From Candidatus Zixiibacteriota bacterium (GTDB lineage Bacteria; Zixibacteria; MSB-5A5; GN15; PGXB01), in assembly GCA_900498245.1 (NCBI GenBank), contig LS998015.1, positions 96,430 through 132,378 on the forward strand: a stretch of DNA of 35,949 nt, in the 5' to 3' direction. Both the position numbers and the translations under genes were made by a program. This document shows positions 1 to 35,949 of the stretch, in pieces. Within the stretch, counting starts at the first letter, position 1. Each line of letters starts with the position of its first letter. Under the pieces are notes generated by a model. The model did not search any database and had not been told where the DNA came from. It worked only from the letters and a program-made list of their open reading frames with translations.

Positions 1-211
1 CGGTTTCCGCCAGGGTTCTGACCAAGGCGGAATCTCGGACGGATAAATTGGCATGAAGGAGTCTTCTGAGTTGCGAAATCGACAAATGAAATTCCGAATT
101 ACGCATTTGAAATCTGGGTTCCTTTGCTATAGGCTTGGTTTTACTCTGGCTACTTGCCGCACTTTTCTTAAATGCGGATAAGAGAACTCCCAAAAATCCC
201 CTCCTATCACG

Positions 212-459
212 ATGACTTATTCTTGATTTAGTGGGACCTTGGTGGAGGGATTCCTCTGACGGGAATGCGCCATATTTTGGCATCATATCGAGTGAGATTA
301 ATGAAATATGAGTAAATTGCGTCGCTGGGGCGGCGGATGAAATAGCGGATGATTTATTAAATTATGATCTCTCAAATGAGGCTAATTCAATTTTAACTCA
401 CTGTAAAGGAGGAAGTTATGGAACCATAGAGATGTCCCACTAAATCAAAAGTAGGACAT
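212..459. repeat. Inverted repeat pair around 194 bp, possible IS/MITE remnant
   Basis: Bases 212-238 and the reverse complement of 433-459 match at 22 of 27 positions by eye, with the shared core GATTTAGTGGGAC. The right copy is also a hairpin by itself: ATGTCCCAC (432-440) pairs with GTAGGACAT (451-459). Terminal inverted repeats around a short non-coding core suggest a miniature or decayed insertion element. No transposase fragment and no clear target-site duplication were seen. Confidence 0.4.
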
Positions 460-1368
460 GGCGCCCAAAAGTCAAGTGAATTTTTGGCTCCTTAGATCAG
501 ATTATATCAAATAAGAAGAGTAAATAAGTAGGAATTGATCACATATTCCCCAGTAATAGCAGCGCTTAAAGTTATCCCTTGGAAATGGTTTGTGGATCTG
601 GCAAAGTAATCAGGTTTTCTGAATCAGTCTTAAATAAAAAGAAGTTGTGCCGATAACAAAAAAGCCATATTTGCGTAAGTAATTAAGGAGGTTTCAATGA
701 AAGAAGGACGCTGATCATAGTTCCGCTTAAAGCCCCTGCCCTAATTTTTCGAGACAATCTGGCATGATAAATTGCAGCTGCATTGGATTGCAGATTGAAA
801 TCATCAATTTGGATAAGCTTCAAATTAGTTTTTGAATTACTGCAGGTCTTGCTCACTTCATGATCATATTTAATATTGAGGTCCCTAAGCCTAACATTCT
901 ATCATAATTAGACTGGATAAACTTCCATAAATCTACTCATGAAATGCCCGAAATTATTTTCGACTGCCGGGTCTACCACTTTTAAACAAGCATTGAATAC
1001 CAGAAAGATGTCTTACTGTGAAAGCCTTTAGTCTATATTTTCATTTATTGGATTGCCCGGCGATACCCACAACTCATTCAATACAGGTCCACGCCTTAAG
1101 ACAAACCGCAAACGAGTTTGGCTGAGTCAAAAGGATGGGCTTTACAATTCTTGAAACAATAATTTTAGCCAATATCCCCTAGGACATCCGGCGTGTTTCC
1201 GTAAGTGCATCTGAGTCAATAAATATGAAGAACATGTTAATTAAGGAATGCACATAGTATCGCTAAGCAATTATATTTAAATAATACGAAGACTTAAGCT
1301 TATTACCAAAATATGCCTAATATACGATTTTGGCTATATTGCATCATTACATGCACCTGCATTTATAG

Positions 1369-1397
1369 TTGACTTTCATTTTTTAATTAATTATTAT
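1369..1397 (+). promoter_or_regulatory. Sigma-70-like promoter of the MBL gene pair
   Basis: TTGACT at 1369-1374 is followed after exactly 17 bp by TATTAT at 1392-1397. The predicted start, near 1404, gives a leader of about 37 nt before the ATG at 1441. The surroundings are strongly AT-rich. This gene pair does not carry the repeated CTGnC/CTGTCA element found before other units. Confidence 0.5.
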
Positions 1398-1440
1398 TTT
1401 ATAAATTCATCATATATGGGAATTTGAAGGGTCATTATTC

Positions 1441-2949
1441 ATGACATTTCAGAATTTTCTCGAGGAATTTCGGGGTCTGTCCAGAATAATTTATTCCGAA
1501 GTATTGTGGAAACTTACTGACACTGAAATGAGAGTCGTGAGCAATTGCCGCCTGCTCATTAGTAAATTAGTGCAATATGATAGCAAATTTTACCAATTGG
1601 ATATCAAATGCGATGAAATTAAAAATATTTTGAATTGGTTGTTTATTGATGAAGGCGACTTTTCGCAATGGCCCGATTTGTTTGAAATAAAACTAGATCA
1701 CCCACGGCCGGATGAAACTCTTGATATATTATTCAATAATATTGACAATGAAATACTTCATCAAATTTGGCTGCGGAGCGCGGCTCCATCGGAACTTTAT
1801 GAAAGATTTAAGACTCTATCAGATGAAATATCAAGCCGGGAGAAAGTGCTCGAGGATGCTATATTAGCCGATGTGAATCAAGTATGTTGTTCGGATGACA
1901 CTATTTTTTTGATAGCAAAGGGCTGGAATTCGTGGACCCCCAGCTTTTTTAATGTTATAGGCGGCTGCTATGCTGTGATCCTGCCAAAAATCTGGGGTGG
2001 TTCTATGGGTGAACGGCGAAAGGCGGTTGTAATAGATCCGGGAATTAAATTTCTTGAAATTATTAGAAACGAATATGGTGTGACTGCCTCCGATATTTAC
2101 GCCGTGTTTGTAAGCCATTTCCATTCCGATCATATGGGAGGGCTTCTGGATTTTTTATCCCTACGAAATGTCTATTATTCCAAGGATCGCCTGGAGGAGA
2201 AATCGGCGAGTCTCTATTTAAGTCCGACATGCTATGATGTTTATTCAAAATTACGCCCGCCAATCAAGCCATACCCTATCAGGGACGGCAGTGAAGTGCG
2301 GGTATTTAGCAAGCAATATCAGCGATATGACAGCAAATACGAAGAAATAATTATTAAGTCCTTCAATACTTATCATGAGGAATTGATGGGTCTGACGAAT
2401 TCATTGGGCTTTATAATAGAAATTGCCATTTATAATCAGGAGATTCCAAACTGGTCAGAAAAAATATATTGGAGAAATTACAAGATTGCCGTAGTCGGTG
2501 ATACGGCATATGACAGGCGTCTTTTTAATCAAATAAAGGATGCGCAAGTTATTATTTTGCATATAGGGTCATTTCAATTGAAAGAAAGCGCATATAAAGG
2601 CAAACATCTATACATCCCCGGCCTGCGCGACCTCTTTCATGAATTTGCTGAATTCTATGAAAAGGCAAGAAAATCCGGTGTTCGGCTTGAACCAAAAGTA
2701 ATAATTATTTCAGAGATTGGGCTTGAGCACGCTGACAAGGATATAATTGTTGATAATTCCCCGCCATACACAGAGGACTATTTGGAGACCAATTTATCGA
2801 ATAACAAGTATTTGGGCATGATTTCGCAATTATTGGAGTTGGAATCCCGGGGCTGGGGGGTTGTATTCTTGGCGGACGAACGAATGAAGTTAATAATTGG
2901 GTCAGAAATACGGGTCAGGACCGGCGACAATGAAGTTTATTCGACCTAA
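1441..2949 (+). CDS. Metallo-beta-lactamase-fold hydrolase with N-terminal extension
   Basis: This is a 502-residue soluble protein. The first ~150 residues are helical and unrecognised, and an MBL domain fills the rest. The metal-binding set is complete by eye: motif HxHxDH (H226, H228, D230, H231, in SHFHSDHMGG), a motif-III histidine (H312 in NTYHEE), the GDT aspartate (D354) and a last histidine (H430 in EIGLEH). VVIDPG near residue 198 is the usual strand before motif I. This pattern fits hydrolytic MBL enzymes of the RNase Z/lactonase/phosphodiesterase type; the substrate cannot be read from the sequence. No signal peptide is seen. The Shine-Dalgarno GAAGGG precedes the ATG. The next gene starts 33 bp downstream and encodes a distant paralogue of the MBL domain with lost ligands, so the two products probably work together. 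The fold is near certain, the function unknown. Confidence 0.85.
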   Translation: MTFQNFLEEFRGLSRIIYSEVLWKLTDTEMRVVSNCRLLISKLVQYDSKFYQLDIKCDEIKNILNWLFIDEGDFSQWPDLFEIKLDHPRPDETLDILFNNIDNEILHQIWLRSAAPSELYERFKTLSDEISSREKVLEDAILADVNQVCCSDDTIFLIAKGWNSWTPSFFNVIGGCYAVILPKIWGGSMGERRKAVVIDPGIKFLEIIRNEYGVTASDIYAVFVSHFHSDHMGGLLDFLSLRNVYYSKDRLEEKSASLYLSPTCYDVYSKLRPPIKPYPIRDGSEVRVFSKQYQRYDSKYEEIIIKSFNTYHEELMGLTNSLGFIIEIAIYNQEIPNWSEKIYWRNYKIAVVGDTAYDRRLFNQIKDAQVIILHIGSFQLKESAYKGKHLYIPGLRDLFHEFAEFYEKARKSGVRLEPKVIIISEIGLEHADKDIIVDNSPPYTEDYLETNLSNNKYLGMISQLLELESRGWGVVFLADERMKLIIGSEIRVRTGDNEVYST

Positions 2950-2982
2950 CAAAATCCTTCATAGCATTATAGGAAGGCTCAT

Positions 2983-5160
2983 ATGACACTAAATAAGAAG
3001 GGAACCAAATTAACCCCGAAACCGAAATCCGCAGTTCTTAAAGAACTAGTAAAATCCCGAGATGATTTTTGGAATCTATATAATCGGCGCCATTGGGACG
3101 AGGCTCGCAAGCAAGCGGGATATGGGGTTTATTATTGTACTAGGCACGGTGTAACGGATCTTGTCAGCCATTTTATTGCCCTTATCTATTTCCTGGATTA
3201 TGATTATAATAATGCAGAAAAGCTATTGGCTTCGGTCGTCGACAACATGGACAAATCCATTCCTAAGGAGCTTCCCTATTTAAACGCTTATGAAGATTAT
3301 GCCTTAACGCTGCAATTGATGTTTTCTTACAGAAAGGCGGAGTCCGCGTATTATAATTTGCTGCAATTGTATGACAATAGTGGAATCACGCCCAAAATAA
3401 GGACATTTGTAAGAGCCGCCTCTTTATTTGAAGCAATTGAGGATGACTATAAATATTCTGAGATGATGAAAAGAGCAGAAAAGAGCGGATCGGCAAACGT
3501 CCTGTATTTACAAAACTCTCTTGTTAAGAAATGGCGCGAACTCCTTGTCATGAGTCAAGAGTCCGACAAGAGAGATCAATGGCTGACGGATATGGAACAA
3601 ATACTTCAAAAAATAACATCCCTGACGGCGGAGCCGGAAAAAGACGGCACATTAATGAATGACACCGGGGTCATGTGCTACCTAAAAGAGCAGTATTCTG
3701 AGAGTATTCAGTATTTTGATAAAGCTATTCAAATAAACGAATCGATAACTTATCCAACCATGAATAAAGGACTGGCCACATATCGGCAAGGATCTGATTT
3801 GCATTTGGAAAAGTTTGATGAAGCCAAAATGTTATTTGATAAGGCCAGAACTCTATTTCTTAAATCAAACGATATGGCGGGGGCGGAAAATGCAAATTTA
3901 TTTATGAATTTGTGTGAATTGAAGAATAAGGGACTGCAAAAGGCTGAAAAGATTGATGGATGCTTTTTGGAACTCCTGCTAGATTTGGTTGACACCTTTA
4001 ATCATGCGGAAAATTTCATTACCGGAAGACATATTCATAAGAGTAGATTTCAAGAGGGACTATTGAGAGAAACCGATAAAGGGCATCCCAAAAATGCCTT
4101 TTATGTCTTGAGTGGTTTGCATAGCTATGTTCCCACTTTCGGTGTAAAAAGGCTCCATCGTGGCGGGGGTTATTATTTAAGATGGCAAGGTTCCGGGATA
4201 GTAATTGATCCTGGATTTGGCTTTGTAAACAATTTTGCCGAAAGCGGACTTAGCCTTAAGGAAATTGACACAATTATTATCACTTCATCTCTTCTGGATC
4301 ATTCCTGCGAGCTTGAGAGTCTTCTTGCATTATTCACATATATGAGGGAATTACGATATGGCTCCGAGTCTGATAGGTTTATGATGGAGACATTTCTGAA
4401 AGATCGCATTCCTCCGGTAGATAAAAAGGTTCGGCTGATCTTAACTCCAGATGCGTTTGAAAAATATGGAGGCTTCATTAATAAGGCATATCATTCTATC
4501 ATTAAGGAAATAATTGAATTAAGCGATAAACAGGGAGAGTACGAAATTAAAGAATCCCTTCTCTGGAATCGCAGCTGCTCAATAAGACTTAAGCCATTCA
4601 AGGGAGTAATAAATACATATTCAAATATAGATAAGCCATTCGGATTTCTTTTGGAAATGTATCAGGAAGATAATGACAAACCTTTCAGATTAGGATATAC
4701 TTCGGATACACAATGGATTAATGAAATTGAGCGACACTTTGCCAATTGTGACCTATTGGTTGGAAACATCGGCCCCATTGAACCGATAGAATTTAAGTCG
4801 GCAGGTCAGAGAGATACCAAATTGAGCCCCAGCCATCTGGGGTTGTATGGCTGTTTTAGAGTAATGAAATTTGTCAGGCCCAGATTATTTCTGGTGGCGG
4901 AAGTTGGCAGGGAGCTGTACAAATTAAGAGGCAAATTGATGGGCTATTTCAACAGCGAAAAGTATCAAAATGGGGATACAGTCGGCAAAACAAGGGCCTT
5001 ATCTACAACGATGGGGATGATTATCAACCTTGACGATCTGACAGTGAAGGCAGAAGGACTTGATCAATTCAGTGAATTTGTGAAAGTCATTGAGGAATAT
5101 GATCCGTGCCAGAATAAATACCTTTACAGGTTGAAGAACGGCGCTGCAGGCCATTCATAA
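2983..5160 (+). CDS. TPR protein fused to a ligand-depleted MBL domain
   Basis: This is a 725-residue protein. Residues ~40-330 are helical TPR-like repeats, with a clear one around LMNDTGVMCYLKEQYSESI. Residues ~385-700 form an MBL fold related to the upstream gene. IDPG (D409), the loop TSSLLDHS in place of SHFHSDHM, SDT (D575) in place of GDT, and AEVGREL in place of SEIGLEH align well. The first two motif-I histidines are replaced (S435, L437), D439 and H440 remain, the motif-III histidine is S547 and the final histidine is L645. It therefore probably cannot hold a normal two-metal centre and may be a pseudoenzyme, scaffold or regulator of its neighbour; that role is inference. The Shine-Dalgarno AGGAAGG precedes the ATG, and the 33-bp gap implies one transcript. 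Confidence 0.8.
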   Translation: MTLNKKGTKLTPKPKSAVLKELVKSRDDFWNLYNRRHWDEARKQAGYGVYYCTRHGVTDLVSHFIALIYFLDYDYNNAEKLLASVVDNMDKSIPKELPYLNAYEDYALTLQLMFSYRKAESAYYNLLQLYDNSGITPKIRTFVRAASLFEAIEDDYKYSEMMKRAEKSGSANVLYLQNSLVKKWRELLVMSQESDKRDQWLTDMEQILQKITSLTAEPEKDGTLMNDTGVMCYLKEQYSESIQYFDKAIQINESITYPTMNKGLATYRQGSDLHLEKFDEAKMLFDKARTLFLKSNDMAGAENANLFMNLCELKNKGLQKAEKIDGCFLELLLDLVDTFNHAENFITGRHIHKSRFQEGLLRETDKGHPKNAFYVLSGLHSYVPTFGVKRLHRGGGYYLRWQGSGIVIDPGFGFVNNFAESGLSLKEIDTIIITSSLLDHSCELESLLALFTYMRELRYGSESDRFMMETFLKDRIPPVDKKVRLILTPDAFEKYGGFINKAYHSIIKEIIELSDKQGEYEIKESLLWNRSCSIRLKPFKGVINTYSNIDKPFGFLLEMYQEDNDKPFRLGYTSDTQWINEIERHFANCDLLVGNIGPIEPIEFKSAGQRDTKLSPSHLGLYGCFRVMKFVRPRLFLVAEVGRELYKLRGKLMGYFNSEKYQNGDTVGKTRALSTTMGMIINLDDLTVKAEGLDQFSEFVKVIEEYDPCQNKYLYRLKNGAAGHS

Positions 5161-5270
5161 TATTGAAGCGGAAAGATCATGAAATGCCAGGAGATCGGGA
5201 TTTTAAATTCCGGTTTATAGACTAATTATTGGATTGCCTACCCGTGATTTGCAGCATAAATGACTGATTG

Positions 5271-5293
5271 TTGGCTCAACTTACTCGAGCCAA
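5271..5293 (+). terminator. Weak stem-loop after the MBL gene pair
   Basis: TTGGCTC (5271-5277) pairs with GAGCCAA (5287-5293) across a 9-nt loop. It is followed by AATTAAC rather than a real T-run, so it is at best a weak terminator for the 1441-5160 unit. The rest of 5161-5426 shows no gene. Confidence 0.3.
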
Positions 5294-5426
5294 AATTAAC
5301 TCCCAAAGATTCTTATTCAGCAATCAAACCTATGGCTTTGAATCTTACATTCATCCGCTTATGCCTATGGATCACATAGTCTTACGTGATTGATGAGTGC
5401 TGTTGCTACCCGGTCTCCAAAAAATA

Positions 5427-5481
5427 TTAAAAAAATCCTGAAGTCAGACTGCCGTATTCTGTCAGGGGTGATGCTTATAAT
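5427..5481 (+). promoter_or_regulatory. CTGnC/CTGTCA promoter element, copy A
   Basis: CTGCC (5449-5453) and CTGTCA (5459-5464) lie 10 bp apart. A further CTG at 5438 continues the spacing at 11 bp. The box TATAAT (5476-5481) begins 11 nt after CTGTCA. No standard -35 hexamer is present at the right distance, so an activator bound to the repeats may replace it. The 44 bp at 5427-5470 differ from 7611-7654 at only one base. The predicted leader to the radical SAM start at 5608 is about 120 nt. Confidence 0.6.
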
Positions 5482-5607
5482 TAAATAATAGAAATTGGGT
5501 GAATTATCAAATTCGTCAAAGGCTACTTAGCATAACCGGATAAAGAATGAGCTCAAAAAGGCTACATGGCAAATGAAAGTTACAGTTAAGAAATGCTTTG
5601 GAGAAGT

Positions 5608-7032
5608 ATGTCAGCCCCAACTGAAGACAACTCTGATCTGAAAATCACTGAATACAAGGCCTCCCGATATAATCAATTGTTTCAACGAGACAAAGGCAAT
5701 TGGCTCGCATTCAATGCTCTTACGTGCGGCTTGGCGGAAATGAATTCAGATAACCATAGGCTATTTGCCATGTTTTTAGAAAAGACAGGATTAGGCGAAT
5801 TTGATATTGAAAAGGACTTCATTCTTCAATTACAGGCCGGAGGATTTATCGTCCCCAGGGAAATGGACGAAATTGAAGCTATTAGAGCTGGTCATTATCA
5901 GGCAAGGTTTGGTAGAAAGGACTTTTGCCTTACAATCATTCCCACTTTGGCCTGTAATTTTTCTTGCGATTATTGCTATGAACCGCGGTCCGTTCCAGTT
6001 CGTGATGTGCAATCACCTTTTATTATGCCCGAAGAAGTGTGTAATAATATTGGGGCATTGTGCGAAAAGAGAATAGCAGAGAATACTCACTTTCATGTAA
6101 CCTGGTATGGGGGAGAACCTCTTCTGGCAATGGACACCATTGAAAAATTAACTAATAAATTTAAATCCATGTGCAGTTCAAAAGGTTCAAGTTATTTTGC
6201 GTCAGTCATCACAAATGGATATTTACTCACTAAGGAATGCCTTAATATTCTTATATCTTCCGGGGTAGTATTTATACAGATAACAGTCGATGGACCTGAG
6301 CAAATTCACAATGAGCGAAGGCACTTAAAATCAGGAGCTCCCACATATCAGACAATTTTGCAGAACTTGGAAAACATAGAAGATGATTCTCCCTTGCTAG
6401 TTGCCGTCAGAATCAATATTGATAAGAGAAATTCCGAAGACATTTACTTATTATTGGAGGAGCTTAGGACGCGCGGACTCAATCATTGCAGAAATATAGT
6501 CATCTATTTGGGGCAAGTTATCCATAATTTGGAATCCTGTTCAAATGTCGCTTTTGAGTGTATGGCAGCCAATGAATTTGCGAGCTTTTCAGCGGAAATT
6601 TACAAAGAAATGATCAAATTGGGTTTTAAAATTCCCATTTATCCTCATGTAATGATGGGGTCATGCGCTGCGGTTGGGACAGGTGGAGCCGTAATAGAGC
6701 CGGACGGAACCATTCATAATTGTTGGAATGCGGTGGGAAATAAAAGCATGAGCGTCGGCCAACTTACAAGGAATGGAATAGAGTATAACCCTAATAGCGT
6801 CAAGTGGCTCGGCTGGAATGCATTTAGGGATGAGTGTCTAAATTGCAATATTCTGCCAATCTGTATGGGGGGATGTCCTTATAGGACGATCAAAAGGGAT
6901 GCTATCAGCGATGCAATGAATAATACATGTTCGATTTGGAAATACAATATGAAATCGCTTTTGGAAATCGCCAGGATGGCGCGTGAGAAGGGACTATTGA
7001 TTGTTCCTTGGGAGAAGATTAAGAAGCGGTAA
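5608..7032 (+). CDS. Radical SAM/SPASM peptide maturase
   Basis: This is a 474-residue radical SAM enzyme. The cluster motif CNFSCDYC (C116, C120, C123; CX3CX2C) binds the 4Fe-4S cluster that cleaves S-adenosylmethionine, and YGGEPL follows. The C-terminus has a full SPASM pattern: CX13GX4C, then CX2CX5CX3C (CLNCNILPICMGGC), then a last Cys in NTCSIW, which would hold two auxiliary clusters. The ~105 residues before the core resemble the peptide-recognition leader region of SPASM maturases. Such enzymes modify peptides or proteins, for example by thioether links or as anaerobic sulfatase activators; no sulfatase is nearby. I chose the ATG at 5608, which has GGAG 5 nt upstream, over the in-frame ATG at 5593, which lacks a good site. 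A 63-codon ORF follows at 7126 and is the likely substrate candidate. Confidence 0.9.
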   Translation: MSAPTEDNSDLKITEYKASRYNQLFQRDKGNWLAFNALTCGLAEMNSDNHRLFAMFLEKTGLGEFDIEKDFILQLQAGGFIVPREMDEIEAIRAGHYQARFGRKDFCLTIIPTLACNFSCDYCYEPRSVPVRDVQSPFIMPEEVCNNIGALCEKRIAENTHFHVTWYGGEPLLAMDTIEKLTNKFKSMCSSKGSSYFASVITNGYLLTKECLNILISSGVVFIQITVDGPEQIHNERRHLKSGAPTYQTILQNLENIEDDSPLLVAVRINIDKRNSEDIYLLLEELRTRGLNHCRNIVIYLGQVIHNLESCSNVAFECMAANEFASFSAEIYKEMIKLGFKIPIYPHVMMGSCAAVGTGGAVIEPDGTIHNCWNAVGNKSMSVGQLTRNGIEYNPNSVKWLGWNAFRDECLNCNILPICMGGCPYRTIKRDAISDAMNNTCSIWKYNMKSLLEIARMAREKGLLIVPWEKIKKR

Positions 7033-7083
7033 TTAGGGTTGCCTTCACAGGAATTTAAATGAAATATTTTAAGAGATTTTAAA

Positions 7084-7118
7084 CCTTTCTTTTACGCCAA
7101 AATGCTCTAGAAAGGAGG
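7084..7118 (+). promoter_or_regulatory. Stem partly covering the ribosome site of the 63-aa ORF
   Basis: CCTTTCT (7084-7090) can pair with AGAAAGG (7109-7115), which includes the first half of the Shine-Dalgarno AAAGGAGG at 7111-7118. The loop is 18 nt. It could temper translation of the small ORF, but a 7-bp stem in AT-rich DNA may be chance. Confidence 0.25.
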
Positions 7119-7125
7119 TATAACT

Positions 7126-7317
7126 ATGACTTGGATAGTTGAGCCAAATGCTATCGTCGCGGGATATCAGAGCGTATCGTGTTGGGTCCCATTTATATTG
7201 GTGTGCGATGGGACGCTAGCTTCATATGTTGGGCTTGCTGTAGCCGCAATAAAACACTGCGTTGATTCCGGCACACTTACTATTGACTTCGTTTTCCATA
7301 TGGGCAAGGAGAGTTGA
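7126..7317 (+). CDS. Small peptide, candidate radical SAM substrate
   Basis: This is a 63-residue ORF with a near-perfect Shine-Dalgarno (AAAGGAGG) 7 nt before ATG, 93 bp after the radical SAM/SPASM gene and followed by an intrinsic terminator. The product is neutral to acidic and hydrophobic in the middle. It has three cysteines (C19, C27, C45) and many small residues (Ala, Gly, Ser, Val), but no cleavable signal peptide pattern. I do not recognise the family. Its position, ribosome site and terminator argue that it is a real gene. That it is a RiPP precursor modified at Cys or neighbouring residues is inference from gene order alone; no clear double-glycine leader boundary is seen. A short protein unrelated to the maturase remains possible. 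Confidence 0.5.
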   Translation: MTWIVEPNAIVAGYQSVSCWVPFILVCDGTLASYVGLAVAAIKHCVDSGTLTIDFVFHMGKES

Positions 7318-7427
7318 ATTGTCGCTTATTTCAGGCATTCCAAATTGCCGGTTTTTAGGGTTGAATTTGCAGCGGCAATAAATATTTACTATCGCGCCCC
7401 CGTCATTTTGAACATGGATACATGTTT

Positions 7428-7463
7428 GAAGGGCAGGATTTTAGCCTGCCCTTCGTATTTTTT
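7428..7463 (+). terminator. Intrinsic terminator after the radical SAM locus
   Basis: GAAGGGCAGG (7428-7437) pairs perfectly with CCTGCCCTTC (7445-7454) around a 7-nt loop, followed by GTATTTTTT. It closes the 5608-7317 transcript. The same GGGCAGG/CCTGCCC stem recurs at 14042. The surrounding 7318-7610 has no supported gene. Confidence 0.85.
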
Positions 7464-7610
7464 AATAAAGATCAACAGTTTCAAATTCTCCCTCAGATTT
7501 TGTTCCGGATTTGAAAATAATTGGCGTCTCCATAATTATATGAAATACAACTAATTATGGTATTTTTGAACTCTTATTGGTGGTCTATTGCTTTAAAAAT
7601 ATTTAGAGAT

Positions 7611-7665
7611 TTAAAAAAATCCTGAAGTCAGACTGCCGCATTCTGTCAGGGGTGGATCTTATATT
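7611..7665 (+). promoter_or_regulatory. CTGnC/CTGTCA promoter element, copy B
   Basis: This copy is nearly identical to copy A. CTGCC (7633-7637) and CTGTCA (7643-7648) lie 10 bp apart, and TATATT (7660-7665) starts 11 nt after CTGTCA. The upstream A-tract and CCTG are also the same. The gene at 7739 begins 73 bp after the -10 box. Confidence 0.6.
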
Positions 7666-7738
7666 TTTTAAGGCATAAAGGGCCATTGGAGCCTTATTGC
7701 ATATTTGCAAATAAGTGAGTTGATAAAAAAGGATTAAT

Positions 7739-8437
7739 ATGACCATTTCCCAAAAATGCCTATTTCCTATTTTCAGCCTGCTACTAACAATGATTATTTG
7801 GAATTGCGGCCGAGTTCCCAAGGAAGTGGTTGAATTATCTTATGCCTCTGGGCAAGACTTGGCAGCAATAAATTCCTCTTATGTTAATGCAATTCATACT
7901 TTATATGACCAATTGCGTCAACAGCGTCTTGATTACTTGGATAATCAATGGACGCCTGCCTTCGTGGCCTTATGGGTCAGGAAAGGCAAATTAATTGAAA
8001 TTGCCAAAGGAGAGTTAATCTGGCTGGAAGATGAAGCCGAATTTGCCGCACCGCAGCCTGATCACGGTAGTAAGGAGCTTTTGGAAAGCGTCCAGAAATG
8101 GGGTGAAGAAGCAATTTACGAGATTGAGGCGAAGAGAGACTCTCTTTTAAACCCTTTGGATCAGGAAGAAAAGCAGCTCCTTAGTGAAATTAATCAGGCT
8201 TTTGAACAACTTATTCGCGCCAATGCCACAATCACTGCCCATTTGAATAGCCTCAGAAAAGTCCAGGAGGTTCAGGATAGTGCTCTAGCAGCCCTGAATA
8301 TTAGTGACTTAAGGGACAAAATAAATCTTGCTTTGGAATCAGCCTCATCACGAGCATCAGAAGCACTTGTAAAGATCAGAGAAGCTGATGAAAAAGCCAT
8401 AAACATTAAGGGGAAATTGAAATCGGTTATTAAATAA
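7739..8437 (+). CDS. Possible lipoprotein, coiled-coil, unknown function
   Basis: This is a 232-residue protein. Residues 1-22 form a hydrophobic N-terminal segment ending IIWNC (C23), a poor but possible lipobox, so it is either a lipoprotein or a secreted or anchored protein. The remainder is strongly helical and charged, with heptad-like stretches from ~115 to 230 rich in E, K, A and L, suggesting an elongated periplasmic coiled coil. I recognise no family. The site AAGGA stands 6 nt before ATG. It is the first gene behind copy B of the repeated promoter element, and the next gene starts 9 bp after its stop, so the two are co-transcribed. It might bridge the envelope or be a partner of the membrane protein encoded downstream; this is inference only. 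Confidence 0.75.
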   Translation: MTISQKCLFPIFSLLLTMIIWNCGRVPKEVVELSYASGQDLAAINSSYVNAIHTLYDQLRQQRLDYLDNQWTPAFVALWVRKGKLIEIAKGELIWLEDEAEFAAPQPDHGSKELLESVQKWGEEAIYEIEAKRDSLLNPLDQEEKQLLSEINQAFEQLIRANATITAHLNSLRKVQEVQDSALAALNISDLRDKINLALESASSRASEALVKIREADEKAINIKGKLKSVIK

Positions 8438-8446
8438 AGGATCGGT

Positions 8447-8737
8447 ATGGTTAGGAAGAAGCGCAGTAGCATGGGGAAATTGGCAGACGAGACTGCCAGA
8501 CAGGTTGATCAAATGCTGTCCGATGATGAATTGGAATTAATCAAGAATACGTCAATTAATTGGGAGTCACTTAAACCGAAAATCACTAATTCCGAGACTT
8601 ATACCAGTTTGATAAATGCTGTTCAGCAGTCCACTAAGAAGAATGAAGATCTAGCACAATTGAGGGCGCGAATTGAGAATTTAGGGAAAGATGCTCTAAA
8701 GGCTGCAAGAACACTAATAACTAATATAAAGCCGTAG
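8447..8737 (+). CDS. Small helical hypothetical protein
   Basis: This is a 96-residue soluble protein with a basic N-terminus (VRKKRSS) and otherwise amphipathic helices, with no cysteine and no signal peptide. The last ~35 residues (KKNEDLAQLRARIENLG and onward) look like a short coiled coil. AAAGGA is 7-12 nt upstream of the ATG, and the start is 9 bp after the preceding stop, which supports translation as the second gene of the operon. No family was recognised. Like its neighbour it is built of coiled-coil helices, so a direct interaction is plausible but not shown. Confidence 0.65.
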   Translation: MVRKKRSSMGKLADETARQVDQMLSDDELELIKNTSINWESLKPKITNSETYTSLINAVQQSTKKNEDLAQLRARIENLGKDALKAARTLITNIKP

Positions 8738-8786
8738 TTATTGGAAATCGAAATTTGGGTATTAAATTTATTCTCTAGGGGGAAAT

Positions 8787-8885
8787 ATGACCCATTGCTC
8801 CTTTCTTTCAATGCCTATTTTAGCGTCGCCGGTAGCTCCAACAAATCTCCCACCTGGTGTAGATATTGCAAAGGTATTGGAATAA
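8787..8885 (+). pseudogene. 5' segment of membrane-protein gene cut off by an in-frame stop
   Basis: ATG at 8787 has a good ribosome site (AGGGGG) and reads 32 codons in the same frame as the membrane protein that follows, ending GVDIAKVLE then TAA (8883-8885). After the stop the frame stays open (LKAVSLPSTAIGIF) straight into the ATG at 8928. A single changed base in TAA (for example to TTA or CAA) would give one 291-residue protein, so this looks like a nonsense mutation or sequencing error. Confidence 0.45.
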
Positions 8886-8927
8886 TTAAAAGCAGTAAGT
8901 CTTCCAAGTACAGCTATTGGCATTTTC

Positions 8928-9662
8928 ATGAACATTTTGTCAATTACTTTTATTCTCTGCGCTGTTATTCTCATCCATCGAACTGCTGATGCAACCCTTT
9001 ATTCTAGATTCCTAAAACATATAGAATATGCATTTGCGACGACAATTTTGTTTAGAGTCGGCAATATTGCCGCTGCTGCAGTAAAATCAGTATTGGCCTA
9101 TCAATATTTGGGGTGGGATCTAGCAAACACTACTATTATCTATTCCAGCGCCGTTACAGCATATAATACTCTGCAATCAATTAATAATACTTGGCACGCG
9201 ACTTCTGTGATGATCTCATATCTTTCAACATTTTGGCTATTGTTGGCCTGGTGGCTTTTGAAAAAATATCCAGAAGAAGGTATTCCCCGAGGTTTTTATT
9301 CCTGGTCAATAGGAATCCTGGGAGGTCTTATTACAATTGCCGCAGGCGTAGTTACTGTAATTGGCGCTAGTGCCATATTCATAATTGATTTTCTCGATAT
9401 TGGCACCAGCGCTGTAGCCATATTTTTGGTTGGCTGGCAATTGCGGAAGATTGAAGCAAGAAAAGTCAATCAGGCTCTACGCGGTGTTGTTTTTCTCTTT
9501 TATGCCTGTTGGGCTCTAATGCAAGTCGGAGTTCCTATTTTTCGCGATAGGCCAGAACACCCCTTCTTTATGGTATTAATGTTTGTTGGGTTTGCCGCAA
9601 TGCTCTCGACAGCTTTATTGACTTCATATATTTTGCAGGATAAACCCGAATATCAGGCTTGA
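8928..9662 (+). CDS. Multi-pass inner-membrane protein, unknown family
   Basis: The open part encodes 244 residues with about seven hydrophobic segments: near 1-17, 35-60, 95-113, 125-148, 150-170, 185-205 and 212-235. Short charged loops separate them, so it is an integral membrane protein. I recognise no transporter or enzyme motif. ATG 8928 has no Shine-Dalgarno; the frame continues upstream without a break to a TAA at 8883, and a properly preceded ATG lies at 8787. The true gene therefore probably began at 8787 and is now interrupted, or the shorter form restarts here. It follows the coiled-coil pair 7739-8737 on the same strand and may belong to that operon. No terminator was seen right after it. 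Confidence 0.65.
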   Translation: MNILSITFILCAVILIHRTADATLYSRFLKHIEYAFATTILFRVGNIAAAAVKSVLAYQYLGWDLANTTIIYSSAVTAYNTLQSINNTWHATSVMISYLSTFWLLLAWWLLKKYPEEGIPRGFYSWSIGILGGLITIAAGVVTVIGASAIFIIDFLDIGTSAVAIFLVGWQLRKIEARKVNQALRGVVFLFYACWALMQVGVPIFRDRPEHPFFMVLMFVGFAAMLSTALLTSYILQDKPEYQA

Positions 9663-10120
9663 TCTATTCATGAAGGCATTTTCAACCTGAAATTAAGTTG
9701 ACTTGCCTGAATATTATCCTTGCCTGGAAAGCGGTGGCGATAATTGGACTCGTAGATTCGAGTAAGATTATTGAATATTCGTTCCTAATAAACGTAATTT
9801 ATATGGATTGCTATTATAAATCATTTCGGTACAATATTAATATTAATGTTAGTTTATGGATGATGCTTTGGCAGGTCTTTATAAATTTCCAAAATGCCTG
9901 AAAATTTAAAGATTATATATAGATTCTCATGAAATACATATAGGGTGGGGAAAAATATTATGTAAGAAATGGCCCCTAATTCAAATATACTAAACGAAGT
10001 TTAGTTGCATTTTTCGCAATTGGGCTGAAGAGCAAATCCTAAGTTACAGTTATTCAATAGATTATTTACAAAATTAAACAAAGTGTCAGAAACCCTTTAC
10101 CAGTTTTCAAGGAGGAAAAC
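9663..10120. other. Intergenic region with a 17-bp palindrome
   Basis: No supported gene is present. ACTAAAC-GAA-GTTTAGT at 9989-10005 is a perfect 7+3+7 inverted repeat about 115 bp upstream of the large secreted-protein gene and is a possible operator. The gene's ribosome site AAGGAGG lies at the end of the region. No copy of the CTGnC/CTGTCA element was found here. Confidence 0.4.
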
Positions 10121-13100
10121 ATGCTCAAAGCAATTTCAATGACACTCTTACTGGTTTTGTGCGCGGCATTGAGTTGGGGGCAATGCCCCACGTGTCCTCA
10201 AGCGGCGATTCTCGATCAATCAACTGCCAGTTTTGGAAGTGCTACCGCAGTAATCGGAGACTATAATAATGATGGCACTAATGATGTTCTAGTAGGCGCA
10301 TATAATCAGTTTGCAACAGGTCATGCCTATATTCTCTCAGGCGCAACCGGTGCAGTATTAAGAACCTATGATGGTGTTCAAAACGATGATTGGTTTGGCT
10401 ATGCTGTGGCCAATATCGGGGATATTGACAATTGCGGCAAGCCGGATTTCGCAATAGGTGCTCCTGCATATGGAACCGGGGGTTATTCAATCGGCATTGT
10501 CTATGTCTATTCTGGCAGTTCTGGAAATCAGATCGGCAGCCCTATTTATATTGATGACCTATTAACCGATGGTCAATATCAGCTGGGAAGAAGTATTGCT
10601 GCTGCTGGGGACTGGAACAATGATGGAAACAAAGATATTATTATTGGCGCCCCTGGCTACCAGTATTATTTAATGGGCACAGGCTGGCAATATATGCCCG
10701 GGCATGCATTTATTTATTCCTATTACAGTGGAAGCTGGCATAGGTTGGGTGTAATTACCGGGGAATATAACCAGGATTATTTTGGTTTTACAGTGGCCAA
10801 GGCAGGCAATGTTAATGGTGATCAGTATGATGATATAATAGTTGGAACTCCCTATAATCATAACTCAGCTGCAGAAGGCGGGAAGATATATGTTTATGCC
10901 GGCAATAGCACAACAACTATAATAGGCACTTTAACGGGAGCTCAATCAGCCGGACATCTAGGACAGGCCATTGCCGGTGCAGGCGATTTAAATGGAGACG
11001 GTAGAGATGATATCTTGATTGGCGAGCCTGGGGCGGCAAAGATTTGGGCTGTTTCGATGGCAAGTGGCACTGTAACTCTATTTACCAAAACAGGAGTGAG
11101 TCTTTCTGAATTCGGATATAGTATCTCAGGGACCCAGGACTTAAATGGCGACGATATTCCTGATTTTATAGTTGGTGCTCCGGGCACATCATCGCCAACA
11201 GTCTATGTTTATTCTGGTGACGCCATTGCTGCTGGGGCTCCTGTGGAAATCGCCAAGATGTATGGGACTTCAGGTTCTAGGTTTGGACAGAGTGTTTCAG
11301 GCAGTTTGACTTCCAGCAATCCCTCTGGGCTTGAATTGGTTGGCGCCCCACAGGAAACAAATGCTTATCTTTTCAAGTGCATCTATAATCGCTCGTACTA
11401 TGTTTCCAATAGCGGAGACGATGCCAACGGAAATGGCTGCCAGGCAAATCCTTATAAGACTATTCAAAAAGGTCTTGATGTTGCCACATCCGGAGATACT
11501 GTTATAGTAGTCGCCGGAACCTATACCGGCACGGGAAATCGAAATTTGAACTATCATGGCAAAGCAGTTGTCCTTCGATCGGCTTCAGGAGCTGATCAAA
11601 CCATAATTGATTGTCAGTCTGCTACCAGGGGATTTATTTTTGACAATGGCGAAGGCAGCAGCTCCAAGGTGATTGGATTTAGTATCCAGAATGGCTATGG
11701 CCTGGGTCAATCATCTGGGGGTGGCTGGGTCGGTGGAGGCGGAGGAATTTATATTGAAGAAGCCAGTCCCACTATTGATAGCTGCAAATTTATTTCCTGT
11801 AAAGATGACATGAATGCAGGTGGGGCAATTATAATTTCCTCTGGCTATAATAATGCAGCACCCTTAATAACGAGATCAGTGTTTGATGGCAACCTGGCTG
11901 ATGTCTATAATGACACTTGGTTTGGGTTGGGCGGAGCCATTGCAGTTTATAATTACAATTCGGCTCCTTCCATAGATTCCTGCATATTTATGAATAATGT
12001 CGCAAAGATTTCTGGGGGCGCGATATACCTTGCTCAAGCCCCTAATGCTCAAATAGCAAAATGTCTATTCAAAGCAAATCAGGCCGGAGATGCGACTCAC
12101 ACTGGACATGGCGGAGCCATTTATACTGATGATGCAAATACTTTGCAGAGATGCACATTTATCGGTAATTCAGCTAATGAAGGCGCAGTGCTATATGCAT
12201 ATGGGTGGGGTTATGTCCCGTTCACAGTTACCTTTGACAACAATATTGCGGCCGGAAATCTTCAATCTGAAGCCATCCGTTGTGCCGGGACCGACTGTTC
12301 CATAGTATTTGATTGCAACGTATTCTGGGATAATTATTCCAATGTCTCCGGACTCTGCGATTGCTCTGTCATGGACGCCAATACTCATTTTATTGATCCC
12401 CTCTTTTGCGATGCTGTCAATGGCAATTACTCAATTTCGACTAACTCTATTTGTGCCCCGGCTAATAGCCCGTGCGGTCAGCTTATTGGAGCTTACACAA
12501 CCAATTGCTCATATTCGCTGGCTGCCGGCCCCACTTTGGTTTCCCCATCTGATGGCAGTTCGACGACATCTTCCACTCCCACTCTTGATTGGAGTGATGT
12601 TACTGGAGCCACTGCATATGAAGTATGGGTGGATAATAATCAGAATTTCTGTTCTCCTGAGCGGGTCGCCACTGATTTGGAATTCTCCACTTGGGTTGTT
12701 TCTCCAGGTTTAGGCGATAGTTGGTGGTATTGGAGGGCCAGAGCTTATGTCAACGGAGCCTGGACCAATTGGTCAGCCACTTGGTCTTTCCAGAAATATA
12801 CCCCTCACGGTAATCCTTCATGTCCAGTACTTTATAGTTTTGATGGCAAGCAATATGACATGGAGAATCCGCTGTTAACCGCCTGTGAGCTAAACGGCTA
12901 TACTCAACCTGTGACTGATTTCTACCATGTAAATTTCCCAGTTGCCTCTGACAATGGGGCTGTTGAATTTCAGCTTAAAGAAATGGAAGATGAGATAACA
13001 TATCTAGGCAGTTTTGAGCTTATGACAGTGGATCATTCTCCTTCTACTTATGTGGCTGTCTCCACAGAAGGGGAGATTATTTCCTATGATAAGGTTATAG

Positions 13101-14029
13101 TTCCATTATCTGCAGTTGATAATGAAGGAATTGACAGGTTGGCTGAAGTCTCTTATGGTGATGGCAGTATCTTTGAAAGCCATGACAAAGGCTTTCTGAC
13201 ATTGACATTCCCTAATTTGGGAAGAAAAGGGGTTTTGGGACTGGCATGCGTAGTCAAACCTCCCTGCCCAATCGAAAGAAAACTGAATGCGGATCAGCCC
13301 GAAGATAATAAACCGCCTATTGTTTCAGTTGAATATTTAAATAGCAGTGGCAATTGGGTTAAGGCCACCAATATTCCTCCGCGGGAGAATGTTGTCCAGG
13401 AAATTGTGCAATTTGATCCTCAGCAGGTCGGCAATCAACAGATTATTACGATACGTTTGTCTTGGGACAAGAACTACCAGACAGATGTTATTTATCAGCT
13501 TAATGCGAGTAATGAGCAGCCCATAATTAAAAATTGGGAAGTCGAAAATGCCCAGTTAAGCACAGCCAAATTCCCCATAAGAGCATTGACTGAATTTAGT
13601 CCGGCCGATCCCTTAATGATGGTCAAGGGCGATGTGGCACAATTCACTTTCGGTTGTGGCTATATTCCTGAAGGGTTCTCGAGAGATTATATCATTAAGG
13701 CCTCGGGCAGATATCAACCGGATTATTCAGTTTATACCAATTTGATTCCATCGGGCCTCCAGCTCTATGATAATTATCCCAATCCGTTTAATCCCAGTAC
13801 TCAAATTGCCTATGACCTGCCAAAGACCATGCATGTTAAGCTTGTGATCTTCAACGCCCTTGGCCAAGAGGTCAAGGTCCTCGTTGATGAGAATCAGACA
13901 GCAGGTCATAAGTCGATTATCTGGGATGGAACAAATGGGCAGGGGCAATCAGTTGCAAGCGGCATTTACCTATACAAAATGGTTACTAACAACTTTGCTC
14001 AAACCAAGAAAATGACCCTCCTTAAATAA
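10121..14029 (+). CDS. Large secreted FG-GAP / beta-helix / FN3 protein with sorting tail
   Basis: This is a 1302-residue extracellular protein. A signal peptide covers residues 1-20. About seven FG-GAP (integrin-alpha-like beta-propeller) repeats span ~38-410, with Asp/Asn-rich calcium loops such as GDYNNDGTNDVLVG and GDLNGDGRDDILIG. Residues ~425-800 form a right-handed beta-helix (YYVSNSGDD and PYKTIQKGLD at its start, then Ser/Gly/Ile-rich coils). An FN3-like domain follows at ~805-900. A CPVLYSFDG-type region is at ~907, and the C-terminus from ~1213 carries YPNPFNPST and a FlgD-like Ig fold ending GIYLYKM..., the tail type used for outer-membrane secretion or sorting in FCB-group bacteria. 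It likely binds surfaces, sugars or other proteins; no catalytic site was identified. AAGGAGG precedes the ATG, and a terminator follows directly. Confidence 0.9.
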   Translation: MLKAISMTLLLVLCAALSWGQCPTCPQAAILDQSTASFGSATAVIGDYNNDGTNDVLVGAYNQFATGHAYILSGATGAVLRTYDGVQNDDWFGYAVANIGDIDNCGKPDFAIGAPAYGTGGYSIGIVYVYSGSSGNQIGSPIYIDDLLTDGQYQLGRSIAAAGDWNNDGNKDIIIGAPGYQYYLMGTGWQYMPGHAFIYSYYSGSWHRLGVITGEYNQDYFGFTVAKAGNVNGDQYDDIIVGTPYNHNSAAEGGKIYVYAGNSTTTIIGTLTGAQSAGHLGQAIAGAGDLNGDGRDDILIGEPGAAKIWAVSMASGTVTLFTKTGVSLSEFGYSISGTQDLNGDDIPDFIVGAPGTSSPTVYVYSGDAIAAGAPVEIAKMYGTSGSRFGQSVSGSLTSSNPSGLELVGAPQETNAYLFKCIYNRSYYVSNSGDDANGNGCQANPYKTIQKGLDVATSGDTVIVVAGTYTGTGNRNLNYHGKAVVLRSASGADQTIIDCQSATRGFIFDNGEGSSSKVIGFSIQNGYGLGQSSGGGWVGGGGGIYIEEASPTIDSCKFISCKDDMNAGGAIIISSGYNNAAPLITRSVFDGNLADVYNDTWFGLGGAIAVYNYNSAPSIDSCIFMNNVAKISGGAIYLAQAPNAQIAKCLFKANQAGDATHTGHGGAIYTDDANTLQRCTFIGNSANEGAVLYAYGWGYVPFTVTFDNNIAAGNLQSEAIRCAGTDCSIVFDCNVFWDNYSNVSGLCDCSVMDANTHFIDPLFCDAVNGNYSISTNSICAPANSPCGQLIGAYTTNCSYSLAAGPTLVSPSDGSSTTSSTPTLDWSDVTGATAYEVWVDNNQNFCSPERVATDLEFSTWVVSPGLGDSWWYWRARAYVNGAWTNWSATWSFQKYTPHGNPSCPVLYSFDGKQYDMENPLLTACELNGYTQPVTDFYHVNFPVASDNGAVEFQLKEMEDEITYLGSFELMTVDHSPSTYVAVSTEGEIISYDKVIVPLSAVDNEGIDRLAEVSYGDGSIFESHDKGFLTLTFPNLGRKGVLGLACVVKPPCPIERKLNADQPEDNKPPIVSVEYLNSSGNWVKATNIPPRENVVQEIVQFDPQQVGNQQIITIRLSWDKNYQTDVIYQLNASNEQPIIKNWEVENAQLSTAKFPIRALTEFSPADPLMMVKGDVAQFTFGCGYIPEGFSRDYIIKASGRYQPDYSVYTNLIPSGLQLYDNYPNPFNPSTQIAYDLPKTMHVKLVIFNALGQEVKVLVDENQTAGHKSIIWDGTNGQGQSVASGIYLYKMVTNNFAQTKKMTLLK

Positions 14030-14041
14030 GAGACTTTCGCT

Positions 14042-14077
14042 AAAGGGCAGGTTAAAATCCTGCCCTTTCCTATTTTT
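14042..14077 (+). terminator. Intrinsic terminator of the secreted-protein gene
   Basis: AAAGGGCAGG (14042-14051) pairs with CCTGCCCTTT (14059-14068) around a 7-nt loop, followed by CCTATTTTT. It starts 12 bp after the stop codon. Its stem matches the one at 7428. Confidence 0.85.
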
Positions 14078-14418
14078 CTCCTAATTCCAAAATATATTGA
14101 ATGCGTTTAAAATGCGTAATATAATGGCTAAGCCTTTTTGCTAAAATCGCTTGGAATAGATCCGATTTTTGGTTACTCTCGATATAAGATAGTTCACATT
14201 AATTGATATGATTACGGTGGAAAGAGGAAATGTTCTCACTTTCTCCTTTGTCTTTCCACCATTAACCTTTGGGCCTTTTGAGGCGCTTGTGCACCTTTCT
14301 GGCCAAAGATGCCCTTTCTTAATATGTTGCGAGACAGTAGATTGACGTATAATTTTGTCTATTGCAAATCGAGGAAATCTGTTTATATTTAATCAATACA
14401 TTTCATTAGGGGTCTGCT
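14078..14418. other. Intergenic region with a 10-bp stem
   Basis: GGTGGAAAGA (14216-14225) and TCTTTCCACC (14251-14260) are perfect inverted repeats with a 25-nt loop. Their role is unknown; it could be an operator pair or a leader structure. A second, bulged pair, CTTTGGGCC with GGCCAAAG, follows at about 14267-14308. No ORF is supported. Confidence 0.35.
14327..14353 (+). promoter_or_regulatory. Possible promoter of the multidomain regulator
   Basis: A perfect TATAAT occurs at 14348-14353, with TTGCGA (14327-14332) 15 bp upstream as a short-spaced -35. The start codon is 65 bp downstream. Only the -10 box is good, so this is tentative. Confidence 0.3.
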
Positions 14419-17400
14419 ATGATTCGGCCATATGGGTCCTCTGGGATAATTGAAAGCTCTAATTCAAAGCCAAAGTCTGGCATTTATGATTTTAGAAAGC
14501 TTTTATCGAATAATCAACTCACTCAATCTTGGTTCGCCATTAATACCGAACAAAAGCAGCCATGTTTTGTCAAGGCATATTATCAGCACAAGGATAACAG
14601 TATAAATGGAAATCAAATATTAGAGCAATCATTTGAACTCCAGAAATTTATAAAAACATCGCAAATTCATACCTCAAGCAAACTAACTTCTGATAATGGT
14701 TTCACTCTTATTGAGTATCCTTACCTTGATCCGAAGGAATGGCGTGCTCTCAGACCTGAATTATTCCTAAGTCAATTCCCCGACGTTCTTAGTGAAATCT
14801 TCAAAATTATTGACTATTTGCATCTTAATGAGCTAGTTCATTGTGACCTCAAATTAGAAAATTTTCTGGTCAGTTGGGCCGGACCGACTATCAAAGTCAA
14901 GCTCATAGATTTGGATTTTCTGACAAAATCGCATTCCCGTCCTTCCCACCATATTATTGGCACGCCAGGCAAAATAGCTCCAGAAATATTAGATGATGAA
15001 ATGGTTTTTATAGAATCTGATAATTATTCAATAGGACTGTCATTGGAATCTTATATAAAAAATACTGTAGCAATTACTAATTTAATTTCTACTGATGTCC
15101 GAGATAAATTAACACATCTTATCTGCAGGCTGACTGCCAGTTCACGCTTTCAGAGAAGTGCATTCTTAATTCCTGAATTATATAATTCCGGAATTATCGA
15201 CAAAAAAGCGTTTGATAGAATCCAGAGAGATCTATTTGCCATGAAGTTTGTCTCAGATTATCATAGGCAGATAGACCAATTAAGTGGGAAAAGCGATTTC
15301 ATTAAATATTTTCTCTCTCCTTCAAATGGCGTGTTCGGAATATCTGAGGAATTAGTTGAATTCCTGGATGTAGAAGCCCAAACAGGCTTTTTTTATGCCT
15401 ACAAATTATTCAAAGAGTTGCTGAGATCTTCAGAAATTAATCGCTATGGAAATTTTTGGCATCTCAATATTCCAGATGTCGTCGCATGGAATGCTATTAA
15501 TAGGATAAATAGTTTTACTAAACACGTGGATTTAAGAGGTCTTCTTGGTGGCAGGAAAAAAGTCAGTAACAGTTATGTGACATTTCTGCACCTAAAATAT
15601 GGATTTGCCACAAATGGCATTTCAGAAGAACCTAATAGAGAACAACTGCGGAATCTGGTGCCAAGCACATTAGCCAGAATAGCATTGTCTCTTGGGCGCT
15701 TCAGCGAAGCCGATGGTTTTTATAATACTGCAATTAATGCAATTCCAAATAATTGTCTGGAAAAGTGCCGGTTAATTTATGATTTAAGTCATGTTTATTT
15801 GTTACTCGGCAAAACTGATGATTTTCTAAAGGCTATTCATGAGGGCAAAGCACTGTCTAAAGAATTACGTGCAGAGAAATATTATTTGATCTTCAGAAGG
15901 CAAGAAGCTTGGCATATTGGAGCAACAGGAGATATTATAAAAGCCAATTCAATCTTGTCAGATCTATTGGCAGAGGCTCTTCAAAAACACTGGAAAGACG
16001 AAGCTTCCAAAATTTTGGCATCAAGGGGAGCACTGCTATGGAGAAGTGGTGATTTCAATAATGCTTTGGGTTTATTCAAAAAGTCCTTGAGCTTATCCAA
16101 AAGCCACGGAAATGCACTTGATCAAATTATAAATTATTCCAACCTGGCAGTCTTATATTTTGAATTGGCTGATTATACAAAGTCTATTAAATACGGAAAG
16201 GTGGCTGTCGAACTAGCTTTAAAGACCAACCAACTCACCCGTATTCCTGCGTTGTATATAAATTTGATGTTGGGTTATACTCGAATAGCAGATTATAAAC
16301 AATCAGAATTTTGGCTGAATGGCTATTTGACAGGAAGAACTTTAGGTCTAGATAGGTCGTTCTTCCTAATTTATTATCTATATTATGCCAATTTGCTCTT
16401 TAAGGAAGGACAATTTGTTAGTGCCAAGGAAGCATTTCGTCTGGCCTTATCTATGAGGTCTTCCAATACCGCGGAAAGGAACGTGGGGAAATTATATCAA
16501 AGCGAGGCATTGCTATATTTCCAGGAAGCAAACAAAAATGAATTTAATTGTGCGATTGCAAATGCCCGAAAGATATTCGCAGAATTAGGAGATACGGCGT
16601 CGATTACTGAAGTAAATTTTATTAATTCTCTTTGGGCAATCTACGTTGATAATCAAAATGAAATTGAATATTTGCCTGACTATTTCCAGACATTGATTAA
16701 AGGCAATAACCGATATTATGCCGCGCTTTGTCTGTTTTACATATTGCTTTATGGAAACCCTGCTGCTAAGAGACGCTCAATTTCCGATAGTTCTAAAATT
16801 AATTTTATTAGAAGTGCTACCGATGTTCCCTTATTCAGGGCAGTTAGTGAGCTAATTCAAGGATCCAATGCAAAAATTACTGATATTTCTGATTTATTGC
16901 CATTTATCAAGGATGCATATAGCGCTCTCTATAATTCTGGTGATCAATTTAATGCCCTGTTGGTATGTATGGAGATTGCTGACATTTACAAATCAGTGAA
17001 TAACTATAAACTGGCTAGGAAATTTTATCAACAAGCATATTCATTGGCTCAAGGCATAAAAAATAATGAACTGTTGAATGCCGCAAACAAAAGGCTTCAA
17101 GAAATACCCAAACAGGAATTGAGTCGTAGTCAATTTGTAAACTCTATCCGGGCTGTCTCCAAGATTCTTGATAATATTGAAGATAAGGAAGCCTCAATAC
17201 TAAAATTGGTCAATTATGCGGTAAAAGAGACAGGCGCAGAGCGCGGAGTTCTGCTCTTAAGAGCAGATGAATATTCCAAATTGCAGGTGAAAGCCTATGC
17301 CAATTGTGATGTGAAATGCCTTGATGATATTGCGGAATTTTCCAATTCTATTGCAAATACGGTGGCCACTCAAGAGATCCCCTTATTGATAGACAATGCT

Positions 17401-18594
17401 ATGGAAGACAGTCTTACCAATAAATATAAAAGCATTCTAACCCACAATATTTTGTCTGTGATTTGCGTGCCGATTAAGAGCGATAATGAATTGCAGGGTG
17501 TCCTTTATCTGGATCACCATACAATTCCGGCTCTTTTTGATACAGATGACGTGACTTTTATTCATGCGATGGCCAGCTTTATCTCGATTCTCTGGCAAAC
17601 AGTGTTTAATTACAGCATCAAAAATATGGTCGGAAGGCAATTGGCCGAGGATATGGCCAAACTTGGCAGTTCCAAGACTTTTATTACTCAGAACGAGAAG
17701 ATTCGGAAAATGCTATTAAAGTTGCCAGATATATCCAGAAGCAATGCCAGCGTATTACTAATAGGAGAAAGTGGGACCGGCAAAGAAATTGTTACTCAAA
17801 TGATTCATGATATGAGTCGGCGTGCCAAAGGCCCTCTTGTCAAATTGAATTGTGCTGCGATCCAATCCTCTATGTTTGAAAGTGAGTTATTTGGAGTGGC
17901 AAAGAGGGTTGCTACTGGTGTAGATGAACGGCCTGGAAAATTGGCGGCGGCTGACGGTGGCACTCTGTTCTTTGATGAAATCGGTGATATGCCCCTTGAA
18001 ATGCAAAGCAAGATTTTAAGGGTTATTGAATATCAAAGATTCGAAAAGGTCGGTAGTAATCGTTCTCTTGCAACTGATATTAGATTTATCTATGCCACAA
18101 ATAAGAACCTGACAAAATTAATTCAGCAAGGCAAATTTCGGGAAGACTTGTATTATCGCATCAACACAGTGACCATTAACATTCCCTCATTATCAGAAAG
18201 ATGTGATGATATTCCATTACTCCTTCAGCATTTCCTTGAAATATATTCCCCTGATAAAAATGAAAGGCCTATATTCACCACTTCTGCTTTGAATGCATTA
18301 ATTGCTTATTCTTGGCCAGGTAATGTAAGGGAATTGCGAAATGTTGTTGAGAGGGCCTGTATTTACTATTGTAGAAAAAACGTTGATCTTGGGGACCTAC
18401 CAGCAGAGATTAGAGAATTTATCCCCCCCGGCACTGACAGCATAAAGCATAAGGAAAATATTGAAAAAACCACCATATTAAAAGCTCTGAATGAAAATAA
18501 TTGGATTCAATCCGCTGCTGCGCGCAACCTGCATATTCCTCTCACGACCTTAAGAAGAAAAATCGAAAAATACAAAATCTCAAAATCCATTTAG
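14419..18594 (+). CDS. Ser/Thr kinase-TPR-GAF-AAA+(sigma54-type)-HTH regulator
   Basis: This is a 1391-residue cytoplasmic signalling protein. Residues ~25-270 are a protein kinase-like domain: VK at K52, HCDLKLEN (H141, D143, K145, N148), DLD instead of DFG at 164-166, and a GTPGKIAPEI activation end; no glycine-rich loop is obvious. Residues ~390-900 are TPR repeats, and ~910-1065 a GAF domain. An NtrC-type AAA+ domain follows, with Walker A GESGTGK at 1116-1122 and Walker B FFDEIGDM at 1186-1187. The loop that contacts sigma-54 is RVATGV at 1163-1168 rather than GAFTGA. A Fis-type HTH ends the protein. The layout suggests that a ligand or partner sensed by TPR/GAF controls ATP-driven transcription activation. 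The small exported peptide and the WYL-type regulator downstream are plausible targets. GGGG precedes the start; no terminator was seen after it. Confidence 0.85.
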   Translation: MIRPYGSSGIIESSNSKPKSGIYDFRKLLSNNQLTQSWFAINTEQKQPCFVKAYYQHKDNSINGNQILEQSFELQKFIKTSQIHTSSKLTSDNGFTLIEYPYLDPKEWRALRPELFLSQFPDVLSEIFKIIDYLHLNELVHCDLKLENFLVSWAGPTIKVKLIDLDFLTKSHSRPSHHIIGTPGKIAPEILDDEMVFIESDNYSIGLSLESYIKNTVAITNLISTDVRDKLTHLICRLTASSRFQRSAFLIPELYNSGIIDKKAFDRIQRDLFAMKFVSDYHRQIDQLSGKSDFIKYFLSPSNGVFGISEELVEFLDVEAQTGFFYAYKLFKELLRSSEINRYGNFWHLNIPDVVAWNAINRINSFTKHVDLRGLLGGRKKVSNSYVTFLHLKYGFATNGISEEPNREQLRNLVPSTLARIALSLGRFSEADGFYNTAINAIPNNCLEKCRLIYDLSHVYLLLGKTDDFLKAIHEGKALSKELRAEKYYLIFRRQEAWHIGATGDIIKANSILSDLLAEALQKHWKDEASKILASRGALLWRSGDFNNALGLFKKSLSLSKSHGNALDQIINYSNLAVLYFELADYTKSIKYGKVAVELALKTNQLTRIPALYINLMLGYTRIADYKQSEFWLNGYLTGRTLGLDRSFFLIYYLYYANLLFKEGQFVSAKEAFRLALSMRSSNTAERNVGKLYQSEALLYFQEANKNEFNCAIANARKIFAELGDTASITEVNFINSLWAIYVDNQNEIEYLPDYFQTLIKGNNRYYAALCLFYILLYGNPAAKRRSISDSSKINFIRSATDVPLFRAVSELIQGSNAKITDISDLLPFIKDAYSALYNSGDQFNALLVCMEIADIYKSVNNYKLARKFYQQAYSLAQGIKNNELLNAANKRLQEIPKQELSRSQFVNSIRAVSKILDNIEDKEASILKLVNYAVKETGAERGVLLLRADEYSKLQVKAYANCDVKCLDDIAEFSNSIANTVATQEIPLLIDNAMEDSLTNKYKSILTHNILSVICVPIKSDNELQGVLYLDHHTIPALFDTDDVTFIHAMASFISILWQTVFNYSIKNMVGRQLAEDMAKLGSSKTFITQNEKIRKMLLKLPDISRSNASVLLIGESGTGKEIVTQMIHDMSRRAKGPLVKLNCAAIQSSMFESELFGVAKRVATGVDERPGKLAAADGGTLFFDEIGDMPLEMQSKILRVIEYQRFEKVGSNRSLATDIRFIYATNKNLTKLIQQGKFREDLYYRINTVTINIPSLSERCDDIPLLLQHFLEIYSPDKNERPIFTTSALNALIAYSWPGNVRELRNVVERACIYYCRKNVDLGDLPAEIREFIPPGTDSIKHKENIEKTTILKALNENNWIQSAAARNLHIPLTTLRRKIEKYKISKSI

Positions 18595-18808
18595 TCACTT
18601 CTTCTCTCCGAATTATCGTTTTTTTGCTGTTTTGCAAAACGTTTAACAAATTGTGATTTATAGCCTTACGTGAGGTTTGGTAATTCATGGTCAATATCCG
18701 GTGAATTAGCCTATTAGTTAAATAACGCGAATCTCCTGCAATTTACATCATTTCACGCACTTAGACTAGTCAGTTTGGCTTCTCATGTAATGGAATGATT
18801 TTTGACTT

Positions 18809-18849
18809 CTCCTGATTCTGAGACCTAAAATAAAAACTCTAATCAGGAG
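18809..18849 (+). promoter_or_regulatory. Hairpin burying the Shine-Dalgarno of the 86-aa peptide gene
   Basis: CTCCTGATT (18809-18817) pairs perfectly with AATCAGGAG (18841-18849), which contains most of the ribosome site AGGAGG at 18845-18850. An inner GAG/CTC stem (18820-18822 with 18837-18839) extends it. It is a candidate RNA thermometer, protein-binding leader or metabolite-responsive translational switch. Seen directly: the pairing. Inferred: that it regulates translation. Confidence 0.5.
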
Positions 18850-18854
18850 GAATT

Positions 18855-19115
18855 ATGCCTTCAAGGAAGAGCCGACTCTTAGTCGCAATGTTGCTTTCCC
18901 TTCTATTATTGGGGATAGGCAGTATATCACCAATTTTGCCTGCGGCACACGGCGATGATTCAGGGGGAATCATTATTCCGCCTGTGCAGTCACCATCGTC
19001 AGGAGAGGATTCAACTTCAAATGCGGATTCGCTAAATTATGAAGTAAGCAATCCTCCCTCATCTGAATCCTATTTCATCGCTGAATTATCAGTGCTGTTA
19101 ATTAAATTGCTTTAA
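18855..19115 (+). CDS. Small exported Ser/Pro-rich peptide
   Basis: This is an 86-residue protein. A basic start (PSRKSR) leads into a hydrophobic stretch (residues 8-29) and a likely cleavage site near AAHG/DD (~33). The remaining ~53 residues are Ser-, Pro- and acid-rich and end in a short hydrophobic tail (FIAELSVLLIKLL). No cysteine is present. AGGAGG stands 4 nt before the ATG, inside a stem that could hide it. I do not recognise the family. It lies between the kinase-TPR-GAF-AAA+ regulator and a small HTH regulator, so it may be a secreted signal or a small envelope protein controlled by them; gene order is the only support. The C-terminal hydrophobic tail could also anchor it to the membrane. 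Confidence 0.65.
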   Translation: MPSRKSRLLVAMLLSLLLLGIGSISPILPAAHGDDSGGIIIPPVQSPSSGEDSTSNADSLNYEVSNPPSSESYFIAELSVLLIKLL

Positions 19116-19128
19116 CTTGATAGGATGG

Positions 19129-19151
19129 GATGCGGCATGTAATGCCGCATC
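19129..19151 (+). terminator. Strong 10-bp hairpin between peptide and regulator genes
   Basis: GATGCGGCAT (19129-19138) pairs perfectly with ATGCCGCATC (19142-19151) around a 3-nt loop. The tail (TTGAATTAAT) has few T residues, so it may act as a partial terminator or mRNA-stabilising hairpin before the ATG at 19162. Confidence 0.5.
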
Positions 19152-19161
19152 TTGAATTAAT

Positions 19162-19770
19162 ATGGAAAAATTATCAAAACTCCTACTTTTAATAAACCTA
19201 CTGCATAACCGAGAGATTGTAACTGTTGCCGAAATTAAGCAGTTATGTCATATTTCTGAACGCTCTGTTTACAGATATGTAAATGCTATTTCGGCAGCGC
19301 ATTTTCCTGTTTTCTATGATCATAGGCTAGCCGGGTATAGGTTAATATCAAAAACGACTAATCGACTTGAAAAATTCGGTTTCGATGAGGCACTTATTTT
19401 AGTTGTTGCATTGGAATTACTTGCTGCCAAAGTCAACGCTGACTACGAGGCTATTATTGAATCTGTGGCATCGAAAATATTGGCCAACCAGAATATTGCC
19501 TTAGAAGCTGTATTGGAGGTTTTTAAGCCAACTCTGGCAAAATGGATTGCCTCAAATGACGTATCTCGTCTATTAAGCGAACTCATATTGGGAATTGGTA
19601 TTCAGAGTTCAATGCGAATGAGAATTGCTCTGAAAGAGGGTCCAATTAAATTTGTCGAATTAGATAAAGCTTTCCTGAATTTTGATCAGAACTGGAATCT
19701 ATGCTCTAATGATATTAATGATTCAAAGGTCTTTGCCCTGGCAAATATTAAAACTGTTCAGGCCTGCTAA
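19162..19770 (+). CDS. Short WYL-type HTH transcriptional regulator
   Basis: This is a 202-residue protein. Residues ~1-60 form a winged HTH of the HTH_11/DeoR type (TVAEIKQLCHISERSVYRYVNAI, with the wing at HRLAGYRLI). A helical middle (~70-150) and a small C-terminal segment follow. The C-terminal part (FVELDKAFLNFDQNWNLCSNDINDSKVFALANIKTV) looks like a reduced WYL core in which W-N-L stands where W-Y-L is usual; known WYL regulators are ~300 residues, so this one is short. It probably binds DNA upstream of nearby genes, with the ligand part sensing a nucleic acid or small molecule as proposed for the family. It lies 46 bp after the peptide gene and is separated from it by a hairpin. The ribosome site is weak, so it may be made at low level. 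Confidence 0.7.
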   Translation: MEKLSKLLLLINLLHNREIVTVAEIKQLCHISERSVYRYVNAISAAHFPVFYDHRLAGYRLISKTTNRLEKFGFDEALILVVALELLAAKVNADYEAIIESVASKILANQNIALEAVLEVFKPTLAKWIASNDVSRLLSELILGIGIQSSMRMRIALKEGPIKFVELDKAFLNFDQNWNLCSNDINDSKVFALANIKTVQAC

Positions 19771-20076
19771 TTTTGTGCAGGTATAGGCATAACAATTCCA
19801 TGTCTTACTCCTAAGCTCGTTTGTGTGGATTTGATCCAGGTTTGTAGGACATGGCCTTCAATTAGCGAATAGTTTATGGCTTGGAATAGGATTAATGCCT
19901 CTCCGGGCAAATGGTGGATTCAGCAGGATCCCGTGGGACCTTGTTATTTGGGCGTTGGAAAAAAACTAAATTCCAAATATATGGATTTTCTCACTATAGC
20001 ACAATATCTTAGCCCGTTGTTCAATCCTCTCAAAATTCCCCAGTAAAATAATTTTAAAAAAAGGCAAAATTCTCAA
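19771..20076. repeat. Intergenic region with an inverted repeat
   Basis: CCATGTCTTAC (19798-19808) and GTAGGACATGG (19844-19854) pair with one G-T across 35 nt. The GTAGGACATGGC half also occurs at 451-462 within the inverted repeat near the start of the window, and GTGGGACCTTG is shared between 231-241 and about 19934-19944. These may be remnants of one mobile element family. No gene is supported in 19771-20224. Confidence 0.3.
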
Positions 20077-20115
20077 AGTCAAACTGCCAGATTCTGTCAC
20101 CCCAGAGGTTATATT
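20077..20115 (+). promoter_or_regulatory. CTGnC/CTGTCA promoter element, copy C
   Basis: CTGCC (20084-20088) and CTGTCA (20094-20099) lie 10 bp apart, and the preceding AGTCAAA matches the other copies. TATATT (20110-20115) begins 10 nt after CTGTCA. The secreted EEP-enzyme gene starts 109 bp downstream at 20225. Confidence 0.55.
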
Positions 20116-20224
20116 TTGGCGAATATATAATTGGGCTGAGTGTCTATTCCGAACATCAGGGGCTTTTCGAGTCATAGCCCATTAATCTTTGATCTTTAAA
20201 TTTCCAATTTACTGGAGGCATTCC

Positions 20225-21553
20225 ATGCAAAGGAATGGCTGTTTTCTCCTTCTCATTACGGTCGTTTGCTTATTTTGGGTATCAGCCTCAATTGCTGCTG
20301 ACCGTCGCATTGATACCACCAAACTCAAAATCATGACTTACAATGCTGAATTCCTGTTTGATGGCCTGGATCCCGAAGGTCAGGCTGATTTTCCGTGGAA
20401 AAACTCGCCAGATGAGGCCAGGACTCATATGGCTTCCATTGCAGAAATAATCAAGGCCGCTAATGCAGACATTGTTAACCTTGTTGAGGTAGAAGATCTG
20501 TCTGTTTTAGACACCTTGAATAGTGTTTTTCTTTCCGGTTATGGCTATATGCCTTATCTGGTCAAGGGAACCGATACTTACACTCGCGAAAATGTCGGTC
20601 TATTGACTCGCATTGATCCAATTGAGGGTGCTGTTCATCGAAGTGAGGAAAAAGGAACCAGCGGCTCTGTCATGAAAAGCGTTTCCAAACACTACTATAC
20701 AACCATTCAGGTCAATGGCAGAGATATAACTCTAATTGGCATCCACCTGCTGGCCATTCCGGGCAACGAATCCCGAAAGCTGCAACGAGAAGCTCAAGCC
20801 GACGCCATACGAAAGCTGGCAGTGGCGCAAACTCCGCAAGGAGGAGAGATTATTATTATGGGAGACTGCAACGACTATGACCCTGATTGCTTTGATATGG
20901 CGAGTGATATGCCAATAACCACAGTTTTATCTCAGCTCAAAGAAATGGATCAGGGTACCTCCTCTGATAATTTAGTCAGTGTCATTTGCGCAAAACAATA
21001 CCCTCAGAATCTTCGGTACACTTCCTGGTGGGATAAAAACAATAATGGAGTCGCCGAACCTGGAGAATATTCCTCTATCGACCATGTTTTGATTTCTCCT
21101 GAATTAGCCACTTATTTGGCCTTTGTTGATATAAATCACAGCTATGATCCTGCCAAAGTGAGTGATCACTTTCCTGTCGTTGCTGAATTTAATTTCAGTC
21201 AAGGCCCGGACACATTACCGCCTGCATCTGCCATACTCTATATTGCCAAAGTTCTTCCTAATCCAGACGGTGATGAGCGCCAGAATGAAGCTATCTGGCT
21301 GATAAACAAAGGGAATTCAGACATCAGCCTTCGGGGCTGGAAAATTCAGGATAAGGCCAATACTATCTGGGATTTAAATAACGACGGCAAAGTCAAAGCC
21401 GGGGAGACCAAAGAAATCCAGCGCAACGGCCGGCCCATGAGCATCAACAATACCGGGGATGTTCTTCAACTTGTGGATAATTCGGGAAAAGTAGTAAGTG
21501 TGGTCGCTTTTGGCCAGGCTGATCCAGAAGAGGTTTTGGAATTCGCGCCTTAA
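20225..21553 (+). CDS. Secreted endonuclease/exonuclease/phosphatase-fold protein with lamin-tail domain
   Basis: This is a 442-residue exported enzyme. Residues 1-25 form a signal peptide (MQRNGCFLLLITVVCLFWVSASIAA). Residues ~33-330 are an EEP (DNase I-like) domain: TYNAEFLFDG, the acidic NLVEVED, RENVGLLTR, the histidine in IGIHLL, MGDCNDYDPD, and SIDHVLIS ... VSDHFPVVAEF give the usual metal and catalytic set. Residues ~345-440 form a lamin-tail (LTD) domain (IAKVLPNPDGDERQNEAIWLIN and onward), typical of secreted nucleases. It probably cleaves extracellular DNA or phosphodiesters, releasing phosphate or nucleotides. The start with TGGAGG upstream (20225) is preferred over the in-frame ATG at 20189, which would put 12 extra residues before the signal peptide. 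It is preceded by promoter copy C. Confidence 0.9.
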   Translation: MQRNGCFLLLITVVCLFWVSASIAADRRIDTTKLKIMTYNAEFLFDGLDPEGQADFPWKNSPDEARTHMASIAEIIKAANADIVNLVEVEDLSVLDTLNSVFLSGYGYMPYLVKGTDTYTRENVGLLTRIDPIEGAVHRSEEKGTSGSVMKSVSKHYYTTIQVNGRDITLIGIHLLAIPGNESRKLQREAQADAIRKLAVAQTPQGGEIIIMGDCNDYDPDCFDMASDMPITTVLSQLKEMDQGTSSDNLVSVICAKQYPQNLRYTSWWDKNNNGVAEPGEYSSIDHVLISPELATYLAFVDINHSYDPAKVSDHFPVVAEFNFSQGPDTLPPASAILYIAKVLPNPDGDERQNEAIWLINKGNSDISLRGWKIQDKANTIWDLNNDGKVKAGETKEIQRNGRPMSINNTGDVLQLVDNSGKVVSVVAFGQADPEEVLEFAP

Positions 21554-21626
21554 TTCGCGGCCCTTTACATAGGCCGTGGAATCTGAAGCAAATTACTTTT
21601 TTCAATTTAATCAGTTAGGAGGAGTT

Positions 21627-22943
21627 ATGCGTTTTGCAGTAGTATCTGACACCCATTTTGGCGATCCTATGTGCCAATTGGCGTGTTGGAAAGGTAATGA
21701 AAAAAAGGATAAAGTAGTCATTGGCCCCAAATATGATGCTTTTAAAACCGCCGCCGGTGTTGATAATGACTACCTGATTTTACTCGGGGATATATTCGAT
21801 TTCTCCATTTGCAGCTATAAGGAGGCGTATGAGGTTGGCAAAGCCTTTTTTACTCAGCTTCAAAAAGATAAGATTGCCAAATATATTATCTATGTCCCGG
21901 GGAATCACGATGCCGATATGTGGCATTTCTATGAGTATCAAGCAAATATTATAGTTCGCATGTCAGCCGGCAAACCACCCTATGATTTCCGGTTCTCTGT
22001 CCCGGGCATAATTGACGGCCGAAAGAAAGCCACGGGCGATAGATTTTTTCTTCGTGGCGTGTCAAAGAATCCAAAGTATCCTGGATTTGGGTATGGCGGC
22101 ATGTTCCTGGACAAGATTACAATTAATGAGACGACAAAGGGACGCCAAGAAGGCAAACCCATAGTATTTGCTTTCGCCTACCCCAATCTGTATCTGATCA
22201 CTGAGAAGGAAACTGTATTGATGACCCATGGCCATTACCTGGAATCATACTGGTCGCTTTTAAGTGAATGGGTTTTGAAAGTGGTCAGGGAGGACCTACG
22301 CATTGGCGACGCCTTAGACCTTTGGGAGATGGTGGCCATCAACTTCCCACTTAACCAGTTGGCCTGTTCCGGCACCGGTCAGTCAGGTCCTTTAACAGAA
22401 ATTGTCAGAAAAATCCAAAGGGAGGTCAAGGATAAGGATTTAACAAGGGTGAAAAAATATCTTGATAATCTTGACAACGAAATTGACAAACTGACGCCGT
22501 CGAGTATCTGGCAGCTGCCGCGGGAAGTGGCGACTGATGCCTTATCGAATCTCGTCAAAAAGGAAATCATGAAGGGATTGGAGAAATATAGTGAAACGCG
22601 CTACAGCGAGGAATTCTTTCATAAAAGGGATGTTCTTGACCGCTTCCGCAGATTTATGGATTGCTCACTATTGGAAATTGATCTGATAAACAAAGAGACA
22701 TCGGCTGATATTAGGCCACCCCGCTATGTAATATTTGGGCACACTCATGAACCAATCCCGTGGAACGACCCCAATGCTCCCAAAACCATGAACACCGGAG
22801 GCAATCCCGTCACTCTCTATAATACGGGCGGCTGGCTTAATCACATGAATAAGAAGACTAACCAGCCTGAATTTTGTGGCGCCGAAGTGTTTATATATGA
22901 TAGCAATAGATCTGATGCCATGACTTCAAAAACAATTAGATAG
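21627..22943 (+). CDS. Calcineurin-like metallophosphoesterase
   Basis: This is a 438-residue soluble protein. The dimetal phosphoesterase motifs are in order: SDTHFGD (D8, H10), LLGDIFDF, VPGNHDADMWH, LMTHGHYLE and FGHTHEP. No signal peptide is seen, so it should act in the cytoplasm, perhaps on phosphodiesters or a lipid or nucleotide phosphate; the large inserts between motifs prevent naming the substrate. AGGAGG stands directly before ATG 21627, which puts the first catalytic strand (MRFAVVSDTHFG) at the N-terminus as in the family; the in-frame ATG at 21576 adds 17 residues and has no site. It follows the secreted EEP enzyme by 73 bp and precedes the TPR membrane gene by 27 bp, so an operon is likely. 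Confidence 0.9.
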   Translation: MRFAVVSDTHFGDPMCQLACWKGNEKKDKVVIGPKYDAFKTAAGVDNDYLILLGDIFDFSICSYKEAYEVGKAFFTQLQKDKIAKYIIYVPGNHDADMWHFYEYQANIIVRMSAGKPPYDFRFSVPGIIDGRKKATGDRFFLRGVSKNPKYPGFGYGGMFLDKITINETTKGRQEGKPIVFAFAYPNLYLITEKETVLMTHGHYLESYWSLLSEWVLKVVREDLRIGDALDLWEMVAINFPLNQLACSGTGQSGPLTEIVRKIQREVKDKDLTRVKKYLDNLDNEIDKLTPSSIWQLPREVATDALSNLVKKEIMKGLEKYSETRYSEEFFHKRDVLDRFRRFMDCSLLEIDLINKETSADIRPPRYVIFGHTHEPIPWNDPNAPKTMNTGGNPVTLYNTGGWLNHMNKKTNQPEFCGAEVFIYDSNRSDAMTSKTIR

Positions 22944-22970
22944 GCCAAGATGGTATTAAGAGGAGGCATT

Positions 22971-23693
22971 ATGAAAATCTTTGAGGGCTTGGTGCTATAT
23001 GAGATTGCGCTCTTATGTCTCGGAATATTAATGTTTATCCTGCTCTTGTTTATATTAATGTATTTTGTCTTCAAGAAGCGGTCAGTCAAAGTTTTAATGT
23101 TTTTGTTTCCCTTTCCCATAATCATGATTGCCTATCCTTCTGTAAAGTCAGTCCAATTTGGTAATGGCATCACAATTACCAAGGAATTGACAGCTCAATT
23201 AAAGAATGATCCGAAGGACAAAGAGGCTAAGTCGGCACTGGTGGGGAAATTGAACGAACTGCAGGATAAATATATCAATGATCCGGCGACTTTTCTGGTA
23301 TTTGCCAATGCTCATGCAGCCTTGGGAGATACTTCAATGGCAGTGAATTTTATTGATTCAGCCCTAGCGTTAAATACTGAGTATACCCCTGCTCTTAATT
23401 TTGAAAGACAGACCCAGGCACCTCTTATTAGAATCAACGGGGACATGGCCAAACTCGCCACAAATCCTTATGATATTGCCGCCAAGACAGAGTTAATGCT
23501 AAATTTGAGCAAATATAATCGGACTTTTGGCAAAAGCGCCAATTCTTACATGACAATTGCAAAAGGGCATGCTGCCTTGGGAGACAGCCTTACAGCCATT
23601 GACTATGCTGATTCTGCCTTAAAGCTCCAGCCCGGAATGCTGGAAGCAGTTCAATTAAAACAGGAAATGAGGGAGGATGATACTATTTACTAA
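22971..23693 (+). CDS. Membrane-anchored TPR-like protein
   Basis: This is a 240-residue protein. Two hydrophobic helices (~8-33 and ~42-60) anchor the N-terminus. The rest contains TPR-like helices with two similar repeats: FLVFANAHAALGDTSMAVNFIDSALALN and MTIAKGHAALGDSLTAIDYADSALKLQ, about 95 residues apart. It is likely a scaffold for protein complexes at the membrane; no catalytic motif is present. ATG 22971 has GAGGAGG upstream and is preferred over the ATG at 22950. It starts 27 bp after the phosphoesterase stop and is probably co-transcribed with it. It could tie the phosphoesterase to the envelope; this is inference. Confidence 0.75.
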   Translation: MKIFEGLVLYEIALLCLGILMFILLLFILMYFVFKKRSVKVLMFLFPFPIIMIAYPSVKSVQFGNGITITKELTAQLKNDPKDKEAKSALVGKLNELQDKYINDPATFLVFANAHAALGDTSMAVNFIDSALALNTEYTPALNFERQTQAPLIRINGDMAKLATNPYDIAAKTELMLNLSKYNRTFGKSANSYMTIAKGHAALGDSLTAIDYADSALKLQPGMLEAVQLKQEMREDDTIY

Positions 23694-23764
23694 TATGATA
23701 TGCCTTTGAGTTATAATTTCCAGAAAATATTCATCAGACAATTGATTTTTTAATTGAGGATTAA

Positions 23765-24094
23765 ATGACCGTAAGTGATTCTAAAGATTTGTGGTTGGAA
23801 GAGTGGAAGGAGTGCCAAAGCTCCATTGCCCGTTTTGACCAAACAATTGTGGATTTGAGAAAATATGGGTTTTCAATTATTACAGGCTTTCTGACTGCAG
23901 ACGCCTTTTTGCTGGCCAAAATAGAAGACCTTACTGTCTGGCAAGAGGCGGGGATTTATGTGGTGTTAGCTGTACTTATCTATGCACTTTTTACTGTGGA
24001 TAGATGCTTTGAAATATTCCTGAGGGGGAGCCGTAGAAAGAGCCAAGCAATTGGAGCAATCCCACGCCCTGGCGATTACAGTTATAATATCTGA
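23765..24094 (+). CDS. N-terminal part of a frameshifted small membrane protein
   Basis: This 109-residue reading frame has a hydrophobic helix pair (~38-53 and ~63-80) and a charged N-terminus. The last ~20 residues after DRCFEIFLRG appear to be in a wrong frame: switching frame at the run of five G (24024-24028) gives LRGAVERAKQLEQSH..., which continues into the ORF at 24051-24311. One extra G in that run would explain it. Joined, the product is ~181 residues with four membrane helices and a cytoplasmic coiled segment. GAGGA precedes the ATG. The family was not recognised. Either a real inactivation, a sequencing error or a programmed shift is possible; no slippery heptamer plus structure was seen. 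Confidence 0.6.
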   Translation: MTVSDSKDLWLEEWKECQSSIARFDQTIVDLRKYGFSIITGFLTADAFLLAKIEDLTVWQEAGIYVVLAVLIYALFTVDRCFEIFLRGSRRKSQAIGAIPRPGDYSYNI

Positions 24095-24311
24095 CAAATC
24101 TCTGCTGACGCGCACAGATACTTGGGGGAAGCAAGTCTATTCGATCTTCATAATTGCGGCTGGGATACCATCAATGGCAAGTATTTTAAGCAAGGTAAAA
24201 CGGGTTGAATTCACAACTATTGCTCCTATCTTATTGATAATGGTACTTACAGCGTTTTTTCTGATTATGGTTCTTGTATATCATGAGGTTAAGCAGGCGA
24301 GGGCGCTGTAA
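24051..24311 (+). CDS. C-terminal part of the frameshifted membrane protein
   Basis: This 86-residue open frame holds two hydrophobic helices (~28-45 and ~55-77). Its only candidate start is a TTG without a ribosome site, and the frame is open upstream only to 24024, just after a TGA at 24021. It overlaps the previous frame by 44 bp. Together these facts fit a continuation of 23765-24094 after a one-base shift at the G5 run rather than a separate gene. Confidence 0.5.
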   Translation: MEQSHALAITVIISDKSLLTRTDTWGKQVYSIFIIAAGIPSMASILSKVKRVEFTTIAPILLIMVLTAFFLIMVLVYHEVKQARAL

Positions 24312-24325
24312 TTTGAGCAAGGATG

Positions 24326-24357
24326 TGTATGTTATACTGACAGGATCTGACAGTCTG
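24326..24357 (+). promoter_or_regulatory. CTGnC/CTGTCA-type element, copy G
   Basis: CTGACA (24337-24342) and CTGACA (24347-24352) form the same 10-bp direct repeat. The surrounding 32 bp match the copy upstream of the histidine kinase (25542-25573) at about 26 positions. No clear -10 box is found at the usual 11-nt distance. The double-receiver gene starts 74 bp later. Confidence 0.45.
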
Positions 24358-24431
24358 TTTCATTCGGGCAAATAAATATTTATCAAGTGCGACGGGTAAA
24401 TGAATAATTTATTGATATTTCTGTCGATAAT

Positions 24432-25298
24432 ATGTATGTATCGTATTGCTTAAATTCAATGAAAGATCAAATTAGAAAGCAGCTGTTGGAGCAGATCGGG
24501 GTCTCACAACCGATTCCATTTCAACCCAAACCCAAGCGAAAAACCGAATCGGGCCTTCCCGAGGAGTGTATATTAGTCGTGGACGATGAGCCGTCCTGCC
24601 TTGAGTTGGTATCGACAGTGCTTGAAGAGAATGTTTATAACTCCATTACAGCTTCATCGGCCGAGGAAGGCCGCAATCTGCTGCAAAGGCATTCGGGAAT
24701 ATCGATGATAATAACTGACCTAAAGATGCCTCAAGAGGACGGATTTACTCTTTTGAAATTTGTCCGCGACAATCTGCGTTTCAATAAAATTCCGGTCATT
24801 GTCTTGACTTGCTGCGCAGACAGAAATATTGTCATGCAGGCAATTGAACAGGGAGCAGACGATTTTATAATGAAGCCTTTTACTCCGGAGGTGTTGCTAA
24901 CACGCATTGAAAGAGTCTTTGGCCGGACAAAGAAGAATATTCTGATTGTGACTGATAATGCGGTTTCGGCATCAATTCTCGAAAGGACCTTGGCCGGCAA
25001 TGACTATAGGGCTTTTGTCGCCGCCAATGGTCATCAGGCCAAGGAAATCATTTCGCGCGAGACGATTGACATGTCCTTATGCGAGCTGGTATTGGAAGAT
25101 ATGACTGGCTTTGATTTAATGACGACGGCCCATGAATGTTATTACTTCGTGCCGTTCCTGTTCCTGGCCGACGGCAATATTTTATTAAGCAGCGAGGATA
25201 TAAAATCTGTTGGCGGCTTTGGCCTGATCAATAAGCCGTTTATCAACTCCGAGGTTTTACTGGAGGTTGAGAAGTGTCTTACCCGAAGCCGCAGATAA
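24432..25298 (+). CDS. Double receiver-domain response regulator
   Basis: This is a 288-residue protein. After ~45 linker residues the first REC domain (~48-165) is complete: VVDDE, phosphoacceptor in ITDLKMP, LTCCAD, MKPF. The second REC (~172-285) is altered. It keeps LIVTDN, an aspartate in LVLEDMTG and NKPF, but the loop after the aspartate is shorter by about 4 residues and the T/S position (FLADGN) is not typical. There is no output domain, so it is a phosphorelay intermediate or a competitor receiver. No ribosome site is seen at ATG 24432 or at the in-frame ATG 24459, so the start is uncertain. It precedes the PAS kinase operon by 560 bp and probably works with it. A promoter element of the repeated type lies just upstream. 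Confidence 0.8.
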   Translation: MYVSYCLNSMKDQIRKQLLEQIGVSQPIPFQPKPKRKTESGLPEECILVVDDEPSCLELVSTVLEENVYNSITASSAEEGRNLLQRHSGISMIITDLKMPQEDGFTLLKFVRDNLRFNKIPVIVLTCCADRNIVMQAIEQGADDFIMKPFTPEVLLTRIERVFGRTKKNILIVTDNAVSASILERTLAGNDYRAFVAANGHQAKEIISRETIDMSLCELVLEDMTGFDLMTTAHECYYFVPFLFLADGNILLSSEDIKSVGGFGLINKPFINSEVLLEVEKCLTRSRR

Positions 25299-25858
25299 AT
25301 ATGGGGATTCCCTCCTGATGACCCCGCAATGCTGTTTTATTTATCCCAAAACCTAAATCTCCTTCCTATTTATAAACATATTCACAATACCCTCTTCATA
25401 AAGATGATGTTTACCGGTTCCGGTATGGTATGCCGGTTAAGACAGACTGCATTTGTTCATCGGGATGACGTCCTTTATTTCATTTCCTCTTGAATATCTG
25501 CAAGTTACGCAGGATCGAAGAGGTCGGGAATTGCCGCATAATGTATGTTGCACTGACAGATTCTGTCAGTCTGAATATTCTTTGACAGGAGGGGTGCTTA
25601 TATCCGCAACTATGCATTAAGATAATAATCATGCGGTGAACCCGTCTGTTGCACTAATCATTTATTTGGATGCTCCGATATATAATATGGATGCAATCGA
25701 TATTTAATGTCGGATTTATGCTGGTTGAGCAATGCACGATGGTATGGCAATGCAGGAAAGTGACGCCATTTCTTTGGCCTGCATAAGCAGGGGTATTTAA
25801 GACAGGCGCTTTGCTGAATTATAGATTCACATGACGAAATTTAACAGGGGTTAATGTT
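25299..25858. other. Intergenic region upstream of the kinase operon
   Basis: No gene is supported. Besides promoter copy F it contains a small CCTGC-ATAA-GCAGG hairpin at 25778-25791 and two TGTTGCACT direct repeats (about 25545 and 25648). The predicted leader of the kinase operon from copy F is about 245 nt. Confidence 0.4.
25542..25604 (+). promoter_or_regulatory. CTGnC/CTGTCA promoter element, copy F (palindromic)
   Basis: A perfect 9+1+9 palindrome, ACTGACAGA-T-TCTGTCAGT, lies at 25552-25570; CTGACA and CTGTCA within it are 10 bp apart. A second unit follows: TTGACA (25582-25587), then exactly 11 nt, then TATATC (25599-25604), the same spacing as the other copies. The site before the -10 box and the palindrome together could bind two dimers. 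Confidence 0.5.
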
Positions 25859-28156
25859 ATGACAGGGGAAATATTACTTCAGCCGAACATGGAAAAATAT
25901 CGATATCTATATGAAAGTGCACCGGTCGGCTTATATCGAAGTGCCGTAGCCGACGGCAAGATATTGGAATGCAACAAATATATGGCACAGATGTTTGGCT
26001 TCGAAGATATAACTCAGTTCATAGCCAGTTTCAAATTTGCCAATTATTATATTAATCCGGACGATCGCCAGGCAATAATATCGCAGTTATTGCAGGAAGG
26101 TCACGTATACGGGAAACCTGCCTTATTAAGACGCCGCGACGGAACGCGTATTCTGATTAAATTCAGCGCCGCCCTGTCTTCAGACCAAAGATATATTGAC
26201 GGTGTTGCATTTGATGCCACGGATCAATTTCAGGCTGAAGAGAGATTCCAGGTTATTTTCGATTCTATCAATGAAGGCATCCTGATGCTGGATACAGAGG
26301 ACTTTAAGATCCTCGAGGCAAATCAAAAGGCCTGCGAAATGTTTGGTTATTCCAGCAAGGAATTTCTCAGAGTTGATACGACGCTACTTCATTCCGGAGA
26401 AGCCCTCTATAACGAGGAAGAGTTTAAGACTCGGCTGAAGAATTCCCCTGACAGCCGGCTGCAGGCCCTGGCCTGGCGCTGCCGCAGGAAGAACGGTGAA
26501 TTATTCTGGGTGGAATTAAACACCAAGCCGGCAACTATTGGAGGAAAGCCCCAGCTCATCATTTCCGGTCACGATATTACAATAAGAAAACGAATCCAGG
26601 AGTCTCTGATTGAAAGTGAAGCCCGCATGCGGGCGATGACCGATTCGGCCCAGGACGCCATTATAATTATGGATGATTCCGGTAATATCTCATATTGGAA
26701 TCCGGCCGCAGAGAAAATTCTGAGATATAAATCGGATGAAGCCATCGGTAAGCCTCTTCATTATTTATTGGGTCCGAAACGTCATCATGAAGCATTTGAA
26801 AAAGCCTTTGCTACATTTGTCCAAACCGGTCAGGGTAATGCCGTAGGCAAGACCCTGGAGCTTGAGGCGGTTAGAAAGGATGGCAATGAGATTCCGATAG
26901 AGCTCTCGATGTCGGCAATGCATATCAAAGGTGCCTGGCATGCTATCGGCATTATGAGAGATATCAGCGGGAGAAAAAAAGGTGAGGAAGCTCTTCGCGA
27001 AAGTGAAGAGAAATTTCGGATCATTACTGATTCGGCCAAAGACGGCATAATCATGATCGACGATGAAGGCAAAATATGTTTATGGAATAAGGCCGCAATA
27101 TCCATTTTTGGCTTTTCAAATGAAGAAGCAGTGGATCAGAATCTATTTAGATTGCTGAAAGTCGATCAGGATCCCAACTGGCAAAAATTCAGAATTGATA
27201 TTGATAGAAGCTCAATCCCCGAGGTTGGGGCTTTGGAAATTGCGGAATTACAGGCGATTAGTAAGAATGGCCTGGCCGTGCCCGTTGAAGTCTCGGTTTC
27301 TACCATTAAGCTCAAAGGAAAGTGGGTCGCTATTGCTATTGTCAGAGACATTTCTGAACTACAAAGAAACCGCTCGCAACTGGTTCAGTCCGAGAAATTG
27401 GCAGCGATTGGCACTTTAGCGGCCGGGGTCGCGCATGAAATCAACAATCCAATCGGTTACATAAGCTCCAACTTGAACACTCTGGCCAAATATGCCCTGA
27501 AGATCAAATCTAGCTTTAGTAATTATGCCCCGGCTGATAAGGAAGAAGCCGAGCAGGTTTCGGAAATTTTGGATGATTGTGCCAGCGCCATTAATGAATC
27601 CCTGGAGGGGGCAGCGCGGGTCAAGAAAATTGTTGCTGATCTAAAGTCGTTTTCACGCATTGACAGGGCTGAGCATGAATACGCCAACATCAATGAAGGG
27701 ATTGAAAGTACTCTAAATATAGTATGGAATGAACTAAAATATAAATGTAAAGTTGAGAGACAATTCGGTCAAATACCGGAATTATACTGTATTCCCAATC
27801 AGTTAAACCAGGTTTTAATGAATCTCCTGGTAAATGCCGGTCAGGCTATCACTGGCGAAAGTGGCTTAATACAGATTAGGACTTGGGCAGATCAGGGCAA
27901 TATTTTTATTTCCGTGAAGGATAATGGCTGCGGGATCCCCAAGGAAAATCTGTCCAAAATATTTGAGGCCTTTTTCACGACCAAGGCGGTTGGAAAAGGG
28001 ACCGGTTTGGGATTGAGTCTGACATACGATATTATAAAGAAGCATAAGGGCAGGATTGATGTCGAAAGCGAACCCGGCAAAGGAACAGAGTTTATTATCA
28101 CTTTGCCTTTGGAGAATGGGCTGAATGAAAAAGCATACAGTGCTGCTGGTCGATGA
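25859..28156 (+). CDS. PAS-rich cytoplasmic sensor histidine kinase
   Basis: This is a 765-residue soluble kinase. Four PAS domains span about 15-125, 128-245, 252-370 and 378-500. The dimerisation/phosphoacceptor box is GTLAAGVAHEINNP with H526, followed by an ATPase domain with N-box NQVLMNLLVNAGQAI, G1 DNGCGIP, the F-box EAFFTTK and G2 GTGLGLSL. No transmembrane helix is present, so it senses a cytoplasmic cue such as redox or a cofactor, or a partner. It has no receiver of its own; the next gene encodes one and overlaps the stop by 32 bp, so phosphotransfer to it is likely, as in a polycistronic two-component operon. AGGGG is upstream of the ATG. Confidence 0.93.
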   Translation: MTGEILLQPNMEKYRYLYESAPVGLYRSAVADGKILECNKYMAQMFGFEDITQFIASFKFANYYINPDDRQAIISQLLQEGHVYGKPALLRRRDGTRILIKFSAALSSDQRYIDGVAFDATDQFQAEERFQVIFDSINEGILMLDTEDFKILEANQKACEMFGYSSKEFLRVDTTLLHSGEALYNEEEFKTRLKNSPDSRLQALAWRCRRKNGELFWVELNTKPATIGGKPQLIISGHDITIRKRIQESLIESEARMRAMTDSAQDAIIIMDDSGNISYWNPAAEKILRYKSDEAIGKPLHYLLGPKRHHEAFEKAFATFVQTGQGNAVGKTLELEAVRKDGNEIPIELSMSAMHIKGAWHAIGIMRDISGRKKGEEALRESEEKFRIITDSAKDGIIMIDDEGKICLWNKAAISIFGFSNEEAVDQNLFRLLKVDQDPNWQKFRIDIDRSSIPEVGALEIAELQAISKNGLAVPVEVSVSTIKLKGKWVAIAIVRDISELQRNRSQLVQSEKLAAIGTLAAGVAHEINNPIGYISSNLNTLAKYALKIKSSFSNYAPADKEEAEQVSEILDDCASAINESLEGAARVKKIVADLKSFSRIDRAEHEYANINEGIESTLNIVWNELKYKCKVERQFGQIPELYCIPNQLNQVLMNLLVNAGQAITGESGLIQIRTWADQGNIFISVKDNGCGIPKENLSKIFEAFFTTKAVGKGTGLGLSLTYDIIKKHKGRIDVESEPGKGTEFIITLPLENGLNEKAYSAAGR

Positions 28157-28952
28157 CGAGCCTAATGTTTTGAAATCTCTTAAGAGATTGATGATTGACA
28201 CTGATTATCAAATTCTCACAGCAGAATCCGGGGAAGAGGGCCTGAAAATTCTGGACCGGGAAAATATCCATCTGGTGATTTCAGATTATCGAATGCCGGG
28301 AATGAATGGGGTTGAATTTCTAAAAAAGGTTAAGGATAGGTTTCCGGAGACAATGAGGCTGATTTTAAGCGGTTTTGCTGACGCCACGGCAATTGTCGAT
28401 GCCATTAACGATGGCCAGGTATATAAGTTCATGCCCAAGCCCTGGAATGATCAGGAATTGATGACCACAGTCAAAAGGGCCTTGGAGCAACTTGACCTGC
28501 AGCAGGAAAACACAAAGTTGTATCAGGAATTGCAGGAAAGAAACAAGGCCCTGGAGGAACTGACAGCGGGTTTGGAATCAGCTATAGGCCAGCGAACCAA
28601 AGACCTTGAATCAAAGAACCGGGCCCTGGCAATCGCCCATAAAATTCTCGACTTATTGCCGGTTGGTGTCCTCGGTATCGATATGAATTTCACCGTGGCA
28701 TATATGAATGAATCCCTGAGCAATTTCATAGATATTAGTCGCATATACCCTGGTTCAGATGCCTCCGCTTTTCTGGATGAGTCTATTTTATCGATAATTC
28801 GAGCAGCTTTGAATGACGAAAATCAGCAGGTAGGCTGTCATGATGCCGGCAGTAATATAATATGCACCCCGCTCAAGAACAAAGCCGGAGTAATTGTGAC
28901 TTTTGTCGGGGTGTCTGATCTTGGCGTTCTGAAATGGCCTAATGAAAGTTAG
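28125..28952 (+). CDS. REC response regulator with coiled coil and PAS-like C-terminus
   Basis: This is a 275-residue protein. Residues ~4-120 are a REC domain (LLVDDEP, SDYRMPG with the acceptor at ~53, SGFAD, and KPWND). A coiled coil follows at ~125-180 and a small PAS-like fold at ~185-270 (LLPVGVLGIDMNFTVAYMNES). No DNA-binding or enzyme domain is seen, so it may relay the signal by protein contact. The start overlaps the kinase gene by 32 bp and has GGAG upstream inside that coding region, which suggests coupled translation. The KPW[DEN]D signature in the last loop is shared with the two other receivers of this operon and is common in RECs joined to HD-GYP. Confidence 0.88.
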   Translation: MKKHTVLLVDDEPNVLKSLKRLMIDTDYQILTAESGEEGLKILDRENIHLVISDYRMPGMNGVEFLKKVKDRFPETMRLILSGFADATAIVDAINDGQVYKFMPKPWNDQELMTTVKRALEQLDLQQENTKLYQELQERNKALEELTAGLESAIGQRTKDLESKNRALAIAHKILDLLPVGVLGIDMNFTVAYMNESLSNFIDISRIYPGSDASAFLDESILSIIRAALNDENQQVGCHDAGSNIICTPLKNKAGVIVTFVGVSDLGVLKWPNES

Positions 28953-28964
28953 AAGGGAGCGAAT

Positions 28965-30299
28965 GTGAGCGAGACTTCAAAATATACTATTTTATTGGTT
29001 GACGATGAAGAAGGAATTCTGAGAGCCCTCCAGCGCCTTTTTAAAGGCCAGAATTTGACCATTCTTACGGCGACTAACGGCGCAGACGCCCTTATTCTTC
29101 TCAAAAACAGTAAGGTTAATTTGATTATATCGGATCAACGGATGCCGGGCATGTCGGGAGTGGAACTATTAACAAAATCGCGAGACATTCAGCCTGACGC
29201 CATTCGCATTTTGCTGACCGGATATGCTGATATAGAATCGACCGTATCCGCAATAAACAGCGGCGCCATAAGATATTATATCACCAAACCATGGGAAGAC
29301 GAATTGCTTTTGAGTCGCGTTCATGAATCTCTTGAATTGTATGATATGATAACCGACAACAAGCGGCTGAATGAAATTACGCATCGGCAGAATGAAGAGC
29401 TCCGCCATATGAATCGCACATTGGAAGATCGAGTCGCCAAGCAGACGGCCGAGATCAAAAGTCAGAATGAGGAATTATTAAGGAGTTTCATGGAGACAAT
29501 AAAGGCCTTTTCCACAATATTGGAACTGCGCCTTAAGGAGGTGGGCAGCCATTCTCAACGGGTGGCCTCCCTAGTTAAGAAGATCATTCAATCCATGGGT
29601 CTCAATAAAAAGGAGTTTCAGGATATCGTGGTCGGAGCTTTCCTTCATGATATCGGAAAGATCAGCTATTCAGATGGGCTACTCAAAAAGGCGCCGGGGA
29701 CATACATCAAATCAGAAATGGAGATTGTCACCCGGCATCCCATTCAGGGACAGAGCTGTGTAATTGCCATAAACGGTTTTGAGGAGATTGCCCTGATTAT
29801 ACGTCACCATCATGAAAATTTCGATGGCTCGGGATATCCGGATTTTCTGCGGGGTCACGATATTCCGCTCGGCGCACGAATAATAAGAATCGCGGATTCC
29901 TTTGATCATCAAGCCTTTGCGCGCGGTTACCCTGATAAAAAAACTCTTAATGATTCTGCCGCTCATCTGGTTCGCGAATCCGGAACCAGCTTTGATCCTC
30001 AATTGGTCAAAAGGTTTATAGATTTGGACATTGCCGCTCAGTACTATCACAAGGAACTTGCTGATACTAAGGTGGTGAAGGCCATTAATTTGGAAAAGAA
30101 TATGGTGGTGGCCGAAAATATATACACAAATAGCGGGATGTTTGTCTTGCCGCGAGGAGCCCGCTTATCTCCGGAAATGATCGCCCGAATAGTGAAGATC
30201 GACAAGTTTGAGCCAATCTCCCGCGGCATTACTGTCTACAGGCAGAAAGATATTGAAAGGAATGAAAATGAACCAGTTCAAAATACTGTTAGTGGATGA
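28965..30299 (+). CDS. REC-HD-GYP response regulator (probable c-di-GMP phosphodiesterase)
   Basis: This is a 444-residue protein. REC spans ~8-125 (VDDEE, SDQRMPGMSG, LTGYAD, KPWED). A short helix linker is followed by an HD-GYP domain at ~165-360 with the hallmark HD (H228, D229 in FLHDIGK), HHENFDGSGYP (GYP at 290-292) and LGARIIRIADSFD. A C-terminal module at ~375-435 (AENIYTNSGMFVLPRGARL) also occurs alone in the product of 30782-31150. Family members hydrolyse cyclic-di-GMP when phosphorylated. The start is GTG at 28965 with AAGGGAG upstream; ATG at 28963 overlaps it but reads directly into TGA. The gap to the previous gene is 12 bp. Confidence 0.92.
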   Translation: MSETSKYTILLVDDEEGILRALQRLFKGQNLTILTATNGADALILLKNSKVNLIISDQRMPGMSGVELLTKSRDIQPDAIRILLTGYADIESTVSAINSGAIRYYITKPWEDELLLSRVHESLELYDMITDNKRLNEITHRQNEELRHMNRTLEDRVAKQTAEIKSQNEELLRSFMETIKAFSTILELRLKEVGSHSQRVASLVKKIIQSMGLNKKEFQDIVVGAFLHDIGKISYSDGLLKKAPGTYIKSEMEIVTRHPIQGQSCVIAINGFEEIALIIRHHHENFDGSGYPDFLRGHDIPLGARIIRIADSFDHQAFARGYPDKKTLNDSAAHLVRESGTSFDPQLVKRFIDLDIAAQYYHKELADTKVVKAINLEKNMVVAENIYTNSGMFVLPRGARLSPEMIARIVKIDKFEPISRGITVYRQKDIERNENEPVQNTVSG

Positions 30300-30777
30300 T
30301 TCGCCGCTTATCCTGAAGGCCCTGGAAAGAATGTTGAAAAACCGGGGATATGAAATATTCAGGGCTGCTTCTGGTCATGAGGCTCTGGAAGTGCTCAATG
30401 CTTACGAAATAGATCTGATAATTACCGATGAAAATATGCCGGGACTGTCTGGGACCAATTTGCTCGGCGCATTGAAAACCCTTTATCCGGATGTTATACG
30501 CATTATGCTGACCGGGATGCAGGATGTGGAGGTCCTCAAGAATGCCATCAATAAGGGCGAAATATACCGTTTCTTCACCAAACCCTGGGATGATTTCGAG
30601 CTATCAATCGCGGTCCGCCAGGGGTTGCAGCAGCGGCAATTGCAAAAGGAAAATGCGACACTCAAAGGCATAATCGGCCGGCAGTCCAAGGTCATGACCG
30701 AATTGGAAAAGGAATATCCGGGCATTTCACAAAAGAATCTGGCGTCCGATGGGTCGCTGATAATAAATGAGGACTAA
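30268..30777 (+). CDS. Single REC domain with C-terminal coiled coil
   Basis: This is a 169-residue receiver protein: LLVDDSP, TDENMPGLSG (acceptor D ~52), LTGMQD and FFTKPWDD, then a helical tail (~120-160). It has no output domain; it probably shuttles phosphate or titrates the kinase. I prefer ATG 30268 with GAAAGG at a 7-nt spacing. The ATG at 30262 would put the site too close, and the longer frame to 30208 has no site. The gene overlaps the HD-GYP stop by 32 bp. It belongs to the tight operon from 25859 to 32009 and shares the KPW signature. Confidence 0.87.
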   Translation: MNQFKILLVDDSPLILKALERMLKNRGYEIFRAASGHEALEVLNAYEIDLIITDENMPGLSGTNLLGALKTLYPDVIRIMLTGMQDVEVLKNAINKGEIYRFFTKPWDDFELSIAVRQGLQQRQLQKENATLKGIIGRQSKVMTELEKEYPGISQKNLASDGSLIINED

Positions 30778-30781
30778 CCTG

Positions 30782-31150
30782 ATGCCTGTGTTATTGAAGA
30801 CCAGATTGGCCGAGACTGTCATAGGAAGGCGTCTGGCGGAGAATATTTATGACAGTTTGGGTATTCTCCTGGGCCGCAAAGGGGAATTCATCACCAATGC
30901 CCTGCTTTCTGACCTAGCGGAAGCTGAAATTGCGGAAATTTCAATATTGGAGGACGAATCCGGGCAGGCAGTGGAAAAGAATGGTTTTGCGGATCCCGAA
31001 GCGGCTCAGATCGATTTTGAGAAAATAGACCGCAAAATCGATAAAATTTTTGCCTTAGTTGCTCAATATGACGAAATACAGCAAATGTCAGCCATGATAA
31101 AAAGAATCATCCGGGAGATGCCCTCTAATTTTATATTCAGTAGCCGATAA
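30782..31150 (+). CDS. Stand-alone module related to the C-terminus of the HD-GYP protein
   Basis: This is a 122-residue protein. The segment GRRLAENIYDSLGILLGRKGEFIT (~16-39) lines up with AENIYTNSGMFVLPRGARLSPE in the C-terminal tail of the REC-HD-GYP gene two positions upstream. A similar acidic region follows (SISILEDE-like) and then a coiled-coil tail (~75-115). No enzyme motif is present. It may act as a stand-alone copy of that regulatory module, modulating HD-GYP or HDOD partners. ATG 30782 has GAGGA upstream; the in-frame ATG at 30767 overlaps the previous stop codon. The next gene starts 19 bp after its stop. Confidence 0.65.
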   Translation: MPVLLKTRLAETVIGRRLAENIYDSLGILLGRKGEFITNALLSDLAEAEIAEISILEDESGQAVEKNGFADPEAAQIDFEKIDRKIDKIFALVAQYDEIQQMSAMIKRIIREMPSNFIFSSR

Positions 31151-31169
31151 CGAGCTTTTGAGGAAAGTT

Positions 31170-32009
31170 ATGCCGGATTTGCGAATCATAGTTGACAATG
31201 CCATTGAACTCCCCTCGCCCCCCATTGTCATTCAGCATCTGCAGGAGTTATTCAAAAAAGACGAGGTTCAGGGTCATGAAATCGCCAGAATAGTGGAGAT
31301 GGACCAGTCGCTTACCGCGAGGGTTCTGCGACTGGTGAACTCGCCCTTTTATGGCTTTTCGCGTAAGGTTATATCAGTTGAAGAGGCGGTCACCATGCTG
31401 GGGCTGAATACCATAAGGCAGCTGCTTCTGGGGACGTCATTGTTGAGCATTTTGAAAGTGGCTAATCAATCCTCCCGCATTAATGGCTTCTGGATGCATT
31501 CTTTGGGTGTCGGGGTGATTGCCAAAGCAATTTTGTCCCATCGTGACAGGGAAGTGCAAAGCGAGGCCTTTTTGGGCGGGCTTCTGCATGATATCGGGCG
31601 GTTTATCCTTCTAAAATCAAACCCCGCCCGATTTGACGAATTCTATGTCGGCGAAGACGCGGCTGTTGACCTAAAGGGGGAAGCCGAGTATTTTGGTGTT
31701 GACCATCAGAAAATCGGGGAAGCTTTGGCGAGAAAATGGAATTTTCCGGAAAGCATTTGCCTTGTCATTGGTCGCCATCATTGTCCGCGGGAGTGCCGAA
31801 ACCAAAATATCCTCGTTGCATCTATCAATATTGCGGACATTATCTGCCATGGCTTTGATATAGGCAAGAGTGGCAATTTTTATGTTTCTGATTTTAATCC
31901 TGAATTGTGGAAGGCCCTGGGGCTGAGATTTTCGGATCTGGAAAAAAGGCTCTACAGCGCCATAATCGAATTAGAGAAATCAAAGGAATTTTTCCTAGAA
32001 ATCGCCTGA
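31170..32009 (+). CDS. HDOD domain protein
   Basis: This is a 279-residue protein consisting of one HDOD domain, an HD-related fold that usually lacks catalysis and mediates signalling-protein contacts. It shows the typical LPSPPIVIQHLQELF start, ITVEEAV-like VISVEEAVTMLGLNTIRQLLLG, GLLHDIGRFILL and IGRHHC. ATG 31170 has GAGGAAAG upstream; an alternative TTG at 31158 would add four residues. It is the last gene of the sensor-kinase operon and ends 68 bp before a convergent gene. In other bacteria HDOD proteins sit with c-di-GMP and two-component genes, which fits the HD-GYP here. Confidence 0.88.
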   Translation: MPDLRIIVDNAIELPSPPIVIQHLQELFKKDEVQGHEIARIVEMDQSLTARVLRLVNSPFYGFSRKVISVEEAVTMLGLNTIRQLLLGTSLLSILKVANQSSRINGFWMHSLGVGVIAKAILSHRDREVQSEAFLGGLLHDIGRFILLKSNPARFDEFYVGEDAAVDLKGEAEYFGVDHQKIGEALARKWNFPESICLVIGRHHCPRECRNQNILVASINIADIICHGFDIGKSGNFYVSDFNPELWKALGLRFSDLEKRLYSAIIELEKSKEFFLEIA

Positions 32010-32077
32010 AAACTAATTAATTTGACCCGAATCGATCCCGGGAATATTTTCTTAAATATCTATAATCCCTTTTAAAA

Positions 32078-32416
32078 TCATCGCTTTCCGCATGGAAATG
32101 GGCCATAAGTTGAACGGATCCAGTTTTCAATGTGAAGCCTATCAGCGTCAGTATATTGGTCGCCCGACATTTTGTATACCCCGACCCAAATATTTTTCCC
32201 TCGACAATGATTCTCCCAGCAATCCCGTCTTTCGTGAGTATCGATACGCTCACCTAATTCCTCGGTTTGTCCGACATCAAGGATGTTCCATTTCCCCTGC
32301 ATTCCAACACACAAAATAATATAGACAGCAGAAAGGTCTGAGAAATTCGCACTTGCCAAAGGCCGACAGAGAAACGAGTAGCTACCAATAGTGACCGTTG
32401 TCGGCTGGATGGGCAT
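32078..32416 (-). CDS. GIY-YIG-like nuclease-fold protein
   Basis: This is a 112-residue protein on the minus strand. A variant GIY-YIG pattern is seen: VYI at 31-33, LDVGQT (46-51) in place of YIG-T, a conserved Arg (R57) and E97-N98 in HIENWI. Because the first motif is VYI rather than GIY and the surrounding His/Arg differ, nuclease activity is uncertain. The ribosome site AGGAGG stands 7 nt upstream of the ATG, which makes the start secure. It runs convergent to the HDOD gene. Upstream lies a minus-strand copy of the repeated promoter element. Members of this small group are usually single-domain and of unknown role. Confidence 0.65.
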   Translation of the reverse strand: MPIQPTTVTIGSYSFLCRPLASANFSDLSAVYIILCVGMQGKWNILDVGQTEELGERIDTHERRDCWENHCRGKNIWVGVYKMSGDQYTDADRLHIENWIRSTYGPFPCGKR

Positions 32417-32450
32417 TTTGGGCCTCCTTCCCTTAAACTATAACCCTTTG

Positions 32451-32490
32451 AAATTACGGTGCTCCCCTGACAAAATCTGGCAGTTTGAGT
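32451..32490 (-). promoter_or_regulatory. CTGnC/CTGTCA promoter element, copy E
   Basis: On the minus strand the 15-mer TGCCAGATTTTGTCA occupies 32468-32482, preceded by GACTCAAAC. Exactly 11 nt after TGTCA comes TAATTT (32456-32451), the same spacing as copies A, B and D. The GIY-YIG gene begins 34 bp later. The opposite orientation of this copy relative to the others, together with its correct orientation to its own gene, supports a promoter role. Confidence 0.55.
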
Positions 32491-32587
32491 CAAAAAAATG
32501 TGGCCATGTCATAAATTTATTGTAAGCCATTGAAACATAAGACCTTCAATGATTTCAAAAAAGACAGTAGACAATGCTTAAATAAAA

Positions 32588-32610
32588 GACGCCGCCTTAA
32601 GGACGGCGTC
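32588..32610 (-). terminator. Minus-strand intrinsic terminator
   Basis: GACGCCG (32588-32594) pairs with CGGCGTC (32604-32610). On the minus strand the stem is followed by TTTTATT, so it terminates transcripts coming from the minus-strand genes at 33248-33828 or from the 32620-33240 region. On the plus strand the tail is poor. Confidence 0.6.
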
Positions 32611-32625
32611 CTTCTGGGAGGGACT

Positions 32626-32730
32626 ATGATTAGGCATCATTTGAAACGCCATGCCTGGGCGCTGATAATAAATTATCAAAAAAACAATTTTCAGTCAAGA
32701 AAATTATTTCTTTGGATCAGGTCTGCTTAA
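32626..32730 (+). CDS. Possible 34-aa basic peptide
   Basis: ATG 32626 has GGGAGGG upstream. The 34 codons give a very basic, His- and Arg-rich N-terminus (MIRHHLKRHAW) and no recognisable family. A hairpin precedes it. It could be noise: the base usage is not clearly coding and no promoter was identified. The 5' extension of the frame to 32530 would cross the hairpin and has no ribosome site. Confidence 0.2.
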   Translation: MIRHHLKRHAWALIINYQKNNFQSRKLFLWIRSA

Positions 32731-32905
32731 AATAAGTGTAGCTTTCTTTTTCTCTGTTGAGTAGCAGAGAATAAATAAATTTATAAAAAAACCCAGATCA
32801 AACTGAAATCCTGGCATAAAATGCCGATAGACAAGATAGATTGTCCTACCACGGCGCAGGGAAGCGATCATACAGCCTTGTACCTTACATTAACCCAAAC
32901 GCCAG

Positions 32906-32940
32906 GGGCAAGAGAGAAGGTTGCCCGCCTTCTCTTTTTA
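32906..32940 (+). terminator. Terminator with a competing stem (attenuator-like)
   Basis: AGAGAAGG (32913-32920) pairs with CCTTCTCT (32928-32935), followed by TTTTTA, a good plus-strand terminator. The alternative stem GGGCAA (32906-32911) with TTGCCC (32921-32926) uses the loop between the arms and cannot form at the same time easily. No plus-strand gene with a good start lies directly upstream. Confidence 0.45.
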
Positions 32941-33069
32941 TATTTGCCGGCAAGTGCCCGGCCTTTCTAATTTGTGAAAAAGGCGCATTTGCAGAAGAAC
33001 TTGACAATTCAGGAAACGTCCTTATAATACTTCAGAGGAAGGCTATCCCCTAGTTTCTGGCTAACCTCT

Positions 33070-33139
33070 AATTGGCGGCGAAAATCAAACCCATCTTTCC
33101 GCCAATTACCAGGGAGAGAAGGACTTGGCTCCTTCTCTC
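33070..33139 (+). other. Two tandem stem-loops
   Basis: AATTGGCGG (33070-33078) pairs with CCGCCAATT (33099-33107) across a 20-nt loop. GAGAGAAGGA (33114-33123) pairs with TCCTTCTCTC (33130-33139) across a 6-nt loop. The second stem repeats the AGAGAAGG/CCTTCTCT stem of 32913-32935. They may be terminators or parts of a non-coding RNA. Confidence 0.45.
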
Positions 33140-33247
33140 TATGCATATATAATATGTATCGATAGAGTTTTCCGGATCACTCGCTTTGATTTGGCATGCT
33201 AATTGGACAATAGGAAGGACTGTCTGCATGATAAGCGGCAAAGGGTT

Positions 33248-33493
33248 TTAAAATGAAGGCAAAATGACATCACGGAAATTTGGAATACTCTTCAGCACTC
33301 CACTCCGTCTCTTTTGAGAGTAATTATATATCGTAAATCCCACTATCGCTCTGGTTCTTGGATCACGACGAATAAGGACGCCTTCTTCGGTATCTTCGCA
33401 AATCGCCGCCTGCGGACGATCTATGGATGCATAAAAAACATCCCGCTCCTTATCATATATGAATTTCAGATTTCTTTCTTCGGGAAGAGCCAT
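33248..33493 (-). CDS. DUF2283-type small protein
   Basis: This is an 81-residue minus-strand protein. The pattern FIYDKERDVFYASID followed by an acidic segment (CEDTEEGVLIRRD) and IVGFTIYNYSQK fits the DUF2283 family, small beta-rich proteins often found beside toxin-like nuclease genes. It overlaps the end of the upstream minus-strand gene by 28 bp and has no ribosome site of its own, so translation is probably coupled. It may be the antitoxin or regulator partner of that gene; the pairing is suggested by gene order and by the family's usual company, not shown here. The C-terminus (VLKSIPNFRDVILPSF) is unexceptional. Confidence 0.65.
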   Translation of the reverse strand: MALPEERNLKFIYDKERDVFYASIDRPQAAICEDTEEGVLIRRDPRTRAIVGFTIYNYSQKRRSGVLKSIPNFRDVILPSF

Positions 33494-33828
33494 TTTATAT
33501 GACCCGTAGGCGCATTGTCTCCAATGTATGCGGTCAGAACCTCGCCATCGCCGCCCGCGCCAAATCTAGCGACAATGCAGATCCAATACCCGCTAAGGCC
33601 ACATATATCATGATCCTTGACGCAATATAAATCTGTCCTATGGTCATATTTATCAGCCAATATGATCCTTGGATATTCAATGACGGTCGACAGGACGAAA
33701 ATATATGGCTCCAATTCAATATGGTTCTTAATGATATAAGCTCTTCCTAACGACGTAAGTACCACCTCACGGCTATCTTCTGCAGGGTCCTTCGCCCTCC
33801 ATATAATATTTGCGTCTGCGCAGCTCAT
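33466..33828 (-). CDS. PBECR/DUF4258-like putative toxin or nuclease
   Basis: This is a 120-residue minus-strand protein. The core TSLGRAYIIKNHIELEPYIFVLSTVIEYPRIIL (~25-57), with a His at 36, the middle strand YWICIVARFG and LTAYIGDN near 99-105 fit the small barnase/EndoU/RelE-like nuclease group (PBECR or DUF4258 type), in which the His and the P-x-x-I segment are typical. It is placed upstream of, and overlaps by 28 bp, the DUF2283 gene, an arrangement seen in small toxin-antitoxin-like modules. The start ATG has no clear Shine-Dalgarno. No catalytic residues can be assigned with confidence. A different family, for instance a phage-derived fold without activity, is possible. Confidence 0.5.
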   Translation of the reverse strand: MSCADANIIWRAKDPAEDSREVVLTSLGRAYIIKNHIELEPYIFVLSTVIEYPRIILADKYDHRTDLYCVKDHDICGLSGYWICIVARFGAGGDGEVLTAYIGDNAPTGHIKWLFPKKEI

Positions 33829-34657
33829 TTATGTATTAGTTTCTCATGGACAAGTGTCTTTAGAATCATACAATAGATTTTTACTTCTCTGGGGGCATGC
33901 CCGCATGCAACCAGTTACAGTGTCGGGCCCAACTCCGAAGCTCCAAAAAGCCAGCGCAATAATCTCAGGCCATTTAAAATATCGCTCATATAAAAATTGA
34001 ATTAACTAAGATAATCCTCTGAATTATAAGGCACGGCCGCCTCACAAATTATTTATCTGTTGATTTGGTTTTCGGACGGCGCAAAGGCCATCGATTGAAA
34101 GCCAATTTGTCTCAGTAATATAGGCATCCCTGCCACAGAAATCAAGAAGATTTCGATGTCATCCAAAATTCTTGCTGAGATCGGTAAAGACAGGCAAGGG
34201 AAGTCTGGCACAAAATCAGTGTCTGACAATCATCGATTTCTTCGGCAGAAGTTCTCAAATTACCTTATGGTAGATCAATATTTCTGCTTCTCAAATTGAT
34301 TCTGAAGCCGATATATTAATATTATGGTTCGAGGGTGAGGGCGGATATTCATGGCAGTTACCTAGCCCCCACTGTCACATTCCGCCCCACTCTCTTTTTC
34401 TATGATTCCTTTCAAATGTAGAATGCATCCTGTGCTTGCCGTAAAGGTGCAGCCAAATAATTCGAGGACAGGGTGTATCGATTACCTTGGTCTGCGTTGA
34501 TCAAACATTATTCCTAGAATTGGTATCGAAATATTTCCTAAAGTCCCTCAAGTTCTCGATCTTTCTCACCGAACCCATATCCGTATCTACAGCAACAAGT
34601 TATGACAATATGACGGGCGAACCACTGAAATTCTATTACCGAGCGGAAATTATTTAA
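33829..34657. other. Long gene-free region
   Basis: No supported ORF is present. It contains a palindromic GGGCATGCCC near 33893, a long stem-loop with a T-tract at 34331-34399, and otherwise AT-rich DNA. The region may hold a non-coding transcript, since the stem-loop looks like a terminator without a gene before it. Confidence 0.45.
34331..34399 (+). terminator. Long two-part stem-loop with T-tract, no gene upstream
   Basis: GAGGGTGAGGGCGGA (34331-34345) pairs with TCCGCCCCACTCTC (34381-34394) with one bulged A, and an inner GGCAGT/ACTGTC stem (34353-34358 with 34371-34376) sits in the loop. TTTTTC follows. The upstream sequence has no ORF, so it may end a small RNA. Confidence 0.45.
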
Positions 34658-34697
34658 AGTCAGACTGCCAAGATCTGTCAGTGGCATTTTATATAAT
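34658..34697 (+). promoter_or_regulatory. CTGnC/CTGTCA promoter element, copy D
   Basis: AGTCAGACTGCC (34658-34669) is followed by CTGTCA (34675-34680), a 10-bp repeat, and by TATAAT (34692-34697) 11 nt after it. The secreted gene at 34820 starts 122 bp downstream. The upstream AGTCAGACTGCC matches copies A and B exactly. Confidence 0.6.
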
Positions 34698-34819
34698 TGG
34701 AGCCAGAATTATGCTATTAATATGAATACCAATATTGCGAAACATTCTCGTCCCCCGCCCTAGTTGGTGCCTAGTTGCTACAATTTTATAATTTTAAAAT
34801 GTTTAATTCAGGAGGAAAC

Positions 34820-35949
34820 ATGTTATTGGCAAGATATAGAATCATGATATTATCAGTATTAATCTCAATATTCATCATCAATGCGGCGGCATTTTGTGAT
34901 AATCCACCTCAGTATACGCCAAGTATGTCGCTTCTTTTCAAATTCGAGAAGGACACAGTTTTTGTGAGCGGCACCGCAGGTGACACGATAGGCTATATCA
35001 ATTTTCTGCTGCAGGACTATGCCCAAATTGAAAACGTTGATGAGATTCAATTTCAATTTGCGGTCGATACGTCAATAGTCCATATAATAGAGGTGATTCC
35101 TACGGACAATTGGCCTGAAAACAACAATGTCTCACTAATAAAGTATAATGATACTACATTTAGAGTAATTTTATCGACCAGTTCCTCCATTACAACACCG
35201 GAGTCATATGTATGTTACGCCCAATTGAAATGCTATCTAAAATGTACGACTGAGAATACTGATATACCGATCAGATTTTACGGGTTAATGGATAATTATT
35301 ATGAATATCCCATTGCAAATGGAACTGAACGGAAATATGTGAACAGCACGTCTCATTTTACCCATGGCGCCATAAGATCTGCGGACTATATTGCCACGAC
35401 CCAAATTGACTCAGTTGTAGCAATTGGGGGCGTGAAAAAGCAAGTTACCGTTCCAGTTTATTATTCAGCGAACTTCAATACCTACAACATGCATCAGTTC
35501 ATCATATTTGATACCGCATTGATTCAATTTGACACTGGCTATGTGGCCGACACCTCGCTTTGGCTAATGCAGGACGTCGAATTTTCTCATAATAAAGACA
35601 CTATAAAGGTAAATTTAATTGGTGCGGCACCTGATTCACCGGATCCTTTGGAGTTGTATTACTTAAAGTTCACCACAAAGGCTGTGACTTACTGGAATGA
35701 CCAGGGTATATCATATACCGCTGATGTGGCATTTCTTGATGATTCCTGCTATGTTCATCCGGCTCGGGATTCCTTGTGCAGCCAGCTCAAGGCACCATAT
35801 GGACTTGTAGACGGGGAGATAAAACTCGGTGTTGATACGGATATATTGACAGATTTTCACGATGCGTCGAGTGATAATATAGTGTCTTTATCCGACAAGA
35901 CGGCGCAAGCAATAATTAAACTCAAAAGTCAATTCCCAGCCGGCATGAC
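34820..35949 (+). CDS. Secreted cohesin-like protein (partial, runs off the window)
   Basis: ATG 34820 with AGGAGG just upstream opens a frame with no stop to the window end (376 codons seen). Residues 1-26 are a signal peptide (LLARYRIMILSVLISIFIINAAAFC). At least two similar beta-sandwich repeats follow, at ~30-180 and ~195-340. Each has a starting strand with a D-T/S pattern (FEKDTVFVSGTAGDTIGYINF; IDSVVAIGGVKKQVTVPVYYSA), a Q-F-x-I/F-x-x-D-T segment and a hydrophobic end, as in cohesin-like domains of surface proteins. The sequence then turns acidic with DTDILTDFHDASSDNIVSL. It may bind dockerin-type partners or surfaces. The C-terminal half is outside the window, so its tail, possibly a sorting domain, is unseen. 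It lies behind promoter copy D. Confidence 0.75.
   Translation, partial: MLLARYRIMILSVLISIFIINAAAFCDNPPQYTPSMSLLFKFEKDTVFVSGTAGDTIGYINFLLQDYAQIENVDEIQFQFAVDTSIVHIIEVIPTDNWPENNNVSLIKYNDTTFRVILSTSSSITTPESYVCYAQLKCYLKCTTENTDIPIRFYGLMDNYYEYPIANGTERKYVNSTSHFTHGAIRSADYIATTQIDSVVAIGGVKKQVTVPVYYSANFNTYNMHQFIIFDTALIQFDTGYVADTSLWLMQDVEFSHNKDTIKVNLIGAAPDSPDPLELYYLKFTTKAVTYWNDQGISYTADVAFLDDSCYVHPARDSLCSQLKAPYGLVDGEIKLGVDTDILTDFHDASSDNIVSLSDKTAQAIIKLKSQFPAGM

What the first reader, a model, noticed from the sequence alone, without database searches (positions are those of the whole stretch)
5608..7317. Candidate RiPP locus: radical SAM/SPASM maturase with a 63-residue Cys-containing peptide
The maturase has CX3CX2C and a full SPASM pattern. 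93 bp later is a small ORF with AAAGGAGG, three cysteines and an intrinsic terminator right after. The order maturase-peptide-terminator is typical of minimal RiPP loci. No known leader family was recognised in the peptide, so it could be a new substrate class. The two MBL proteins upstream belong to a separate transcript but could be partners.
Basis: partly seen in the sequence, partly recalled or inferred. Interest (0 to 1): 0.65.

Follow-up and report, generated by a model that had tools for sequence, protein, structure and literature searches.

The report
Radical-SAM maturase with its peptide substrate
This is a two-gene locus in a probable Zixibacteria genome: an enzyme that cross-links small peptides and, right after it, the small peptide it most likely modifies. 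The pair belongs to a little-studied branch of a known enzyme family, whose relatives carry two such peptides together with a membrane protease and an exporter.

Summary
Window 5608-7032 encodes an RRE-radical SAM-SPASM maturase, and 7126-7317 a 63-residue peptide behind AAAGGAGG. The pairing is not chance. Maturase relatives across the phylum are flanked by short Cys peptides with the leader M-x-[YFW]-[LI]-[VI]-x-P: 38 within 1.5 kb of maturases (104 kb) against 1 elsewhere (201 kb). The window peptide (MTWIVEP...) has the Trp form, confined to one maturase clade (support 100/98) in 6 of 132 genomes. In the five where the region is assembled, W-leader peptides directly follow the maturase; none were found elsewhere.

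So the RiPP reading is supported. The leader is not unknown, though: it is the signature of the TIGR04463/Clo7bot/CefB group, and a recognised Thiothrix CefA starts MKYLVQP. Three relatives carry two peptides plus a CPBP protease, an ABC exporter and a Yip1/YknW-like protein, which suggests an exported bacteriocin-like product. The window lacks these, and its peptide keeps only 3 Cys. The MBL genes are not conserved partners. Best mechanism: the leader binds the RRE, and the SPASM enzyme forms Cys thioether cross-links. The chemistry is inferred, not shown. New variant of a known kind.

The parts
5442..5481 (+). Promoter-like element upstream of the maturase: 24-nt motif AGTCAGACTGCCgtatTCTGTCAG, 10 nt, TATAAT
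   Evidence: 12 motif sites genome-wide against 0 for the reversed control; most are followed about 10 nt later by TATAWT; part of the 56-nt repeat 5427-5482
5608..7032 (+). Radical SAM/SPASM peptide maturase, W-leader clade
   Evidence: PF04055 and SPASM TIGR04085; AF2 model pLDDT 88; CteB Z 26.7 over 393 residues; clade support 100/98
5650..5907 (+). N-terminal RRE-like winged-helix domain (residues about 15-100), expected leader-binding site
   Evidence: strand/helix order in the model and co-alignment with CteB from residue 19 on
5953..5976 (+). CX3CX2C radical SAM cluster motif (C116, C120, C123)
   Evidence: invariant in 40 relatives
6664..6930 (+). SPASM domain, seven cysteines (C353-C441), two auxiliary clusters expected
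   Evidence: TIGR04085 54.7 bits over its cut-off of 27; conservation
7111..7118 (+). Ribosome binding site AAAGGAGG of the peptide
   Evidence: the same GAAAGGAGGT-type site precedes W-leader peptides in G004, G008, G020 and G096
7126..7317 (+). Precursor peptide, 63 aa, leader MTWIVEP, core with C19, C27, C45
   Evidence: profile hit 1.2e-12 with a profile that includes it; leave-one-out E 0.007; core resembles G020 pepB, p = 0.003
7126..7146 (+). Leader signature M-T-W-I-V-E-P
   Evidence: M1, W3 and P7 invariant in 8 W-clade peptides
7427..7463 (+). Intrinsic terminator (11-pair stem, T-run) ending the maturase-peptide unit
7626..7665 (+). Second copy of the promoter-like element, upstream of the lipoprotein ORF at 7739
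   Evidence: possible shared regulation, not shown to be part of the RiPP system

Best explanation
It is a minimal RiPP locus. The maturase binds the short leader (M-T-W-I-V-E-P) of the 63-residue peptide through its N-terminal RRE. It then uses SAM-derived radical chemistry, with SPASM auxiliary clusters, to join core cysteines (C19, C27, C45) to nearby side chains as thioether cross-links of the ranthipeptide/sactipeptide type. In relatives the product is probably exported by a dedicated ABC system and trimmed or tolerated with the help of a CPBP protease, which suggests a secreted bacteriocin-like or signal peptide. In this genome the export genes are not linked. Shown: enzyme family and fold, leader conservation, obligate co-occurrence. 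Inferred: RRE-leader binding, thioether chemistry, secretion, bioactivity.
For: NCBIfam top hits are peptide maturases of Cys-rich substrates: TIGR04463 315 bits, Clo7bot 313, CefB 208, PapB 118. The AF2 model matches CteB (5why, Z 26.7, RRE included) and TigE; CteB is also the best sequence match in the PDB, 1.6e-31. The W-clade is one branch, 100/98. W-leader peptides were found in 5 of 132 genomes, each beside a W-clade maturase; the sixth maturase is cut off by a contig end before its downstream region. Leader-motif Cys peptides are enriched at maturases, 38 against 1. The core matches G020 pepB, p = 0.003. Three relatives share maturase-pepA-pepB-CPBP-ABC-Yip1.
Against: The window peptide keeps 3 Cys where W-clade relatives have 5 or more, and its C-terminal half matches none of them. 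No exporter, protease or second peptide is nearby. The maturase sits on a long branch (0.91), so the system may be drifting. No relative closer than 47% was found, so selection on the peptide cannot be measured. No NCBIfam maturase model reaches its equivalog cut-off, so the bond type cannot be transferred from a characterised enzyme.
Confidence: 0.78

Rival explanations
1. Decaying RiPP locus. The maturase is still intact but the peptide has lost its function through loss of cysteines or of reading frame, after loss of pepA and the export genes.
For: Only 3 Cys. Downstream of codon 29 an overlapping frame reads DASFICWACCSRNKTLR, Cys-rich and of the usual total length; chance of such a tail 0.022. 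No export genes. The G020 maturase is itself broken. The same-genus genome G001 lacks the locus.
Against: The in-frame ORF has a strong ribosome binding site, an intact leader and a core match to G020 pepB. A profile of the relatives scores the overlapping-frame version lower than the in-frame one. G004 is also a single-peptide locus without an exporter.
Confidence: 0.25
2. The maturase makes another bond, such as a C-C or ether cyclophane or an epimerisation, and the cysteines are only partly involved.
For: W-clade pepB cores are aromatic-rich (CDYCFYFIYDS), and the window core holds few Cys but several W/F/Y residues.
Against: Best family and fold matches are thioether-forming or Cys-substrate enzymes: CteB, PapB, Clo7bot, CefB. 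Cyclophane families (YhhB, GrrM, FxsB) score far lower. Y-clade substrates are uniformly Cys-rich.
Confidence: 0.2
3. The two MBL-fold proteins upstream (1441-5160) are functional partners of the maturase, for example processing or tailoring enzymes.
For: Same strand and adjacent in this genome.
Against: No MBL homologue at any other maturase locus fetched; about 430 nt gap; a promoter-like element between the units.
Confidence: 0.04
4. The 63-aa ORF is a chance ORF and the real substrate is elsewhere.
For: Small ORFs are common; weak similarity in its C-terminal half.
Against: Leader signature, ribosome binding site, position and core similarity all agree with four independent orthologous loci.
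Confidence: 0.03

Closest known systems
TIGR04463 family radical SAM/SPASM RiPP maturase (rSAM_vs_C_rich)
   Same: Full-length best match, 315 bits over residues 21-463; same domain order; Cys-rich short substrates
   Different: 315 against an equivalog cut-off of 525; separate clade with Trp-type leader; the peptides match no NCBIfam precursor model over its cut-off
Clo7bot maturase/peptide (TIGR04334/TIGR04333)
   Same: 313 bits full length; short peptides with a modifying enzyme; a weak leader-region match of one W-clade peptide to TIGR04333 (11.3 bits)
   Different: Cut-off 600 not met; window peptide longer, with fewer Cys
CefB/CefA (NF038107/NF038108)
   Same: 208 bits; a Thiothrix CefA substrate next to a related maturase begins MKYLVQP, the same leader type
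   Different: No Cys-every-fifth repeat in the window peptide; cut-off 600 not met
CteB/CteA ranthipeptide (thermocellin) system, PDB 5WGG/5WHY
   Same: Same RRE-radical SAM-SPASM fold, Z 26.7 over 393 residues; best PDB sequence match
   Different: 16% identity; the window peptide hits no SCIFF/CteA precursor model
YknWXYZ (SDP protection transporter of Bacillus)
   Same: The ABC and Yip1 proteins in three W-clade relatives resemble this kind of module; the G008 Yip1 protein hits the YknW model; YknWXYZ protects against the SDP peptide toxin (PMC4887032)
   Different: YknW hit 51.9 bits, under its cut-off of 110; no such genes in the window

Membership tests
SPASM-domain RiPP maturases (broad kind) | CX3CX2C radical SAM motif plus 7-Cys SPASM domain | tested here: met
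   PF04055 and TIGR04085 over cut-off; cysteines invariant or at least 90% conserved in 40 relatives
SPASM-domain RiPP maturases (broad kind) | N-terminal RRE that binds the leader | tested here: inconclusive
   RRE-like strands and helices in the model, co-aligned with CteB including its RRE; the domain was not searched alone and binding is untested
SPASM-domain RiPP maturases (broad kind) | adjacent precursor with conserved leader and variable core | tested here: met
TIGR04463 equivalog | score over the curated cut-off (525 bits) | tested here: not met
   315 bits
Clo7bot maturase TIGR04334 | score over the curated cut-off (600 bits) | tested here: not met
   313 bits
CefA/CefB | maturase over cut-off 600 and Cys-every-fifth substrate | tested here: not met
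   208 bits; no NF038108 match for the window peptide, no repeat
PapB ranthipeptide maturase NF047865 | score over cut-off 340; CX3D substrates | tested here: not met
   118 bits; the window peptide has no CX3D or CX3E
Ranthipeptide class | non-alpha-carbon thioether bonds from Cys | not testable with these tools
   needs in vitro or in vivo modification and MS/MS
Bacteriocin-type RiPP cluster | linked export and immunity genes | tested here: not met
   present in relatives G008, G020 and G096, absent from the window

The most novel reading that the evidence does not exclude
The W-leader clade is an undescribed two-peptide RiPP system of Zixibacteria. One maturase modifies two different Cys/aromatic-rich peptides (pepA with a CCS motif, pepB with C-D-[YF]-C followed by an aromatic tail), which are exported by a CPBP-ABC-Yip1 module. 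The window holds a reduced one-peptide version with an unusual low-Cys core and a different cross-linking pattern.
Probability: 0.35. Interest if true: 0.6.

Novelty: new variant of a known kind. Interest (0 to 1): 0.45.

Why it matters
It gives a substrate and a leader signature for a branch of SPASM maturases that NCBIfam places under no precise model, in a phylum for which the searches here found no RiPP literature. The short leader (seven residues, M1/W3/P7 invariant) and the paralogous Tyr-leader system in the same genome make a direct test of leader specificity possible. The two-peptide relatives with an exporter are concrete candidates for new bioactive peptides.

Tried and rejected
Reading-frame shift in the peptide: the overlapping frame after codon 29 is Cys-rich (chance 0.022), but a profile of the relatives does not prefer it and neither tail aligns significantly; left open, not adopted. 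A W-leader ORF at L060 5305-5457 (Thiothrix) looked like a precursor, but it overlaps the real 822-aa CefA substrate in another frame and was discarded. MBL genes as partners: no support. The weak aminopyruvatide ApyA hit of the peptide (16 bits, cut-off 47) is treated as chance. The 56-nt repeat around the locus first looked like private co-regulation or insertion flanks; it is part of a promoter-like motif with 12 sites in the genome, 6 of them in the window. The lipoprotein/96-aa pair downstream occurs elsewhere without the maturase in the stretches fetched. A first genome-contig scan with the single protein found nothing. Literature searches for Clo7bot, TIGR04463 and Zixibacteria RiPPs returned nothing usable. 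PADLOC viperin hits of the maturase (43.9 bits) reflect the shared radical SAM core only.

Full report
What is there. The maturase ORF (5608-7032, 474 aa) and the 63-aa peptide ORF (7126-7317) are as described, with AAAGGAGG at 7111-7118 and a 93-nt gap. The only terminator-like hairpin on this stretch is at 7427-7455, 110 nt after the peptide stop. NCBIfam gives TIGR04463 (315 bits) and Clo7bot TIGR04334 (313 bits) full length, both under their equivalog cut-offs, then CefB, FlmE/OhkG, geopeptide and PapB maturases. The cysteines of CX3CX2C and SPASM are invariant or nearly so in 40 relatives. An AlphaFold2 model (pLDDT 88) matches CteB from residue 19 to 457 (Z 26.7) and TigE (Z 22.7). CteB is also the best PDB sequence match. 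So the enzyme is an RRE-radical SAM-SPASM peptide maturase.

Is the peptide its substrate? In the phylum (132 genomes; probably Zixibacteria, because the named records L061 and L063 fall among its maturases in the tree) the maturase family is common (37 genomes at E <= 1e-80). Next to its members lie short peptides with the leader M-x-[YF]-[LI]-[VI]-[DE]-P and Cys-rich cores, often ending PLYGxxP. In 24 maturase-bearing loci a leader-plus-Cys filter finds 38 peptides within 1.5 kb of a maturase (104 kb) and 1 elsewhere (201 kb). The own-genome paralogue at 1480528-1481847 has MVYLVDPKTVRNFCIVKCGVVYPLYGIRCGDLTI upstream.

The window pair belongs to a distinct branch. Its maturase groups with those of G004 (47%), G008 (46%) and G096, support 100/98; G020 (frame broken) and G048 (contig end) also belong by score. 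The peptides of this branch have Trp in place of Tyr: M[NTK]W[IL][VA]xP, with M1, W3 and P7 invariant in eight peptides. All lie directly after the maturase, most behind the same strong ribosome binding site. A profile of these peptides, searched over all 132 genomes, finds strong hits (4.7e-16 to 1.2e-12) only at these loci. With the window peptide left out, the profile still ranks it first of 399 window ORFs, E = 0.007. Beyond the leader, the window core resembles pepB of G020 (C-x2-PFI-V-C-G), p = 0.003 by shuffling, 1 of 7 comparisons.

Context. G008, G020 and G096, from three taxonomic families, share maturase, pepA, pepB, CPBP protease (PF02517), ABC ATPase and a Yip1-type protein (PF04893 tested in G008, with a sub-cut-off YknW hit). 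An ABC-2 permease lies between ATPase and Yip1 in G008 and G096 and was not called in G020. YknWXYZ protects Bacillus against the SDP peptide toxin (PMC4887032), and a CAAX-type protease is encoded in the angicin bacteriocin region (PMC9298176, abstract only). This makes a secreted, bacteriocin-like product the best guess for those relatives; it is inference. The window and G004 have a single peptide and no exporter nearby.

Mechanism. By analogy with CteB and PapB (PMC8326336; PMC9413430), the leader docks on the RRE and the SPASM enzyme abstracts a hydrogen from an acceptor residue that is then bonded to a Cys sulfur. PapB does this on CX3D/E motifs with loss of 2 Da per bond. The window peptide has no CX3D/E motif, so the acceptors cannot be named. 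Steps shown here: family, fold, leader conservation, co-occurrence. Steps inferred: binding, chemistry, export, activity.

Weak points. The window peptide is longer (63 against 47-51 aa; G004 62) and poorer in Cys than its relatives, and its C-terminal half aligns with none. An overlapping frame after codon 29 is Cys-rich (chance 0.022), but the profile does not prefer it. Decay of the peptide is therefore the main rival. The MBL pair upstream is not a conserved partner.

The leader is a group signature, not a new one. A Thiothrix maturase of the group lies beside an 822-aa protein that starts MKYLVQP and ends in Cys repeats scoring 66.7 bits to CefA (cut-off 30). The system is thus a new variant within the TIGR04463/Clo7bot/CefB group, distinguished by the Trp leader, its clade and, in relatives, the two-peptide exporter operon. 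None of the W-clade peptides scanned matches a curated precursor family over its cut-off.

Regulation. The 56-nt repeat at 5427-5482 and 7611-7666 is part of a promoter-like motif, AGTCAGACTGCCNNNNTCTGTCAG, followed in most copies about 10 nt later by TATAWT. There are 12 sites in the genome against 0 for the reversed control, six of them inside this window. The maturase unit therefore probably has its own promoter and belongs to a small regulon.

Noticed in passing
window 5442-5465, 7626-7649, 20077-20100, 25553-25576 (-), 32467-32490 (-), 34658-34681: 24-nt motif AGTCAGACTGCCNNNNTCTGTCAG (up to 3 mismatches), usually 10 nt before TATAWT: 12 sites in the 3.5-Mb genome, 0 for the reversed control, half of them in this window. 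Looks like a promoter class or operator of a small local regulon.
   Followed up: partly
L014 5568-5885 (own genome, about G000:C1:930567-930884): HesB/IscA-like ORF with an in-frame TGA at 5670 (..FQGAG-TGA-SGPSVG..) and a C-terminal SSCGDCHC, just upstream of the second paralogous maturase and a third radical SAM gene: a candidate selenoprotein.
   Followed up: partly
L061 4495-4587, L063 7451-7546: A third leader type, VKFIE[KT]P with short Cys peptides, next to another maturase clade that includes the own-genome paralogue at 931215.
   Followed up: partly
L060 3467-5935 (Thiothrix): CefA-type Cys repeats are fused to a large protein that keeps the short leader MKYLVQP at its N-terminus: an 822-aa putative RiPP substrate.
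   Followed up: no
L045 150-1544 (G008): Maturase lacks one otherwise conserved SPASM cysteine (CMGG-PY for CMGGCPY), possibly one auxiliary cluster altered.
   Followed up: no
window 1441-2949 and 2983-5160: Tandem MBL-fold proteins (RNase Z-like motifs), the second with N-terminal TPRs; no PADLOC hit and not linked to other maturases.
   Followed up: partly
window 7739-8737: Lipoprotein plus 96-aa protein pair found together in two other genomes of the phylum, with no maturase in the stretches fetched.
   Followed up: partly
window 7429-7453 and 14043-14067: Nearly the same terminator-like hairpin (AAGGGCAGG..CCTGCCCTT) ends two transcription units 6.6 kb apart.
   Followed up: no
window 14419-18594: 1391-aa protein with a kinase-like N-terminus, TPR-like repeats and a sigma-54-type AAA plus HTH C-terminus: an unusual enhancer-binding regulator.
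   Followed up: no
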